Shown piece by piece: positions 1 to 64,000 of a DNA stretch of 64,000 nt. Source of the DNA: Candidatus Eiseniibacteriota bacterium (GTDB taxonomy: Bacteria > Eisenbacteria > RBG-16-71-46 > CAIMUX01); assembly GCA_903844735.1 (NCBI GenBank), contig CAIMUX010000104.1, positions 1-64,000 of the forward strand, written 5' to 3'. Within the stretch, counting starts at the first letter, position 1, and the number at the start of each line of letters is the position of its first letter. The notes below the pieces were generated by a model. It did no database searches. It was not told where the DNA came from and saw only the letters and a list, made by a program, of their open reading frames with translations. The position numbers and the translations under genes were made by a program.

Positions 1-114
1 ATCGAGCTGTATAAACGGTCCCGGGACGAAGCCGACCCCCTGGATCGAGACTCCGGAACCCATCACGCCGCCGGACACGGCGTTCCCGGTCCGATCCGGG
101 ACCACCGCGGGTGA
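1..114 (+). CDS. Possible C-terminal tail of a gene cut by the window edge
   Basis: Reading frame 1 is open from the first base to a TGA at 112-114 and would encode 37 residues of polar sequence. It may be the end of an upstream gene, but I recognise no family, and an open frame this short in GC-rich DNA can be chance. Confidence 0.2.
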   Translation: MELYKRSRDEADPLDRDSGTHHAAGHGVPGPIRDHRG

Positions 115-252
115 CCCCTGCGAAATCCGGGATGATAGGTCCGTCGGATGCCCCTGGTCCGTTGCCCGGACCGTTCAGCGAGGCAAAACGGTTTGCGGGA
201 AGGACAATTCCTCCCTTGCCCGCGAGGCCCGTTCCGCCCGACTCTCTCAGGC

Positions 253-1644
253 ATGGACCAGCCCCTGACAAAGATCCTCATCGTCGAGGACGACACCGAC
301 ATGGCCGAGACCTGCCGCCGCATCTTCGCGCGCGCGGGTTTCTTGGCCGAGGCAGTCTACGCCGGGGAGGCCGGCCTGGAGAAGTTGCGCGCCGATCCCG
401 ATTTCACCATTGTCCTGACCGACCTGCGCATGCCGGGGATGGACGGCACCGAGGTGCTGCGCCGGGCGCGCGAGATCCGCCCCGACATCGACGTCATCAT
501 CATGACCGGCTACGGGACGATTCAGAATGCCATCCAGGCGATGAAGATCGGCGCCTCTGACTACATTACCAAACCGTTCGATCGGGAGGAGCTGCTGCGG
601 GCGGTGCAGCAGATCCTGGAAGCGAGGCAGCTTCGCAGCGAGAACGACCGCCTACGGCTGGAAAATGCCGACCTGCGGCAGATGTACGAGTTTCCGAACA
701 TCGTGGGCCGCAGCCCGATCATGCAACGCGTTTTCGCCCGGATGCGCGCCGCCGCGGCTCACGACAGCTCCGTGCTCATTGTGGGCGAGACCGGTACCGG
801 TAAGGAGCTGGTGGCGCGAGCCATCCACTACCACTCGCCGCGGGCGGAACAGCCGTTCGTCCCGGTGAACTGCAATGCCATCCCGCGGGACCTCTTCGAG
901 AGCGAACTCTTCGGCCACCGGAAAGGGGCCTTCACCGGTGCCAGCCGCGACACGATCGGCCTGGTGCGGGCGGCCGATCGCGGTACGTTGTTTCTCGACG
1001 AGGTTGCGGAAATGCCGCCGGAGATCCAGGTCCGTCTCCTGCGTGTTCTGCAGGAGCGACGAGTGCGGCAGGTCGGTGATGTCACGGAGGCGCCCGTGGA
1101 TGTCCGCTTTCTGGCCGCCACCGGCATCTCCGCGGAGGTGGCGATCCGCGAGGGGCGGCTGCGCCAGGACCTCTATTACCGGATCGGTGTGATCACAATC
1201 GACCTGCCGCCGCTGCGTGAGCGGCCGGAGGACATTCCGTTTCTCGCCCAGCACTTTCTGGAACGATTCAATCGCGTATTTGCGAACAAGGTCGAAGCGG
1301 TTGATCCGCGGGTCATCGACCTGCTCACGACCTACTCGTGGCCGGGCAACGTCCGTGAGCTGGGCAACGTGATCGAGTCGATCTTTGCCATGGGCGCGAG
1401 CGGCCGCGTGGTCCCCGAAGACCTGCCGAAGCACCTGCGCCAACGGCCCGCGAGTCGAGGCGACGCTTTGTTGGCGACCGGGCCCGAGGCATTGGCCGAC
1501 GCCGAGCGCCGGACGGTGGAGCAGGCACTGCGCGCGGCTCGCGGAAACAAATCGCGAGCCGCCTCCATCCTTGGGATCTCCCGCACACGTCTGTATAACA
1601 AGCTTCGCCTCTACGGCATCGACGACGGTGATCCATGGAAGTGA
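253..1644 (+). CDS. Sigma-54-dependent response regulator (NtrC family)
   Basis: Cytoplasmic two-component regulator that activates sigma-54 promoters when phosphorylated. The order is receiver domain (about 1-120, phospho-acceptor Asp about 57 in LTDLRMPGMDG), AAA+ domain with Walker A GETGTGKE near residue 177 and the sigma-54 contact loop GAFTGA near 225, then a C-terminal Fis-type helix-turn-helix (about 430-460). At 463 residues it has normal length. The frame is open upstream to an ATG at 148, but the receiver fold begins directly after the ATG at 253, so that start is preferred although its ribosome binding site is weak. The last codons overlap the following histidine kinase by 10 bp, so the two form a cognate pair. 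The target promoters are not visible. Confidence 0.95.
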   Translation: MDQPLTKILIVEDDTDMAETCRRIFARAGFLAEAVYAGEAGLEKLRADPDFTIVLTDLRMPGMDGTEVLRRAREIRPDIDVIIMTGYGTIQNAIQAMKIGASDYITKPFDREELLRAVQQILEARQLRSENDRLRLENADLRQMYEFPNIVGRSPIMQRVFARMRAAAAHDSSVLIVGETGTGKELVARAIHYHSPRAEQPFVPVNCNAIPRDLFESELFGHRKGAFTGASRDTIGLVRAADRGTLFLDEVAEMPPEIQVRLLRVLQERRVRQVGDVTEAPVDVRFLAATGISAEVAIREGRLRQDLYYRIGVITIDLPPLRERPEDIPFLAQHFLERFNRVFANKVEAVDPRVIDLLTTYSWPGNVRELGNVIESIFAMGASGRVVPEDLPKHLRQRPASRGDALLATGPEALADAERRTVEQALRAARGNKSRAASILGISRTRLYNKLRLYGIDDGDPWK

Positions 1645-3176
1645 CGGAGAGCAGGGTCACGGTAGGCGTGCGCCGGCGTCCGCGACCCCTGGGCTGGTAC
1701 GCCGCGGTGGCGGCTGTCGGCGTCTGTGTCGTTCTTATCTCGGGCGCGGGTGTGATCATCCTGCTTCTTCTGCGCGCGGGCGGGACGTGGTCCGCGGCGC
1801 AGGGGATCGGGGCGCTGTTGCTCCTCTTCGGCCTGTCGGGCGTCTTCCTCGGCGGTCTCTTTGTATGGCTCCGCCGGCGATTGGTCGATGATCTTGAGCG
1901 TCTCGTGCGTCTTGTGGAGCAGGCTGACCCGGAGGGGGGCGAGCCGGCTGCCCTGTCGCCGCTGCGCGTTGCGGAGTTCGAGCGACTGCGGCTTGCCGTG
2001 CACGGTTTCTTTCCGCGACTGCGAGCCAGCCGGGCGCGGCAAGAAGAAGTGGAGGAGACCCTTGATTATGTCCTCGAGCACGCGGGCGACGCCATCCTCG
2101 TCTTGGACCGCGACCATCGGATCCTTTCCTGGAACCCGGGCGGCGAGGAGATCTTCGGCTTCACCCCCGGGGAGATGACGGGCGTTCTCTACAACGTGAT
2201 TACCCCCACTATCGAGGAGGAGGCGGAACTGAAGGCCCCCCTGGCCCCCGGCGCCCGTGTCCGGGACTTTCGCACCCGTCGCCGGCGGCGTGACGGCCGG
2301 ATTCTCGATGTGTCCATCACGCGCTCCCGGGTGCCGGTTCCCGCCGGCGGAGAGGACCGATTCGTGGAGATCATCCGGGACGTTTCGGCCACTCGCCGCC
2401 TCGAAGAGGATCTTCTGCGCAGCGAGAAGATGGCCGCGGTGGGGAAGATCTCATCCAAGGTGGTGCACGAGATCCGCAATCCACTTGCTTCGATCAACCT
2501 CAATGTCGATCTTCTGCGCGAATCACTGGATGATTCCCGTCCGACCTCGGAGTCGGAGACGCGCGAGATCCTGGGCGTGATCAAGCGCGAGGTGCGGCGT
2601 TTGCGTCAGATTACGGAGGAATATCTTCAGTTTTCGCGCCTGCCGCGGGCCGCCTTTCGCCCGGAACGGGTGAATGACATCGTGGTCGAGCTGGCCGACT
2701 TCGTGCGGCCGCTCATCGCGCGCAAGGGGGTGCAGCTCGTCTTGACGCTGGACGAGGCTGACCCCGAGGCGATCTGCGACGCGACGCTCCTGCGGCAGGC
2801 GCTGCTTAACCTGCTCCGCAACGCCGTGGACGCGGTCGAGGAGGGGACGGGGCGCATCCAGGTGGCTACCCGCGCCATCGAGGACAAAGATGCGGACCCG
2901 GTCACCGGACGCTCGGTGGAGATCTCGGTGGAAGACGACGGCTGCGGCATAGCGGAGGAGCTGCGCGAGCGGATCTTCGAACCGTTCTTCACCACCAAGC
3001 GGGACGGCACGGGGCTGGGCCTGGCCCTTGTGCGGCGCGCAGTGGAGGAGCATGGGGGCGAGACGCGCTGCGTCTCGCTGCCCGGCAGGGGAACCTCGTT
3101 CCATGTCCGGATAGGTTGCGCACCTGCAGGTTATCGGCCGGTCGGACCGGCAGATCCGCAGATGCCGAGTCCGTAG
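1635..3176 (+). CDS. Membrane-bound PAS sensor histidine kinase
   Basis: The 513-residue kinase has two N-terminal membrane segments (about 17-45 and 55-75) with almost no periplasmic loop between them. A PAS domain follows (about 135-255, DAILVLDRDHRILSWNPGGE), then a HisKA helix with the phospho-acceptor His near 278 (VVHEIRNPLASI), and a HATPase_c domain with N box LLRNAVDAVEEG, G1 box EDDGCGI and G2 box GTGLGLALV. It overlaps the end of the NtrC-type regulator by 10 bp and is surely translated with it, so it should phosphorylate that regulator. The minimal periplasmic loop argues for sensing through PAS in the cytoplasm or within the membrane. The ligand cannot be told. It converges on pckG with a 53-bp gap. 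Confidence 0.95.
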   Translation: MEVTESRVTVGVRRRPRPLGWYAAVAAVGVCVVLISGAGVIILLLLRAGGTWSAAQGIGALLLLFGLSGVFLGGLFVWLRRRLVDDLERLVRLVEQADPEGGEPAALSPLRVAEFERLRLAVHGFFPRLRASRARQEEVEETLDYVLEHAGDAILVLDRDHRILSWNPGGEEIFGFTPGEMTGVLYNVITPTIEEEAELKAPLAPGARVRDFRTRRRRRDGRILDVSITRSRVPVPAGGEDRFVEIIRDVSATRRLEEDLLRSEKMAAVGKISSKVVHEIRNPLASINLNVDLLRESLDDSRPTSESETREILGVIKREVRRLRQITEEYLQFSRLPRAAFRPERVNDIVVELADFVRPLIARKGVQLVLTLDEADPEAICDATLLRQALLNLLRNAVDAVEEGTGRIQVATRAIEDKDADPVTGRSVEISVEDDGCGIAEELRERIFEPFFTTKRDGTGLGLALVRRAVEEHGGETRCVSLPGRGTSFHVRIGCAPAGYRPVGPADPQMPSP

Positions 3177-3229
3177 GCGGTATGCGGACCCTTGGCTTGA
3201 TGATGACGATCCTCGTTCCTCAGCCCTGA

Positions 3230-5059
3230 TCAGCCCCCGAGGCTCCAGGTTTCCGGCGCGCTCTCGGCACGCTTCTGCAGTTTCTTCCGCTCCACCTCCA
3301 GCTCCGGCGGCAGGTGATTGCCGAACTTCCCGAAGTACTCGTCGATGGCCGCGGCCTCCTCGATCACGCCGTCGCGCACGATGTCCATGATTCCGAGGAA
3401 CTGCTCCTTGGAGAAGTCGAGACCCTTCCAGTTGAGGTCCTCGTACCGCGGCATCAGGCCGAACGGGCTCTCCGCCGCGTCGGCGTGGCCGTGCACCCGG
3501 TCGACGATCCACTGCAGGACGCGCATGTTCTGGCCGTAACCCGGCCACGCGAATTTGCCGTCGGCGTTCTTGCGGAACCAATTCACCCGGAAGATCTGCG
3601 GCAACTTGATGCCCGCGCGCGCACCGTAGCGCACCCAGTGCCCCCAGTAGTCGGCCATGTTGTAACCGGCGAATGGGAGCATGGCGAACGGATCCCGACG
3701 GATCCCCGACACGCCGATCGCCGCGGCGGTCGCCTCCGAACCCATTGTCGCCGCCATGAAAACGCCGCTGTTCCAGTCGAACGCCTGGTACACAAGCGGA
3801 AAGGTCTTGGAGAGGCGTCCCCCGAAGATGAACGCGGAGATCGGCACGCCGGCGGGATCCTCCCACTGGGGGTCGATCGTCGGGCATTGGACAGCCGGGG
3901 CGGTGAAGCGGGCATTGGCGTGCGCGCCCACGCGGCCGGCCTCGGGGGTCCAGTCGTTCCCCTGCCAATCGATCCCGTGCGCGGGCGCCGGTCCCATCCC
4001 TTCCCACCAGATGTCGCCATCGTCGGTCAGGACGACATTTGTGAAGATGGTATTCGCCTTGATCGACTCCATCGCCATCGGGTTCGAGTCGTAGGAGGTT
4101 CCGGGGGCGACGCCGAAGAATCCGGCCTCCGGGTTGATGGCGCGCAGCGTTCCGTCCGGGCCCGGCTTGATCCACGCGATGTCGTCGCCGACCGTCAGCG
4201 CCTTCCATCCCTCGAGCCCCTGCGGTGGCAGGATCATCGCGAGGTTGGTCTTGCCGCAGGCGCTCGGGAAGGCGGCCGCGACATAGGTCTTCTCGCCCGT
4301 GGGAGATTCGAGCCCGAGGATCAGCATGTGCTCGGCGAGCCACCCCTGATCGCGTGCCATGCAGGATGCGATCCGCAGGGCGAGGCACTTCTTCCCAAGC
4401 AGCGCGTTGCCGCCGTACCCCGAGCCGTACGACCAGATCTCGTAGGTGTCCGGGAAGTGAACGATGTACTTGTCTGCGATGCTGGGCGCGCACGGCCACG
4501 GGACGTCCTTCTGGCCCGGCGCGAGCGGCGCGCCCACGGAGTGGATGCAGGGGATGTAGCCCGGGCTGTCACCCAGCACCTCCAGCACCGCCTTGCCCAT
4601 GCGGGTCATGATCCGCATGTTGGCGACTACGTACGGACTGTCGGTGATCTCGAAGCCGATCTTCGCGATCGGCGAGCCCAGTGGCCCCATGCTGAAGGGG
4701 ATGACGTACATCGTCCGCCCCCGCATGCACCCCTTGTAGATCTTGCGTAGCGTGGCGCGCATCTCATCGGGCGATGCCCAGTTGTTGGTCGGACCGGCTT
4801 CTTCCTTGCTCTTCGAGCAGATGAAGGTCCGCTCCTCCACGCGCGCGACATCGGACGGGTGCGAGCGGGCGAGATACGAGTTCGGCCGCTTGGCCGGGTT
4901 GAGGCGGACGAAGGTGCCGGACGCGACCATTTGGGCGCACAGGTGGTCGTACTCCTCCTGGGAGCCGTCGCACCAGTGGACATCCTGGGGTTCGCATAGG
5001 GCAGCGATCTCGTTCACCCATGCGATTAGTTTGGCGTTCTTGGTGGGCGGAGTCGTCAT
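3230..5059 (-). CDS. pckG: Phosphoenolpyruvate carboxykinase (GTP)
   Basis: Converts oxaloacetate plus GTP to phosphoenolpyruvate, GDP and CO2, the first committed step of gluconeogenesis. The 609-residue length fits the GTP-dependent family, not the shorter ATP-dependent one. The diagnostic P-loop segment [13 protein letters not shown] with the family's catalytic Cys lies near residue 265, and [15 protein letters not shown] lies upstream. The frame is open a further 25 codons, but the ATG at 5059 has a good ribosome binding site (AAAGGA) and matches the family N-terminus. pgi and tkt lie behind it on the same strand, so the three may respond together to carbon flux. The 259-bp gap to pgi suggests it also has a promoter of its own; a TATAGT hexamer on the minus strand at 5170-5175 is a weak candidate -10. 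Confidence 0.97.
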
Positions 5060-5318
5060 GGTTGATCCTTTCCCCTGGTGCGGCCCCCCCTGGGGGACGT
5101 GGTCCTGGGTGGATTCACTGCCAACGCGGGGCAACCGGTGCGCGCTTCGGCTGGTGACAAGGTTCGGAGACTATAGCGTCCCCTTGGGGGGATTGGGAGT
5201 GTGATCTTTCTCCAGTCCGTTCCGAAGACACAGAGCGAGCTTTGAACGCTCCCACTGGCGGGAGATCCGACGTCCAAAGGATTCGATCCTCCGATCGAAT
5301 CCGGGCCGCCGGGCCGAC

Positions 5319-6995
5319 CTACCGCAGGCCCCGAAAGTACCCGATCAGCCCGTTCGTCGACGCGTCGTGCCCCGTAACCGCCGCGTCGCCGTCCAACTCC
5401 GGCAGAATCCGACCGGCCATCTGCTTGCCCAATTCCACGCCCCACTGGTCAAACGAGTAGATCCCCCAGATAACTCCCTGTACGAAGATCTTGTGCTCGT
5501 ACAGGGCTAGGAGCCGCCCCAGCGTGTGCGGGTCGAGTCTCTGGTAGAGGATCGAGTTCGTCGGCTGGTTGCCGTGAAACACGCGGTGGGGAAGAAGCTC
5601 GGCGATCCGCTCCGCGGGCATTCCCGTCGCCTCCATCTCCACGCGTGCTTCCGCCTCGGTCTTGCCGCGCATCAATGCCTCGGTCTGCGCGAAGAAGTTG
5701 CTGAGCAGCATGCGGTGGTGATCGCCGAGGGCGTTCTGCGGCCGCGCGGCGGCCAGGAAATCGGCCGGCACCAGCCGTGTCCCCTGGTGAATGAGCTGGT
5801 AGAAGGCATGCTGGCCGTTCGTCCCCGGCTCACCGAAGAGAATCGGCCCGGTCTGCCAGCCGATCACCGGCCGTCCCGTGCGATCGACGCTCTTGCCGTT
5901 GCTTTCCATGTCGGCTTGCTGCAGGTAGGCCGGAAAGCGAGCGAGGTACTGGTCGTAGGGGAGGACCGCGTGGGCATGGGCATCGAGGAAGTTCCCGTAC
6001 CAGATGCCAAGAAGGGCGAGGATCACCGGTATGTTCTGCCCGAACGGCGCCGACCGGAAATGCTCGTCCATCTCGTGGCCGCCGGCGAGGAAATCCTCGA
6101 AGCGGTCCATGCCGACAAGTGCCGCGACCGACAGGCCGATGGCCGACCAGCTCGAATAGCGTCCACCCACCCAGTCCCAGAAGCCGAACATGTTGGCCGG
6201 GTCGATGCCGAACTCGCGCACCGCCGCCGTGTTGGTGGAGACGGCGACGAAGTGCCGGGCAACCGCGGCCTCGTCGCCGAGTCGGTCCACCAGCCACGCC
6301 CGCGCCGATCGCGCGTTGGCCAGTGTTTCCTGGGTGGTGAAGGTCTTGGAGGCGACGATGAACAGCGTTTCCGCCGGATCGAGGTCGCGCAGCGCTTCGG
6401 TGAGGTGCGTCCCATCGACGTTGGAGACGAATCGTGCGTCCAGCCGCTCGTGCCAGTAGGGACGCAGGGCCGTGGCGATCATGCAGGGTCCGAGGTCGGA
6501 GCCGCCGATCCCGATGTTGACCAAGGTGCGGACCGGTTTCTCTGTGTGTCCCCGCCACTCACCGGAGCGCACCCGCTCGCTGAACCCGCGCATCCTCGCC
6601 AACACCGCGTTGACCGCCGGCATGACATCCTCCCCATCCACGAGGATCGGCCGGTTGGAGCGGTTGCGCAGTGCGATATGCAGCACAGCCCGGTTCTCGG
6701 TGCTGTTGATCTTCTCCCCGGAAAACATGGCGTCGATCCAACCGCGTAGGCCGGCCTCCCTGGCGAGGCGCACCAGAAGGTCGAGGGTCTTCTCCATGAT
6801 GCGGTTCTTGGAGTAGTCGACGAGCAGGTCGCCCAGTCGCAGCGAAAACCGGTCGAAGCGATTCGGGTCGGCGGCGAAGAGATCGCGCATATGCAGGTTG
6901 GCCATCCCGTCGCGATGCGCGAGCAGATGTGTGTAGGAGGGCAGTTCGGTAAGCGGAGTGCACGAGCGGGCGGAATCAGGGTGGCTCGTCTTCAT
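5319..6995 (-). CDS. pgi: Glucose-6-phosphate isomerase
   Basis: Interconverts glucose 6-phosphate and fructose 6-phosphate in the cytoplasm. The 558 residues match the long (about 550 aa) bacterial and eukaryotic form. Family signatures are visible: [12 protein letters not shown] near residue 160, the phosphate-binding SKTFTTQET near 220, [13 protein letters not shown] near 280, and the C-terminal [13 protein letters not shown]. The ATG at 6995 has an AGGAGG ribosome binding site. It lies 93 bp downstream of tkt and is probably transcribed with it. Together tkt, pgi and pckG link the pentose phosphate pathway, glycolysis and gluconeogenesis, which also serves the glucan genes further along. 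Confidence 0.97.
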
Positions 6996-7088
6996 GCGCA
7001 GAACCTCCTCGGATCAGCGAAACCCGAACGGACCAGTGAGCCGCAAACAGATCAGCGCAACGCGATCAAAGCAGCCGGACCCGGCAGA

Positions 7089-9197
7089 TCAGCCCAGCAC
7101 GAATCGGGCCGCACCGGCCACGGCCTCTGCGGTGAAGCCGTAGTGCCGGGCTAGGTCGTCCGCCGGCGCTGAAGCCCCGAAATCCCGCATCGCCAAGATC
7201 ACGCCACCGGGTCCGGCGTAGCGCTCCCAGCCCAACGGCGAGCCGGCCTCCACCGTCACGCGCTCGGCCACTTCGGGTGGCAACACGGTTGCGCGATAGG
7301 TCTCGTCCTGTCGCTCGAACAGCTCCCACGAGGGAAGGCTGACCACCCGCGCCATGATCCCGGTTGTCCTCAGCAGTTCGCGTGCGTCGAGGCAGAGCGA
7401 GACCTCGCTCCCGGTGCCGATGAGAATGACACGTGGCTTTCCACCCGGTGCTTCGGCCAGGACATACCCCCCGCGCCGCAGCCCGTCGGCCGGCGCGAAG
7501 CGTGTGCGATCGAGGACCGGCAGGTTCTGCCGCGAAAGGACGAGCACCGCCGGCTCGTTGCGCAGCGTGGCGATCAGCCGCCACGCCTCCACCGTCTCGT
7601 TGGCGTCGGCGGGCCGCAGGACCAGCAGTCCCGGGATGGCGCGCAGGGCCGCTACGTGCTCGATCGGCTGGTGGGTCGGCCCGTCCTCGCCGGCCAAGAT
7701 GCTGTCGTGGGAGAAGACCCACGCCACCGGCAATTTCATGAGGGCGCTCAGCCGAAGGGCGGGCCTCAGGTAGTCGCTGAAGACGAGAAAGGTCGAGCCG
7801 AACGGCTGGAGCCCCGACAGTGCGAGCCCGTTGAGGAGCGCGCCCATGGCGTGCTCACGGATCCCGAAATGGAAATTGCGCCCGAGGGGTGTCGTCGCCG
7901 AGAGATCGGATTCGCCGTCAAGCAGTGTCTTCACCGAGGGGTGGAGGTCGGCCGAGCCGCCCAAGAGCCACGGAATCCTCGCCGCGAGGGCGTTGAGTGC
8001 CTTGCCGGAGGCTGCGCGCGTGGCCACTCCCTTTGGGTCGGCGGGGAAGTTCGGCAGGCCTTGGTCCCACCCATCGGGCAGACGGCGCTCCAGCAGGCCG
8101 TCGAGCTCCGCGGCGGTTGTGGGATCGGCCTGGCGGAAGGTCTGGTGCCGGGTCCGCCATGCTGCGTGCTGGGCCTGACCGCGACTGCCGATGCCGGAAC
8201 GGAAATGCTCGTAGACTCCTTCCGGGACGAGGAAGCGCGGCTCCTCCGGCCAGCCGTAGCTCCGCTTCGCGCCTCGGAGCTCTTCTTCACCGAGTGGCTC
8301 GCCGTGGGCGGTGCTGGTTCCTTCCTTGCGCGGTGCTCCATAGCCGATGCGGCTGTGGACGATGATGAGAGTAGGGCGGTCGCCGGGGTCATTGCGGCTA
8401 TTGCGGCCATTACAGCCATCCCGGCCATCACCACCCGCGATCTCCGCAAATGCCCGGTCCAGCGCCTCCAGATCGTTCGCGTCGGCTACGTCGAGAATCC
8501 GCCAGCCTTGGGCGGTGAAGCGACCCGCAACATCCTCGCTCCAGGCGAGGTCGGTGCTTCCTTCGATTGTGATCCGGTTGCTGTCGTAGATCCAGGCCAG
8601 GTTGGCCAGTCGCAGGTGACCCGCGAGCGCGGCGGCTTCCGAGGAGATCCCCTCCATCAGGTCCCCGTCGCCGCACAGCGCCCAGGTGCGGTGCGTGAAG
8701 AGCTCGCAGCCGGGCCGATTGTACAACGCGCCGAGCCGTCGAGCCGCGATGGCCATCCCCACGCTCATGGCCACGCCCTGGCCGAGCGGCCCGGTGGTGC
8801 ACTCGACGCCGGCGGTCAGACCGTACTCCGGGTGTCCCGGACATACGCTGTCCAGCCGGCGGAATCGACGGAGGTCATCGAGAGTGACGGCGAGGTGGCG
8901 GGGCGATGTGTAGCGTCCGGCTGTAGCGCTCCCGACCTCGCACAGGTGCAGCATCGCGTAAAGCAAGGTCGAGCCGTGTCCTGCGGAGAGGACGAAGCGA
9001 TCCCGGTCGGGCCAGGCCGGATCCTGCGGATCGTAGCGCAGGTGTCTTTGCCAAAGCACGTAAGCCACGGGCGCCATCGCCATGGGCATGCCGGGGTGGC
9101 CTGACTTCGCCTGTTCGATCGCATCCATGGCCAGCGTGCGGATGGTGTCGACGCAGAGTTGGTCGATGGGAGCCAAGGTGGGGACTCGTTGTGTCAT
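7089..9197 (-). CDS. tkt: Transketolase
   Basis: Thiamine-diphosphate enzyme that moves two-carbon units between sugar phosphates in the pentose phosphate pathway. It has 702 residues from the ATG at 9197, which has a GGAG site 5-8 bases upstream and directly precedes the conserved start LCVDTIRTLAMDAIEQAKSG. The frame stays open another 109 codons upstream, but that part does not look like the family. The ThDP motif GDGDLMEGISSEAAALAG lies near residue 170, the pyrimidine-domain segment HDSILAGEDGPTHQPIEH follows in the second half, and the C-terminal domain is present. A Gly/Arg/Asn-rich insertion near residue 260 is encoded by a 9-nt tandem repeat (8391-8435) and is unusual. Confidence 0.96.
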   Translation of the reverse strand: MTQRVPTLAPIDQLCVDTIRTLAMDAIEQAKSGHPGMPMAMAPVAYVLWQRHLRYDPQDPAWPDRDRFVLSAGHGSTLLYAMLHLCEVGSATAGRYTSPRHLAVTLDDLRRFRRLDSVCPGHPEYGLTAGVECTTGPLGQGVAMSVGMAIAARRLGALYNRPGCELFTHRTWALCGDGDLMEGISSEAAALAGHLRLANLAWIYDSNRITIEGSTDLAWSEDVAGRFTAQGWRILDVADANDLEALDRAFAEIAGGDGRDGCNGRNSRNDPGDRPTLIIVHSRIGYGAPRKEGTSTAHGEPLGEEELRGAKRSYGWPEEPRFLVPEGVYEHFRSGIGSRGQAQHAAWRTRHQTFRQADPTTAAELDGLLERRLPDGWDQGLPNFPADPKGVATRAASGKALNALAARIPWLLGGSADLHPSVKTLLDGESDLSATTPLGRNFHFGIREHAMGALLNGLALSGLQPFGSTFLVFSDYLRPALRLSALMKLPVAWVFSHDSILAGEDGPTHQPIEHVAALRAIPGLLVLRPADANETVEAWRLIATLRNEPAVLVLSRQNLPVLDRTRFAPADGLRRGGYVLAEAPGGKPRVILIGTGSEVSLCLDARELLRTTGIMARVVSLPSWELFERQDETYRATVLPPEVAERVTVEAGSPLGWERYAGPGGVILAMRDFGASAPADDLARHYGFTAEAVAGAARFVLG
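8391..8435 (-). repeat. 9-nt tandem repeat inside tkt
   Basis: Five imperfect 9-nt units (attgcggct, attgcggcc, attacagcc, atcccggcc, atcaccacc) lie in frame. On the coding strand they give a three-residue periodicity of Gly/Ser, Arg/Cys, Asn, which forms a short insertion between two conserved transketolase segments. Confidence 0.7.
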
Positions 9198-9515
9198 GTG
9201 ATCTCCGTGCGCCGGCACCTGCCGACCGGACCATGATAGGGGTGAATCCATCCCGCGGTTAGATGAAAGCGGCCCATCTCGATCGGCGCCGAGGTACCGG
9301 CGGTCCAGGGCACGTACGCCCGTCGCTGCCGCCACCGCCAGCCAGCAGACGCTGGGTAGCAGCGATCCCCCATCGCCCCACATTGTGGGGAGTGCCCGCC
9401 GGGATCTGCCTTGCCCGGGGGGGCGTGGGATCGTGGGGGGCCGTGGGGCAGGTTGTCCTCGTGAGGTGACACCCCTCGGCCCGTCTTGACACGGTTCCCT
9501 TAGATTCATTGCAAC
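9198..9515. promoter_or_regulatory. Divergent intergenic region with a 15-bp palindrome
   Basis: No convincing gene lies in this stretch between tkt (minus) and the DUF2089 gene (plus). It contains a near-perfect palindrome CCCCACATTGTGGGG at 9376-9390 (7-bp arms around a single T), a plausible operator. A TTGACA at 9486-9491 is repeated exactly 30 bp further on as the -35 of the DUF2089 promoter. On the minus strand a TATCAT hexamer (9233-9238) could be a weak -10 for tkt. Confidence 0.35.
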
Positions 9516-9544
9516 TTGACACAATCAATATCGTATTGAATAAT
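9516..9544 (+). promoter_or_regulatory. Sigma70-type promoter with a spacer palindrome
   Basis: A perfect -35 hexamer TTGACA (9516-9521) is followed by a 17-bp spacer and AATAAT (9539-9544), one base from the -10 consensus. The spacer holds the inverted repeat TCAATA-TCG-TATTGA (9525-9539), so a dimeric regulator bound there would block RNA polymerase. The local sequence is AT-rich against a strongly GC-rich background. It drives the DUF2089 gene 22 bp downstream. The hexamers and repeat are direct observation; the operator role is inferred. Confidence 0.65.
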
Positions 9545-9566
9545 GTTGATGAACGGAGGTGGTGAG

Positions 9567-9917
9567 ATGGACATAGCCAATGCCAAGTGCGGAAGTTGCG
9601 GGGAGTTGATGGAGATTATCCGGCTCCAGTGCTTCGATTGCGGAATCGTGATGGATGGCCGGTTCGAGGCTTCGGCTCTCGCCCGGCTCGCCCCCGAGGA
9701 CCAGGTCTTCGTGGTCGCGTTCCTCCGGCATCATGGCTCGCTGAAGCAGATGGAGCGAATCTTTGACATCAGTTACCCGACGGTGAAAAACCGTCTCCAT
9801 GCCCTCAACGCGAAGCTCGACCGCGTCTTCGATCTCCCCAGTCCGAGCGCGGTTGTTCTCGACCAGCTCGCCTGCGGCGATATCTCGGTCGACGAGGCGC
9901 TGAAGCGGCTGGGGTAG
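9567..9917 (+). CDS. DUF2089-family zinc-ribbon/HTH protein
   Basis: Small protein of 116 residues, probably DNA-binding. The N-terminus carries two CxxC pairs (CGSCG, then CFDCG), a likely zinc ribbon. The middle contains a helix-turn-helix-like segment (GSLKQMERIFDISYPTVKNR) of the sort used by sigma factors and regulators. This arrangement matches DUF2089. The ATG at 9567 is preceded by GGAGG with 7-bp spacing and is preferred over the in-frame ATG at 9543, which overlaps the -10. A SHOCT-like gene follows 122 bp downstream, a pairing I recall for this family. Given the palindrome inside its own promoter, autoregulation is an attractive inference. No target is known. Confidence 0.85.
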   Translation: MDIANAKCGSCGELMEIIRLQCFDCGIVMDGRFEASALARLAPEDQVFVVAFLRHHGSLKQMERIFDISYPTVKNRLHALNAKLDRVFDLPSPSAVVLDQLACGDISVDEALKRLG

Positions 9918-10039
9918 GGGCGAATGTCGTCCGGAATCTGGCCGATCCGATGGGCCCCACCCGTGTGCTGCGTGGGGGCTGAAATAGGCGAACCAGACCC
10001 GCGGCGTGTGGTTCGCGGGAAACGAGAGGAGACGTGGTC

Positions 10040-10483
10040 ATGACCCAGGAACGGAAGCAGGTGCTCGACATGTTGGCCAAGGGAACGATCACCGTGGCGG
10101 ACGCGGAAAGGCTTCTCGACAAGCTCTCGGCCATCGGTACAAGCGTCCCCGAGAACGAAGTGGGAGGAGCCGCCACGGCCGGCCCGGAATCGTGCTGCGA
10201 CGGCGGGGCTTCCCGCTCCGGTAAGCCGAAGTACCTTCGTGTGCTCGTGGACAGCTCGCAAGGCGACAAGGTCAACATCCGCGTCCCGCTCAGCCTCGTG
10301 CGCGCCGGCATTAGACTCAAGGCTGTGATGCCGGAGCATGCGCGTCAGAAGCTCTCCGAAAAGGGGATCGATCTCTCCAATCTCGGCGGACTCGAGGGGG
10401 AGGAACTGCTCCAGGCGCTGCGGGAACTGAACGTCGACGTGGACGCCTCCGACGGCGACAAGGTGCGGATCTTCTGCGAGTAG
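10040..10483 (+). CDS. SHOCT-like domain protein
   Basis: Cytoplasmic-looking protein of 147 residues with no signal or membrane segment. Residues 1-30 (ERKQVLDMLAKGTITVADAE) form the short two-helix pattern seen in SHOCT-like or YvlB-type N-terminal domains. The C-terminal half (about 70-147) is a conserved-looking mixed domain ending VDASDGDKVRIFCE. A GTG lies two codons upstream, but the ATG at 10040 has the better spacing from AGAGGAG. It follows the DUF2089 regulator and is probably co-transcribed with it. The function is unknown, possibly an envelope or stress accessory of the DUF2089 system. Confidence 0.75.
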   Translation: MTQERKQVLDMLAKGTITVADAERLLDKLSAIGTSVPENEVGGAATAGPESCCDGGASRSGKPKYLRVLVDSSQGDKVNIRVPLSLVRAGIRLKAVMPEHARQKLSEKGIDLSNLGGLEGEELLQALRELNVDVDASDGDKVRIFCE

Positions 10484-10623
10484 AGGGGGCCGACGGAGAC
10501 CGCTTCACAATCACCCTCCACACACCGGCTCGGACAGGCTACGCTGGTCCGGGCGATGCTCGCGCACCTCCCGTAGAATAGGGCCCGAGGACAACCCACG
10601 CGGGCAACGGAGGGCAAGAGACC

Positions 10624-12654
10624 ATGGGTAGGCCGACAAAGAGAACAAGACCGGAGATCCGGTCGGTTGGTTCGTGCCGGGCGACGACCATCTCGACGGC
10701 GGTGTTCTGGGGGGTGGCTCTCCTGCTCTCGGCAGCCATAGTGCTTTCCGCCTTCCTGCTTTCGAAGCACTTCGGCGGGAGCCTGCCCGGGTGTGGTCCC
10801 CGGAGCGGGTGCGAGGCTCTCGAAGCCACGCCATGGGGCATGGTGCCTGGGATTCGGTGGCCCGTGTCCTTCCTCGGTTTTGCCTACTTTCTCGCGCTGC
10901 TGGCCGGGTGGATGGTGGCCGACAGGGGTACTCCGGCACCGGCCAGGTGGCTCCTGCGCTTCGGTGGAGTCGCGTCGCTGGTCTTCGTGGGCGTCATGAT
11001 CGCTTATCGGAAGTTCTGTCCCTACTGCGTCGGGGCTCACGCCGCGAACCTTACCCTTCTTGTCCTGCTGGAGTGGGAGACGCGCCGGGCCGTGCCGCGG
11101 GACCCCGGGAGCAAGGCGGTCATGCCCTGGGCCCGTGTGCGGAAGATTGCCGGCGCGGCGGCGGGAACCTTCCTGGCGGCGTCTTTGGCGCTGGGAATCG
11201 CCAACGCAAACTTCCAGCGGCAGATAAGCTCCCGTGCGGAGAACGAGCGGCGGGCCTCCAAGGAGAAGATCCTCGCTCAGTCCAAGGCGGTGGACGCGAA
11301 CCGTACCGCAGATACGAAGAGTTCGACAGACGCGAGCCGTTCTGTGGATTCGGACCGTCCCGCCGTTCCGAATCGCCCCGCAGACACGAACCGCCCTGCG
11401 ACCACGGCGGGAAGTAGCGGCTTCACGGGTCGCTACCGTGTCGGGCCGAAGGCCAGCCCACTTCGGATCGTGATGCTGACCGACTACCAGTGTTCCGACT
11501 GCCGGCGCATCGAAGGAGAGGTTGAGGGGATTCTCGCCTCCCGAACTGACGTGTCCGTCTCGATCAAGCACTATCCGTTTTGTGCGGAGGCGGCTCCCGG
11601 GGTGCCCTGCAACAAGTACTTGAAACAGACGATGCATGCCAACGCGTGCTGGGCGGCCAGGGCTGCCGAGGCCGCCGGAATTCTCAATGGAGACGAGGGT
11701 TTCTGGGCGATGCACCGCTGGCTCTTCGCGCGAGGGGGCGCCTTCACCGATGCCGAATTGATGACCGGTCTCGCCCAGTTGGGCTTCACTCCTGCGACCT
11801 TCCTCGCGGCCATGAAGGGGCCGGAGACCCTTCGGCGCGTTCAGGCGGACTGTGACGAGGGAACCGTCCTCGGGCTCTACTTCACACCGATGATCTTTGT
11901 GAACGGTGTTGAGTTCAAAGGGTGGCAGGTGCCGGGTGCCCTCCGGAAGACCATCGAGGAGGTGGGGGCGACCAATCCGCCCGCGCTCACGGCGGCCGCG
12001 GACAGGCCAGTCGCGGCAAGACAGAAAGACATCGATGATTGGCGTGCCCAGCCGGTTCGCGTCCTCCCCACCGACTCCCGAGCCTGGTCCATGGGCGCCT
12101 CGGCGGCGAGCCCCGGCCTGGCCGGATCCCGGTTCGTCGACGTAGTGCTGTTCGGCGACTACCAAGAGCCTTACACCGCAGACATGGATCGGAGCATCCG
12201 TGATCTGGCGAAACGAAAGTCCGGCATTCGGTACACGTTCCGCCATTTTCCGATCGATCCCAGCAGCAACCCGACTCTTCCCGCGCAGGTCCGGCCCGAA
12301 GCGATTCATCCGCTGGCCGGCCGGGCCGCGAAAGCCGCCGAGGCAGCCGGGTCGATCGGCGGTTCGGCGGGGTACTGGAAGATGCATGCGTGGCTCATGG
12401 ACAATGTGGCGTCCTTCAACGACGCGCCCCTGCGCTTAGCGGCCGGGACAATGGGTATCGATCCCGACCGGCTATTCGCGGAGATGGAGAAGCCGGAGGT
12501 GAGCGCAGCGATCACCGAAGACGCGCGCGCCGCACAGCAACTCGGACTGACGGCGGTGCCGATGGTCTTCATCAATGGCCGTTGGATCCAGCGGACGATC
12601 CGCGAAGGGGAAAACGTGGTCCTCCGGATCATGGAAGAAGCCGGCAGGCCATAG
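10624..12654 (+). CDS. VKOR - DsbA-like - DsbA-like fusion (disulfide-bond formation)
   Basis: A 676-residue membrane and periplasmic protein. Residues about 20-160 form a vitamin-K-epoxide-reductase (VKOR) domain with several membrane helices, a first Cys pair (GCGPRSGCEAL) and the redox CxxC in FCPYCVGAH. VKOR reoxidises thiol oxidases with quinone. After a low-complexity Asp/Arg/Thr/Pro linker (about 220-270) come two thioredoxin-fold DsbA-like domains. The first has an active-site CxxC (DYQCSDCRR near 288). The second (about 500-676) starts the same way but reads DYQEPYTAD, so both cysteines are lost, while the cis-Pro loops (TPMIFVNG and VPMVFING) remain in both. It is probably a self-contained oxidase and isomerase. 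The ATG is supported by GGAGGG upstream. Confidence 0.9.
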   Translation: MGRPTKRTRPEIRSVGSCRATTISTAVFWGVALLLSAAIVLSAFLLSKHFGGSLPGCGPRSGCEALEATPWGMVPGIRWPVSFLGFAYFLALLAGWMVADRGTPAPARWLLRFGGVASLVFVGVMIAYRKFCPYCVGAHAANLTLLVLLEWETRRAVPRDPGSKAVMPWARVRKIAGAAAGTFLAASLALGIANANFQRQISSRAENERRASKEKILAQSKAVDANRTADTKSSTDASRSVDSDRPAVPNRPADTNRPATTAGSSGFTGRYRVGPKASPLRIVMLTDYQCSDCRRIEGEVEGILASRTDVSVSIKHYPFCAEAAPGVPCNKYLKQTMHANACWAARAAEAAGILNGDEGFWAMHRWLFARGGAFTDAELMTGLAQLGFTPATFLAAMKGPETLRRVQADCDEGTVLGLYFTPMIFVNGVEFKGWQVPGALRKTIEEVGATNPPALTAAADRPVAARQKDIDDWRAQPVRVLPTDSRAWSMGASAASPGLAGSRFVDVVLFGDYQEPYTADMDRSIRDLAKRKSGIRYTFRHFPIDPSSNPTLPAQVRPEAIHPLAGRAAKAAEAAGSIGGSAGYWKMHAWLMDNVASFNDAPLRLAAGTMGIDPDRLFAEMEKPEVSAAITEDARAAQQLGLTAVPMVFINGRWIQRTIREGENVVLRIMEEAGRP

Positions 12655-12739
12655 GAGGAGCTGAGTGCGCGCAGGCTGATCGCGTTACGACCCGGGGAAG
12701 TGCCGGCCGGGCTGATCGATCTGAGATTCGGAGTAGACA

Positions 12740-12931
12740 GGCTTCGGGCTTCAGGAGGACAGACCATGAACAGAGTCGGGCTTCAGGCTTCAGGAGGGCG
12801 GGCCATGAGCGCGGAGGATCACGCCAAACGCGTGGTCCGGTGCGGCGAGCTGGTTCGTGGCCTCCAGAGACCGCACGACGCCCTGAAGCCCGAAGCCTGA
12901 AGCCCGAAGCCGGATCCCGAAGCCCGAAGCC
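12740..12931. repeat. Inverted arrays of a heptanucleotide repeat
   Basis: Runs of the 7-mer CTTCGGG/CTTCAGG occur at 12740-12755 and 12778-12794. The reverse complement runs through 12882-12931. The 16-mer GGCTTCGGGCTTCAGG at 12740-12755 has two exact inverted copies, at 12882-12897 and 12896-12911, so the interval could form a long hairpin. Both forward blocks end in AGGAGG followed by an ATG (12766 and 12805). These open an in-frame ORF of 44 or 31 codons that ends at 12900 inside the inverted block. No family is recognised for the peptide. Confidence 0.75.
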
Positions 12932-13233
12932 AGTCGTATTCGTTCCGTACTCCGAATCTCGGGATCGATATCTCTCGTTGACCGATCCTCGCCGGCTGTG
13001 CTTACCTGGGAGTGGCTCAGGGAACGGTCGCCCCGCGATCCGGATCGCCTTCCTCCTGTGGAGTCTTTACGGGAGACCATTTCTCGGCCGTTTCCGGATC
13101 CAGATACGTGCGACACCCGCCCCTTCCGTGGCTGTAGGCGGGGGGGCCGGACCGAAAAAGAGGTGGCGCTTTCGGGCGCCCACCACGCTGCGCCCACGAG
13201 GCGCCTCGACGCGAAACCAGGAAACCATCGCCG
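12932..13233. other. Non-coding stretch upstream of the GH57 gene
   Basis: I see no convincing gene, RNA or terminator here. Open frames are short and overlap the antisense of the next gene. The first GH57 gene's promoter should lie in this interval, but no hexamer pair stands out. The ribosome binding site in front of the ATG at 13234 is also weak. Confidence 0.4.
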
Positions 13234-15696
13234 ATGTTCGTCACGATCCATGGCCACTTCTACCAACCTCCGCGGGAGAGCCCGTGGACGGGGGAGATTC
13301 AGCGACAGGAAGGTGCCGCGCCGTTTCACGATTGGAACGAGCGCATCACGGACGAGTGCTACGGCCCGAACGGACGCAGCCGCGTACTCGACTCGCAGGG
13401 GCGGATCGCGGCCCTGGTGAATAACTATGCACATCTGTCGTTCGATTTCGGCCCGACGCTTCTCTCCGACATGGATCGACGGTTTCCCAGGGTCTATCAG
13501 CGCATCCTCGACGCGGACCGGGAGAGTGTGGCGCGTCATGGCGGGCACGGCAGCGGCATGGCGCAGGTCTATAACCACGCCATCCTTCCGTTGGCCAGCC
13601 TGCCCGACAAGTGGACCCAGGTGCGGTGGGGCCTGCGAGATTTTCAGCACCGCTTCGGCCGCCCATCGGAAGGCCTCTGGCTGTCCGAGACCGCCATTGA
13701 TGCTGAGACCCTCCGTGTAGTCGCCGAGGCGGGGGTGCGCTTCCTGGTCCTGGCCCCGCACCAAGCCCTACGCATGCGTGGGCTGGGGGAGCGAAAGTGG
13801 GAGGAGTGTGGCGGGGCGATCGACACCGGTCGGGCCTACCGCTGCTTTGCTGATCCGGCGCGTCGGACCTGGGTCGACTGCTTCTTCTATGACGGGTCGC
13901 TTTCGGTGGCCGCTTCTTTTGAGCATCTGCTGCGCGATGCCGGCAGCTTCGCGGGACGGTTACAGGTCGCAGGAAAGGGTCGCGGTTCGAATGGCCTCGT
14001 GCATCTTGCCACTGATGGCGAGATCTACGGACACCACGAGGCGTTCGCCGACATGTGCCTGGCCTTCCTCTTCCACAGTGAGGCGCAACGGCGCGGCATT
14101 CGTTTCGTCAACTACCCGGAATACCTCGATCTCTTTCCGGCGGAGCACGAGGTGCAGTTGAACTTCACCGACACCGGTGAGGGAACCGCCTGGTCTTGTG
14201 CGCACGGTGTGGGGCGCTGGATTCGCGACTGCGGCTGTTCGAATGGTGGCCAACCGGGATGGAACCAACGCTGGCGGACGCCGCTACGGCGCGGACTCGA
14301 TGCCCTGCGTGATCAGGTGCAGGGCGCCTTTCTCACCCACGCCGGACGGCACCTCCGTGATCCGTGGGCGGCGCGCGATGACTATATCCAGGTTCTCCTC
14401 CGGCCCGACCGCGACGAACGCGCTGCATTCCTAGCCCGGCACCTGCGGGCGCCGGTGGACGGGGAGACCCGGCGCATGATCTGGTCGCTTCTCGAGGCGA
14501 CACACCAGGCGATGCTGATGTACACAAGTTGCGCCTGGTTCTTTGCCGACATTTCAGGGCTGGAGGTGCAGCAGAACCTTGGCTACGCGGCCCGGGCCTG
14601 CGACTTGGCCCAGCCCTACTGCGCCGAGCCGCTGGAAGCGCTTCTTGTAACGCACCTCGAGCAGGCGCGTTCCAATTCATCCGAGTGGGGGGACGGCGCG
14701 CGCGTTTACCGCACCCTTATCCGGCCGCGTCGCCTCGGCCCGGAGCACGCCGCCGCCCAGGCTGCGTTGGAGGCGGCAGTGCTCGACCGCTCGCTGGATC
14801 GCCGGGTGTTCCAGTATGGTATTCACGGCACGCTCGATCCTGGCTGTTGCGGTGACGAGCTCGAGTGTAGCGGGCATCTCCGCGTGGAAGAGGAGTCGCG
14901 CGAGGAGGCTTGGAGCTGGGATTTCCTCGTGGCGCCGGGTACGTTGGCGCAGCGGGTCGTCACCCTCTCCCCGGCCATCGATCCCGAAGCAAGCGTCGGG
15001 CGGTTCACCGGTACCTTTGGGTTGATGGACCTCCAGTTGGAGGTACGGGAAGAGATCGCCCAGGCGGCTTTGGGCCAGTCCCTGGAGGACGAAGGGACAC
15101 GGCTGCGCGAGCTCTTCAAGGACTCCCGTGCGGCCCTGCAGGTCCTGGTCGATCTGCAACTGCCGCTTCCCGAGGTGCACCGCAGCCTTGCGCGATACTG
15201 CCTGGGCGGTGTTTTCCGGGCGTTGGCGACGCGTTTGCCACGGGATGCCGTCGCGATTCCCGCGGGCTGGTGGGAAGGGGTTGAGGCCGCGGTCGCCGAG
15301 CAGGAGCGGCTGGGTCTCGAGGTCGATACCGCGCCGATGGCCATCAAGCTTGCCGCACCTCTCGCAGCGGCACTCGCCGACCGAATCCACGATCTCCTCG
15401 ATCGCGCGTTCGGAGAGCCATCTGATCTGGCCGCGCTCGGACTGATCCGTGCGGCCTACGAGACCATTGTCCCGGCCGACCGGTTCCGCCTGCCCCTGGT
15501 GCGGACCTGGATCGAGCCGAGGGTCTACGAGTTGGTTTTGCGGTTCCGCGCCGAGTTAAACCGTTTTGCCGTGGCGGGAGCGGCCACAGACCGTCCCGCC
15601 GGCCACGAGGAGATGAATGCCCTGCGCGCACTGGCCGGTCACGCCAACCTCGAGCTTGGTTCGATTCTTCGCGACGTAACGACCGCCGGCGCCTGA
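13234..15696 (+). CDS. Glycoside hydrolase family 57 protein with DUF3536
   Basis: An 820-residue retaining glycoside hydrolase or transferase of family GH57, acting on alpha-glucans. The N-terminal signature HGHFYQPPRE is typical. The presumed nucleophile is the Glu in WLSETAIDAET (about residue 152), and the presumed acid/base is the Asp in ATDGEIYGHHE (about 261). The large helical C-terminal half matches the DUF3536 extension of these proteins. There is no signal peptide, so it acts in the cytoplasm. Five bases separate its stop from the earliest start of the DUF4912 gene, and a second GH57 enzyme follows, so the block looks like one glycogen or maltodextrin operon. The exact substrate cannot be told from sequence. 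Confidence 0.9.
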   Translation: MFVTIHGHFYQPPRESPWTGEIQRQEGAAPFHDWNERITDECYGPNGRSRVLDSQGRIAALVNNYAHLSFDFGPTLLSDMDRRFPRVYQRILDADRESVARHGGHGSGMAQVYNHAILPLASLPDKWTQVRWGLRDFQHRFGRPSEGLWLSETAIDAETLRVVAEAGVRFLVLAPHQALRMRGLGERKWEECGGAIDTGRAYRCFADPARRTWVDCFFYDGSLSVAASFEHLLRDAGSFAGRLQVAGKGRGSNGLVHLATDGEIYGHHEAFADMCLAFLFHSEAQRRGIRFVNYPEYLDLFPAEHEVQLNFTDTGEGTAWSCAHGVGRWIRDCGCSNGGQPGWNQRWRTPLRRGLDALRDQVQGAFLTHAGRHLRDPWAARDDYIQVLLRPDRDERAAFLARHLRAPVDGETRRMIWSLLEATHQAMLMYTSCAWFFADISGLEVQQNLGYAARACDLAQPYCAEPLEALLVTHLEQARSNSSEWGDGARVYRTLIRPRRLGPEHAAAQAALEAAVLDRSLDRRVFQYGIHGTLDPGCCGDELECSGHLRVEEESREEAWSWDFLVAPGTLAQRVVTLSPAIDPEASVGRFTGTFGLMDLQLEVREEIAQAALGQSLEDEGTRLRELFKDSRAALQVLVDLQLPLPEVHRSLARYCLGGVFRALATRLPRDAVAIPAGWWEGVEAAVAEQERLGLEVDTAPMAIKLAAPLAAALADRIHDLLDRAFGEPSDLAALGLIRAAYETIVPADRFRLPLVRTWIEPRVYELVLRFRAELNRFAVAGAATDRPAGHEEMNALRALAGHANLELGSILRDVTTAGA

Positions 15697-15721
15697 GGGC
15701 GTGGCTGAGAGAGAGGTATGC

Positions 15722-18109
15722 ATGCGCAAGGATGATCTACGAGGAATGACGAGGCCGGAGCTCCTGGAGGAGGCCAGACGGTTGGAGATTCGCGGCCGCA
15801 ACGCGATGAATAAAGAACAGCTCGCCGACGCGGTGGCGGCCACGGTGCGACCCAAGCGGGAGCGCGCCTCGACGCCTCCGGTTGTCGACGCTGAGCCGGC
15901 TCGCAGACCCAGGAAGACGCAAGGTGCTGAGCCGGCGGCCCCGGCCCGCGATGCGAAACCGGGGGGCAGGGCGAAGCCTCATGTTGCCGGCACCCAACCC
16001 GCCGTGCGCCCACCGGGCGAAACGCACCCGTCGGTCGTTGTGCCTCCGCTCGCGGACACGCCTGCTCCGTCCGCGGCGCGTCCGCCCGCCGACATGCCTG
16101 CGCCGCCCGCAGCGCGCCCACCGGCTGATCGCCCCCACGCTGGGATGCGCGGCCACCACCCGCCGCGCGAGGAAGAGGACGACGACGGTCAGAACTGGAA
16201 CTCCACCGCTCTAGGCCGTGACCCTAATTATGGTCGCTTCCTCGGCCCGGGGAGCATTCCCTCGCGAAACCTGCCTCCCCCCCGGCGTGGCCCTGGCGGT
16301 CCTCCCTCACCGGTCGCCAAGTCGCTGGCCGAGCGCTCCGAACTAGGCCGCCAGCGGGCGGGAGAGCGCTCCTACGGTCCACGCGAGGATCTGCGTCGCA
16401 GCGGCACGTCCAGGCGCGATAGTGCCTACACCCCGCGGTACGAACGTGACCGGCGCCCGGTCGATTCCCGCGTCGAACACGGTCGCGGGCGCGTGGACGA
16501 GCATCCGGGTCGCGGCCCGCAGGGCGTCAGAGGGCCGCAGGATGGGGGACGAGGCGTTCGGCCTCCGGCTGGTCCCGCCATCGATCGAAAGGGACCGATG
16601 GAAGGACGCCCTGAGCGCGATGGTCGCCGGAGTCCGGTTGAGGTCCGCCGCGAACGCGATGATCGCCGGAGTCCGGGTGAGGCCCGTCACGAACACGATG
16701 CTCGCCGGGCTTTGGAGCGACACAGCGCAGGCGCTGCACAAGTCCGGCCGATCGGTGGTCCGACTGTGCCCGGCGAAGCGCGGCATCGGTCCTCGCGAGA
16801 TGGTAGCCGACCGGCTGCCGAGGGACCTCGCCCCCGCGGCGATTCCGATGGAGACTCGAGGTCGACCGGGAGCGCCGGGGTACCGGAGATCCGCCCGCGT
16901 GCTCCCGAGCCGGTTGCTCCGCCACCCCGCATTCTCGATCGATGCCGACTCATGGTGCGTGATCCCTACTGCGTGCACGCCTACTGGGAGGTGACCGAGG
17001 AGAGCGTGGAGCGGATCACGGCCGAACTGGCAGGAGAGCTCGATGGAAGCCGGCCGATCCTGCGGGTACACGGGATTCCTGTCTCCGGCGATCCCGACGA
17101 GCCGCAGGCGGGCTTCTTCGACGTCGACCTCTCCGCGGATGCCACGAGTGCTTATGTCGACGTGCCCCGGGCGAACCGAGGCTACCGCGTCGATGTCGGG
17201 CTGATCACGGCGCGGATGCTCTTCTTCCCGCTGGCCTCCAGCAACACGGTGATCACGCCCCGCGATACCACGAGCCGCAACACGACCGAGACCTGGGCGG
17301 CACCGCCCGCGGCGGGCGCGCCGGCGGCGTCGGAACAACCGATCGACGGCGTCGGGCATGCGAACGCCGAGCCGGTCGTGGGTGCGGGGAATCCAAACGG
17401 AGAGCCCGTGGTGGGTGTCGGGAGTTCAGGCGGCGACCCCACCGCTGGTGTCGGGAGTGCAAACGGGGCGTTGAGCACCGGTGCCGCTCCGGCAGCAGGG
17501 GATCCGAGTGTCTCCGGTGCGTCCGGTGCGCCCCGGTCCCGGAGAAGCAGGGCGGCCACCGGGAAGCGCCCCGATGGCCACGCCCTTGCCGATGGCAGCG
17601 GGGCCGGGCTTGCGGGCGACAGCGGAGGGCTCGCAGGCGAGAGCGATGCCGCCGTCGCGCGGGCCGGCGGCCCCGAGCAAGAAGTTTCTGGCGTGGGTAG
17701 CAGCGCGGAAGATAGCGGCGCTGGCCTTGCCGCCGGACTCGATTCCGATGCAGCCAGTGGCCGGGGACTCGCGCCGGCCGGGCCGGGCATCCCTCCCGGG
17801 CCGACCGGACCGGACGAGGAGGGTCCATCCCCGGGATCCGTTGCGCGCGAACCGAAGCCGTTCCACTTTGTGGTTCATACCGAGCTCGTGGTTTATGGCG
17901 CGGCCGAGCCGGGTGCGACGTTGACGTTGCAGGGTTTGCCGGTGGCGCTGAGGCCCGACGGGACATTCAGCCTGCGCTTCCAGCTTCCCGATGGAGAGCA
18001 GGTGCTGCGTGCCGTGGCCGTGTCTCCGGAAGGAAATGTCGAGCGGGTCATCACGCCGGTGGTGACGCGCCGAACTATCGAGCAGGAGACGAGGCGGGAC
18101 GAGGCTTAG
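15722..18109 (+). CDS. DUF4912 protein with Rho N-terminal-like domain and low-complexity linkers
   Basis: A 795-residue protein of unknown function. Residues 1-45 (MTRPELLEEARRLEIRGRN) resemble the Rho N-terminal/SAP-like helical domain. A Pro/Arg-rich region follows, including a 39-nt tandem repeat at 16613-16705. The DUF4912 domain begins near residue 400 (LMVRDPYCVHAYWEVTEES) and runs to about 510. A second low-complexity stretch of Gly-Val-Gly repeats leads to a C-terminal beta-rich domain (FVVHTELVVYGAAEPG onward), which may be a second DUF4912-associated module. DUF4912 is commonly found beside GH57 glucan enzymes, as here, which suggests a scaffolding or glucan-binding role. GTG at 15701 is an alternative start; GAGAGAGG favours the ATG. 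Confidence 0.85.
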   Translation: MRKDDLRGMTRPELLEEARRLEIRGRNAMNKEQLADAVAATVRPKRERASTPPVVDAEPARRPRKTQGAEPAAPARDAKPGGRAKPHVAGTQPAVRPPGETHPSVVVPPLADTPAPSAARPPADMPAPPAARPPADRPHAGMRGHHPPREEEDDDGQNWNSTALGRDPNYGRFLGPGSIPSRNLPPPRRGPGGPPSPVAKSLAERSELGRQRAGERSYGPREDLRRSGTSRRDSAYTPRYERDRRPVDSRVEHGRGRVDEHPGRGPQGVRGPQDGGRGVRPPAGPAIDRKGPMEGRPERDGRRSPVEVRRERDDRRSPGEARHEHDARRALERHSAGAAQVRPIGGPTVPGEARHRSSRDGSRPAAEGPRPRGDSDGDSRSTGSAGVPEIRPRAPEPVAPPPRILDRCRLMVRDPYCVHAYWEVTEESVERITAELAGELDGSRPILRVHGIPVSGDPDEPQAGFFDVDLSADATSAYVDVPRANRGYRVDVGLITARMLFFPLASSNTVITPRDTTSRNTTETWAAPPAAGAPAASEQPIDGVGHANAEPVVGAGNPNGEPVVGVGSSGGDPTAGVGSANGALSTGAAPAAGDPSVSGASGAPRSRRSRAATGKRPDGHALADGSGAGLAGDSGGLAGESDAAVARAGGPEQEVSGVGSSAEDSGAGLAAGLDSDAASGRGLAPAGPGIPPGPTGPDEEGPSPGSVAREPKPFHFVVHTELVVYGAAEPGATLTLQGLPVALRPDGTFSLRFQLPDGEQVLRAVAVSPEGNVERVITPVVTRRTIEQETRRDEA
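16613..16705 (+). repeat. 39-nt tandem repeat inside the DUF4912 gene
   Basis: Two full 39-nt units (16613-16651 and 16652-16690) and part of a third encode a 13-residue motif of the form ERDGRRSPVEVRR in the disordered linker. The period is a multiple of three, so the frame is kept. Confidence 0.7.
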
Positions 18110-18204
18110 TCACTCGCCGATGAGGAGATGGTAGCCCGGGTCGATCCGGCTGCCGCGATCATGCCCACCCGGGCGGCGGAGTCGGCCGGGGACAAGAAAG
18201 GGGT

Positions 18205-19827
18205 GTGGGAGTGCACGAGCCGGGCGGGTTCTGTCTCGTGCTCCACGCGCACCTACCCTTCGTCCGGCACCCTGAGCATGTCGATTTCCTCGAGGAGGAC
18301 TGGCTCTTTGAGGCGATCAGTGAGACCTATCTACCGCTGCTTGATCTGGCTGAGCGATTGCTGGAGGAGCGGGTTCCGTACCGCTTCACCCTTTCGGTCA
18401 CGCCGACCCTCGCGGCCATGCTGGAGGATCGTGTCCTCCAGGACCGGTATCTGCACCATCTGGAAAAGCTGATCGAGCTCGCCGGGCGCGAAGTCCAGCG
18501 AACCCGCTGGATGCCTCCCTTCCACCGCCTCGCGCTGCGCTACCACGAGTCGTTCACTCATTGCCGGTTGATGTTCGTGAACCACCACGGCCGCGACCTC
18601 CTGGGCGCCTTTCGCCGGCTGGCCGATGCGGGGGCCGTGGAGCTGATCACGAGCGGCGCCACGCATGGTTTCCTCCCGCTGATGCTGGGGAAGCGAGGGC
18701 TCTGGCGTGCGCAGGTGCTGACGGCCGTGCGTGAGCACGAGCGCCACTTCGGTCGCCGTCCCGCGGGGATCTGGCTGCCCGAGTGCGGCTATGCTCCCGG
18801 TATCGATGGGGTGCTGCGTGAAGCGGGCATTCGCTTTTTCTTCTGCGATGCGCACGGCGTCCTGCGCGGCTCGCCGCGTCCGCGGCTTGGGACCGCAGCA
18901 CCGATTCTTACCCCCGGCGGTGTGGCCGCCTTCGGTCGTGATCTCGATTCCTCGCGGCAGGTCTGGTCCTCGTGGCTCGGCTATCCCGGCGACTTCCATT
19001 ACCGCGAGTTCTACCGCGATGTCGGCTGGGACTTAGACCATGAGTATCTGCGACCCGCCCTCCACTCCGATGGGCAGCGCTGCAATCTTGGGATCAAGTA
19101 CTACAGAATCACCGGCCCCGGCGCGGAGAAGCAGCCGTATGACTTCGAAACGGCGAGGGAGAGGGCGGCGTTGCACGCGGAGCACTTTCTGGCGTCGCGC
19201 CGACGACAGGCGGAAGAGCTGACGATTCGGCTGGGCCGCCCGCCGCTCCTGACGGCGCCTTACGATGCCGAGTTGTTCGGGCACTGGTGGTATGAGGGGC
19301 CGGCCTGGCTAGAGTTTCTTCTGCGCAAGATGGCCGTGGGTGAAGGAGTCCATGCCCTGACGCCATCGGAGCACCTGGACCGGCATCCCGACCTGCAGAT
19401 CTGCATGCCGTCGTACTCGTCGTGGGGGATGAAGGGGTACGCGGAGCACTGGCTCGACCGCAGCAATGATTGGATCTACCCGTTGCTCCATCGCGCCGGA
19501 GACCGGATGATCGGACTGGCGGAGCGATTCGTCGAGCGGCGACGGAACGGCGGGGGGATCGCGCTGCCGGTGGAGCGGGCGCTGCAGCAGGCCGGGCGTG
19601 AGCTGCTTCTCGCGCAGAGCTCGGATTGGGCTTTCATCCTCAAGGCCGGAACCATGACCGAGTACGCGACGCGCCGCACGCGCGAACACCTCGCGAACTT
19701 TGCGGTTCTCCACGAGCAGGTGATGCGTGGCGAGATCGATGTGATCCGCTTGACGGAGTTGGAGTCGCGCCACAACCTCTTCCCAAACCTGGACTGGACC
19801 GTCTTTCTTGACGAGGCGGGATCGTAG
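18205..19827 (+). CDS. GH57 1,4-alpha-glucan branching enzyme (DUF1957)
   Basis: A 540-residue enzyme that cuts an alpha-1,4-glucan chain and rejoins it as an alpha-1,6 branch in glycogen synthesis. The N-terminal motif LVLHAHLPFVRHPEH, the nucleophile Glu in WLPECGYAPG (about residue 193) and the acid/base Asp in YDAELFGHWWYEGP (about 354) match the GH57 branching enzymes of Thermococcus and Thermus in both spacing and numbering. DUF1957 lies in the C-terminal part. GTG at 18205 or 18211 is the start; the ribosome binding site is weak. It lies 95 bp after the DUF4912 gene and is very likely in the same operon. An alpha-amylase or amylopullulanase activity is the main alternative. Confidence 0.9.
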   Translation: MGVHEPGGFCLVLHAHLPFVRHPEHVDFLEEDWLFEAISETYLPLLDLAERLLEERVPYRFTLSVTPTLAAMLEDRVLQDRYLHHLEKLIELAGREVQRTRWMPPFHRLALRYHESFTHCRLMFVNHHGRDLLGAFRRLADAGAVELITSGATHGFLPLMLGKRGLWRAQVLTAVREHERHFGRRPAGIWLPECGYAPGIDGVLREAGIRFFFCDAHGVLRGSPRPRLGTAAPILTPGGVAAFGRDLDSSRQVWSSWLGYPGDFHYREFYRDVGWDLDHEYLRPALHSDGQRCNLGIKYYRITGPGAEKQPYDFETARERAALHAEHFLASRRRQAEELTIRLGRPPLLTAPYDAELFGHWWYEGPAWLEFLLRKMAVGEGVHALTPSEHLDRHPDLQICMPSYSSWGMKGYAEHWLDRSNDWIYPLLHRAGDRMIGLAERFVERRRNGGGIALPVERALQQAGRELLLAQSSDWAFILKAGTMTEYATRRTREHLANFAVLHEQVMRGEIDVIRLTELESRHNLFPNLDWTVFLDEAGS

Positions 19828-19848
19828 AGCAAGTCTGGAGTGGCCGGA

Positions 19849-21339
19849 ATGCAGTTCAGTTCGCCCCTGTTCCTCTTCCTGTTCCTCCCGCTTGTCCTGA
19901 CGGTCTATCTTGTCCTGCCAAGAAGGCTGCACACTCCATTCCTGTTGGCGGCAAGCCTGTTCTACTACGCATGGAGCGCCCGCTCCTATGTGCTCATCCT
20001 CTTAGGGGCAATTCCGATCAACTACGGCCTGGCGCTCCTTATGCTCCGGGCATCCGGACAGGGACGCGCGGCCAGGGTCCGGGCGTTCTTACTCCTCACG
20101 GCGGTCGTGTTCGACCTGGCCTTGATCGTCGGTTCCCGCTTTCACGGGCTCTTGGCGTCAGTGCTTTCCCTGAGCGGACTACGGATCGACGCTCGCGGGG
20201 TTCCGCTCGGGATCTCCTTCTTTGCCCTGGCCCTGATCTCCTACGCCATCGACATCTACAACAGAAAGGCTCCGCCGGCCGGCAATCTGCTTACCTTCGC
20301 CACCTGGGTCTCGCTTTTTCCCAAGATCGTGGCCGGCCCCATCGTCCGTTACCGGGATGTGGCCGGACGAATTGCCGAACCACGGTCGTCTCGATCAGAC
20401 CTGGCGTGGGGTGTCGAACGATTCATCGTCGGTCTGGCGAAGAAGGTGCTGATCGCGGACACCTTCGCGGTCGTCGCGGACGAAGTCTTCTTCATGCCAT
20501 CCCACAATCTGACTGCCGGCGTGGCATGGCTCGGAGTGATCTGCTACGGGCTGCAGATTTATTACGACTTTTCCGGCTACTCGGACATGGCCATCGGACT
20601 CGGCCGGATGTTCGGGATCGAGTTCCTCGAGAACTTCAACTACCCGTACATCTCCAGGTCCCTGGGTGAGTTCTGGAGGCGGTGGCATATCTCTTTGTCG
20701 AGTTGGCTGCGTGACTACCTCTTCCTCCCTCTCGCTTACGCGACCTCCCGGCGGATCAAGGCCGATCGGTGGCTTTGGATAAGGGCCGACCTATGGGCCT
20801 ACGCCGGGGCTACGCTTACGACCATGCTTCTTTGCGGCCTGTGGCACCGCGCGACCTGGGGGTGCGCGTTCTGGGGTCTGTGGCACGGTATCTTTCTGAC
20901 CATGGAGAACACGCGGACGGGCAAGCGATTCTTGCGGCGCTCCGGGAGTCTAGCTCGCGTTCTGCTGACCCAATGGGTGGTGCTCATGGGCTGGGTCTTC
21001 TTTCGTGCGGCGAGTCTTGAGCACGGTGTCTCGATCGTGCGGGTCTTGTACGGAGTGGGCGCCGGCCAGGCTTCCGAGGGTAGTGCGGTCTTCGTGATGG
21101 GTTACCTGAACCGACCGCTGGTGATTGCCCTCTGTGTCGGCCTACCGCTCTGTGCCCCGATCGGTCCGTCGATTGGCCGCGGAGCAATCGGCTGTTTGCG
21201 GGGCCGGGGCGAGACGATGTGCTGGGTCGAGTCGGCCGTTCCTTATGTTCGGGTTCTGGTCCTTCTCGTTGTTCTGATCGCCTCGGCACTGGCCTTGGCT
21301 GCCGGCACTTACAGTCCCTTCGTCTACCAGCAGTTCTAG
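19849..21339 (+). CDS. MBOAT-family O-acyltransferase (AlgI-like)
   Basis: A 496-residue polytopic membrane protein that passes acyl (usually acetyl) groups across the membrane to decorate an exported polysaccharide. The start MQFSSPLFLFLFLPLVL is the classic AlgI/DltB-type N-terminus. Further signatures are KIVAGPIVRY, DFSGYSDMAIGLGRMFG, RRWHISLSSWLRDY and the catalytic His region CGLWHRATWGCAFWGLWHG near residue 330. The ATG at 19849 has TGGAG 8 bases upstream and is preferred over GTG at 19840. The next gene encodes the expected AlgX/AlgJ-type partner, with only 11 bases between them. The modified polymer is not encoded in this window. Confidence 0.93.
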   Translation: MQFSSPLFLFLFLPLVLTVYLVLPRRLHTPFLLAASLFYYAWSARSYVLILLGAIPINYGLALLMLRASGQGRAARVRAFLLLTAVVFDLALIVGSRFHGLLASVLSLSGLRIDARGVPLGISFFALALISYAIDIYNRKAPPAGNLLTFATWVSLFPKIVAGPIVRYRDVAGRIAEPRSSRSDLAWGVERFIVGLAKKVLIADTFAVVADEVFFMPSHNLTAGVAWLGVICYGLQIYYDFSGYSDMAIGLGRMFGIEFLENFNYPYISRSLGEFWRRWHISLSSWLRDYLFLPLAYATSRRIKADRWLWIRADLWAYAGATLTTMLLCGLWHRATWGCAFWGLWHGIFLTMENTRTGKRFLRRSGSLARVLLTQWVVLMGWVFFRAASLEHGVSIVRVLYGVGAGQASEGSAVFVMGYLNRPLVIALCVGLPLCAPIGPSIGRGAIGCLRGRGETMCWVESAVPYVRVLVLLVVLIASALALAAGTYSPFVYQQF

Positions 21340-21350
21340 GAGGCGGCGCC

Positions 21351-22535
21351 GTGGTGGAGACTCCACAACAGACTCCGGGGGCGCTGGGCCCGGCAACCGG
21401 CGATCGCGGTAACGGCCCGCGGAAGGCACCGCTCGACGGCCCGCCCGGTCGGCTCGAAGCGCCGCGCCCACGGCCCGGCTCCGAGTGGATGTTGGTGCTG
21501 CTCTTTCTGGCCGGGATATGGCTCCCCCGGCTGGACATGACTTTTCATCTGTTCCCGTCTGTCGACACCCACGAGAACCGGCGCCCCGGGGTCGCCCCGA
21601 CGCTGTCGGCTCGCGGTCTAAGCGGGTATCTCGGTGACTACGGGCGCTATTTCACGGACAATTTCGGACTGCGCGGGGCCCTCATCCGAGCGGACAACAC
21701 CATCCGGCTCAAGTTCCTTCGCTCCTCCCCGGTGTCGCGACTGATCTTTGGCAGAGATGCCTGGATCTTTTACAATTCCGACGTCGTTCCCGACGGGATC
21801 ACTATTCGTGATTTCAAGGGTCTGGCGACCTATTCGGCCGCGGAACTAAAGGTCATTCGAGGCAATCTCGACCGGTGTTCTCGGTGGTGCCGGGCGCGGC
21901 GAATCGCGTGTGTCTTCGTGATCGCTCCGAACAAGGAAACGATCTATCCGGAGTACCTGCCGTCCTTCATCCGCAAGATCGGGGACAAGACGCGCCTCGA
22001 TCAGGTCGTGGAGGCGGTGAGATCCGATTCGACCATCCGACTCCTCGATCTCCGGCGGACGCTCTGGGAGGCGAAGAGCCGATGTCCGTATCCGCTCTAC
22101 TCTCGTGGTGGCACGCATTGGAACCAGTATGGCGCCTTCTATGCCTATCGGGCCATCGCCTCGGAGCTTGCCCGCACCTACCCGCGGGTTCGGGCCCATG
22201 ACTTCGAGGACTACGACGTCGTGGTGGACCGCGAGTCCTCCGAGGACCATTGGCTCGGGTTGGAGGAGAACACCGCCTTCCGGTTCAGTCTGAAGGAGCA
22301 GGGCGCGGGCTCGCCCGACCACGGCAAGATCGGCAAGGTGGTTGTCATGTACGATTCGTTCTGGAACCCACTGGAGCCTTTTTTCACGCCGCATTTCGAC
22401 GCGATCATTCAGGAGCGCGTCGATCGGGATCGGGACATCGTTCGGGCACTTCTGGAGCGCGAGCGGCCGGACGTGGTGATCTATGAGATGGCCGAGCGAT
22501 CGGCCGATCGGGTCTGGAAGCAGATTGGGTTCTGA
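21351..22535 (+). CDS. AlgX/AlgJ-like SGNH O-acetyltransferase partner protein
   Basis: A 394-residue protein with one membrane anchor (about 45-65, MLVLLFLAGIWLPRLDM) and a periplasmic SGNH-fold domain. It probably accepts acetyl groups from the adjacent MBOAT protein and puts them on a polysaccharide. Family landmarks are FTDNFGLRGALIRADN, IAPNKETIYPEYLP, GGTHWNQYGAFYAY and a putative Ser in VVMYDSFWNP. In AlgX/AlgJ the catalytic motif normally reads Asp-Thr-His-Trp; here the Asp position is Gly, so activity is uncertain. The frame is open further upstream, but GTG at 21351 follows an AGGAGG that overlaps the MBOAT stop, indicating coupled translation. Confidence 0.85.
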   Translation: MVETPQQTPGALGPATGDRGNGPRKAPLDGPPGRLEAPRPRPGSEWMLVLLFLAGIWLPRLDMTFHLFPSVDTHENRRPGVAPTLSARGLSGYLGDYGRYFTDNFGLRGALIRADNTIRLKFLRSSPVSRLIFGRDAWIFYNSDVVPDGITIRDFKGLATYSAAELKVIRGNLDRCSRWCRARRIACVFVIAPNKETIYPEYLPSFIRKIGDKTRLDQVVEAVRSDSTIRLLDLRRTLWEAKSRCPYPLYSRGGTHWNQYGAFYAYRAIASELARTYPRVRAHDFEDYDVVVDRESSEDHWLGLEENTAFRFSLKEQGAGSPDHGKIGKVVVMYDSFWNPLEPFFTPHFDAIIQERVDRDRDIVRALLERERPDVVIYEMAERSADRVWKQIGF

Positions 22536-22668
22536 AGGCAGCAAGCCGGAGCGGATGGCGGTACTGTCAAGTGTTCGGACGGGGTGCCGTCGGGTCATGA
22601 ATCGGCGGGCAAAGAACACCGGCCACGGCCGCTGAGAGTCGTTCGTGGCGGGGCGCGCATGTGCGGGT

Positions 22669-23598
22669 TCAGCCCGCCGCCCGTCCCGCCAGTGACGCCA
22701 GGTGATCCCCCCGGCTGTCCGGACCCTCGGTGTAGTGGACGATCTCGATCCCGCCGGCGTTCTCGAAAGCCCCGCGTAATTCCCCGGATCTCAGCAGGGC
22801 CGCTGACCGTCTTGGCTTGCGCCCGGCCCGAGCCTGGGCCGCGAGGAAGGTCTGGTAGATCACCCATCCGCCTGGCGCGAGCGCGCCTGCGATGGCGGGC
22901 AGCAAGGCACGATCGAGATAGCGGAAGCACAGAATCAGCCGAAAACGCTGCGGACGCAGCAGGTCGTCGACCGTGCGGGGATCGGTCAGGTCGACGCGAC
23001 GGAGGGTGAGCCGTCCGCGCGCCACACCAGCCGCGCGGGCCAGTGCTCGCGCCTGCAGAAGCGCATCAGGCAGGATGTCGATGCCGAGGACCCGGGACCG
23101 GTGCAGCGAAAGGAACGCCGCCTCCCTCCCGGAACCGCAGGCGAGGTCGATCGCCTCTCCGTTGCGTGGCAGTCGAGCGATGAAGTCGCGCAGCAAAGGT
23201 GCCGGTTCCCATGTCCGGTTCACCTCCACGCCACCCCGCAACAGGTCCCGGGGAAGATCCCGTGGCGATCCATCGAGCCAGGTAACGCGGGAGCGACCGC
23301 GCCCGGCCAGGAATCGCGCCCCTTCCGCGGCCGTGGATCCGTCGCGACCGACCAGGAGCAAGGAGCGCTCTCGATGGGGCAAGAGGAAGAGGGACCACGG
23401 CAACCGCTCTCCCGGGATGGAAATGGCGCCCCGGATGTGCCCGCGTCGGTACGCCTCGCGGCTGCGGATGTCGACGATGATCGCTTCGGCACCGATCGGG
23501 ACGGGATCTCGGAGCAACAACCGCGCGAGCGCATCGGGGAAGACAGGAGCGGCCACAGCGGGCCGCCCCCCGTCCTTGTCCCCGTTGCCCCGGATCAC
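22669..23598 (-). CDS. Rhodanese-like domain fused to a class I SAM methyltransferase
   Basis: A 309-residue cytoplasmic protein. Residues about 15-115 are rhodanese-like (AIIVDIRSREAYRRGHIRGA), but the active-site loop reads LLLVGRDGSTAAEG and has no Cys, so it cannot act as a sulfurtransferase. The second half is a Rossmann methyltransferase: SAM motif IDLACGSGREAAFL, acidic motif VLGIDILPDAL, and LILCFRYLDRALLP, close to TehB-like enzymes. The start is taken as GTG at 23598, which shares GTGA with the glgP stop, giving tight coupling although the functional link is obscure. An in-frame ATG further upstream would overlap glgP by more than 130 bp. Confidence 0.82.
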   Translation of the reverse strand: MIRGNGDKDGGRPAVAAPVFPDALARLLLRDPVPIGAEAIIVDIRSREAYRRGHIRGAISIPGERLPWSLFLLPHRERSLLLVGRDGSTAAEGARFLAGRGRSRVTWLDGSPRDLPRDLLRGGVEVNRTWEPAPLLRDFIARLPRNGEAIDLACGSGREAAFLSLHRSRVLGIDILPDALLQARALARAAGVARGRLTLRRVDLTDPRTVDDLLRPQRFRLILCFRYLDRALLPAIAGALAPGGWVIYQTFLAAQARAGRKPRRSAALLRSGELRGAFENAGGIEIVHYTEGPDSRGDHLASLAGRAAG

Positions 23599-26186
23599 GC
23601 CTGCTGCGCGACCGGTACCCTGTTCCCCTCGCCGATCCAGCGCATCAACTCCAGTCCGAAGCTGCCATTCAGGTCCGGGTGGTGCGGCATGACCCGGATC
23701 AAGTATCCAAAGAGCCCGCTTTCGTCGCAAGGGATGAACCCGGAGTACCGGTGGAGCCCTTCCTGCGGCGAGTCGACGAACCGCATGTTGCGGAGAGTAC
23801 CCTCGGTGATGTTGTAGTCGGAGTCAAGCGGTCCCGTGTAGACCTGCACCACCACGTCGTCCTGTCGCAGGGCGCCGAGGTAAACCTCGGCCTCCACCCG
23901 CAGAGCGGTGCCGGCCTGGACCTCGACCTTTTCGAGTTGGCCGCGGACGATTTCGACCTCGCCCCAATGATTGCGGATGCCGCGCTTCCACTCAACCACG
24001 TCGCGGGCCCGGGAGAACTCGTCGGCGGAAAGCCCTTTCCATCCCTGATAGGCCTTCATGTAGAAACGGTCGGTGTACTCCTGCACCATGCGGTTGGTGT
24101 TGAAGACCGGCCCGAGTTTCGTCATGGAGGCCTTGACCATGTGGATCCACTTGCGCGGAAGGCCGTCGCCTCCCATGTCGTAGAAGAGCGGGATGATGTC
24201 GTTCTCGATGACATCGAAGAGGTTCTTGCTCTCCACCTCGTCGCGGTACGCCGGGTCGTCGTACTCCTCGCCGGCGCCGATGGCCCAGCCTGTGTCGGTC
24301 TCACACCCTTCCACCCACCAGCCATCGAGCACGCTGAGGTTGAGCCCGCCATTGGGAATCACCTTCATGCCGCTGGTGCCGCTCGCCTCCAGCGGCCGCT
24401 GCGGCGTGTTCAGCCAGATGTCGACCCCCTGAACCAGGTAGCGCGCCACGCTCATGTCGTAGTCCTCGAGGAAGACGAGGCGCTTGCGCACATCCTCTTG
24501 GCGGGAGAAGTGTACGAGTTGTTTGATCAGGGCCTTTCCCTCGTTGTCGCGCGGGTGGGCCTTGCCGGCAAAGACAAACTGTACCGGCCGCTCCGGATTG
24601 TTGAGGAGCCTCTTTAACCGCTCCGGGTCCCGCAGAAGAAGGCCGGCGCGCTTGTAGGTGGCGAAGCGCCGAGCGAAGCCGATGGTCAGTACTTCCGGCG
24701 AGAGTGCCTCGCGGGCGTATTCAACCTCCCGGGCCGCGGCTCCTCGCCGCTGCAACTGGGTGTCGAGCCGATCGCGGATGAAGGCCACCAGCCGCTCGCG
24801 ACGCCGTTCGTGGATGCGCCAAAGCTCGACATCGGGGATCCGCTCCACGCCTTTCCAGACCGACTGGTCGGCCGGCTTGCGTATCCAATTCGGCCCGAGG
24901 TACCGCAGGAGAAGTGCTGACATCTCAGCGGAGATCCACGATCGGGTGTGAATCCCGTTCGTCACGCTGTCGATCGGCACCTCCTGCAGCGGGACTTGCG
25001 GCCAGACCGACTGCCACATCTTGCGGGAGACCTCGCCGTGAAGCCGGCTCACTCCGTTGGCGTAGGAGGTGGTGCGCAGGGCCAGCAGCGCCATGTTGAA
25101 CGGCTCGTGCGGGTTTTTCGGGTTCAGGCGACCCAGTCCGATGAACTCCTCCCGGGAGATACCCATCTCCTGGTAGAATCGGTGGAAATACTTGTCCACC
25201 AGGGCCGGCTCGAAGATGTCGATCCCCGCCGGCACCGGCGTGTGCGTCGTGAAGATTGTTCCCGCGCGCACGACCTCCAACCCCTCCTCGAAGGAAAGGA
25301 GGTCCTTCTCCATCCGGTGGCGGATCCGCTCCAGGGCCATGAACGCGGCGTGTCCCTCGTTCATGTGGCAGACGTGCACGTGGATGTCGAGCCGGTGCAG
25401 TGTCTTCATCCCGCCCACGCCGAGGATGATCTCCTGTTGGATGCGCGTCTCCTCGTCTCCGCCGTAGAGCTGATAGGTGATCTTGCGGTCGCGCGGTTGG
25501 TTCTCCGGGGTGTTGGTGTCGAGGAGATAGAGCGGGATGCGCCCGACCTGGGCCTTCCACACCCGGCAGAAGACGCTGCGGTCCGGAAAGGCGACCTCCA
25601 CCAATAAAGGCTTGCCCGCCGGATCGGTCTCAAGCGATATCGGCAGGTTGTAAAAGTCGTTGTCCGGGAAGGTCTCCTGCTGCCAGCCGTCGGCGTTCAG
25701 GTACTGGCGGAAATAGCCTTGCTGGTAGAGAAGCCCGATTCCCACCAGGGGTAAGCCGAGTTCGCTGGCCGATTTGAGGTGATCTCCGGCGAGGATCCCG
25801 AGCCCTCCCGAGTAGATGGGCAGGCACTCCGTGAGACCGAACTCCATGGAGAAGTAGGCGATCTTCGGCGTGGTCACCGGCTCGTACTTGCCGGCGTACC
25901 AGGTCTGCGCGCTGAGGTAGTCGTGCAGCTCGTGATAGGCCCGCCGCAACTGGGCCATGAAGCCGTCGTCCCGCGCGGCGAGAACCAGTTTCTCCTGCTT
26001 GACCAGACCCAGCATCTTCACCGGGTTGTGGTTGGACAGGTTCCACAGGTCCGGATCGAGCTGGCGGAAAAGCTCGATCGTCTCGTGATTCCAGGACCAG
26101 GCCAGATTGTGGGCCAACTCCTTGAGAATGGCCAACTCCCCCGGCAGAGTCGGCTTGACTCGGAAGGTCTCGACGGGCCTCGGCAT
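23595..26186 (-). CDS. glgP: Alpha-glucan phosphorylase
   Basis: Releases glucose 1-phosphate from the ends of glycogen or maltodextrin using inorganic phosphate and pyridoxal phosphate. The 863 residues fit the bacterial alpha-glucan phosphorylase family with an N-terminal DUF3417-type extension. Visible signatures are YFSMEFGLTECLPIYSGGLG, NEGHAAFMALER, TVHTPV-like FTTHTPVPAG, and the PLP Lys in EASGTSGMKVIPNGG near residue 605. The ATG at 26186 has AGGAGG upstream. It works opposite to the branching enzyme 5 kb away. It is transcribed divergently from a RelA/SpoT-like gene, with 141 bp between the two starts. Confidence 0.95.
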   Translation of the reverse strand: MPRPVETFRVKPTLPGELAILKELAHNLAWSWNHETIELFRQLDPDLWNLSNHNPVKMLGLVKQEKLVLAARDDGFMAQLRRAYHELHDYLSAQTWYAGKYEPVTTPKIAYFSMEFGLTECLPIYSGGLGILAGDHLKSASELGLPLVGIGLLYQQGYFRQYLNADGWQQETFPDNDFYNLPISLETDPAGKPLLVEVAFPDRSVFCRVWKAQVGRIPLYLLDTNTPENQPRDRKITYQLYGGDEETRIQQEIILGVGGMKTLHRLDIHVHVCHMNEGHAAFMALERIRHRMEKDLLSFEEGLEVVRAGTIFTTHTPVPAGIDIFEPALVDKYFHRFYQEMGISREEFIGLGRLNPKNPHEPFNMALLALRTTSYANGVSRLHGEVSRKMWQSVWPQVPLQEVPIDSVTNGIHTRSWISAEMSALLLRYLGPNWIRKPADQSVWKGVERIPDVELWRIHERRRERLVAFIRDRLDTQLQRRGAAAREVEYAREALSPEVLTIGFARRFATYKRAGLLLRDPERLKRLLNNPERPVQFVFAGKAHPRDNEGKALIKQLVHFSRQEDVRKRLVFLEDYDMSVARYLVQGVDIWLNTPQRPLEASGTSGMKVIPNGGLNLSVLDGWWVEGCETDTGWAIGAGEEYDDPAYRDEVESKNLFDVIENDIIPLFYDMGGDGLPRKWIHMVKASMTKLGPVFNTNRMVQEYTDRFYMKAYQGWKGLSADEFSRARDVVEWKRGIRNHWGEVEIVRGQLEKVEVQAGTALRVEAEVYLGALRQDDVVVQVYTGPLDSDYNITEGTLRNMRFVDSPQEGLHRYSGFIPCDESGLFGYLIRVMPHHPDLNGSFGLELMRWIGEGNRVPVAQQA

Positions 26187-26327
26187 GCGTTCCTCCTGAA
26201 TTTGCTAAGAACCGAGAATGGTATCGTCGCCTTCCGGTTCTGACTAGAGGATTGTCTTGATGAATGGTATGTTGACCCCCGGTTCGCGAAGCGAGCGCGA
26301 GGGTAGCCGAGGCTAGTGGGGGACGGC
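26187..26327. promoter_or_regulatory. Divergent control region between glgP and the RelA/SpoT-like gene
   Basis: This 141-bp AT-richer interval must hold the promoters of two divergent genes. It contains an inverted repeat AGAACCG (26208-26214) with CGGTTCT (26235-26241), 20 bp apart, and the heptamer ATGGTAT twice. No clean -35/-10 pair is evident on either strand. A shared operator is possible but only inferred. Confidence 0.35.
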
Positions 26328-27704
26328 ATGGCGGGAGCTTCCTTCGAGGCACATCCTTTTCTGGATCCCGGGTTGGCGAGCTCCGACCCGGGCCTCTTTC
26401 GCCACCTCTATAAGTGGTACCTCCAAGTCCGGGAGAACCCCGGTCACTACAACGTCTTCCTCAACAAGATCCTGCACCCGGTGGAGGAGTTGCGTCCTCT
26501 CGAGGCCAACCTCACCGGGGCCGCCTACTACCTGAACGAGGCGGTCGGCTATCTCGGGGAGCTGCTCCTCATGGTCCCGCCCGAGGTCCGAGCCCGGGTC
26601 ACCCCCCGTCCCGAGGTCATGGGCTGTCCTGACATCCTGGAACTGATGACGATGATTTTCGGCTCCCATGACCGGCGCATCGCTTACGAGGCCCAACGGA
26701 AGCTCTACCTGAGCAAGCTCTTCTTCGACGTGGACCACAACTGGGAGGTTCAGCGGGGGGGCGAGCACCGGGAGCATTTCGAGGCGGTGCTGGAGCGGGA
26801 GTTTTTCTCCCATTCGGTCGATCGGCGGGTCGTCGACATCTGCTACTCCCTTCGACCCGACGGAGAGTCGATCGAGTACACGGTCGGGCGACTCGACCCG
26901 GGGCAGGAGTGCTGGACCTTCGATCTTCGCGAAGTCGAGCTGATGCGGGAAGGGCGGCCGGTCCGCTTCCACGTCTACTTCTATGCCTGCCGCTTCAAGC
27001 GTGAGGTCATCCCTTTTCAGTACGCTCGCGGCGGCGGCCACTACAAGCTGGCCTCCACCGAGATCTGGCCCGGCCTGACCAAACGGCGGAGTGCTTCCAT
27101 CGTCAGCAAGATGCTCCGCAAAGGGGAGAGCGACCCTCGCTGGATCGAGGACCTCATAGGGACGATGTTCATCGTCGAGAGTCTTTCCGAGGTGGAGAAT
27201 CTGAAGGAATTCCTCTTCGACCTCTTTGGCGGCGTTTTCCGCATCCGCAATGCCGTCGACACCTTGAACCGGCCCAAGGATCGCGCGCTACTGAACGCAT
27301 GGTCGGGACAGGGGTACGAGGTCTACAAGGCCGAGGTCGATCTGCTCTACAACTCGGAGCGGTACCGTTTCCCGTTGCCCTACTTTTTCACGGTGGAGTT
27401 GCAGGTCTACACGCTGGAGAGCTACCTACGGACGATCCACAGCAAGCACTACGCCAATCACCAGGCGCTGAAGCGGCGGCAGTTTCTGCAGGGGCTCTGT
27501 CCCTATCTCTTCCCCGCGGAAATCTACGGGCAGGAGGTGGTGGATGCGCTGGCCAACCACGGCGGGATCACGGGGGGTGCTAACGGCAAGGGCGGGCCCG
27601 GAGGGGCCCTCGGCCCGGTGGCGGATGGCATGACGCCGCATGGCGGTGCCGACGACCCGGTGCCGGGCGGCCCGGCTGCAAGTGGCGGCCCTCCCACGGT
27701 ATGA
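26328..27704 (+). CDS. Divergent RelA/SpoT-fold nucleotidyltransferase with a novel N-terminal domain
   Basis: A 458-residue cytoplasmic protein. Residues 1-240 match no domain I know. From about 250 the sequence follows RelA/SpoT synthetases motif by motif: SASIVSKMLRKG (like the SIYRKM helix), EDLIGTMFIVES (like DLIAIR), VDTLNRPK with an Asp five residues before the Pro-Lys (like DYIAAPK; D311), GQGYEVYKA (like NGYQSLHT), and FTVELQVYT (like IEIQIRT; E357). The Arg after DLIG is Met, and the Arg of QIRT is Tyr, so substrate binding may differ. A Gly-rich tail of about 45 residues ends it. No HD hydrolase domain is present. GTG at 26316 is an alternative start. The role, perhaps alarmone or nucleotide signalling tied to glycogen breakdown, is inferred. 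Confidence 0.65.
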   Translation: MAGASFEAHPFLDPGLASSDPGLFRHLYKWYLQVRENPGHYNVFLNKILHPVEELRPLEANLTGAAYYLNEAVGYLGELLLMVPPEVRARVTPRPEVMGCPDILELMTMIFGSHDRRIAYEAQRKLYLSKLFFDVDHNWEVQRGGEHREHFEAVLEREFFSHSVDRRVVDICYSLRPDGESIEYTVGRLDPGQECWTFDLREVELMREGRPVRFHVYFYACRFKREVIPFQYARGGGHYKLASTEIWPGLTKRRSASIVSKMLRKGESDPRWIEDLIGTMFIVESLSEVENLKEFLFDLFGGVFRIRNAVDTLNRPKDRALLNAWSGQGYEVYKAEVDLLYNSERYRFPLPYFFTVELQVYTLESYLRTIHSKHYANHQALKRRQFLQGLCPYLFPAEIYGQEVVDALANHGGITGGANGKGGPGGALGPVADGMTPHGGADDPVPGGPAASGGPPTV

Positions 27705-27795
27705 GGCGTCGGATCGTCAGCCCTATCCCTCGCGAAGAACCCCATCCATGCAGACGAGATTTCGGCGAGCCACAGGCATCAGTGCACCGCCCCGC

Positions 27796-28290
27796 CTACA
27801 TGTCCTCAATCCGCGTCAGCCACAACCACGGCTCGTCGTAGTCCGCGCCGGTGGGCAGGAACTCCACCGCCTCGCAGAACGACCGCCGTGCCGAGGGTAT
27901 GTCGCCCAGTTCGAGAAGACTCACCCCCATATCGGTCCGGATGCGCGCATAGTCGAGCGTTCGGCCGAGGAGCGCGCGGGCGGCATCAAAGCCGGCGGGT
28001 CTGACCATCGGGATCACCGCTTGGAAGCCGGTCGTGATCCGCTCGAAGCTCTCGTCCGGATCGCCGCCGCTGCGGGCTACAGCCTCGATGACGAGGATCC
28101 AGGCCGCCTCGGCATAGTGCGTCACCGCCGACGCATGGTCGCCGGAAGATCTCAGTACGGATCCGAGTTGTGCGTGCAGGCTCCAGTCGGGCGAGCCTTC
28201 CGCGAGCGAACGTTCGAGCATGCCGCGGGCCTCGGCGTAGTCGCCGGCCCGGATGAGCGCTTCGATCGTTTCCTGTGCTGCTGAGTCCAT
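27796..28290 (-). CDS. Small TPR-like protein
   Basis: A 164-residue cytoplasmic protein of helical repeats. Two TPR-like units are visible: IRAGDYAEARGMLERSLAEG with the following helix pair, and LELGDIPSARRSFCEAVEFL near the C-terminus. A less regular middle region separates them. There is no signal peptide. The ATG at 28290 has GGAGG a few bases upstream. It is divergent from the DUF5916 gene and stands alone. A protein-interaction role is likely, but no partner can be named. Confidence 0.75.
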   Translation of the reverse strand: MDSAAQETIEALIRAGDYAEARGMLERSLAEGSPDWSLHAQLGSVLRSSGDHASAVTHYAEAAWILVIEAVARSGGDPDESFERITTGFQAVIPMVRPAGFDAARALLGRTLDYARIRTDMGVSLLELGDIPSARRSFCEAVEFLPTGADYDEPWLWLTRIEDM

Positions 28291-28539
28291 CCGCCCTCCA
28301 TGTTCGATACTCGGTCGATCTTACCCCCCGGATGCGGGACCGCAAGGGAAAGAGCGCCCTTCTGCCCTCGGGCCGGCGCGTGCCCCGGCGTTTCGGCGAA
28401 GTCAACTGGTGAAACATCTTGTGTCACGCTATCGTAGCCCCCGGGGCCGCACCCGAGAGCAGCTCCCTGGTCTGGCCGGCGGGGGAGGGGGCGGCGGGGA
28501 CGAGGCATCGCCGGCCACGATCGACCCGGGGGATACGAC
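28291..28539. other. Divergent intergenic region
   Basis: This 249-bp region separates the TPR gene and the DUF5916 gene. Promoters for both must lie here. I find no hexamer pair good enough to call, no terminator and no RNA gene. Confidence 0.3.
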
Positions 28540-31176
28540 ATGAAGGTGCTCGCGGTCCCGATTCTGTTTCTCCTGACCTTCGGCGTTGCCCGTGTCGCGG
28601 TGGCCGAACCTCGCTTCTGCACCGCGGCCCGCGCGGAAAACGCGCCCCGGATCGATGGTGTTCTCGACGATCCTGCCTGGTCCTGCGTGGCGTGGTCGAG
28701 CGACTTCGTCCAACGGGATCCGGCCGAAGGGCAGCCTCCCACCGGCCAGACAGCCTTCAAGATCCTCTACGACGACGAGAACCTCTACGTAGCCTATCAG
28801 GCCTTCGACCCCGAACCGGGCAGGATCGGCAACATTCTTGCCCGGCGCGACTACTTCCCGGGAGACTGGGTCGAGATCAACATTGACAGCTACCATGACC
28901 ACCGGACCGCCTTTTCTTTCACTGCCAGCGTTTCCGGAACCCAGGGCGACGAGTTCATTTCCGAGGACGGCAACAACTGGGACCCCAACTGGGATCCGGT
29001 CTGGGAACATCGCGCCCGCATCGACGACCGGGGCTGGACCGCCGAGGTGCGCATCCCGCTCAGCCAGCTCCGCTACGCCGGCAGCCCCGAGCAGACCTGG
29101 GGCATCCAGGTGCAGAGGCGCATCTACCGGCGCGAGGAGCGATCGACCTGGCAGGTCATCCCCAAGGACGAAAGCGGTTGGGTCAGTCAGTTCGGCGAGC
29201 TCCGCGGCATCAAGGGGATCAAGCCACAGCGCCAAGTGGAAATCCTGCCCTACGGGGTCGCGCAGCTGGAGCGGTTCCCGAAGGCCGGGGGCAACCCGTT
29301 TGTCGACGGCAGCTCCGCCAGAGTGTCCGCCGGGCTCGATGGCAAGATCGGCGTCACCGGAGATGTCATCATGGACTTCACGGTGAACCCTGACTTCGGG
29401 CAGGTGGAGGCGGACCCCTCGCAGGTCAACCTGACCGCTTTCGAGACCTTCTTCCAGGAGAAGCGTCCGTTCTTCATCGAGGGTAAGAACATCTTCGAGT
29501 TCCGGGTCGCGCCGTCCATTGCCTACGGGACGCACACGACGGACCGGCTGTTCTACTCTCGGCGCATCGGGCGATCGCCGCACTATCGAGCCGATGGGGA
29601 CGAGCGGTACCAGAACGGGTACGTTGACCAACCCGAGCGCACCTCCATTCTGGGCGCGGCGAAGCTCACCGGAAAGACGGCAGGGGGCTTGTCGATCGGG
29701 GTCCTGGAGAGCGTGACGGCCCGGGAATTCGCAAGGGCGGACACCGGCGGCCCGCGCTTCGACGTCCCCGTGGAACCTCTGACCAACTACTTACTCGGCC
29801 GCCTGCAGCAGGACTTTCGCCGCGGGGACACGAGGGTGGGTGGGCTCTTCACCGCGGTGAATCGGGACCTCGATACGGATGAGCTGAGGGCATTACACAG
29901 GGCCGCGTACACTGGCGGGCTGGACTTCTTCCACTACCTGGCGGGCCGCCGGTACTCGGTGGCCGTGAATCTTCTGGCCAGCCGCGTGGAGGGGAGCCGC
30001 GCGGCGATTCTGGCCACCCAGATGGCGCCGGCGCGGTACTACCAGCGCCCGGACAATCGCCGGTCTTCGGTGGACAGCACCCGGACGTCGCTTTCCGGCC
30101 ACGGAGGATCGCTCCGCATCGGAAAGACGTCCGGAGACTTGGAGTTCGAGACGGGGGCGGCCTGGCGGTCGCCCGGCTTTGAGCTGAACGACGTGGGGTA
30201 TCTGCGCAACGCCAACGAGATCAACCAGTTCTCCTGGGCGGGATACAGCCTGCGCAACCCTTTCAGCGTCTTCAACGAGATGTCGATCAACGTCAACCAG
30301 TGGCTGGACTTCGAGTACGGGGGGGCGAATCTCTATCAGGCCGCCAACTGCAACACCAACGCCTCGTTCCGGAACAACTGGAGGTACAGCGCTTCCTTCT
30401 CGCGCGAGAACGAGCGCATTTCCAACTACGAACTGCGCGGCGGGCCGTCCGTCCGCATGCCGGGAAACGTCAATGCGGATCTCAGCTTCAACACGGATGA
30501 GCGCCGGACGGTGTCCGGCGGCGTCGCCCTCTCCGGGGGTGAGTACGACGATGGGGCGGGCCGGTCGCGGGCGATCCAGGTGGGCGCCACCTGGAGGCCG
30601 ACCCACGCGATCCGGGTCGAGGCCACCCCGGCGTACAGCCGCAGCCAGCGGGGGATGCAGTACATCGCGACCACGGAGTGGGAGGGTGCTCCGCGCTACA
30701 TCTATGGAAGCCTGGATCAAAGAACCTTCAACGTGGAACTCCGGGTCGACTACAGCGCGACCCCCAACCTGACCGTGCAATACTACGGCGCCCCCTTTGT
30801 TTCCGCGGGCAAGTACGACGGCTTCCGGCGTATCACCCGCCCTCGGGCCCGGGACTACGAGGACCGTTTCGCGGTCTTCACGGACCGGGCGAGTCTAGAC
30901 CCGGCGGACGGCAGCTACCACGTCGACGAGGACGGCAACGGAACGAGCGACTACTCCTTTGGGGATCCGGAGTTCAACGTTCGAGACTTCAACTCCAACC
31001 TGGTTGTCCGCTGGGCGTATTCACCCGGCTCCGCCATCTACCTGGTCTGGTCGCAGACCCGTTCGGGCTTCTTGGCGAACGGTGACTTTGCCGTCCGCGA
31101 CGACATGAACGATCTGTTCGACGTCCAACCGCACAACGTCTTTCTGGTCAAGATCAATCGTTGGTTCAATCTGTAG
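28540..31176 (+). CDS. DUF5916 protein with CBM9-like N-terminal domain, exported
   Basis: An 878-residue exported protein, probably of the outer membrane. A signal peptide (about 1-22, cleaved after AVA) leads to a carbohydrate-binding family 9-like domain (about 40-230, RIDGVLDDPAW, LYVAYQAFD, WTAEVRIPLSQL). The rest matches DUF5916: MDFTVNPDFGQVEADPSQVN, FFQEKRPFFIEG, then long alternating strands typical of a beta-barrel, ending with an aromatic residue pattern (VFLVKINRWFNL). Such proteins are abundant in Bacteroidota and related phyla, and their biochemical role is not established; glycan or peptide handling at the surface is a guess. It is a single-gene unit, with a dispersed repeat element downstream. 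Confidence 0.9.
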   Translation: MKVLAVPILFLLTFGVARVAVAEPRFCTAARAENAPRIDGVLDDPAWSCVAWSSDFVQRDPAEGQPPTGQTAFKILYDDENLYVAYQAFDPEPGRIGNILARRDYFPGDWVEINIDSYHDHRTAFSFTASVSGTQGDEFISEDGNNWDPNWDPVWEHRARIDDRGWTAEVRIPLSQLRYAGSPEQTWGIQVQRRIYRREERSTWQVIPKDESGWVSQFGELRGIKGIKPQRQVEILPYGVAQLERFPKAGGNPFVDGSSARVSAGLDGKIGVTGDVIMDFTVNPDFGQVEADPSQVNLTAFETFFQEKRPFFIEGKNIFEFRVAPSIAYGTHTTDRLFYSRRIGRSPHYRADGDERYQNGYVDQPERTSILGAAKLTGKTAGGLSIGVLESVTAREFARADTGGPRFDVPVEPLTNYLLGRLQQDFRRGDTRVGGLFTAVNRDLDTDELRALHRAAYTGGLDFFHYLAGRRYSVAVNLLASRVEGSRAAILATQMAPARYYQRPDNRRSSVDSTRTSLSGHGGSLRIGKTSGDLEFETGAAWRSPGFELNDVGYLRNANEINQFSWAGYSLRNPFSVFNEMSINVNQWLDFEYGGANLYQAANCNTNASFRNNWRYSASFSRENERISNYELRGGPSVRMPGNVNADLSFNTDERRTVSGGVALSGGEYDDGAGRSRAIQVGATWRPTHAIRVEATPAYSRSQRGMQYIATTEWEGAPRYIYGSLDQRTFNVELRVDYSATPNLTVQYYGAPFVSAGKYDGFRRITRPRARDYEDRFAVFTDRASLDPADGSYHVDEDGNGTSDYSFGDPEFNVRDFNSNLVVRWAYSPGSAIYLVWSQTRSGFLANGDFAVRDDMNDLFDVQPHNVFLVKINRWFNL

Positions 31177-31445
31177 AAGGAACGGCGGTGCCAAAGCCGT
31201 CCCGAAGGCGCGCCGGCGCCCGGCCTGTGTCTTCCCCGATCGCCCCGCTCACAGCAACTTCCGGCACGGCGCCGAGTCGGGCACCCGAGGCGACGATGTC
31301 CAGAGCGAGCCGGGCCAGTGGCTCATCACTCCAGATGCGTGTGTGTTCGAGCGTGCGGGTGAACTCGGCGTCAACTGCCGGTGTTCCTCTTTCCGGCGGC
31401 GCGCCCCAGCTTCGGCCGAGCCAGGACACAGCAGCCGCAGCGACG
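31177..31445. other. Intergenic stretch after the DUF5916 gene
   Basis: No supported gene. An 87-codon open frame on the minus strand (31166-31429) overlaps the end of the DUF5916 gene, lacks a clear ribosome binding site and resembles nothing I know. It could be a decayed gene end. Confidence 0.35.
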
Positions 31446-31579
31446 CGTCAGTCGGTCGTGGATGCGAGGCGCGCGCAATCCCGGCGACGCAGGCGTACGT
31501 TTCGTACGCCGAGGAGACCCCCACAGGAGGGGGCACGCGGGACTGCGCGCAACGAAGCAGACGCGGCCGAATGGCGCGG
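31446..31579 (+). repeat. Dispersed structured repeat, copy A
   Basis: First of three copies of a ~120-bp intergenic element. The core is an 8-bp hairpin GGCGTACG-TTT-CGTACGCC (31492-31510). An outer stem pairs GCGCGC-AA-TCCCG (31471-31483) with CGGGA-CT-GCGCGC (31538-31550). The right end, about 33 bp (31547-31579), is identical to the inverted copy B. The element lies between the convergent ends of the DUF5916 gene and serC. Confidence 0.8.
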
Positions 31580-31581
31580 AC

Positions 31582-32664
31582 CTAGTTGGCCTTCGCGAAC
31601 TCCTTCATGAACGACGTAACCGCCTCCGCGGCCTCCATCGGACACGAGTTATACACCGATACGCGAATCCCGCCGACCGAACGGTGCCCCTTCAACCCCA
31701 TCATCTTGAGCTTTTTCCCCTCGGCGACGAACTTCTCCTCCAACTCCTCGCTCGGAAGCCTGAAGACGATGTTCATCATCGAGCGGGCATCGCGGTCAAC
31801 GGGCGAACGGAAGAAGTCGGGCTTCGCGTCGATCGTCTCGTAGATCATCCCGGCCTTCTTTTCGTTGTAGGCCTTCATCGCCGACAGGCCGCCCGTCTCC
31901 TTCACGACCGCAAGAACGTTGCGGACCATATAGATCGCGAAGCACGGCGGGGTGTTGTAGAGGGAGTTTTCCTTGGCGTGTGTGCCGTACTTGAAGATGG
32001 TCGGGATGTCGGTCTTGGCGGTTTCCAAGAGATCGTTGCGAATAATGACCGCCGTGACGCCCGCCGGCCCGATGTTCTTCTGGGCTCCGGCGTAAATCAG
32101 CGCGAACGGCTTCGGATCGAAGGGTGCCCAGAGGAAGTCGGACGACATGTCGCAGACGATCGGCACGCCCTTGGTATCCGGGAACGCGTGGAATTGCGTC
32201 CCTTCGATGGTGTTGTTGCTGGTGACATGGACGTAGCGGGCGCCCGGCGTGAGGCTCAGATCGGCCTGCTTCGGGATTTGGGTGGCGTTGCCCTTGTCGC
32301 CGCCCCAGGCGACATTGACGGTGCCGAAGAGCTTCGCCTCGGCGATCGCCTTCTTGGCCCAGGTGCCGGTGTTGATGTAGTCGGCCGTCTGCCCGGGGGA
32401 GAGGAAGTTCATCGGGACGACGGCGAACTGCTGGGAGGCGCCGCCCTGAAGGAACAGGACTTGGTAGTTGTCCGGCAGGCCGATCAGCTCCTTCATCAGG
32501 GAAATCGCCTCGTTGTGAACCGCTTCATAATCCTTGCCCCGATGGCTGGCCTCCATCACGGAGGTGCCGGTGCCGGCCCAATCGAGCAATTCGCGCTGTG
32601 CCCGCTCGAGCGCGGCGACCGGCAGCACGGAAGGACCGGCGGAGAAGTTGAAACTGCGTGGCAT
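31582..32664 (-). CDS. serC: Phosphoserine aminotransferase
   Basis: A 360-residue class V PLP aminotransferase making O-phosphoserine from 3-phosphohydroxypyruvate and glutamate, the second step of serine synthesis; it also serves in pyridoxine synthesis. Signatures are FNFSAGPSVLPVAALERAQ at the N-terminus, LFLQGGASQQFA, SDFLWAPFD and the PLP Lys in YAGAQKNIGPAGV near residue 198, the same position as in E. coli. The ATG at 32664 has AAGGAG upstream. It follows the phosphoglycerate dehydrogenase gene by 46 bp in the same operon. No phosphoserine phosphatase gene is seen nearby. Confidence 0.97.
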   Translation of the reverse strand: MPRSFNFSAGPSVLPVAALERAQRELLDWAGTGTSVMEASHRGKDYEAVHNEAISLMKELIGLPDNYQVLFLQGGASQQFAVVPMNFLSPGQTADYINTGTWAKKAIAEAKLFGTVNVAWGGDKGNATQIPKQADLSLTPGARYVHVTSNNTIEGTQFHAFPDTKGVPIVCDMSSDFLWAPFDPKPFALIYAGAQKNIGPAGVTAVIIRNDLLETAKTDIPTIFKYGTHAKENSLYNTPPCFAIYMVRNVLAVVKETGGLSAMKAYNEKKAGMIYETIDAKPDFFRSPVDRDARSMMNIVFRLPSEELEEKFVAEGKKLKMMGLKGHRSVGGIRVSVYNSCPMEAAEAVTSFMKEFAKAN

Positions 32665-32710
32665 GGCTGGACTCCTTTATTTTCTACGGACTCCTACTTG
32701 CTTCGGACTT

Positions 32711-33586
32711 CTACTTTCCGTATTCCCGGCCGAGGATCTCAACGATGACATCGCCGATCCGCAGCAGGTTTTCCTTGGTCGAGGCCCCGATGTGGGGGCA
32801 CATGTAGACATTCTTCGCCTTGAGCAGCGGCGAACTCTCCGGCGGCGGATCGCTCTCCCAGACGTCGGTGCCGTAAGCACCCACTTTGCCGCTCTCCAGC
32901 GCCGCCGCCAAGTCGGCCTCGACGACGATCTTGCCGCGACCGGTGTTAACGAGAACGACGCCGTTCTTCATCTTCTCGATCAGGGAGGCGCTGACCATAC
33001 CCTTGGTCGAGTCGTTGAGCGGGGTGTTGAACGAGATGAGGTCGGCCTTGGCGCAAAGGCCGTCCAGCGTCGTCATCTCCACAATGTCGTGCTTCGCCAC
33101 CACCGGATCGAAGCCGACACACTTCATGCCGAAGGCCGCCGCGCGCTTGGCCACTTCGGTCCCGATGCGACCGACGCCGACGATCCCGAGGGTCTTGCCG
33201 TACAGCTCCGTCCGCTTCAGCTCCTTCTTGAGGAACTTCCCCTCCTTCATGGAGACATGGCCGTCGATGATGCGGCTGGGAATGGCCAGGAGGAACGCGA
33301 ATGCCAACTCGGCCACCGCGATGCTGGACGCGGCCGCGGTGTTGAACACCCGGACTCCGCGCGCCTCTGCGGCCGGCACATCGACGTTGTCGAGGCCGAC
33401 GCCGCCACGGATGATCATCTTCATCTTCGGGGCCGAGGCGATGTACTCGGCTGTGGCCTTGGTGGCGCTGCGGATGAGCACCACCTCGGCCTCGGCCAAC
33501 TGGGCCTTGTCATCGGTCACGTCTCCGAACTTGCGCAGTCGGTCCGGAAGCGACGCATCAAACGAATCCGAAAGCAGGATCTTCAT
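32711..33586 (-). CDS. serA: D-3-phosphoglycerate dehydrogenase, short form
   Basis: NAD-dependent oxidation of 3-phosphoglycerate to 3-phosphohydroxypyruvate, the first step of serine synthesis. At 291 residues it holds the substrate and Rossmann domains (GIVGVGRIGTEVAKRA, NTGRGKIVVEADLAAAL, CPHIGASTKEN with the catalytic His) but lacks the intervening and ACT domains of longer SerA proteins, so it is probably not feedback-inhibited by serine through ACT. A start far upstream is open in frame, but the ATG at 33586 has GGGAGG and matches the family start MKILLSDSFD. The serC neighbour supports this role over a general 2-hydroxyacid dehydrogenase. Confidence 0.92.
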   Translation of the reverse strand: MKILLSDSFDASLPDRLRKFGDVTDDKAQLAEAEVVLIRSATKATAEYIASAPKMKMIIRGGVGLDNVDVPAAEARGVRVFNTAAASSIAVAELAFAFLLAIPSRIIDGHVSMKEGKFLKKELKRTELYGKTLGIVGVGRIGTEVAKRAAAFGMKCVGFDPVVAKHDIVEMTTLDGLCAKADLISFNTPLNDSTKGMVSASLIEKMKNGVVLVNTGRGKIVVEADLAAALESGKVGAYGTDVWESDPPPESSPLLKAKNVYMCPHIGASTKENLLRIGDVIVEILGREYGK

Positions 33587-33651
33587 GGTTCCTCCCTGCC
33601 GCCGGGGCTTACCCGGAGGCGTCCTCACCGCCCAGGGCAGAATCGGCCGAG

Positions 33652-34893
33652 CTAGTCGGTCAACGGCCGGACGAAGAGCCCGGACCGCAGCTTCGGCTCG
33701 AACCAGGTCGACTTCGGCGGCATAACCTGCCCCGCGTCGGCCACCTTCATCAACTGTTCCATCGTGACCGGGTGCAGGGCAAAGGCCACCGCCCAGCCGT
33801 CGTGCTGCACGCGGCGTTCCAGCTCCGCCGTGCCCCGAATTCCGCCCACGAAGTCGATCCGCTTGTCGCGCCGGGGATCCTCGATGCCAAGGACCGGTCC
33901 CAGCAGGTTGTCCTGGAGAACCGCAATGTCGAGCGAACGAACCGGATCCCCCACCGGAATGATCGCCTCCTTGGCCCGGAGGCGATACCAGGCTCCCCCG
34001 AGAAACATTCCGTAGGAGGCGGAGCGCTCCGGCGCCGGTCGATCGGTCGGAATGCACTCGAACGTCTCGCGCACGCGGGCCAGGAAGGCCTCCTCGTTCA
34101 GGCCGTGCAAGTCCTTCACGACCCGGTTGTAGGGCATGATTTTCATCTGGTCGTGCGGGAAGACGACGGCTAGGAAGTAGTTGTACGCCTCCCGTCCGGT
34201 GTGGGACGGATTCGCCTCGCGGCGGCGGCGGCAGACCCGTGTGGCGGCCGCGCTGCGGTGGTGGCCGTCGGCGACATAGAGCGCCGGAACCCGTGCGAAC
34301 GCGGCCCGGATAGTCTCGACCTCGCCGGGTTCGGAAACGACCCAGAGGGTGTGCCCGATGCCATCGGAGGTGACGAAGTCGTACACCGACGGGCGGGCCT
34401 GGACCATCGCCACGTGGCGGTCGATCGCGGGGTCCGCATGGTAGGTGAGAAAGACAGGTTCGTCGTTGGCGTCCATCTCGTCGATGTGCCGCGTGCGGTC
34501 ATCTTCCTTGTCGGGACGTGTGAACTCGTGCTTCTTGATCAGATCTCGTTCGTACTCGCCGACGCTCGCGCCCGCGACGAGGCCGGTCTGCTCGTGGCTC
34601 CCCATGCGTTGCTTGTACAGGTAGAAGCAGTCCTCGGGATCCTGCACGAGGACTCTGCGCGAGATGAAAGCGCGCAGGTTTTCCGACCCCTTCGCGTAGA
34701 CGGCGGCGTCGTAGGGGTTGAAGTCGGGCGGAAAATCGATCTCGGGCTTGTTCACATGCAGGTAGGAAACCTCGTTCCCGAGAGCCATGGCGCGGGCTTC
34801 CTCGGTATTGAGAACATCGTAAGGCGGGGAGGCGACCTTTTCGGCGAATTCCCGCGGGGGCCGCATGGCCCGGAAGGGGCGGATGTCGGACAT
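33652..34893 (-). CDS. DUF1015 family protein
   Basis: A 413-residue cytoplasmic protein matching DUF1015 over its length: IRPFRAMRPPREFAEKVASPPYDV at the start, HIDEMDANDEPVFLTYH in the middle, and LYVADGHHRSAAATRV near residue 208. The His-rich ADGHHR motif resembles the catalytic motif of ParB-like serine kinases such as archaeal SerK, although I would not assign that activity on this alone. It sits directly upstream of serA and serC (65 bp to serA), which points to serine or phosphoserine metabolism. The ATG at 34893 has AGGAG upstream. Confidence 0.85.
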   Translation of the reverse strand: MSDIRPFRAMRPPREFAEKVASPPYDVLNTEEARAMALGNEVSYLHVNKPEIDFPPDFNPYDAAVYAKGSENLRAFISRRVLVQDPEDCFYLYKQRMGSHEQTGLVAGASVGEYERDLIKKHEFTRPDKEDDRTRHIDEMDANDEPVFLTYHADPAIDRHVAMVQARPSVYDFVTSDGIGHTLWVVSEPGEVETIRAAFARVPALYVADGHHRSAAATRVCRRRREANPSHTGREAYNYFLAVVFPHDQMKIMPYNRVVKDLHGLNEEAFLARVRETFECIPTDRPAPERSASYGMFLGGAWYRLRAKEAIIPVGDPVRSLDIAVLQDNLLGPVLGIEDPRRDKRIDFVGGIRGTAELERRVQHDGWAVAFALHPVTMEQLMKVADAGQVMPPKSTWFEPKLRSGLFVRPLTD

Positions 34894-35014
34894 GCCGGTG
34901 ACTCTCCTGTTCGTGGGCGAAGGTGTGCGCTACCGACCCCGGATGCTAGCAGAGCGTGGTGCGGTACGCCAAGGCTTCCTCGAAAGGCCAAGCAAAACGG
35001 TCCCGTCGCGCCGA

Positions 35015-37693
35015 CTAGGACGGCTCCTCCACCAAGATGCGGACTTCATCGGTCTTAGCCGGAAATTCTCCCACGGTGGCCCGAATCCGGTGCAAGCCCG
35101 GGGTCAGCGGCCAGAAGAGGCGGGCACCGGGCCCGGAGGTGCCGAGGGTTCGCCCGTCCACTTGCCAGCGAACCGCCTGCCCCTCGGCGTTCGCCTCCAG
35201 CGCTACCTGCTGCTGGGAGCGCGGAAGAGAGGGATCGAGAGCGTAGATCGAACCGTCGACCGGGCGAAGGATGCGGCAGACGGGGCGGGTGACCGGGCGG
35301 GGGACGGACCGTGAGCGGCCGGACCAAGCCTGTGGGGAACATGCGGAAGGAGCGCGGGGCGCGGGGTCGGTCACCGTGAGATTCGAGACCACCGTGCGAC
35401 GGCCGAGCGGCGCAGGCAGGTCGATCGGGGCGCAATCCGGATCACCGCAGAGGCACGCCGCAGACGCGGTCGGCGGTACGGGCCAACCACGATCGGCGCA
35501 CCAGAGTAGAAACGCCTCCACGTTCCACGGAATGATCCGTCCGGCTCCCGGTTCCGGCAGGTGCGGTACCGTGAAGTTGACGCTTCGCACGCGGTTCTCC
35601 GGGGTGCAGGGGCGGGCACGGTTGCCCGACATAGCGTCGAGAGCGATCCGGCGGTGCCAGGTGCAGCTCGGGCCGTTCGGGTCTTCGGCGTGGAACCAGT
35701 CCATCAGCGTCTCCGGGCAGTCAAGCCCGACTGGCATCCCCGAGAGAGCGCAAATCGTCCGCTCGCACACCCCGGGTGGAGGGGGGAACTCCTCTTCGAA
35801 GGTGCGGCCAGGTCGTCCGTCCTCAAGAAAGAACAGGATCTCCCGGAGCGCCAGGATCGCTCCGTTGGTGCCGGAGACGCGGTCCATGCCACCGCCGCCC
35901 GCGCGCCCGACCCAAGTGCCGACGGTCCACTCGCTCGTGTAACCGAATGCCCAGTTGTCGCGCCAGTCGCTGGAAGTGCCTGTCTTGATCGCCACCGGAA
36001 AGGGAAAGGAGAAAGGTCCGTCGAGCCCGAAGGCGCGCGCTCTGGCCAACGGATCGGCGAGGACCGCGGTGACGAGGAAGGCGGTGCGCGGATCGAGGAT
36101 CCGACCGGCTGAGGGTCGTGTCGCGGCGGAATCGAGGCCGGAGCGGGAGCCGAAGTCGGGCAACGGCCCTGGCCCGCAAATGATCGAACCGCTCGCGCCG
36201 CAAGCTTCCAGTACTTCCACCCGTGGTTTCCAGACGCCGCCCCGGGCCAGGCAAGCGTAGGCCGCTGTGAGATCGGCGAGCGTGACCTCGGCGTCGCCGA
36301 GGGTGAGGCCGACGCCATACGAGTTTCCCGGCTGTTCCAGAGTTGAGATCCCGACGGCCCGGAGGAGGAGACGCAACCGCTCGGGCCCGAGACCGGAAAC
36401 GAGGGCTACGGCCGCGGCGTTCCATGAGTTGGCCAGTGCCGCGCGCGCCCGTACCGGGCCGTGGTACTCGCCGGTGTAGTTTCGCGGTCGAAAGTTGCTG
36501 TTGCCAAAGCCGTATTCCAGCGGCAGATCAGGCAGCAGAGACGAGGGGCGCAAGCCCGCCTCGAAGCCGAGGGCATAGGTAAACGGCTTGAGGGCCGAGC
36601 CTGGCTGGCGCGGCGCGCGTGTGGCGTCGAACTGGCCGTGGCCGGGGTCGCTCCAATCGGGAGAGCCTACCCAGGCCCGCACTTCGCCGGTGGGGTTGTG
36701 GATCACCATGACGGCGGCATCATCGGCCCCGCGTGCGCCGAGCGCGTCGAGCGCGATCTCGATCGCGGTGGCGGCCCGTTCTTGCAGCGCCGAGTCGATC
36801 GGGAGCCTCACCGTCGTGGCGTTGGGCAGGGTTGCCTCCACGCGAGCCAGCCAGTGAGGGGCCAGGCGGGCACCGAGCGTTGGAGGTGCGACGAGTCCCA
36901 GCGGGCGCTCGCGAGCGGCGGCGAGGTCGGGGCCGTCGAGTCTCATCCGGGTGAGGACACGGTCGCGCGCCCGGCGCGCCGCCTCGGGATCGCGCCGCGG
37001 GTCGAGGCGGACCGGGCTGCGCGGGATTGCGGCGAGGAGTGCCGCTTCCTCCGGTGTCAGCCGTTGCGGACTGCGGCCGAAGTAGAGCAGCGCTGCCGCG
37101 CCCACACCGCGCACCGTGGCACCGTAGGGGGCGCGGTTCCAATACGCCTCGAGGATCCGGTCCTTCGGGAGGTGTGCATCGAGGACCAGCGCCCACCATG
37201 TCTCACGCAACTTCGTCGACAGGTTGCGGCGTGTCCCCGCCGTGCGAAGGTGGAGCTTGACGAGTTGTTGCGTGAGCGTGGAGCCACCGGAGACACGTCG
37301 GCCCGCCCGGGCGTTCTGGAAGGCCGCCCGCGCGACCGACAGCAGATCAACGCCGGAATGTTGCCGGAATCTTCGATCTTCCGCCGCGATGGTGGCATCA
37401 GCGAGCAGTGGATCGACCGCCTCGAAACGGACCGGGACGTACGGCTCGTCATCGGTGCGCCGGATCGCGAGCACGCTGCCGCCGCGGTCATACAGCGTGC
37501 AGAGACCGCCGCAAGCCGAGGTCGTCTCGTCAGCCTGCCACCATCCGGGCAACGGCGTTACCTGAGCCGCTACGAGAAGCGCCGCTGCGATCAGCACGAG
37601 CATGGCGGGGGGCAGGAGGAGCAAGCCCGCGGCACGGCGAGGCCACCGTGGCCGGCGTGAAGTGCGTGGCTCGCGTACTCGAGCGCGGACCAT
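35015..37693 (-). CDS. pbpC: Penicillin-binding protein 1C
   Basis: An 892-residue bifunctional peptidoglycan synthase, anchored in the inner membrane by one N-terminal helix (about 22-45). The GT51 glycosyltransferase follows with EDRRFRQHSGVD, GGSTLTQQL and KDRILEAYWNRAPYG. The transpeptidase has the SxxK Ser in PGSALKPFTY, SWN in ANSWNAAA and KTG in IKTGTSSDWRDNW. A Cys-containing linker and a C-terminal BiPBP_C domain (about 800-890) complete the PBP1C arrangement. The start is an ATG three bases past the stop of the alpha-2-macroglobulin gene, whose last codons provide the GGAG. The yfhM-pbpC pair is widely conserved. Confidence 0.95.
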   Translation of the reverse strand: MVRARVREPRTSRRPRWPRRAAGLLLLPPAMLVLIAAALLVAAQVTPLPGWWQADETTSACGGLCTLYDRGGSVLAIRRTDDEPYVPVRFEAVDPLLADATIAAEDRRFRQHSGVDLLSVARAAFQNARAGRRVSGGSTLTQQLVKLHLRTAGTRRNLSTKLRETWWALVLDAHLPKDRILEAYWNRAPYGATVRGVGAAALLYFGRSPQRLTPEEAALLAAIPRSPVRLDPRRDPEAARRARDRVLTRMRLDGPDLAAARERPLGLVAPPTLGARLAPHWLARVEATLPNATTVRLPIDSALQERAATAIEIALDALGARGADDAAVMVIHNPTGEVRAWVGSPDWSDPGHGQFDATRAPRQPGSALKPFTYALGFEAGLRPSSLLPDLPLEYGFGNSNFRPRNYTGEYHGPVRARAALANSWNAAAVALVSGLGPERLRLLLRAVGISTLEQPGNSYGVGLTLGDAEVTLADLTAAYACLARGGVWKPRVEVLEACGASGSIICGPGPLPDFGSRSGLDSAATRPSAGRILDPRTAFLVTAVLADPLARARAFGLDGPFSFPFPVAIKTGTSSDWRDNWAFGYTSEWTVGTWVGRAGGGGMDRVSGTNGAILALREILFFLEDGRPGRTFEEEFPPPPGVCERTICALSGMPVGLDCPETLMDWFHAEDPNGPSCTWHRRIALDAMSGNRARPCTPENRVRSVNFTVPHLPEPGAGRIIPWNVEAFLLWCADRGWPVPPTASAACLCGDPDCAPIDLPAPLGRRTVVSNLTVTDPAPRAPSACSPQAWSGRSRSVPRPVTRPVCRILRPVDGSIYALDPSLPRSQQQVALEANAEGQAVRWQVDGRTLGTSGPGARLFWPLTPGLHRIRATVGEFPAKTDEVRILVEEPS

Positions 37694-37696
37694 CTC

Positions 37697-40600
37697 CTAC
37701 TCGATCCGAACCGCGGCCGCGGCCGCCGTCCCGTACACCTCCGGTTCGTACAGGAGCGACACGCGGGTGCCGGGCGTTGTGAACGATCCGGCCGTGGTGG
37801 CGCTGACCGGATAGAAGATGTGATACACACCGGCGGGAACCTCGTCGGCGTAGAAGCGCACCCGGTCGTCGAGGATATCTTTGTGGTCAAAGCGCAGGAT
37901 CCGCCCCGGCTCGGCCCCGGGTAACGCCTCGTCCTCGCCCGCCCCGCTCCAGGTAGCTGCTTCGCCGAGGCGGTTGTGGGCGGGGGGGGGGGCGGCCTGT
38001 CCTGCCGGGCCGCCCAGGTGCTCGAAGGCGCTGGTCGTGCGCAGCCGGAGGTTCACCGCCTCGACCCCCGCCGGGAGCGGGTCTTCCACCACGAGCCAAC
38101 GCGTGTCGTGCGGCACCACCAGTGCCAGATGCACGAGCGCTGATTCACCGCGCCGCAGGGTCTCGATCCGTCTGCCGTCATCGGCGGACACGTACTCGCG
38201 AACCACCACGAACCCTTCTTCGGCGGCGGGGGCGGTGAGCGCGGAACGGAAGCGGTCAAACCGCAACTCGTAGTAGAGCGGACCGCGGCCGTCTCCCTCG
38301 ATCGACAGAGGGAGATTCGGCGAGCTGGGATCGGGCCGGCGCACCGCCTGCAGTTGCGGCAGGGTCCAGGTGAACTCCTTGGGCTCAAGCTTTCCGGTGT
38401 CGAAGCGGAACCCCTGGCTGGAGGCGAAGCCCAGCGCAACCCGCCCCTGCGTCGGGAGGCGGAGCTGTTCGAGGCATCCCGCGTACGCCCGCACCGCTTC
38501 GAGCGCGAGAGCGTTCTCGTGCGTGTTGGCCCAGCGCCCGTGGCGCCGTTCCTCCAGAAGCCAGCCGGCAAACTGGGGAAGAAGCGGATGATCGGGATTG
38601 GCCTGCGAGAGGAGAATCACCGCTAATGCGGTCGGACGCACCCGGTCCCGGGATCCCGCATACCAAGGGAAGGCTCCCGAAGCCGCTTCCTCCAGCGACG
38701 CGGTGCGCGCCGTCCGGTCGATGGCCGAACCGGCGTTTTCGAGAAAGCGGCGAATCTGGGCCGCGGCCGACTGGCGCAGAGCGGGCCGTGATGGATAGGC
38801 CGCGGCATATCGTTCGAGGGCGAGCAGGACGCAAAGCTGTCCCGCAGTTCCGAGCTGACCACGTTTCTGAACCGCCCCTTCGAGGTCGCGGTCGCTCACG
38901 CTCGATGAATCGGCATCGACCAAAGCCCAGAGCAGAAAGGCATGCTCCGGGGGTGAGGGGACCAGGCGCGCGGCGCCGGCTTCGGCCCGCCGGTCCAGCA
39001 GATCACGGGCCGAAGCGACGGCGTGCTTGTACAGGGATCCGGGGATGCCGATCCCAGCTTGCTGCAACCTGGCCAACGTCCACAGGGTGTAGGCGTCGAG
39101 GTAGACACTGCGCTGATTGGCATCGGGCCAGGAGGAAAAGCCGCCGGCGCCCGGTCTCATTCGCGCCGCCAGCTCAGCGATCCCGCGCGCTAGCGCGGCG
39201 TCGATATCCTGTGCGTCGAGCGTGTCGGCTGCGAGGTGCTCTGCGAGATCCCGCCGGGCCAGCAAACCGAGAAGGCGGGAGTTCACCTGCTCGGTACAGG
39301 CGTGCGGGAAGTCGGTGAGGTAATGAACGGCGTCACTGAGGCCGGTCAGAATCGACGGGGACACGCGGGCAGACAACGTTGCCGAGCCGGCGAGGCCGGG
39401 ATCGTCGAGCCGCAATCCCTCGAGCCCCTTGGGAGCGGCGCGTCCGAATGCGACCTCTGTAATCCGGTCGACCTCCATTCGGGATTCGAGTAGGCGCACT
39501 ATGCCGTCGCGCGTCGGTCCGTTGGCGCCTTCGCCCGACGCGACCAGGGTGATCTTCACCGGCCCGGGATCGCCCGTGCGGATGACGAATTCAGCGCGTT
39601 TCGTCGTGCGTGCTTCCACCGTTGTGCTCCACTGCGTCGATCCCTCGATCACGGCTCCCTCGGCGGCACAGGTGACGTTCACCGACATGGCGAGGTCGGT
39701 GCGGTTTTGTACGACGGCACCCAACACCCATCGATCGCCCGGGCGCAGGATGCGCGGGGTTGCCGCCTCCACCGAGAGCGGTCGGTCGACCCGCACGTGA
39801 GCATCCGCATGGCCGAACCTCTGTCCGGCACACGCGGCGATCGCACGGATACGATAGCGGGTCAGCGTGTCGGGCAGGCGCACCGACACGCGGACGATCC
39901 CGTCGGGGCCGACCTTCACCGATGGATTCCAATAGGCCGTAGCGTTGAATCGCGAGCGCAGCCATGAGGCCGCCGCCCCGTCACCGCCGCCGCCACCCGG
40001 TGTCGCGGCACCCTTCTCCGTGAGCGGCAGAACCTGGAGCTGATTGCGAATGTCGTCGAACTCGATGCGGTCCCATCGGCTGGGGAAGAGCGCACCTGTC
40101 GGATCGGCCGGCTGGTCCGCCGTCAACGCGAGGACCGCCTCGTCGACGATCGCCAGAGCTACCTCACCGGCAAGAGGAACGCCCGTGCCGTCGGAGAGTC
40201 GCACCTCGATCATGACTTCCTCACCGGGCAGTGCGAGCGGGCGATCGGGGCGGAGCTCGACGTTCGCTTGCCAGCGCTCGCGCGAGATCTCCACATCGGC
40301 ACTGCCGCGGGCGAAGTAGGGAAGACTGCGCCGCGGCCCGCCTCGATCATCCATCGGGACGCGGTCGGGGCCCACCAGCAGGGCGGAAATGTTGACCGAG
40401 GGTGGGGCCAATCCTCCCAGAGGGACGCGCAGTTGCGGAGTGCCGGACAGCTCGAGGCTGCGCGCGCGGAGCAGCGGTCCGCTCTCCACCACGAGAAGGG
40501 CGTGCGCGCCTCCCGCCGGAGTCGGAATGATCACCGACACCGTGTCGTCGGGGGCGGCCGTGCGGCGGTCAACCTGCAATTGGATCCAATCCATTCGCTC

Positions 40601-43555
40601 GCGCGGGAACGAGGCAGGCTCCGCGCCTTCGAAGTAGCGTGCGTCGGCAGCCGCGAGCAGCGATCCGTCGGGCTCGCGCAGCGTGATCCGCACGAGATAG
40701 AGCCCGGGGCCGGGGATCTGCACCACGACCCGGTCGGGGTGGTCGAGGCTGGTCACTTCCTGGCGAATGAGGACAGTATCCACTGCATTGTTGTCGTAGT
40801 CGAAAGTCCCGCCGATGCGGCGGATACGGACGGTGCGCCACTCACGGCGGATGAACTCAAGCGTGGCGACGACTCCGGCTACCGCCGTGCCGGCGGTGTC
40901 GGTCACCGCCCAGGTCCAGGTTCCCCGTCCGCGGGGTTGATCTTCGTCGTAGGCAGCGCGCACGGCGGGCCGCCAAGGTCCCCGCAAGAGCTGGATCTGT
41001 GTGCGGTCGAACGCCGACCGGTCGGCGAGGTCGCGGGCGCCCATCTCTACGGTAAGAAGCGCGTCGCCCGATTCCGGCGGGAGGGCGAGAGGAAGCTGCA
41101 GCCGCACGCGGCCATCAAGGTCCAGGCGTGCTTCACCGTTCTGCATGGGCTGCGGGCCGGCCCAACCCGCGTCCCAGCGGGTGCCCGGGCGGTCGTCAGC
41201 AAAGGAGTAGCCGTCCCAGCCCTCCGGACGGAACGCCCAAGGCTGGCGGCGGATGAACCAACGCATCGGCATCCCCGCCAGCGGTCCGCCCGAGAAATAG
41301 GCGAATCGGCCGTTGATGACCGCAGTTCCGGAGCTGAGGACCCGCGGCGTTTCGGTGTCAACCCGGGCCTCGAAGCGCGGCGCGCGGAACGCCTCTATCG
41401 AAACGGAGACCGAGCCGAGCCTCTCGATGTCGTCCGCTCCCCGCGGCAGGCCGACGGCGAGTTCGAAGTCACCCGTGCGGCCGTCATCGGGCAGACGGAA
41501 CGAACCGTCGGTGTTTCCCTCTACATCAGTGACGGCGTCGGCGCCGGCCTCGCCTCCGGGGAGGTTCAAGGTGGCGCGCAGCGGCGTGCGGCCCGGTGCC
41601 TGCAAGCCTGTGGCATCGCTGCGCCGCACAAACGCCTTCCACCGAATCGTCTCACCCGGGCGGTAGATCGGCCGGTCGGTGAAGACGAAGGCGGCATTCG
41701 GACCATCCGCGAGGGTAGCCTGGTCTCTACCCCAGGGGACGCTGAGATCGAGCCAGGCCTCGCCGCCCGCGGTGACGGCCCGGGCGAGGCGGGGCCCACC
41801 GTTCGCGGAGAGCGCGCGGCGTCCCGGCGTCCAGGCGATCCCACCCTCATCGGTACGGCCGGTCCAGATTGTGGCCGGGCCTCGCTCGCCGAACGCCCAG
41901 AGCGACACGGCGGCTTCGGCCACCGGGTCGCCGGTGAGCAGGTCGGTGATCCAGAGCAGCCCCGCCGTCTCGCCGAGTTGGCAGTGGATGCCCACCCGTG
42001 TGATCCGCAGAAGGTTCACCTGCCGCAGCGTCGTGGGCTGCCATTCCTGATCGGCGGGGAAGAGCCGGTTGCCCTCCACGGAAACGAGCAGGCCCGCCGC
42101 ACGGGAAGGACGTGGGCGGATTCGGTCGAACGGATACTGGAGGATGAGGAGCGAATCGGGGTGCTCGGACGGGCTCTTCCATGGAGGCAGGTCGATCCAG
42201 CGCGGTTCGGGGCCGGTCGGAGTGGTCGTGAGGGTGTCGCCTTCCTCGCGGCGGGATCGTGCGGCCTCGGCGGCAAAGTACCGGGCGATCTCATCCGAGG
42301 AAAGCCAGGCCGCGCGGATCCGCGCCGGTTTCACGTTCTGTGCCTTTACCTGGACGAACTGCCCCGATTCGGGCAGAAGTACACCATCCTCGGGATACAG
42401 ACTGAGGCGGGCGTCGGCGTGGGGCATCTCGATGGCCGCGGAAAACGAGGTGGTGGTGCGGCGGCTGAACAAGTCGGGGAGACCGGCAGTAACCTCTATG
42501 CGCAGAGCTTTCCCGGCCGACAAGTTGCCCCGAACACTCACGCGATTACTCCAGCCTTCGGCTTGCAGCTCGCGGCAGGGCGGCGTGATCCGAAGATGGT
42601 TGAGAAGCGACTCCGGTTCCGTGGGCGAGGCCAGGCTGAACGTCAACTGCCCGTCCTCGGAGGCCACGGAGAGGACACCCGGTGGAGGCGTGGTGCGAAA
42701 CGTCCACGCGATCGCGGCGGGCAGCCCCAATGTGCGATCTGCGAACGCGAGATCGCCTGGCACGTCGCACCGATAGGCGACCCCCTCGCCGAGCGGCTGG
42801 AGAGGCCGGAACGCGACAACCCCTCGGGGCTCGAAATCGGCGGGAGGGCCGCCGGGAAAGAGCGCACGAAGATAGAGGCTGTCTGTCGGTACGATTCGCC
42901 ACGCCACGGCGCCGTCGGGACCGAGGAGTCGGATCCGTTCCGCCTCACCCGGGCGCAAGGGGGCGCTGAACGCCAGGAGCACCGGATCGTCAGAATAGAG
43001 CGATGGCGGCAATATTCCCGGGGGCGATGTCTCCGGCGGCCGTGTCTCCGCCGGCCTGGCCGGGCTGTCCGCCGGTGGGACCGACGGGATGGCGCTGATC
43101 AGTCGAGGTCGACGGTACTCGATCGTCCACGAGTATGCCGAATCGAGTCTGCGGCCGGCCAAGCTCTTGAGCCCTTCGGGTACGGTGCAGGTGATCCGGG
43201 TCCCGGCCAGTGGCGGTTCCGTGGGTAGGAAGCTCACGGTCGAGGTCCCGAGCCAGGTAAAGGTCCCGTGTAGCGGTGGATCGAAGCGCAACGGACCCTT
43301 CTTCCCGTCACGTCCCCGGTCGCCCAGCCGCACCATCGGCTCGCTGAAGGCGCAGTCGATGGAGAAGAGGCTCTCCCGGTCGCCGCGCGGGCCGGCGACG
43401 AGGATCTCCAGGCGAGGGGGGGCGGCGGCGGATGAGGCGGGGGTCGCGCATGCCGGGGAGGGGGTGCTGGGGATCATCCATGTGACTAGGGTGGCTAGGA
43501 GCGTCACGAGCTTGAGGCTGGACCTGGTGATCGGTGACGGGGGACCGGAGTTCAT
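37697..43555 (-). CDS. Bacterial alpha-2-macroglobulin (YfhM-like)
   Basis: A 1952-residue periplasmic protease trap. After an N-terminal signal (hydrophobic about 15-30, then PSTPSPACATP, a possible but poor lipobox), macroglobulin-like domains include FTDRPIYRPGETIRWKAF. The A2M segment WNPSVKVGPDGIVRVSV leads to the thioester Cys in FPHACTEQVNS near residue 1420 (CxEQ retained, as in E. coli YfhM). The helical toroid of the thioester domain and the C-terminal receptor-like domain follow. The frame is open 132 codons further upstream, through the dispersed repeat, but the ATG at 43555 has AAGGAG and opens a proper signal peptide. It couples to pbpC and probably protects the periplasm when PBP1C repairs the wall. 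Confidence 0.93.
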   Translation of the reverse strand: MNSGPPSPITRSSLKLVTLLATLVTWMIPSTPSPACATPASSAAAPPRLEILVAGPRGDRESLFSIDCAFSEPMVRLGDRGRDGKKGPLRFDPPLHGTFTWLGTSTVSFLPTEPPLAGTRITCTVPEGLKSLAGRRLDSAYSWTIEYRRPRLISAIPSVPPADSPARPAETRPPETSPPGILPPSLYSDDPVLLAFSAPLRPGEAERIRLLGPDGAVAWRIVPTDSLYLRALFPGGPPADFEPRGVVAFRPLQPLGEGVAYRCDVPGDLAFADRTLGLPAAIAWTFRTTPPPGVLSVASEDGQLTFSLASPTEPESLLNHLRITPPCRELQAEGWSNRVSVRGNLSAGKALRIEVTAGLPDLFSRRTTTSFSAAIEMPHADARLSLYPEDGVLLPESGQFVQVKAQNVKPARIRAAWLSSDEIARYFAAEAARSRREEGDTLTTTPTGPEPRWIDLPPWKSPSEHPDSLLILQYPFDRIRPRPSRAAGLLVSVEGNRLFPADQEWQPTTLRQVNLLRITRVGIHCQLGETAGLLWITDLLTGDPVAEAAVSLWAFGERGPATIWTGRTDEGGIAWTPGRRALSANGGPRLARAVTAGGEAWLDLSVPWGRDQATLADGPNAAFVFTDRPIYRPGETIRWKAFVRRSDATGLQAPGRTPLRATLNLPGGEAGADAVTDVEGNTDGSFRLPDDGRTGDFELAVGLPRGADDIERLGSVSVSIEAFRAPRFEARVDTETPRVLSSGTAVINGRFAYFSGGPLAGMPMRWFIRRQPWAFRPEGWDGYSFADDRPGTRWDAGWAGPQPMQNGEARLDLDGRVRLQLPLALPPESGDALLTVEMGARDLADRSAFDRTQIQLLRGPWRPAVRAAYDEDQPRGRGTWTWAVTDTAGTAVAGVVATLEFIRREWRTVRIRRIGGTFDYDNNAVDTVLIRQEVTSLDHPDRVVVQIPGPGLYLVRITLREPDGSLLAAADARYFEGAEPASFPRERMDWIQLQVDRRTAAPDDTVSVIIPTPAGGAHALLVVESGPLLRARSLELSGTPQLRVPLGGLAPPSVNISALLVGPDRVPMDDRGGPRRSLPYFARGSADVEISRERWQANVELRPDRPLALPGEEVMIEVRLSDGTGVPLAGEVALAIVDEAVLALTADQPADPTGALFPSRWDRIEFDDIRNQLQVLPLTEKGAATPGGGGGDGAAASWLRSRFNATAYWNPSVKVGPDGIVRVSVRLPDTLTRYRIRAIAACAGQRFGHADAHVRVDRPLSVEAATPRILRPGDRWVLGAVVQNRTDLAMSVNVTCAAEGAVIEGSTQWSTTVEARTTKRAEFVIRTGDPGPVKITLVASGEGANGPTRDGIVRLLESRMEVDRITEVAFGRAAPKGLEGLRLDDPGLAGSATLSARVSPSILTGLSDAVHYLTDFPHACTEQVNSRLLGLLARRDLAEHLAADTLDAQDIDAALARGIAELAARMRPGAGGFSSWPDANQRSVYLDAYTLWTLARLQQAGIGIPGSLYKHAVASARDLLDRRAEAGAARLVPSPPEHAFLLWALVDADSSSVSDRDLEGAVQKRGQLGTAGQLCVLLALERYAAAYPSRPALRQSAAAQIRRFLENAGSAIDRTARTASLEEAASGAFPWYAGSRDRVRPTALAVILLSQANPDHPLLPQFAGWLLEERRHGRWANTHENALALEAVRAYAGCLEQLRLPTQGRVALGFASSQGFRFDTGKLEPKEFTWTLPQLQAVRRPDPSSPNLPLSIEGDGRGPLYYELRFDRFRSALTAPAAEEGFVVVREYVSADDGRRIETLRRGESALVHLALVVPHDTRWLVVEDPLPAGVEAVNLRLRTTSAFEHLGGPAGQAAPPPAHNRLGEAATWSGAGEDEALPGAEPGRILRFDHKDILDDRVRFYADEVPAGVYHIFYPVSATTAGSFTTPGTRVSLLYEPEVYGTAAAAAVRIE

Positions 43556-43655
43556 GGATCGTCTCCTTCCGTGGGGTCGTCCCGGCGAATCCTTCCGGCC
43601 GGGCGGACCGGGGGAGTTTGCCAGAGGAACCGCCCTGCGCCAACCTCCGTCCGGG
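43556..43655. other. Upstream region of the alpha-2-macroglobulin operon
   Basis: This 100-bp spacer holds the AAGGAG ribosome binding site of the alpha-2-macroglobulin gene. No clear promoter hexamers are seen. The operon's promoter may lie here or within the adjoining repeat. Confidence 0.3.
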
Positions 43656-43850
43656 CCGCGCCATTCGGCCGCGTCTGCTTCGTTGCGCTTGCCCCGGCTC
43701 CTCGACGTACGAAGCGTACGCCTCCGGGGCCGGGACTGCGCGCGCCTCGCATCCACGACCGACTGGCGCGGCCCTGCGCGTACACGGGCGTGTCGCGCCT
43801 GCGTCGCCGGCGCTGCGCCCGGCTCGCATCTGCGACCGACAGGCGCGGCC
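43656..43850 (-). repeat. Dispersed structured repeat, copy B (inverted) with a partial second copy
   Basis: Inverted copy at 43656-43772. The core is CGTACG-AAG-CGTACG (43706-43720), flanked by the complementary arms GCCCCGG and CCGGGGC. Its first 33 bases are the exact reverse complement of the right end of copy A. A diverged partial copy of the other half follows (about 43783-43850). The element sits just upstream of the alpha-2-macroglobulin operon. Confidence 0.75.
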
Positions 43851-44044
43851 CGGGTGGGTGTCGTGCCGGTCGCCGCGTTGGGGCGCCGCGGGCCGCCAAC
43901 AGCAAGCCCGCCGCTGCCCCTTCCCGACGCAGTGATTCCACATGTGCCCACGCTGCCTTGCGAGTAACTGCTCAGTTCGCCAGAAGCCAGGAATCAGGAG
44001 TCAGAATGAGGACGCTCATCGACGAAACTTGAGGATGTGGTGGT
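43851..44044. other. Spacer with no recognised feature
   Basis: GC-rich sequence between repeat copy B and the TPR remnant. It may contain decayed upstream parts of that TPR gene, but I cannot align any. Confidence 0.3.
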
Positions 44045-44683
44045 GTGGCAGAACGCCTACCCGTTTGTGTTTGGCAGGATGGGCCAGGGCGCTCGCGGTC
44101 GTACCCCGAAGACGGTGTTGCGCGACTTGCACGGGCGCAGGGCCGTTTGGAGTATGCCCTCGGGCTGTCCGTCGAGGCGGTCACGGTCGATCCCCTTAAC
44201 GCGAGGTCCTATTCGGGTCTTGGGTTCAGCCACTGGTATGCCGGACATGCCGCGGAGGCGAGGACCGCGTTTGAGAAGACCGTCGAGTTGGCGCCCGAGT
44301 ACCCCTACTGCCACCTGGCGCTTGCGGTCCTCGCGCTGTCCGAAGGCAACCCCCAGGCAGCCCTGGCAGAGTGCAAACTTGAGTTGGAGGGGCCGTTTCG
44401 TCTCCAGGGCCTGGCTATGGCGCACCGGGATCTGGGTCAATCGCTGGAGAGCGACCGAGCGTTGGAGGAACTCCGTGACCGGTTTGCGGACGAGATGGCA
44501 ATGCAGATCGCCGAGGTTCATGCCAGCCGGGGTGACACGGAGTTCGCGATCGAGTGGCTAGAGCGGGCTTACGAGCAGTGGGACAACGGGTTGGTCGACC
44601 TGAAGGTCAAGCCGCTCCTTGGGAGCTTGCGCGGAGAATCGCGGTTCTCCCTGCTTGTCACCAAGATGGGGCTGCCTCTTTGA
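44045..44683 (+). pseudogene. TPR protein remnant (C-terminal part only)
   Basis: A 212-codon frame whose residues from about 30 onward look like the C-terminal TPR array of large cyclase- or kinase-linked TPR proteins: VDPLNARSYSGLGFSHWYAG, APEYPYCHLALAVLAL, then the characteristic ending WLERAYEQWDNGLVDLKVKPLLGSLRGESRF. The first 30 codons are unrelated, the GTG start has no ribosome binding site, and the expected N-terminal enzyme or DNA-binding domain is absent. I read it as a truncated remnant. A short functional TPR protein starting further in is the alternative. Confidence 0.55.
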
Positions 44684-44957
44684 GGCTCCCGGAAGACTCG
44701 TAACTCCGCACAGATCTCTGGGCTACTCGTGACACGCTTCCCAGCCCCAGATGTGCCTTTGTCACGGACTGCGGGCGGGTATACGGGCTGGCCAGCTCTC
44801 CGAGTTGCCGGTCAAGAACCCCCTCCTCCGGGACGAAACCACAAGAGAGCGCACGCGTTTGCAGTTCCCGTCGCCTTGCGAGCGGAGCGTGCGCGCGTCT
44901 TGCTCGTTCCGTCCGGGACCGGACGGGGTACGCGGTGCCCATGGGAGGCCGGGACGG

Positions 44958-47900
44958 ATGATCGAGTCGATGCCGCCGACCGGCGCATCTCCTATCGACC
45001 CGGAAAAACTCCTCGACCGGGGCGCGATCCTGGAGGCCGTGGGGCACGCCGCGGAGGCGCTGCTGAAGGCCGGCGATTGGCGGGAGGCGATCCCGGAAAT
45101 CCTGGCCGAGCTCGGCGCGGCGACCGACGTCAGCCGCGCCTATATCTTCGAGCGCCATACCGGCAATCCGGACGGCAATCCGGACGGCAATCCGGACGGC
45201 GACCTGGACGGCGACCCGGACGACTGGGTCGTCAGCCGGCGCTTCGAGTGGACGGCGCCCGGCGTGTCCGTGCAACTGGACAACCCCGGGTTGCAGAACG
45301 TGTCCATCCGCGAGTTCGGCGAGCCGGGATGGGCCGAGGATCTGGACGACGGGCGCGCGGCGCAAAGCCTATTGCGAAACCTCAGGCCCGCAACGCGGGA
45401 CCTGCTCGGGGGCCAAGATCTCCTCTCCCTGGCCATGGTTCCGATTCTGCCGGGCGGTCGGCCATGGGGGTTCATCGGTTTCGACGACTGCGTGCGGGAG
45501 CGGGCCTGGTCGGCCGGGGAGCTGGAAGCGCTGCAAGCCGCGGCCGGCCTGCTCGGTTCGGCTATCCTCCGAGAACGGTCGAGGGAAGAGCGGAGGCGGA
45601 GCGAGCAGAGACTGAGCGCCCTGATCGAGAACCTGCCGGGCACGGTGTATCGCTGCGAGCTCCGGTCTCCCTGGCGGATGAGGCATATCAGCGAACAGAT
45701 CGTGGACCTTTGCGGTGTCACGGCGCGCGAGTTTGTGGAGGAAGGTCGCTCATACGCGGAACTCATCTACCCGGATGATCTTCCGATGGTTGAGCGCGTC
45801 GTGGACGATGCCGTGGCCGGGAGGACGTCCTACGAGATCGAGTACCGCCTCGTCCGATCCGGCGGGAGCCTTTGCTGGGTCTTCGAGCGGGGACGCGCGG
45901 CCTACGACGAGACGGGCAATCCGCTCCGGCTCGATGGAGTTCTTTTCGACATCACGGACCGCAAGGAAGCCGAGGCGATCCTAAGGAGTCGAGACGAGAT
46001 CCTGCAGGCCGTGGGGTTTGCAGCCGAGTGCTTTCTCGGCAATTCCGACTGGGAGTCGTCCGTGGTCGAGGTGCTGGATCGCCTTAATCTCGCGACCGGG
46101 CTCGGCAGGGTCTTCCTGTGGCAGGAGCCGGCGTGCCGGCGTGCCGATCCCGAGGGACTCTGGGTAGACCGATCCGGGGACCCGATGATTTCCGAGGAGT
46201 CGCGGCGATGGTTCCGCTCGGTCCTGGCCGACCTCATGCCTCACGTCGCGTCGCTGGGAGTCGGCGAGGCCGTTCACGTGCTCACGCGGGACCTGCCTGG
46301 GACATCCAGAAACCACCTGGAGGCGCAGGGTGTCGAGTCGGGACTCTTCGTCCCGGTCTTCGTGGATGGCGTGAGGTGGGGCGTCTTCGGGTACAGCCAT
46401 CGTCGCGGTTTGCGGGAGTGGAGCGCCTCCGAGGTGGAAGTGATGCGCATGGCGGCCCGTATCCTCGGCGCCGCGATCGCGCGCGCGCGAGTCGAGGAAC
46501 GGCTGCACATTGCCAAGGCGACGCTGGAGAACATGACCGACTGGGCCCAGGAGAAGGCGGCGGAGGCGATCCGCGCCAACACGGCCAAGAGCTCCTTCCT
46601 TGCCGGAATGAGCCACGAGATCCGCACCCCGCTCACCGGGGTTCTCGGAACCCTGGAACTTCTCCAGGACACTTCGCTCGAACCCGAACAGCGGGAGTTG
46701 GCCACGATGGCGATGCGGTCGAGCCACACGCTGCTCGACCTGATCAACGACATCCTCGACTTCTCGAAGATCGAGTCGGGCAATCTCGAGCTGGAGTCGA
46801 TCGACTTCAATCTCCGGGAGGTGGTGGAAGACGCGGTCGAGCTCCTGGCCGAGCGTGCCTCGACGAAGGGGCTCGCTCTGGCGGCGGTGATTGACCCCGG
46901 TGTTTCGGGCGTGGTGCGCGGGGACCCGATCCGGTTGCGGCAGATCCTGATCAACCTGCTCGGCAACGCCGTCAAGTTCACGGAGAGCGGCGAGGTCGTG
47001 GTCCGGGTCACCCCGGAGGTCCGGGACAATGACTCCCTAGTCCTGCAGTTCTCGGTCCGGGACACAGGGATCGGGATCTCAGCGGAGGTCCGCGAAAAGC
47101 TCTTTCACGCGTTCACGCAGGCCGACATGTCGACCACTCGGAAATATGGCGGAACGGGTCTCGGCCTTGCGATCTCTCTGCGCCTCGTCCAGGCGATGGG
47201 CGGCTTCATCCGTCTGGACAGCGAACTCGGCCGGGGCTCGGAATTCGCTTTCACGATCTGTCTCGCCCGCGGCGAAGAAGAGACTCCGGCGGCGCCCGAG
47301 GGGAGCTGGCCGTCGCTTCGCGACCTCCGCGTTCTCGTGCTGGATCGGCACGCGCCGACCCGCGAGGCGATCGCTGCCCAATTAGCGGTGCTCGGCCCGG
47401 AACCGGTTCTTGCCGCGGATTCCGCGGAGGCGATCCTGATCCTCGATGAGGCGCAGTTGACCGGGCGGCGGATCGACCTTGCGCTGGTCGAGTCCGGGGT
47501 AAACCGGGAGGATGGGGCATCCATCGTTCAGATCGTCCAACGACACCCCGCGTCGACCGCGATGTCGGTGGCGATCCTCGACTCGATCGCCGCGCGATCC
47601 TGGGGTGCCGGCGACAGCCACGCCCGGCTGACGAAACCGCTGCGCCTTTCGCGACTCGAGCGGGCGCTGCAGGAACTTGACGGCGCCCCGAAGTCTCGGT
47701 CCGTCGCGGAGCAGGACGAGCCCGCCCTTGAGGGGATGGTTCTCGTTGTCGACGACAACCCGGTCAACCGCAAAGTCGACGTCCAGATGGTGCGAAGCCT
47801 CGGTCTCGCGGCCGAGGCGGTAGAGGACGGCGCTGCCGCCGTCGATGCGGTCCGTCAGGGCTGCTGGTCGCTGGTCCTCATGGACAACCAGATGCCCGTG

Positions 47901-48113
47901 ATGGATGGCCTGGAGGCGGCGCGACGCATTCGGGCGCTTCCCGGTTCGGCCGGTCGAATCCCGATCATTGCCGTCACCGCGAGCACCGTGGGCGAGTTAC
48001 GCGCCGACTGCCTCGATGCGGGGATGGACGACTTCCTCTCCAAACCGATCTCGCGTGACTCGCTGCGCAGGGTCCTGGCCAAGTGGTTGCCGGCGCGACG
48101 GTCGGCGGCCTAG
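44958..48113 (+). CDS. Hybrid histidine kinase with GAF, PAS and two receiver domains
   Basis: A 1051-residue soluble sensor kinase with no membrane segment. The order is a GAF domain (about 25-195), PAS (about 205-330, with YRLVRSGGSLCWVFERGR), a second GAF (about 340-520), HisKA with His near 553 (GMSHEIRTPLTGVLGT), HATPase_c (NLLGNAVKFTESG, DTGIGI, GGTGLGLAIS), a first receiver whose phospho-Asp position reads LALVESGVN (Glu instead of Asp, so degenerate), and an intact receiver with Asp near 976 (LVLMDNQMPVMDG) and the Lys in SKP. The frame opens earlier, but the ATG at 44958 has GGGAGG upstream. A five-unit 12-nt repeat inserts GNPD/GDPD units in the first GAF domain. No dedicated partner is adjacent. 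Confidence 0.93.
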   Translation: MIESMPPTGASPIDPEKLLDRGAILEAVGHAAEALLKAGDWREAIPEILAELGAATDVSRAYIFERHTGNPDGNPDGNPDGDLDGDPDDWVVSRRFEWTAPGVSVQLDNPGLQNVSIREFGEPGWAEDLDDGRAAQSLLRNLRPATRDLLGGQDLLSLAMVPILPGGRPWGFIGFDDCVRERAWSAGELEALQAAAGLLGSAILRERSREERRRSEQRLSALIENLPGTVYRCELRSPWRMRHISEQIVDLCGVTAREFVEEGRSYAELIYPDDLPMVERVVDDAVAGRTSYEIEYRLVRSGGSLCWVFERGRAAYDETGNPLRLDGVLFDITDRKEAEAILRSRDEILQAVGFAAECFLGNSDWESSVVEVLDRLNLATGLGRVFLWQEPACRRADPEGLWVDRSGDPMISEESRRWFRSVLADLMPHVASLGVGEAVHVLTRDLPGTSRNHLEAQGVESGLFVPVFVDGVRWGVFGYSHRRGLREWSASEVEVMRMAARILGAAIARARVEERLHIAKATLENMTDWAQEKAAEAIRANTAKSSFLAGMSHEIRTPLTGVLGTLELLQDTSLEPEQRELATMAMRSSHTLLDLINDILDFSKIESGNLELESIDFNLREVVEDAVELLAERASTKGLALAAVIDPGVSGVVRGDPIRLRQILINLLGNAVKFTESGEVVVRVTPEVRDNDSLVLQFSVRDTGIGISAEVREKLFHAFTQADMSTTRKYGGTGLGLAISLRLVQAMGGFIRLDSELGRGSEFAFTICLARGEEETPAAPEGSWPSLRDLRVLVLDRHAPTREAIAAQLAVLGPEPVLAADSAEAILILDEAQLTGRRIDLALVESGVNREDGASIVQIVQRHPASTAMSVAILDSIAARSWGAGDSHARLTKPLRLSRLERALQELDGAPKSRSVAEQDEPALEGMVLVVDDNPVNRKVDVQMVRSLGLAAEAVEDGAAAVDAVRQGCWSLVLMDNQMPVMDGLEAARRIRALPGSAGRIPIIAVTASTVGELRADCLDAGMDDFLSKPISRDSLRRVLAKWLPARRSAA
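45162..45221 (+). repeat. 12-nt tandem repeat inside the hybrid kinase gene
   Basis: Three perfect units ggcaatccggac (45162-45197) followed by two diverged ones (ggcgacctggac and ggcgacccggac) encode (GNPD)3-GDLD-GDPD within a loop of the first GAF domain. Perfect copies at one end suggest recent expansion by slippage. Confidence 0.9.
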
Positions 48114-48349
48114 TCTGCGCTGTTTACGAACTCCCGCTCGCGTCGACGTCTTGGTCCCGGCCGGTCGCTCGCCCCCTTGTTCGCCAACCCACAGCGCCGA
48201 CAACCCCATGGCTCGGGTCCGCCGCCGCTATCACTCTTGACCGACGCTGGTAGTGGGTCCGGCAACGAAAGGTTTGGGTGTCGACGTCGGCATCGGGAGT
48301 TACGCTGTTCCGAACGGGGACGACCGGACCCAAGCCACCGGAGGAATCG

Positions 48350-49843
48350 ATGAGTCTGCCCGCTATCACCCGCCTGCAAACCCTAGACGATTCCTGCCTT
48401 CGCGAACTTTCTGCCCGCTTCGTCGAGGTGGGCTTTACCTCGGATTTGCTGGCCCGGGTGGAACCGATCGCCGCCGGCTTTCTCGATCCGTTGCGCCTCT
48501 GTCTGGTGCGGGACGCGCTTGTCCGGGATGGTTCGCCCGGTGCCCGACTTGGGCGGCTGTTTCTGTACTCGGACACGGTTCTACGGTCGGAGGTGGAGGA
48601 GGCGTTGGGCCCATCACTGACGGGCGTGGCGATCGCCTCGGGCCTCATCGTGGACGCGCCGGGGGATGATGGGGATTTCGTGCGCTCTTCCTTCCAGCTC
48701 ACGCCGCTCGAAGGGCTCTACTTTCTGTCGGATTCCTTAGGCGTGGGTGGCGAGGCAGTGATGGGGCCGGGACAGACCACACTGCCGTTGATCCGTCTGG
48801 CGGAGAGTCTTCCGGGTGAGTCGGTCCTGGATGTCGGATGCGGCCCGGGGTCGGTGGCCCTCTTTGCCGCGCGCCGTGGCGCCCGCGTACTGGGGACCGA
48901 CATCAACCCGCGGGCGATCGAGCTGGCGCGGTGGAATGGACGGTTGAACGGCCTGACCGCGACGTTCGAGGTCGGCGATCTCACCGCTCCGGCCCGGGGT
49001 CAGCTCTTCGACCTGGTGTTTTCGCAGCCTCCGTTCGTGATGCAGCCGCCCGACATGGATGCCGTGACCTATCTGCACGGCGGAGCCTGGGGCGATGAGC
49101 TCGTGTTCCGCCTCTTCGCGCAACTGCCGTCGATTCTGGCGCGCGCGGGGATGGCGGCGATCCTCCTCGACACCGCCCTGCGCCCGGAGGCACCGTTTCA
49201 CCAGCGCGTTCGGGCCGCCCTGGGCGGGGCGCCTCTCGATCTCGTGGTTCTGCTGGCCAAGGGGATGACCCCCGATGTGCAGGCGATCGCCTACGCCCAA
49301 CTGGAAGACCCGGGGCTCGGGGCGCGTTTCGCCGGCGACGCGGTCCGGTACCGCCGCCACCTCTCCCGACTAGGCGTGACAGCGTTTCACCACGGCATGG
49401 TCCTGCTGCGAGTCCCGGGCGATGGTGCGGCGAAAGCGCGCTACTCGATCCAGCTTCTCGTGAGAAGTCTTGGGGCGTTACGGCCCGAGGCGGTCGCGAC
49501 GATTCTCTCGGCCCTCGACCTGGCGGCCCATCCCGATGACGCCCTCCTGCCCTGTGCCGTCGCCTGGACCGGAGGCACGACCTGGATCGAGGAACGCCCC
49601 ACTCCCGATCCACAGCTCGAGCCGACCTGTCGCCTGCGCTTCCCGCCCAACAGCCCGTTTCTCGAACTGGAGGTGCCGGCGGCATCGTTCCGGCTTTTCG
49701 AGATCCTCGGCCGATGCGAATCGATCGAGGAGGGTGTCAGCCTCTATGCCGAGGCTTGTTCCTGCGCCCCGGAGGAAGTGAGGGCCGAGGTGCTGCATTT
49801 CGTGCGCGAGGGGCTCTCGCGGGGAGCGCTGCGACCGCGGTGA
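48350..49843 (+). CDS. Class I SAM-dependent methyltransferase
   Basis: A 497-residue cytoplasmic methyltransferase. The N-terminal 150 residues are a separate helical domain (LFLYSDTVLRSEVEEALG) like those preceding HemK/RsmC-type enzymes. The catalytic domain has SAM motif I VLDVGCGPGSVALFAARRG, acidic TDINPRAIELARWN, and SQPPFVMQPP at the NPPY position. That [N/D/S]PP[Y/F]-type motif marks enzymes that methylate exocyclic or side-chain amide nitrogens (rRNA guanine N2, or glutamine in release factors). A C-terminal extension of about 150 residues is unassigned. The ATG at 48350 follows GGAGG. The substrate is unknown. Confidence 0.82.
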   Translation: MSLPAITRLQTLDDSCLRELSARFVEVGFTSDLLARVEPIAAGFLDPLRLCLVRDALVRDGSPGARLGRLFLYSDTVLRSEVEEALGPSLTGVAIASGLIVDAPGDDGDFVRSSFQLTPLEGLYFLSDSLGVGGEAVMGPGQTTLPLIRLAESLPGESVLDVGCGPGSVALFAARRGARVLGTDINPRAIELARWNGRLNGLTATFEVGDLTAPARGQLFDLVFSQPPFVMQPPDMDAVTYLHGGAWGDELVFRLFAQLPSILARAGMAAILLDTALRPEAPFHQRVRAALGGAPLDLVVLLAKGMTPDVQAIAYAQLEDPGLGARFAGDAVRYRRHLSRLGVTAFHHGMVLLRVPGDGAAKARYSIQLLVRSLGALRPEAVATILSALDLAAHPDDALLPCAVAWTGGTTWIEERPTPDPQLEPTCRLRFPPNSPFLELEVPAASFRLFEILGRCESIEEGVSLYAEACSCAPEEVRAEVLHFVREGLSRGALRPR

Positions 49844-49942
49844 TCGTGAGTTCCGTTTGGATCGCGGCCGTACCGCCTGCCGGGAAGCCCGGCAGCCCGG
49901 TGCAACTCGCAGGCGGCTCGGCCGTCGGCCGCCTTTCGCTCT

Positions 49943-51439
49943 TCAGTCCCGCGGGTTTTCGGAGACTCTGCCGTCCTGATACATGCCGATCAACTTCGTG
50001 ATCCGATCCCCTTCGCGCCCGAATCGCACGCGGAAATAGTCCACGCCGTCCAGGAAGAACGTGTCGTTCCCCACGGGAATGAGCCGGACCCGCGACTGTG
50101 GCGCGCGCTGGTAATAGAGGGTGCCATCCTCAACCCAGGCGCGACGGGGGCCATAGCTTCCCTCGTAGGCACCGAGCGCCGCGGCGTCGAGCGCGATGGG
50201 TCGGGCCGACAACTCCAATCCCTCCTGTATCCATCCGAGCGCCAGGGCTTGCTCGGGAACGGTCGTCTGCGCGCGTAGCGCCTTCAGCGCCGCGATGTGT
50301 GCCACGCCCAGCGCGTCGGCGGCGGAGACCTTGAGGTCAGGCTCGACACCGGTTCCCTCCCAGTTCGTCCCGGTGATCGGGTTGACGGCGCGGCCGAACG
50401 GAACGTTGATCCCGACCCCGAGAGAGGGGTACGCGTAACTGTTGATGGGATGCGCGCCACCGCCGGTCGTCTCGCCCACGATGGTGGCCCGCTTGAGGGT
50501 CTTCAGGTTGTAGGTGAATTCTTCGGCGCCAGAGAACGTGTACGAAGAGGTCAAAACCCAGACCGGTACCTTCGACAGGTCCGGGCCGGCCACGTTGGTC
50601 GGGGTCCAAAACTGCCAGACTTGGTTGCCGCGACGAAGGTGAAAATCGTTCAGGTGGGTCGGCTCGGGGAAAAGATAGCTGCACAGGAGTTGGATCATCG
50701 AGGGGTCGCCGCCACCATTCTTGCGCAGATCGAAGATCAGAGCATCGCTGTTCCCGAGCAGCGTCATGGCCGCTACAGCGGTCTTTCCGGCGATTCCGGC
50801 GTCGGCGAACTCCCGCAGGTCGAGGTAGCCGACGTTGCCGCCCAGGTGCTCGACTTTGGCGAAGCCGTAGTTCTCTCTGGCCTTGGTCTCCAGGTAGGCC
50901 TTGCGCTGGTCCTCGGGCGAGGGGGCAGGCATTCCCGGCGGGGGCGCCGGCGGCAGCGGCGTTACGGTGATGTGGCCATCATGGCTGATGGAGCGCAGAT
51001 CCTCGGTCAGGCGCCGGGTGAAGTCCGGGAGGGCGAGGATCCGGTCATACTCTCCCTTCCGCAGATTGTCGTGGATCAGGGCTTCCATCCGGGTGGCGGT
51101 CTCAGGGAAGACGTACACGCTGTCCAGGACGGCCGACACGCTGTCGACGATGGCGGCGCGGGTCGCCTGATTCAGGTCCGCAGGCGCCGATGTGCCCGCC
51201 GCGCCTCCGGCGGGCGAGCCGCCGGCCGGAACCCCGGTCTGGGCCCACGCCGGTCCCCCCGAGAGCAGGCCGACCAGGAGGATCGATGACACGATCACCG
51301 CCGCAAGCACCGTGACGGGGGCGGTGCGACCTCCTGCGGAAGGGCGGGCGGAATGCGGCGTCACGCCTCGATGTGACGGATTGGTGCGGTGGCCGCGGGG
51401 AAGCGACCGGGAGCCCGGCAGGGACCGTTTCGAGCTCAT
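49943..51439 (-). CDS. S41-family peptidase, exported
   Basis: A 498-residue serine protease of the C-terminal-processing/tricorn/retinol-binding-protein-like S41 family. The N-terminus is long and basic before a membrane helix (about 40-65, VTVLAAVIVSSILLVGLLSG), then AWA, a likely signal cleavage site. The catalytic domain shows GNVGYLDLREF, ALIFDLRKNGGGDPS, the nucleophile-bearing TSSYTFSGAEEF and VGETTGGGAHP. No PDZ domain is seen, which fits the IRBP-like branch. A C-terminal domain of about 100 residues follows. The ATG at 51439 has GGAG upstream and is preferred over an in-frame start 24 codons earlier. Confidence 0.9.
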   Translation of the reverse strand: MSSKRSLPGSRSLPRGHRTNPSHRGVTPHSARPSAGGRTAPVTVLAAVIVSSILLVGLLSGGPAWAQTGVPAGGSPAGGAAGTSAPADLNQATRAAIVDSVSAVLDSVYVFPETATRMEALIHDNLRKGEYDRILALPDFTRRLTEDLRSISHDGHITVTPLPPAPPPGMPAPSPEDQRKAYLETKARENYGFAKVEHLGGNVGYLDLREFADAGIAGKTAVAAMTLLGNSDALIFDLRKNGGGDPSMIQLLCSYLFPEPTHLNDFHLRRGNQVWQFWTPTNVAGPDLSKVPVWVLTSSYTFSGAEEFTYNLKTLKRATIVGETTGGGAHPINSYAYPSLGVGINVPFGRAVNPITGTNWEGTGVEPDLKVSAADALGVAHIAALKALRAQTTVPEQALALGWIQEGLELSARPIALDAAALGAYEGSYGPRRAWVEDGTLYYQRAPQSRVRLIPVGNDTFFLDGVDYFRVRFGREGDRITKLIGMYQDGRVSENPRD

Positions 51440-51719
51440 GACTGCTCTCCAGTCTGCGCGACCGGGGTCGCGCTCTGTAGGTTCGACGCCAGCATGGGTC
51501 AACGTGGGCATCCACGCACGTCCAAGGCGGAGATCGCGGCGATGTCCGTGTCCGTCTGCCCTCTACTACAGAATAGTGTAAGCAGTTTCTCAAAAAGTAC
51601 GCTACAATATCGTCGACTCGGCAGGCGGGCGGCCGGAGAGGTCGGAGAGGGCTTAGTGCTCGACCGGGGCCGTCCGCTATGATTCCGCCCGGCCGGTTTG
51701 AGGCAGTCCAGGAGGCTCG
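51440..51719. promoter_or_regulatory. Divergent intergenic region with an AT-rich island
   Basis: About 280 bp between the S41 peptidase (minus) and the nucleotidyltransferase (plus). Positions 51561-51612 are markedly AT-rich for this genome and include TACAAT (51603-51608), a possible -10 for the plus-strand gene. The half-sites TACA (51567-51570) and TGTA (51577-51580) could be an operator. No good -35 is spaced to match. Confidence 0.35.
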
Positions 51720-52517
51720 ATGTCGGACGACCGGATTACGAGAGAGATGATCCTGGGGGCCCTGGTTCGCGCGCTGGAACCGGAACCCCACGTGCACGCC
51801 CTCTGGGAGGGCGGCTCCGAAGCTTTCGGCCGCACGGACCGTTGGTCCGACATCGACGTGCAGGTTGATGTCGACGACGATCGCGTGAAGGATACCCTGA
51901 CCCTGATCGAGGGGATCCTGGAAAGTCTGTCCCCGATCCGGGACCGCCTGGAAATGCCGCCGGGGCCGGGGAACGGGTACACCCAGGTCTTCTACCGGCT
52001 GCGGGACGCCAGCGAGTTCCTGCTCGTCGACCTCTGCGTGATGAAGCGGAGCCACCCGGACAAGTTCCTCGAGCCGCAGATCCACGGGCACGTCGTGTTT
52101 CATGTCAACAAGGGGGGCGTGCTCGTGGCCAAACCCCTCGACTTGGAACAGCACATGGCCAAGATCAGAGCGCGTCGGGAAAGGATGGAGCAGCGCTTCG
52201 CCATGTTCTACTCCATGGTGGAGAAGGAGCTCCACCGGCAGAACTACATGGCGGCGATCGACCTGTACCACCGGCTCGTCTTGGACTCCCTGGTCGATGC
52301 CTTGAGAATCCTGCACAGCCCGGCGCACTTCGACTTCAAGGTACCCTACCTCCATCACGACCTGCCCGTCGAAGTACACGAGAGACTGCACGTGCTCTTC
52401 TTCGTCGCCGACGGGGACGATTTGCGCCACAAGTATCATGACGCCTCGCAGTGGTTCCGACAGACGCTGGCCGAGATCAACCTCATGGAAGTGGAGGCGA
52501 AACTCCGATCGATGTGA
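51720..52517 (+). CDS. Nucleotidyltransferase-domain protein
   Basis: A 265-residue cytoplasmic protein. Residues 1-115 have the polymerase-beta-type nucleotidyltransferase core: a GGS motif with following acidic pair (WEGGSEAFGRTDRWSDIDVQV, Asp-Ile-Asp) and a third acidic position in LLVDLCVM. The helical C-terminal half (about 150-260) resembles the substrate-binding domain of aminoglycoside-adenylyltransferase-like enzymes. The ATG has AGGAGG upstream. It stands alone between the divergent S41 gene and a dispersed repeat. It could adenylylate a small molecule or protein, or be an antitoxin-like minimal NTase, but no toxin partner is present. Confidence 0.85.
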   Translation: MSDDRITREMILGALVRALEPEPHVHALWEGGSEAFGRTDRWSDIDVQVDVDDDRVKDTLTLIEGILESLSPIRDRLEMPPGPGNGYTQVFYRLRDASEFLLVDLCVMKRSHPDKFLEPQIHGHVVFHVNKGGVLVAKPLDLEQHMAKIRARRERMEQRFAMFYSMVEKELHRQNYMAAIDLYHRLVLDSLVDALRILHSPAHFDFKVPYLHHDLPVEVHERLHVLFFVADGDDLRHKYHDASQWFRQTLAEINLMEVEAKLRSM

Positions 52518-52600
52518 CCGGCTGCCCTCTCGTCTGTCTCGTTGTGGCCTCTGGAGTTCCCGTCGTTCCCTCGACACGCCTTCTCATGCCACCACTAGGG
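52518..52600. other. Spacer before repeat copy C
   Basis: Short non-coding stretch following the nucleotidyltransferase stop. No terminator hairpin with a T-run is visible. Confidence 0.3.
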
Positions 52601-52722
52601 CCGCGGCGGTCGGTCGTAGTTGCGAGGCGCGCGCAGCCCCGGCGACGCAGGCGTACGTTTCGTACGTCGAGGAGGCGGGGCGGCGCGCAACGAAGCAGAT
52701 GCGGCCGAACGCCGCGGCCCGT
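52601..52722 (+). repeat. Dispersed structured repeat, copy C
   Basis: Same orientation as copy A. The core is CGTACG-TTT-CGTACG (52652-52666). The outer stem pairs GCGCGC-AG-CCCCG (52629-52641) with CGGGG-CG-GCGCGC (52676-52688). Relative to copy A, the first base pair of the inner arm has changed from T-A to C-G on both sides (C52637 and G52680), a compensatory change. The element is again intergenic. Confidence 0.8.
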
Positions 52723-52858
52723 CACCGCGCTGGACAGGCTCCGTGCGCCTCGGCTAAGCTCCGCTGTCGCGCGTCGATGAGACCGCGGCGACGGCCCGGG
52801 GCGCCGGGACGTCAGTCGCTCTGGACCCGGGCGAACGCGGTCCGAGGATGGAATCGCG
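52723..52858. other. Spacer between repeat copy C and the TerB-like gene
   Basis: GC-rich non-coding sequence. It should contain the promoter of the TerB-DUF72 pair, but I see no hexamers worth calling. Confidence 0.3.
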
Positions 52859-53761
52859 ATGGTTGAGCGAGAGATCGCCCTGCTGCGGACCCTCACAGCA
52901 TTGGCCTGGGCCGATGGCATCGTCACCCCCGAGGAATCCGCGATGCTGGACCGGGCTGCCATTGCGTTCGGCCTGCCGGCCCATGAACGCGAAGCCTTGA
53001 TCCATCTTCGTCGCGAACCGATCCCGCTGGACCGGTTTGAGGATCTGGCCCGCGATCTGCGGGCGTTGGTTTCGTCTGAGGAAGAACGACGCCAAGTCTT
53101 GGCCCAGGCCCGCGCTCTCGTGGCGGCTGATCTCATCGTGGCGCCCGAGGAATCGCGCTGGCTGGACCTGCTGGAGCGCATTCTCCGGGCCGGAGAAACA
53201 CCTTCGCTCTTCGCCCGGGTCCGCGCGGTGCTGGCCGGGGTGCGAGGCGAGGGAGGCGCGATCCCCGTGGCTCCGCGCGAAGACCTGGAACGACGGATTC
53301 TCGGCGGGCTGCTCGCGCGGCGCGTTCTCAGGGCGGGGGGCGTGGCGGATCCGGCAGCCTTCGAAGCGGGGGTGGGCCGGTTTCTCGCGGCGACCGGACT
53401 GACCCCTGGCGAGAGAGACGAAGTTCTCGTCACCGTGCAGCAAAACGAGACGCGCGACGACGATCGCCAGCGACTGTGCGCCTCGGTCAACCGGATCACC
53501 GACCACGAGGGTCGACTCGAGCTGCTGGCCGCTCTCTTCGCGGCAGGACGGCAGGTGAAGGTCGACGTGCGCGCGGCAGAGACAGAATTGCGCTTGATCG
53601 CGAACTACCTCTGGATCGAACCACAGGAGTACGTGCACCTGCGGTCGCAAGAGGCCGCCAGAGCGCCGGACGGTGTGCCGATCGGTTCGGGTTCGGTCGT
53701 CGCCGAGGCGACCGATCCGGGCTCCGTCGGCCGGGCGCCGGCCCCCGAGGTGGGCGCGTGA
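52859..53761 (+). CDS. TerB-like (tellurite resistance/DUF533-type) helical protein
   Basis: A 300-residue, all-helical cytoplasmic protein. Two or three TerB-like modules are visible, each with an acidic turn: LTALAWADGIVTPEESAMLD (about 10-30), ARALVAADLIVAPEESRWLD (about 80-105), and a more diverged RLELLAALFAAGRQVKVDVR near 220. TerB domains bind metal or act as membrane-stress adaptors. A low-complexity tail ends it. The stop overlaps the DUF72 start by GTGA, so the two are translated together. The function of the pair is unknown. The ribosome binding site is weak. Confidence 0.75.
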   Translation: MVEREIALLRTLTALAWADGIVTPEESAMLDRAAIAFGLPAHEREALIHLRREPIPLDRFEDLARDLRALVSSEEERRQVLAQARALVAADLIVAPEESRWLDLLERILRAGETPSLFARVRAVLAGVRGEGGAIPVAPREDLERRILGGLLARRVLRAGGVADPAAFEAGVGRFLAATGLTPGERDEVLVTVQQNETRDDDRQRLCASVNRITDHEGRLELLAALFAAGRQVKVDVRAAETELRLIANYLWIEPQEYVHLRSQEAARAPDGVPIGSGSVVAEATDPGSVGRAPAPEVGA

Positions 53762-54648
53762 CCGCCCTTGATCTGCGCGGGCTCCCAGCGGGGCTGCGCC
53801 TCGGCACCTCTTCGTTCAGCAATCCTGATTGGCGGGGCTGCTTCTACCCGGAGAATCTCCCTGCCGAGCAGTTTCTCGGCCACTACGCCACGCTCCTCAA
53901 CACCGTGGAGATCGATGCCACGTGGCATGCCATCCCGTCGCGTCGCACGGTGGAGGCGTGGCGCGATCGCGTGCCCGACGGGTTCACCTTTGCCGTCAAG
54001 GCGCCGAAGTCGATCACCCACGATAACTACCTGCAGGACTGCGCCGAGGATTGGAGCCGGTTTCTGGCGCTCATGGATCTGCTTGGGGACAAGCTAGGGC
54101 CGGTGCTGTTCCAGTTCCAATATGTCGCTCGCGGGCGCGACGCCGACGAGTACCGGACAGGCCTCGACTTCCGCCGCCGGCTCGAGCACTTCCTTCCGCT
54201 GCTCCCGGAGGGCACCCGTTTCGTGCTGGAGGTGCGCAACCGGGCCTGGATTACCGAGTACTTCCTGGACGTTCTGCGCAAGCGCGGGATCGCTCTGGCT
54301 TTCACCGCCTACCAAACGATGCCGGACGCGGGGGAACTCCTGGCCGGCCCCGATCCGGTGACGGCCGACTTCGGTTACGTGCGGTTCCTCGGGAACCACA
54401 GCGCCATGGACAACCGGGTGGCCAAGGCGCGGGAGGCGGGAGATCGCGACCGCGATTGGGGCGAGCTCATGATCGACAAGACAGAGGAGATGCGCGGCTG
54501 GATTGCGCCCGTGCGTGCCCTCCTGGCCCGCGTGCCGGAGGTCTTCGTCTACTTCAACAACCACTACGCCGGGTACGGACCGGGATCCTTGGAGCTGTTT
54601 GTGCGCCAGTGGCGCGAGGAAGAGGCGCGGCTGGCAGGCGGGAAGTGA
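53758..54648 (+). CDS. DUF72 family protein (YecE-like)
   Basis: A 296-residue cytoplasmic TIM-barrel-like protein of the DUF72 family: LRLGTSSFSNPDWRGCFYPE at the N-terminus, TFAVKAPKSITHDNYL, GPVLFQFQY, RFVLEVRNRAWITEYFLDVL, and the C-terminal VFVYFNNHYAGYGPGS with the conserved Asn-Asn-His. The GTG start shares GTGA with the TerB-like stop. The frame runs open upstream antisense to family expectations, so the late start is right. The biochemical activity of DUF72 proteins is not established as far as I know. Confidence 0.92.
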   Translation: MTALDLRGLPAGLRLGTSSFSNPDWRGCFYPENLPAEQFLGHYATLLNTVEIDATWHAIPSRRTVEAWRDRVPDGFTFAVKAPKSITHDNYLQDCAEDWSRFLALMDLLGDKLGPVLFQFQYVARGRDADEYRTGLDFRRRLEHFLPLLPEGTRFVLEVRNRAWITEYFLDVLRKRGIALAFTAYQTMPDAGELLAGPDPVTADFGYVRFLGNHSAMDNRVAKAREAGDRDRDWGELMIDKTEEMRGWIAPVRALLARVPEVFVYFNNHYAGYGPGSLELFVRQWREEEARLAGGK

Positions 54649-54724
54649 AGCCGCGCGGGTGGAGCCTCAGTCCATCGCTTCGAGAGTCGATGGGGATCCG
54701 CGCGGAAATAGTGAGGGAGGACGG

Positions 54725-55897
54725 ATGATCGATCGGGCCGAACTCTCCGGCGACGCCCTCAATCTCGGCCTCATCGGGGTCGCCTGGCCGATGCGCGGGG
54801 GGATTGCCCAGTGCACCACCATTCTCGCCACTGAGCTGGCCAAGCGGCACCGTGTCGATCTCGTCTCTTTCACACGGCAATACCCGTCGTTTCTCTTCCC
54901 GGGGAAGAGGCAGCTCGCCCCCAGCGCCACCCCACTCCGTTTTCCGTCGACCCCTCTGGTCGACAGCATCGGTCCGTTTAGCTGGGAGCGCGCGGCGCGA
55001 CACCTGGCCCGGGGACGTCCCGATGCTCTCGTGTACCAGTATTGGATGCCGTTCTTTGCCCCCGCTTTGGGGACAATTGCTCGGCGGGTGAAGCGCATGT
55101 GTCGCCCGCGCGAAGTGCGAACGATCATGATGGTGCACAACCTGCTGCCTCACGAGCGGCGCCCGTTCGACGGCGTGCTCACACGCTATGTCATGGGAGC
55201 GACGGATGCCTACATCGTGCAGTCGGGGGCGGTGCGGGAAGACTTAGTCCGTCTGGAACCGAACGCACGGTTTCTCGAAGTGCCGCACCCGGTGTACAAT
55301 GTTTTCGGCGATCCGATCCCGAAGGGCGAGGCGCGGGCGTCACTCGGGTTGCCGGCGGATTCACCGCTCCTTCTGTTCTTCGGATTCGTGCGGCGGTACA
55401 AGGGGCTTGATACGCTTCTGCGCGCGCTTCCGGCGATCCGCGCGGCCCTCGACCCGCCGCCGCGGCTCCTGGTCCTCGGCGAGTTCTACGAAGGGCGGGA
55501 AGAGACGGCGGCCCTGGTGCGCGAACTGGGCCTCGCAGACGCGGTCACCATCGTCGACGAGTACGTTCCCGACGAAATGGTAGGGCGCTACTTCTCCGCG
55601 GCCGACGCGGTGGTGCTTCCGTACAAGTCGGCTACGCAGAGCGGGATCGTGCAAATCGCCTACCAGTTGGAGCGTCCGGTGATCTGCACGGATGTCGGCG
55701 GGTTGGGCGAGGTCGTGCGCGACGGCGAGACCGGATTCGTGGTGCCGCCGGATGACCCGGGGGCGTTGGCGGAAGCGGTGGTACGCTACCAGCGCGACGC
55801 CTGCGAGACGGGCTTCATGCAGCGGATCCGAGTGGAGAAGCGCAAGTACTCCTGGGACCGGATGGCCAAGGCGGTCGAGACCCTCGCCGGCGCGTGA
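54725..55897 (+). CDS. GT4-type glycosyltransferase
   Basis: A 390-residue GT-B fold enzyme moving a sugar from a nucleotide donor to a lipid- or glycan-bound acceptor at the inner face of the membrane. The N-terminal domain begins LNLGLIGVAWPMRGGIAQ (glycine-rich acceptor loop). The C-terminal domain shows LLFFGFVRRYKGLDTLLRAL, then the donor-binding region LPYKSATQSGIVQIAYQLER, where the usual first Glu of the EX7E pair is replaced. The ATG at 54725 has GGGAGG upstream. It is followed after 22 bp by a phosphoheptose isomerase-like gene, so a lipopolysaccharide or surface-glycan role is likely. Confidence 0.9.
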   Translation: MIDRAELSGDALNLGLIGVAWPMRGGIAQCTTILATELAKRHRVDLVSFTRQYPSFLFPGKRQLAPSATPLRFPSTPLVDSIGPFSWERAARHLARGRPDALVYQYWMPFFAPALGTIARRVKRMCRPREVRTIMMVHNLLPHERRPFDGVLTRYVMGATDAYIVQSGAVREDLVRLEPNARFLEVPHPVYNVFGDPIPKGEARASLGLPADSPLLLFFGFVRRYKGLDTLLRALPAIRAALDPPPRLLVLGEFYEGREETAALVRELGLADAVTIVDEYVPDEMVGRYFSAADAVVLPYKSATQSGIVQIAYQLERPVICTDVGGLGEVVRDGETGFVVPPDDPGALAEAVVRYQRDACETGFMQRIRVEKRKYSWDRMAKAVETLAGA

Positions 55898-55919
55898 AGC
55901 GAGGCTGAACAGGAAGGGG

Positions 55920-56504
55920 ATGGCGACGGTGATCAATCCGGATGAGATCAAGGAACGCATCGAGACGGCGATCGCGGTCAAGCGGTCGTTACTGGACCAG
56001 GCGCTCACCATCGGTCACGTGGCCGAAGCATGGCTGGATGCGTTGCGTGCCGGAAGCAAAGTGATCTTCTTCGGCAACGGCGGATCCGCCGCCGATGCGC
56101 AGCATCTCGAGTGCGAGCTGGCGGGTCGCTTCTACTTGGACCGCCGTCCGCTGCCCGCGGTGGCGCTCACCGTGAACAGCTCCTCGCTCACCGCCATCGG
56201 TAACGACTACGGCTTCGAGCAGGTGTTCGCGCGGCAGCTCGAGGGGATCGCGCATCCCGGGGATGTGGCGGTCGGGATCTCTACCAGCGGCACCTCTCCG
56301 AACGTCGTCCTGGCGCTGCAGAAGGCCCGCGAACTGGGCCTCGTCACCATCGGCCTCACCGGACGCCACGGCGGCCTGATGCGGGAGCTGTGCGACGTGT
56401 GGCTGGCGATCGATTCCGAGGAGACGCCGCGGATCCAGGAGGGGCACATTCTGGCCGGGCATATCGCTTGTGAAATGGTGGAGCGGGAGATGTTTGGGGG
56501 CTGA
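55920..56504 (+). CDS. gmhA: Phosphoheptose isomerase-like SIS protein
   Basis: A 194-residue SIS-domain sugar isomerase, most like D-sedoheptulose-7-phosphate isomerase, the first step of ADP-heptose synthesis for lipopolysaccharide. Diagnostic segments are FFGNGGSAADAQHLECELAGRF, the Ser/Thr-rich phosphate loop GISTSGTSPNVV, and the C-terminal QEGHILAGHIACEMVE with Glu and His as in GmhA. Length is normal. The ATG is preceded by AGGAAGGGG. It is adjacent to a glycosyltransferase in the same direction. A DiaA-type regulatory SIS protein is a less likely alternative. Confidence 0.9.
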   Translation: MATVINPDEIKERIETAIAVKRSLLDQALTIGHVAEAWLDALRAGSKVIFFGNGGSAADAQHLECELAGRFYLDRRPLPAVALTVNSSSLTAIGNDYGFEQVFARQLEGIAHPGDVAVGISTSGTSPNVVLALQKARELGLVTIGLTGRHGGLMRELCDVWLAIDSEETPRIQEGHILAGHIACEMVEREMFGG

Positions 56505-56573
56505 CATACTCCACCTTCTTCGTCGCATACCCGAGGGAACCCGACATCCTGCAACTCGCGCGAGCATCTAGCG

Positions 56574-56602
56574 TTGCGATCCCACCGTCAAGCTGCTATG
56601 CT
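56574..56602 (+). promoter_or_regulatory. Candidate sigma70-type promoter for the SUMF1 gene
   Basis: TTGCGA (56574-56579) and TATGCT (56597-56602), 17 bp apart, each match four of six consensus bases. The pair lies 72 bp upstream of the preferred GTG start and is the best hexamer pair in this interval. Confidence 0.45.
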
Positions 56603-56674
56603 CACCACGTTCTTGAACCTGTGCGCGGCTCTATCTCTCCCCGGAAGCTCGGTCCACAGATCGGGAGGTGGTGC

Positions 56675-59017
56675 GTGATCACATTGGTAGCGCTGGCCGA
56701 AAGCACAGCGAATGCGGCCCGACGCCAGACCGGAGGGACCGCGGCCCCGGGGCCTCATGTGGCTTTCCACACGACGGTCGTCCCACGGAGGTGGACCTCG
56801 CCCCCCCGGCGCACAACCCGGCTTCTCCTGGGGGCGCTGGCCTTGGCGGCGGTCTTGGTCTTGGGCGCAATCCCCGCGCCTGTCCTGGCAGCCGCACCTC
56901 AGGTCACCAATGTAGTCGCCGTCCAGCGCCCGGGCACCCGGCTCGTCGATGTTACCTACGACCTTTACGACGCCGACGGCCACGCGATGACGGTCGCGCT
57001 CGACATCTCACCCGACGGGGGGCTGAGCTTCCCCATTCATTGCATGACGGTCTCCGGGGACGTGGGTATTGGCATCATGAGCGGCACGGGCCGACACATC
57101 GAGTGGGACGCGGGGGTCGATTACCCCAGCCACCTGGGAGAGACGTACGCCCCCAAGGTGATCGCCGACGACGGGCAGGGCTTTGATGGGATGGTCCGGA
57201 TCCCGGCGGGCAACGTGCGGCTGGGCCAGCCCGGCAACCCGCTTTCCGAACCCGTCAACGACTTCTATGTCCAGGGCTTCTACATCGACCGCTATGAGGT
57301 CTCGAACGCCAAGTACAAGGCGTTCATCGATGCCGGGGGGTACACGACGCAGGCGTACTGGAATCCGGTCGGCTGGGCCTGGAGGGTGGCGAACAGCATC
57401 ACGCTGCCGGACCGTTGGAACGATACGATCTACCATGGCGGCGGGATCACCGGTAACGGACAGTTCCCCGTGGGCGTCTCCTGGTGGGAGGCTGATGCCT
57501 ACAGCCGCTGGGCGGGCGTGCGTCTACCGACCGAGGCGGAGTGGGAGAAGGCCGCAAAGGGGGGCTGCGAGACCCACGGAGATCCGGGGCAGTGCGACGC
57601 CTCCGACACGCCGAGCTACCCCTGGGGCGAGGGGATCAGCGGCTCGCAGGCCAACTTCTCCGAGAGCGGCGATCCCTATGAGAACAACGGTTGGACGACC
57701 CCGGTGGGCTACTACGACGGCAGCAACCACGGTGGCTACCAGACACTCGACAGTCCGAGTCCCTATGGTCTCTATGACGTGGTGGGCAATGTCACGGAAT
57801 GGTGCAGCACGAAGTACGCACCCTATCCCTACGACCCGAATGACGGCCGGGAGAACCCTCCGGTGTCCTACCATGAGCAGTACCGGGTTATACGTGGCGC
57901 CTCCTGCGGCCACCCCGAACTCGATGTCGACCTCCGCTGCGCCCACCGCCACGCTTACAGCCCGGACTCGAGGCCTTGGGACATCGGCTTCCGTTGTGCG
58001 AGAACCGGCGGGTGGGGGGTGGGTCCGCTGTTTCATCTGGACACACAGGTTCCTCCTATGGGCTCCTGCTGTGCGCTAGACGGCACCTGCGCCGTGACGC
58101 TGCAGGCCGCCTGCACTGCCCCCAGCTCCTGGACCCTCGCTGGCGTCTGCGACCCGAACCCCTGCGACCAGCCGCAACCGGGGATGGGCGCCTGCTGCAC
58201 GTCTCCCAGCTTTGGGTGCTGCGAGCTCCTTACGCCAATGGCATGTGCCGAACGCCCCGGGATGTACTTGGGCGACGGTACCTCCTGCGCGGTGGAGGGG
58301 ATCTACTGCGAGATCACGATGGCGGGGGCGTGTTGTCTTGCGGACGGCACGTGCACCGAAGTGAGCGTCTGCGACTGCGGAAGATACGGTGGACGCTTCA
58401 TGGGAGGGTCCTCGTTCTGTGATCCGAACCCCTGTGAGGCGACCCCGGTCCTCCTCGAGTCGTGGGCTGCGTTGTCGCTGCCCGAAGGCCTGCAGATCCT
58501 CTGGGAGGTGCCGCTCGCCACGACCGGGGCTATGTACCGGGTCTGGCGCGACCCTGTGGCCGGGCCGCATGACGCAGCACCCACGCCTGATGCGGTTCTG
58601 GTGTCATCCGCGTGGGTCAGCGCGTCCGCCGAAGGGATCATTGCGATCACAGACCCGGGGGCCCCGCGCGGCGCTACGATTCGCTACTTCCTCGAAATGA
58701 GCGCCACCGGTGCTCGCAGCGAATTCCTCGGTCCCGCGGAAGCTCGCTGGGACCCGCCGACACTCGCCTGGTCGGCCGGTCCGACCCCGTTCCGCGACAC
58801 GGTGCGGCTCGCTCCTCCCAGGACGGGTCCGGCCCGCGCAGAGATCTTCGATCCGGCCGGACGGCTTGTACGGACCCTGGTGCGCGCTGACGGCAACGCC
58901 CCGCTGGAGTGGGACGGCCGGGATGATGTCGGTCGCGACGCGCCCACCGGAATCTACATCGTCCGCGTCGGGAGTACCGCCGGCGGGGCGGTGGCGAGGT
59001 TGGTGAAGATTCGATAG
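56675..59017 (+). CDS. Exported SUMF1/formylglycine-generating-enzyme-like protein with Cys-rich region and FlgD-like tail
   Basis: A 780-residue exported protein. After a long N-region, a signal helix (about 50-75, LLLGALALAAVLVLGAIPAP) ends at VLAA. A beta-rich domain follows, then the SUMF1/FGE-sulfatase domain (about 170-450: YIDRYEVSNAKYKAFIDAGG, VSWWEADAYSRWAGVRLPTE, YGLYDVVGNVTEWC, DIGFRCART). Next come three Cys-rich units of the form CC-x-DG-x-C (about 460-590), and a C-terminal FlgD-Ig-like domain (AEIFDPAGRLVRTLVRADG to the end), a module common on secreted proteins of FCB-type bacteria. GTG at 56675 has GGGAGG six bases upstream and is preferred over the ATG at 56621. A sulfatase-maturation role is not implied; many SUMF1 proteins have other functions. 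Confidence 0.85.
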   Translation: MITLVALAESTANAARRQTGGTAAPGPHVAFHTTVVPRRWTSPPRRTTRLLLGALALAAVLVLGAIPAPVLAAAPQVTNVVAVQRPGTRLVDVTYDLYDADGHAMTVALDISPDGGLSFPIHCMTVSGDVGIGIMSGTGRHIEWDAGVDYPSHLGETYAPKVIADDGQGFDGMVRIPAGNVRLGQPGNPLSEPVNDFYVQGFYIDRYEVSNAKYKAFIDAGGYTTQAYWNPVGWAWRVANSITLPDRWNDTIYHGGGITGNGQFPVGVSWWEADAYSRWAGVRLPTEAEWEKAAKGGCETHGDPGQCDASDTPSYPWGEGISGSQANFSESGDPYENNGWTTPVGYYDGSNHGGYQTLDSPSPYGLYDVVGNVTEWCSTKYAPYPYDPNDGRENPPVSYHEQYRVIRGASCGHPELDVDLRCAHRHAYSPDSRPWDIGFRCARTGGWGVGPLFHLDTQVPPMGSCCALDGTCAVTLQAACTAPSSWTLAGVCDPNPCDQPQPGMGACCTSPSFGCCELLTPMACAERPGMYLGDGTSCAVEGIYCEITMAGACCLADGTCTEVSVCDCGRYGGRFMGGSSFCDPNPCEATPVLLESWAALSLPEGLQILWEVPLATTGAMYRVWRDPVAGPHDAAPTPDAVLVSSAWVSASAEGIIAITDPGAPRGATIRYFLEMSATGARSEFLGPAEARWDPPTLAWSAGPTPFRDTVRLAPPRTGPARAEIFDPAGRLVRTLVRADGNAPLEWDGRDDVGRDAPTGIYIVRVGSTAGGAVARLVKIR

Positions 59018-59025
59018 ACGCACGA

Positions 59026-59513
59026 ACGACGCAGATGAGTCGGCCGCCCGGAAGAAGCGCGGCATACGCCTGTTGCCAAACCCGGTCGAGTTGGGCGAGG
59101 AACTCTTCGTAGCCTTCGATATGCCCAAGCTGTCCGTGCGTGTCTCGGTACTCCTTGAGTGTCCAGTAGGGCGGGGAGGTCAAGACCAGATGGGCGCTTC
59201 CATCCGGCACGCCCGACGGCGCTCGGGAATCGACCAGGCAAAGGGAGTGAGAGGTCGGGATCCGGCGTACGGCCTCTTCGATCCGTGCGGTCGCGGCGCG
59301 ATTCTTGGCTATGCGCGGGAGTGCGGTTTAGGGATTGTCGAGGGGAGGCAGCCCGTCGGGAAGGAAGCTCGGCAACGCCGAGGTGGGGCCTGCCAGCGGG
59401 GCACCTGCCAGTCGGGCAGCGGCGAGTGGGGCAATTGCCGCCGGAGCCTTCGCCAGCGGGGCATCGGCCACCGTTGGCTGGGGCCTGGCGGCAGACTTCT
59501 TCCTGGCCGGCAT
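59026..59513 (-). pseudogene. Truncated DNA methyltransferase (N4/N6 type) with an in-frame stop
   Basis: The minus strand reads a DNA methyltransferase N-terminus: start MPARKKSAARPQPT, an Ala/Pro-rich leader, a TAA at 59328-59330, then in the same frame ARIEEAVRRIPTSHSLCL, HLVLTSPPYWTLKEYRDTHG (the catalytic TSPPY motif) and YAALLPGGRLICVV. Homology ends a few codons before the SUMF1 gene's stop region, where the frame becomes pure antisense of that gene, so the SAM-binding and target-recognition parts are gone. A nonsense codon plus a 3' truncation makes it a remnant. No restriction enzyme gene is nearby. If the SPPY frame is translated from the GTG at 59210, only a short inactive peptide would result. 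Confidence 0.75.
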
Positions 59514-59643
59514 GGGGGGAGACCTTCGTCCTAGACTCGTCAGCGACACACATCAAGCAGGATTCGGGCCGCACGCGTTGTGCAACGAGCAAGATTCTCA
59601 CAGCGACGGTAGATCCGCAAGCGCCGCCGGTTCCGTCCCGCAC

Positions 59644-60447
59644 TCAGCCCCCGATCGCCCGCACCGTTCCCCCGATCCAGTCGATGATCAGAAAGTTCAT
59701 CCGCCCGATGAGCAGCGAAACCCGCCCCATCACGGTATACCCGAACGCCGCTCCGAACCCGAGCATCAGAAACCAGATCCCCAACCGGCTCATCCCGCCC
59801 ACGGCGCCGCGGTGCTCCAACGAGAAGAAAAAGTAGATCAGCACCATGATCACCCCGACGAAAAGCAGGAGGTTGTCGAGGGCGTCGGCGGCGAGTGGAA
59901 AGGCAACCTGAGCGACGACCCGTGCGACGATCCAGGTCGAGACGAAGATGACCGCACCCCTTGTCAGGTGGCCCCGGGCCGAGTCGATGAGCCCAAGGAC
60001 GAGGGCTGTGGCCGCCAGAGTCACGAGAAGGGCCGTCGTCCCGGCGATCGGGAACGCACCCAGAAGCGGCATCATGGTCGCACCCGCCTGCGGCAACACC
60101 TCGCCTTGCAGCTTCTGCACCATGTTGACCCCGGTGTAGTACCCGACATACACAGCCAGGGAAAACCGCGCCATCCAGGCAATGCGCGGGATGTAACGGG
60201 TGTAGAGGTTGAGCCCGAGCAGCGCGGGGATGACAAGATCGTAGTTGCCACGGAAGTCGTGAACCAGCGGCAGGACCAGGTTCGGCTTCAGCGTGTTGTT
60301 CGCCGTCTGTCCGATGTAGTACCCGAGCGAAACGCCGGCGAAGAGCGCCTCCGCGAAGCGGAAGAACGGGTTGTCCTTGTACAGGAAGCTGAACAGGCAC
60401 AGCGTGAGAAGCGCCGCGATCCAGGTCCCGATGAGCTCGATCGACAC
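59644..60447 (-). CDS. Polytopic membrane protein of unknown function (operon gene 4)
   Basis: A 267-residue integral membrane protein with seven or eight predicted helices, among them LIGTWIAALLTLCLFSFLY, FAEALFAGVSLGYYIGQT, FSLAVYVGYYTGVNMV, IAGTTALLVTLAATALVL, NLLLFVGVIMVLIYFFF and IWFLMLGFGAAFGYTVMG. Conserved-looking polar residues sit in the loop NNTLKPNLVLPLVHDFRGNY. It starts at GTG 60447 behind AGGAGGG, only 13 bp after the preceding gene, as the last member of a four-gene membrane operon. I recognise no family. The helix pattern does not match common transporters. Confidence 0.8.
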   Translation of the reverse strand: MSIELIGTWIAALLTLCLFSFLYKDNPFFRFAEALFAGVSLGYYIGQTANNTLKPNLVLPLVHDFRGNYDLVIPALLGLNLYTRYIPRIAWMARFSLAVYVGYYTGVNMVQKLQGEVLPQAGATMMPLLGAFPIAGTTALLVTLAATALVLGLIDSARGHLTRGAVIFVSTWIVARVVAQVAFPLAADALDNLLLFVGVIMVLIYFFFSLEHRGAVGGMSRLGIWFLMLGFGAAFGYTVMGRVSLLIGRMNFLIIDWIGGTVRAIGG

Positions 60448-60460
60448 TTGTTCGGCCCTC

Positions 60461-61351
60461 CTAGACGCGCGCCGCGCGGGACCGGCCGAGGAAGTAGGCC
60501 ACGTTCCCGATGATGATGAAGCCGATGATGATGGCGTGGATGATCGTCTGGACGTCCATGCCCCGCATGGCGTTGAAGATCATCGGGTTGTCGTAGACAG
60601 GCTTCACCTGCGGGTAGGCATCGAGGAGCAGCCGCTCATACTCCGAGGCCCCCTTGAGTCCGCCGAGAAGCCCGATCATCTGGTGACTGTCGTAATAGGC
60701 GTAGAACTTCGGCGCCGACACGGCGGTGCATCCGACCGCCACAGGGGTGCCGAACTGGGCATTGATGAGGTTGATCCACCAATCGCCGATGATTCCGGTG
60801 GCGAGGCTGACCACCAGCTTGATGTCCCGGTAGTTGCGCACCTTCTGCATCAGGGGAAGCCGGCTCAACGGCGTGCCGCGGGAGTCGGAGGGAAAGACCC
60901 TGGCGATATCCTCGCCCATCTGCTTCATCGAGGCCTGGCCGCCGTCCTTATAGCCGAGGTTCACGAAGTCGGTGCCGTAGCGCAGAGTCGGGAACTCCGC
61001 GGCTACGCGATCCAACTCCTCAGTGGCCATCGCTCCGCCCCCGATGGGGAAAAGTGCCAAGACGACCACCTTGACGCGGCGGGCGAGGCAGTGGCGCAGC
61101 ACCGCCGCGGCCATCGGCCCGTTCTCCGGCTTGGTGGTCGGGCCATAGTCGAAGGAGACCATCACCACATCATCGGGCGTGAGCGACTCGATCCGGTCGA
61201 AGAGATCCCGCACCGGCGGCGTGACCGTAACCGACAGCCCGATGGGAAAGAGGATGGGCAGGATCGCTCCCACCGCCACGAGAAGGAAAATCCAGCGCCG
61301 ATCCAACTGCTGCAAAGCGGTGGAGAGCCCGCCTTCCTTGATCTTCGCCAC
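60461..61351 (-). CDS. Periplasmic alpha/beta domain tethered by two membrane helices (operon gene 3)
   Basis: A 296-residue protein with one helix at each end (about 20-40, WIFLLVAVGAILPILFPIG; about 270-290, IIHAIIIGFIIIGNVAYFL). The domain between them, about 220 residues, alternates strand and helix in Rossmann-like fashion: DDVVMVSFDYGPTTKPENGP, VKVVVLALFPIGGGAMATEE, DIKLVVSLATGIIGDWWINL, TPVAVGCTAVSAPKFYAYY. By the positive-inside rule the domain appears to face the periplasm. GTG 61351 has an AGGAGG site, nine bases after the preceding gene. I do not recognise the family. The glycine-rich loops could bind a nucleotide or sugar phosphate, which is only inferred. Confidence 0.8.
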   Translation of the reverse strand: MAKIKEGGLSTALQQLDRRWIFLLVAVGAILPILFPIGLSVTVTPPVRDLFDRIESLTPDDVVMVSFDYGPTTKPENGPMAAAVLRHCLARRVKVVVLALFPIGGGAMATEELDRVAAEFPTLRYGTDFVNLGYKDGGQASMKQMGEDIARVFPSDSRGTPLSRLPLMQKVRNYRDIKLVVSLATGIIGDWWINLINAQFGTPVAVGCTAVSAPKFYAYYDSHQMIGLLGGLKGASEYERLLLDAYPQVKPVYDNPMIFNAMRGMDVQTIIHAIIIGFIIIGNVAYFLGRSRAARV

Positions 61352-61360
61352 GGCCTCCTC

Positions 61361-62059
61361 CTAGTCCTTTTCCAGGCCGAGGTAGCTGCGCTCGATCCCG
61401 AGGATGACGCGCAGAGAAAGAGAAGCGGCGCCGAGGGCCGCCCCGATCATGATGCCGCGCTGGGCGGCGGTGTTGGGATTGTTCATCAGCCACTCGGTGA
61501 AGGTGCCGAGGGCGAGCTTTCCGCCTGGAATCCAGGCGAAGAGCGACTCGCCGAGCGGGATCCGTCCGAGCATCACCACCACCGCTGCCAGGAGGAGGAT
61601 GGTCGCCTCCAGATTGCGCACGCGGAAGGCGCGGAAGGCGGCCGAGGCGACGTAGAAGGCGAGGAGGCTGAACATCGTTGCCTGCAGCGGCTGGAACACG
61701 TAGCTCACGAAGAAACTGAAGGGGCTGGGGGAGCCGTCGGCGTGCGGCGAGATGCCATGGAACGGGCCGACGTTGAACGCGCCGAGCAGGCCGAAGCTGC
61801 CGGGCAAGACGAGACCGATCAGGAGGAAGATCGCATAGTGCCAGCCCGGGCCTTTCCGCTCGATCTTGCGGATGTTTCCCTGCACGACATTTACCACCCC
61901 GAGCATGATGGCGAAGCCGGCGATGATGATCATCCACTTTTCCAGTCGGTCGTTGGGCACTTTCACCAGCCGCGCTTTCTCAGTGAAGAAGAACGCCACG
62001 ATCGGGATCAATCCGGCCAGAAACGTGAGTAGGAGCGGCAACTGCACGCGCAAGAACAT
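61361..62059 (-). CDS. Polytopic membrane protein of unknown function (operon gene 2)
   Basis: A 232-residue protein with six or seven helices: LLLTFLAGLIPIVAFFFT, WMIIIAGFAIMLGVVNVV, WHYAIFLLIGLVLPGSFGLL, MFSLLAFYVASAAFRAF, ATILLLAAVVVMLGRIPLG and a C-terminal helix in IMIGAALGAASLSLRVILG. A loop holding the Gly/Pro/His-rich segment NVGPFHGISPHADGSPSP lies between helices 3 and 4. Helices 1 and 2 are joined by a basic cytoplasmic loop. The ATG at 62059 has AGGAGG, 50 bp downstream of the DUF6754-like gene. No family recognised. Confidence 0.8.
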   Translation of the reverse strand: MFLRVQLPLLLTFLAGLIPIVAFFFTEKARLVKVPNDRLEKWMIIIAGFAIMLGVVNVVQGNIRKIERKGPGWHYAIFLLIGLVLPGSFGLLGAFNVGPFHGISPHADGSPSPFSFFVSYVFQPLQATMFSLLAFYVASAAFRAFRVRNLEATILLLAAVVVMLGRIPLGESLFAWIPGGKLALGTFTEWLMNNPNTAAQRGIMIGAALGAASLSLRVILGIERSYLGLEKD

Positions 62060-62109
62060 GGGGTGGTCCTCCTGGCCCGGGTTACCTGGTCGCGGCTACC
62101 TGGCTCTGG

Positions 62110-62895
62110 CTATCTGGCCCGGAACAGCCGGGCGAGGTCGAAAAGGCCGGTGGTGGCGGCCAATGTGCCGACGATGATGGCGAGCCCAACCAGCGCCTTG
62201 GTCCAGTCCTGCCCCTTGATGCTCCCGAGCATGGCCGGGTCGCGGGAGAGGTAGGCGCCGGCGGCGTAGAGTTCCTCACCGATCAGGGTGTAGTCGCAGG
62301 CGCAGACGAAGAACGGAAGCTGGGCGATCTCGGCTGTCCCCGCGATCTGAATCGCCCCGGATGCCTGTCCGGTCTCTGCGAGCAGCAGTGACTCGGCGGC
62401 GAATGAGCCGATGAGGAAGTTCGTGGCCGGTCGCTCGCGCATCATGATTCCGGCCACGGAGGCGGTGTAGGCGAACTGGTCATAGGTCACGTAATGAACG
62501 ATCGAATCGTTGTAGAGGTCGGGCCGCCCCTCCTGGATGTAGGCCTCCTTCACCGTCTCGCGGGCCGAGGCAAACGTGAGCGGATCCTTGTTCGGGACAT
62601 CGAGCTCTGTATTATAGCGCGCGGTCATACGAGCGACGTGCGAGAGGACGGCGAGGCTGGCGATCGTTTGATTCTCGTCGATGGACGAGATGCCGGGCAC
62701 GTAGAGGACTTTCCGCCCCAGCTCGGTCGCCCGGCCCACCGCCTCGTCGATGGCGTTCAGTCCTGCGATCTTGCGGATGAACAGATCCTGCCGCGTCCGG
62801 GCCGCCCGGATAAACCAGAGGATGAGGGTGCAGAAGAGGAGAAAGAGCACGAAGGCGTTCGCCCGTTGGAGGTTGAAGTGCAGAAACCCTTCCAT
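62110..62895 (-). CDS. DUF6754-like membrane protein (operon gene 1)
   Basis: A 261-residue protein with an N-terminal helix (about 13-30, NAFVLFLLFCTLILWFI), a central soluble domain of about 190 residues (LYVPGISSIDENQTIASLAV, YNTELDVPNKDPLTFASAR, NFLIGSFAAESLLLAETG, QIAGTAEIAQLPFFVCACDY) and a C-terminal helix (ALVGLAIIVGTLAATTGLF). The whole resembles what I remember as DUF6754, a family of unknown function; that name needs a profile search. The ATG at 62895 has GGGAG upstream. It lies 74 bp after metG and leads a tight four-gene set, so all four products probably form one inner-membrane complex. Confidence 0.75.
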   Translation of the reverse strand: MEGFLHFNLQRANAFVLFLLFCTLILWFIRAARTRQDLFIRKIAGLNAIDEAVGRATELGRKVLYVPGISSIDENQTIASLAVLSHVARMTARYNTELDVPNKDPLTFASARETVKEAYIQEGRPDLYNDSIVHYVTYDQFAYTASVAGIMMRERPATNFLIGSFAAESLLLAETGQASGAIQIAGTAEIAQLPFFVCACDYTLIGEELYAAGAYLSRDPAMLGSIKGQDWTKALVGLAIIVGTLAATTGLFDLARLFRAR

Positions 62896-62969
62896 GCCGT
62901 CTCCCGTGGGTCTGCGCGAGGCCGCGGCCCCGTCGCGCCTTCAATCCGTGCGGGTCGCCTCTGCCCGTG

Positions 62970-64000
62970 CTAGCCCGGTGTATCCGTGGCCGTCTCGATG
63001 CGTGGGAACAACGGCCCGCCCGGACGGATCGGTGCTCCGGGCCTGAGCCCGCCCCAGCGCAGCCAGGCCGGGTCGGCCGGACCCGCCACGAGGGCCTCAG
63101 GCGCGTCGATCATCCCCAGCCGGTACAGCGCTTCGCCGCACTTACCCGGCATCACGGGAATGAGAAGCGAGACCGCGAGCCGAATCGCCTCTGCCGCCGT
63201 CGCCAGGGTGGCCGCGATCGCCTCCGGGCCGCCGTCCTTCACCGCCTTCCACGGGGCCTTCACCTCGAGGTACCGGTTGACGGCGCGCACCAACTCCATG
63301 GTTTCCTCGATCGCCTGGTGGATCCGGACCTCGTCCATGGCGGCGAAGACCTTGTCGATCGTCAATCGCGCCTGCTGTGCCAGCCCCTCGTCGGCCGCAT
63401 CAAGGCTGCTCGGCGCGGGAATGCGGTCGGCGAAATGGGCGTGGATCATCCGTTCGACCCGGTTCAGGCAGTTGCCCAGATCGTTGGCCAAGTCGGAGTT
63501 GATACGGGCGATGAGTGCGGGCTCAGAGAAATCGGAGTCGAGTCCCACCACCATGTCCCGCATGAGGAAGAAGCGGAAGCCATCGGCGCCGTAGGTCTCG
63601 CTCATGCGGATCGGATGTACGACATTGCCCAGCGACTTGGACATCTTGCGGCCCGCATGGGTCCACCATCCGTGGGCCAGGATGGTCGTGGGCAACTCCA
63701 GGCCGGCCGCGCGCAGCATCGTGGGCCAGTAGACGGCGTGGGTGGTGAGGATGTCCTTGGCGATAAGCTGGCAGGTCGCGGGCCACCAGCCGTCGAGACC
63801 CGGTGCCTCCATCCCCTCCACGGCGCTGTAGTAGTTGAGGAGGGCGTCAAACCAGACGTAGGTCACGTACTCGGGGTCGAACGGAAGGGGAATACCCCAA
63901 CTGAGCCGGGCCGCCGGCCGGCTGATGCAGAGGTCCCCCAGTGGCTTCTTCAGGAATCCGAGAACCTCGTTGCGACGGGAATGGGGCTGAATGAACCCCG
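62970..64000 (-). CDS. metG: Methionyl-tRNA synthetase, C-terminal part (cut by the window edge)
   Basis: The frame is open to the last base of the window; about 343 codons of the C-terminal part are visible. It charges tRNA-Met. Signatures are ISRPAARLSWGIPLPFDP, YVWFDALLNYYSAVEG, the class I KMSKS loop in HAGRKMSKSLGNVVHP, and the helical anticodon-binding domain. No C-terminal tRNA-binding (EMAP-like) domain follows, so it is the compact form. The HIGH motif lies outside the window. The GTG at 63866 is internal and not a start. The four-gene membrane operon follows in the same direction after 74 bp and may be read through from metG. Confidence 0.96.
   Translation of the reverse strand, partial: GFIQPHSRRNEVLGFLKKPLGDLCISRPAARLSWGIPLPFDPEYVTYVWFDALLNYYSAVEGMEAPGLDGWWPATCQLIAKDILTTHAVYWPTMLRAAGLELPTTILAHGWWTHAGRKMSKSLGNVVHPIRMSETYGADGFRFFLMRDMVVGLDSDFSEPALIARINSDLANDLGNCLNRVERMIHAHFADRIPAPSSLDAADEGLAQQARLTIDKVFAAMDEVRIHQAIEETMELVRAVNRYLEVKAPWKAVKDGGPEAIAATLATAAEAIRLAVSLLIPVMPGKCGEALYRLGMIDAPEALVAGPADPAWLRWGGLRPGAPIRPGGPLFPRIETATDTPG

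Follow-up and report, generated by a model that had tools for sequence, protein, structure and literature searches.

What do four neighbouring membrane-protein genes of a Candidatus Eiseniibacteriota bacterium encode, and do they amount to a system of their own? The genes lie in a 64,000-nucleotide stretch of contig CAIMUX010000104.1 (hereafter the window), and a preliminary description of that stretch had presented them as an inner-membrane complex and as the window's best candidate for an undescribed system. All four are on the minus strand: gene A (62895–62110) encodes a protein of 261 amino acids, gene B (62059–61361) one of 232, gene C (61351–60461) one of 296 and gene D (60447–59644) one of 267. 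The open reading frame positions agreed exactly with the layout originally described, a single strand with gaps of 50, 9 and 13 bp (A-B, B-C and C-D, respectively). A strong AGGAGG-type site had been assigned to every gene, which was correct for B, C and D, whereas A has a weaker GGGAG. Upstream on this strand is metG, whose end at 62970 leaves 74 bp before A, and an Rfam scan found no riboswitch near the window.

To identify known relatives of the four proteins, we compared them with Pfam, NCBIfam and solved structures. Protein A, previously called DUF6754-like, is a genuine, full-length member of the Pfam family PF20539 (DUF6754; E = 1.8e-113, 378.4 bits against a cut-off of 27, positions 6–253 of 257). 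We know of no function assigned to this family, and a literature search for DUF6754 or PF20539 found no paper. For proteins B, C and D neither Pfam nor NCBIfam gave a match above cut-off, and sequence profiles of A–D matched no solved structure, in keeping with the earlier view that B–D fall outside the known transporter, secretion and respiratory families. We looked specifically for homology of the polytopic members to a known transporter and found none. Two kinds of sub-threshold match were rejected: septation protein IspA (PF04279) for B, which scored 17.7 bits against a gathering score of 28.7 and spans 53 hydrophobic residues, and CbiN for C along with similar below-cut-off matches, which cover short hydrophobic stretches. 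The four proteins are also unrelated to one another, with pairwise hhalign probabilities of about 2% or less; homology was rejected both between A and C (about 1–2%), whose soluble domains look alike by eye, and between B and D (0.6%).

Mutually unrelated proteins of this kind would be found if there were no system at all and four membrane genes had simply come to lie side by side by chance. The order A-B-C-D, however, was retained, with the strand, in 112 of 120 copies (counting A genes that no contig or stretch end truncates) across four phylum-level groups, and in Zixibacteria two or three whole ABCD units often stand in tandem. That four independently conserved families stay in one order in several groups of phylum rank indicates an association beyond chance, and adjacency by accident, to which we give practically no credence, is refuted. 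In the eight exceptions part of BCD is missing beside A. Four are from Planctomycetota, where A directly follows a gene that we call E (described below) and part of BCD is absent nearby; the other four are from Zixibacteria, and the stretches fetched for them contain runs of N. The genes thus form one conserved four-gene unit, as had been proposed, and a search across genomes for the opposite outcome, a gene order unconserved elsewhere, did not find it.

The unit is widespread. DUF6754 occurs in five copies in the source genome. In the window's Eisenbacteria-type phylum (whose records are titled Candidatus Eisenbacteria and similar) 45 of 47 genomes have it, as do 75 of 294 Planctomycetota and 118 of 118 sampled Zixibacteria, the last mostly at 3–6 copies per genome; none of 14 control genomes carries it. 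One genome titled Deltaproteobacteria also has it, as a single, lone ABCD unit. Because all 118 Zixibacteria carry it, usually in several versions, ABCD likely does something basic in that group. A mobile or viral origin was rejected, as no match was found in plasmids, phages or viral contigs.

We then asked how the copies are related, joining the four proteins of 115 units in a quick FastTree tree. In Zixibacteria the first, second and third units of a tandem each group in an old clade of their own, and every one of these clades also includes units from the window's phylum; the ABCD copies thus fall into ancient paralogue classes. The window's unit belongs to a 12-member clade (support 100) and represents a stand-alone class: copies of this class in other genomes have no conserved neighbours. 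The placement of the unit downstream of metG is therefore incidental, and metG was rejected as a functional partner because the neighbours of the nearest-class copies elsewhere are unrelated. Mean pairwise identity is highest for A (0.545, against 0.42 for B, 0.39 for C and 0.41 for D). Judged from sequence, this pattern would fit a docking partner inside the cell that is shared by all units, and partners outside that are specific to each unit.

Family-averaged hydropathy was used to predict how the proteins sit in the membrane. A has two membrane helices, N- and C-terminal, flanking a soluble domain of ~200 residues; C has one helix at each end of a soluble domain of ~230 residues; B and D have ~6 and ~7 helices. 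Most A orthologues begin with a signal-peptide-like N-terminus followed by at least one fn3-like segment (the fn3 matches are weak) ahead of the first helix, an N-terminal ectodomain that is present in most paralogues and absent from the window's A. Because these fn3-like N-termini precede the first helix and K/R-rich sequence follows it, the positive-inside rule places the DUF6754 domain of A probably in the cytoplasm. In C, positive residues lie before the first helix and after the last, and the domain between them is net negative, so that its alpha/beta domain is probably extracytoplasmic. The earlier suggestion that the soluble domains face opposite sides of the membrane is hence probably right. 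An AlphaFold2 model of C built from 12 sequences (mean pLDDT 89.8, pTM 0.86) predicts a Rossmann-like alpha/beta domain between two transmembrane (TM) helices, and a Foldseek search with this model returned generic Rossmann-type folds only, none below E = 0.001. Directly after the first strand, where Rossmann-like folds of this kind usually bind their ligand, C has a conserved DYxPxxxxExxPM loop; it also conserves Q/H/N in its second TM helix, and D carries a conserved SFLYxDNPxYxxxE motif. The structure model of A was poor, with a mean pLDDT (63) too low to interpret.

Does ABCD act alone? Many Planctomycetota and many members of the window's phylum carry four further genes directly upstream of one unit, giving the order T-S-F-E-A-B-C-D. 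T is a small membrane protein of ~150 amino acids, S is a protein of ~130 amino acids, F (605 amino acids) is an ATPase of the Pfam MutL/GlmL family and E (375 amino acids) is a probable barrel-sandwich protein. The T-S-F-E-linked units form one old class in the FastTree tree of 115 units. TSFE is single per genome and ABCD is multicopy; of 118 Zixibacteria, 111 have E, almost all in one copy if divergent fusion paralogues and contig-split genes are set aside. E and F are transcribed divergently from ABCD in many Zixibacteria, and apparent glycine cleavage genes adjoin T-S-F-E in many members of the window's phylum. In the source genome S-F-E, with a match to T, is on contig C121; this contig stops just past E, and no ABCD unit is seen beside the set. 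The Deltaproteobacteria-titled genome with its lone ABCD has S-F-E on another contig.

The two gene sets also co-occur between genomes. Among 294 Planctomycetota, 67 had both A and E, 8 had A only, 3 had E only (one of these matches is a 28-residue fragment) and 216 had neither (p = 4e-53); among the 47 genomes of the window's phylum, 44 had both A and F, one had A only, none had F only and two had neither (p = 0.003). Both p values assume independent genomes and overstate the strength of association, as the genomes are related. Taken as a complete complex, then, the four genes were too narrowly drawn: they are part of a larger system that includes T, S, F and E, which could not be seen from the window. 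As a candidate undescribed system the unit stands by its conserved order, with the correction that it is one of five paralogues in its genome and the membrane half of something larger. We regard the existence of the ABCD and TSFE system as well supported, and it is previously undescribed, a literature search having found no publication on it. PADLOC anti-phage defence models matched none of A–F.

F matches PF13941 (MutL) over the whole model (positions 1–450, E = 4.9e-129, 431 bits against a gathering score of 27), and the phosphate motifs D-GSTTTK and D(I/V)GGATTD are kept in 48 of 48 full-length members. ATPases of the GlmL type are known as enzyme reactivators, not as transport motors, and GlmL itself is thought to act on glutamate mutase. 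By analogy, ABCD might be a membrane-bound corrinoid-linked or radical enzyme, or a cofactor-handling complex, from which F would free inactive cofactor by ATP hydrolysis with E as an adaptor. Apart from the membership of F in the family of GlmL and the ornithine-degradation protein Or-4, this idea draws on the many invariant residues of A, as an active site might show, and on a cobalamin riboswitch (L045, 16241–16440) ~5.6 kb upstream of another ABCD copy in the source genome. This riboswitch is in line with a TonB-dependent-receptor-like gene. We consider the idea unlikely, because F falls far below the equivalog cut-offs both for GlmL (NF040745; 239.8 bits, cut-off 475) and for Or-4 (216, cut-off 600), and because glutamate mutase GlmE (PF06368) was above cut-off in 0 of the 47 genomes of the window's phylum, 44 of which have F (other B12-dependent aminomutases lay outside the search). 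In addition, A–D contain no B12-binding Pfam domain, and the other stretches scanned with Rfam, including those around the SFE loci, gave no hit to a cobalamin or glycine riboswitch. As far as sequence can tell, F is a GlmL relative that does something else, as no glutamate mutase for it to serve was found in the window's phylum. A literature search on GlmL found nothing relevant.

The matches of E are weak and fall in the barrel-sandwich domains of RnfC_N (14 of 29 E sequences, best E = 5.3e-6), Biotin_lipoyl and NQRA_N (3 of 29); its profile matched solved structures at chance level only. No lysine or cysteine is conserved in E above 80%, and a lipoyl or biotin carrier role was rejected for want of a conserved lysine. 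In a divergent paralogue F and E are fused in one protein, which suggests that the two touch.

From these data we infer a physical complex of ABCD and TSFE, for which we tentatively favour the following working, at well below even confidence. A-B-C-D would be an interchangeable membrane unit, present as several paralogous units per genome and energised by the single, shared F/E/S/T module. E, S and T would dock F on A at its conserved DUF6754 domain, in the cytoplasm, and ATP cycling by F would drive conformational changes in the membrane core formed by B and D. The extracytoplasmic domain of C, together with the fn3-like ectodomain of A where present, would bind a unit-specific ligand. The likeliest task would be transport or remodelling across the inner membrane, powered by ATP, in which several specificity units share one energising module. 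Transport as such is a possibility that we hold with considerable doubt: B and D have no transporter homology, the neighbourhoods offer no recurring hint of a substrate, and GlmL-type ATPases are known as reactivators.

The same parts could be assembled differently. Ectodomains outside and an actin-fold ATPase inside might instead belong to a trans-envelope structural or force-transducing machine, in which the fn3-like ectodomain of A and the domain of C would touch the envelope or outer membrane and F would perform actin-like movement or assembly. Near-universal presence in two of the sampled groups is consistent with such a role, as is the clustering of E/F near TolQ/ExbB-, TonB- and Pal-like genes in some Zixibacteria. 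These Tol/TonB-like neighbours are limited to about six related loci, however, the window's A has no ectodomain, and the presence of five paralogous units in one genome points to substrate specificity more than to a single structural machine; we think this arrangement quite improbable. Alternatively, a ligand might be sensed by C or by the ectodomain of A and relayed by the DUF6754 domain to F and E. A signalling role of this sort would account for the conserved loop in the extracytoplasmic domain of C, the several paralogues and the fn3-like modules. It would be harder to reconcile with two polytopic proteins, which exceed the needs of a sensor, or with main recurring neighbour families that include no regulator, kinase, cyclase or DNA-binding gene, and we deem it very unlikely.

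In size, age and distribution the system goes beyond what was first described, and the window holds just one of several units. It would place DUF6754 in a functional setting and add at least five protein families to those already defined (B, C, D, E and S), and it ties an ATPase family thought of only as enzyme repairers to a membrane unit, in genomes where no glutamate mutase was found. Should the energised-unit reading hold, several exchangeable four-protein inner-membrane units would draw their power from one module, a GlmL-family, actin-like ATPase with its barrel-sandwich adaptor; this would be a new kind of machine, which we put forward as conceivable rather than likely.

How does this organisation compare with known systems? 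F resembles GlmL/MutL proteins along the entire PF13941 model and in its phosphate motifs, and differs from them in its length of 605 amino acids, its score below the GlmL cut-off and the missing mutase. A is a full-length DUF6754 protein whose partners B, C and D, in contrast, belong to no family. Like Rnf/NQR, the system in broad outline combines polytopic subunits with an extracytoplasmic domain on a tether, and E bears a weak similarity to the barrel-sandwich domains of RnfC and NqrA. Outside the barrel-sandwich, however, no further part of RnfC or NqrA was detected in E, which also has no conserved (>80%) Fe-S cysteines, and neither B nor D matches a membrane subunit of Rnf/Nqr. In organisation there is a parallel with group II ECF transporters, in which one shared energising module serves several substrate-specific membrane units. 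The Pfam matches of A–D, F and E include no ABC family, no ECF protein was recognised and the ATPase here is of the actin/Hsp70-like superfamily, so the likeness is one of organisation, with no homology seen: in both, a single-copy ATPase module is paired with several exchangeable membrane units.

Within the window's phylum, many genomes have putative glycine cleavage genes (gcvT, gcvH, gcvPA and gcvPB) adjoining the partner module T-S-F-E, which encodes a small membrane protein (T), a protein of ~130 aa (S), a MutL/GlmL-family ATPase (F) and a barrel-sandwich protein (E). This arrangement was found at loci L135, L057, L059, L073, L079, L143, L145, L151 and L152, and no recurrent cluster of glycine cleavage genes near T-S-F-E was seen among the Planctomycetota or Zixibacteria loci read. 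In four Planctomycetota loci (L117, L130, L131 and L122), E is followed directly by the DUF6754 gene A, with B, C and D, or C and D, absent from the immediate neighbourhood of A.

A divergent F-E fusion of about 850-990 aa, encoded at a site separate from the membrane unit ABCD, also occurs in several genomes from the window's order and in some Zixibacteria (L136:3923-6898; further cases in L137, L138, L139, L141, L142, L158, L159 and L160). The fusion gene is adjoined by UPF0047/YjbQ and, in L139, by a radical SAM protein gene as well.

Immediately 3' of D, the last gene of the unit, lies the remnant of a DNA methyltransferase N-terminus (window 58677-59210, minus strand), recognized by a TSPPYW motif and an N6_N4_Mtase match of 23.4 bits, under the 26.7 cut-off. 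It extends into the antisense of the following gene and is apparently a broken gene. Other window genes beyond D encode a formylglycine-generating-enzyme-like secreted protein (56621-59017, plus strand; FGE-sulfatase, E = 6e-50; C-terminal FlgD_ig domain) and, identified by eye, a GmhA-like sedoheptulose-7-phosphate isomerase-type protein (55692-56504, plus strand). A second ABCD copy of the same class likewise has a GmhA-like gene, also assigned by eye, a few kb 3' of D (L055:15933-16523); this sharing may be due to chance.

Another ABCD copy in the source genome lies about 5.6 kb 3' of a cobalamin riboswitch (L045:16241-16440, contig C5; 94.6 bits), and TonB-dependent-receptor-like, beta-propeller-like and porin-like genes lie with ABCD on the riboswitch's strand.
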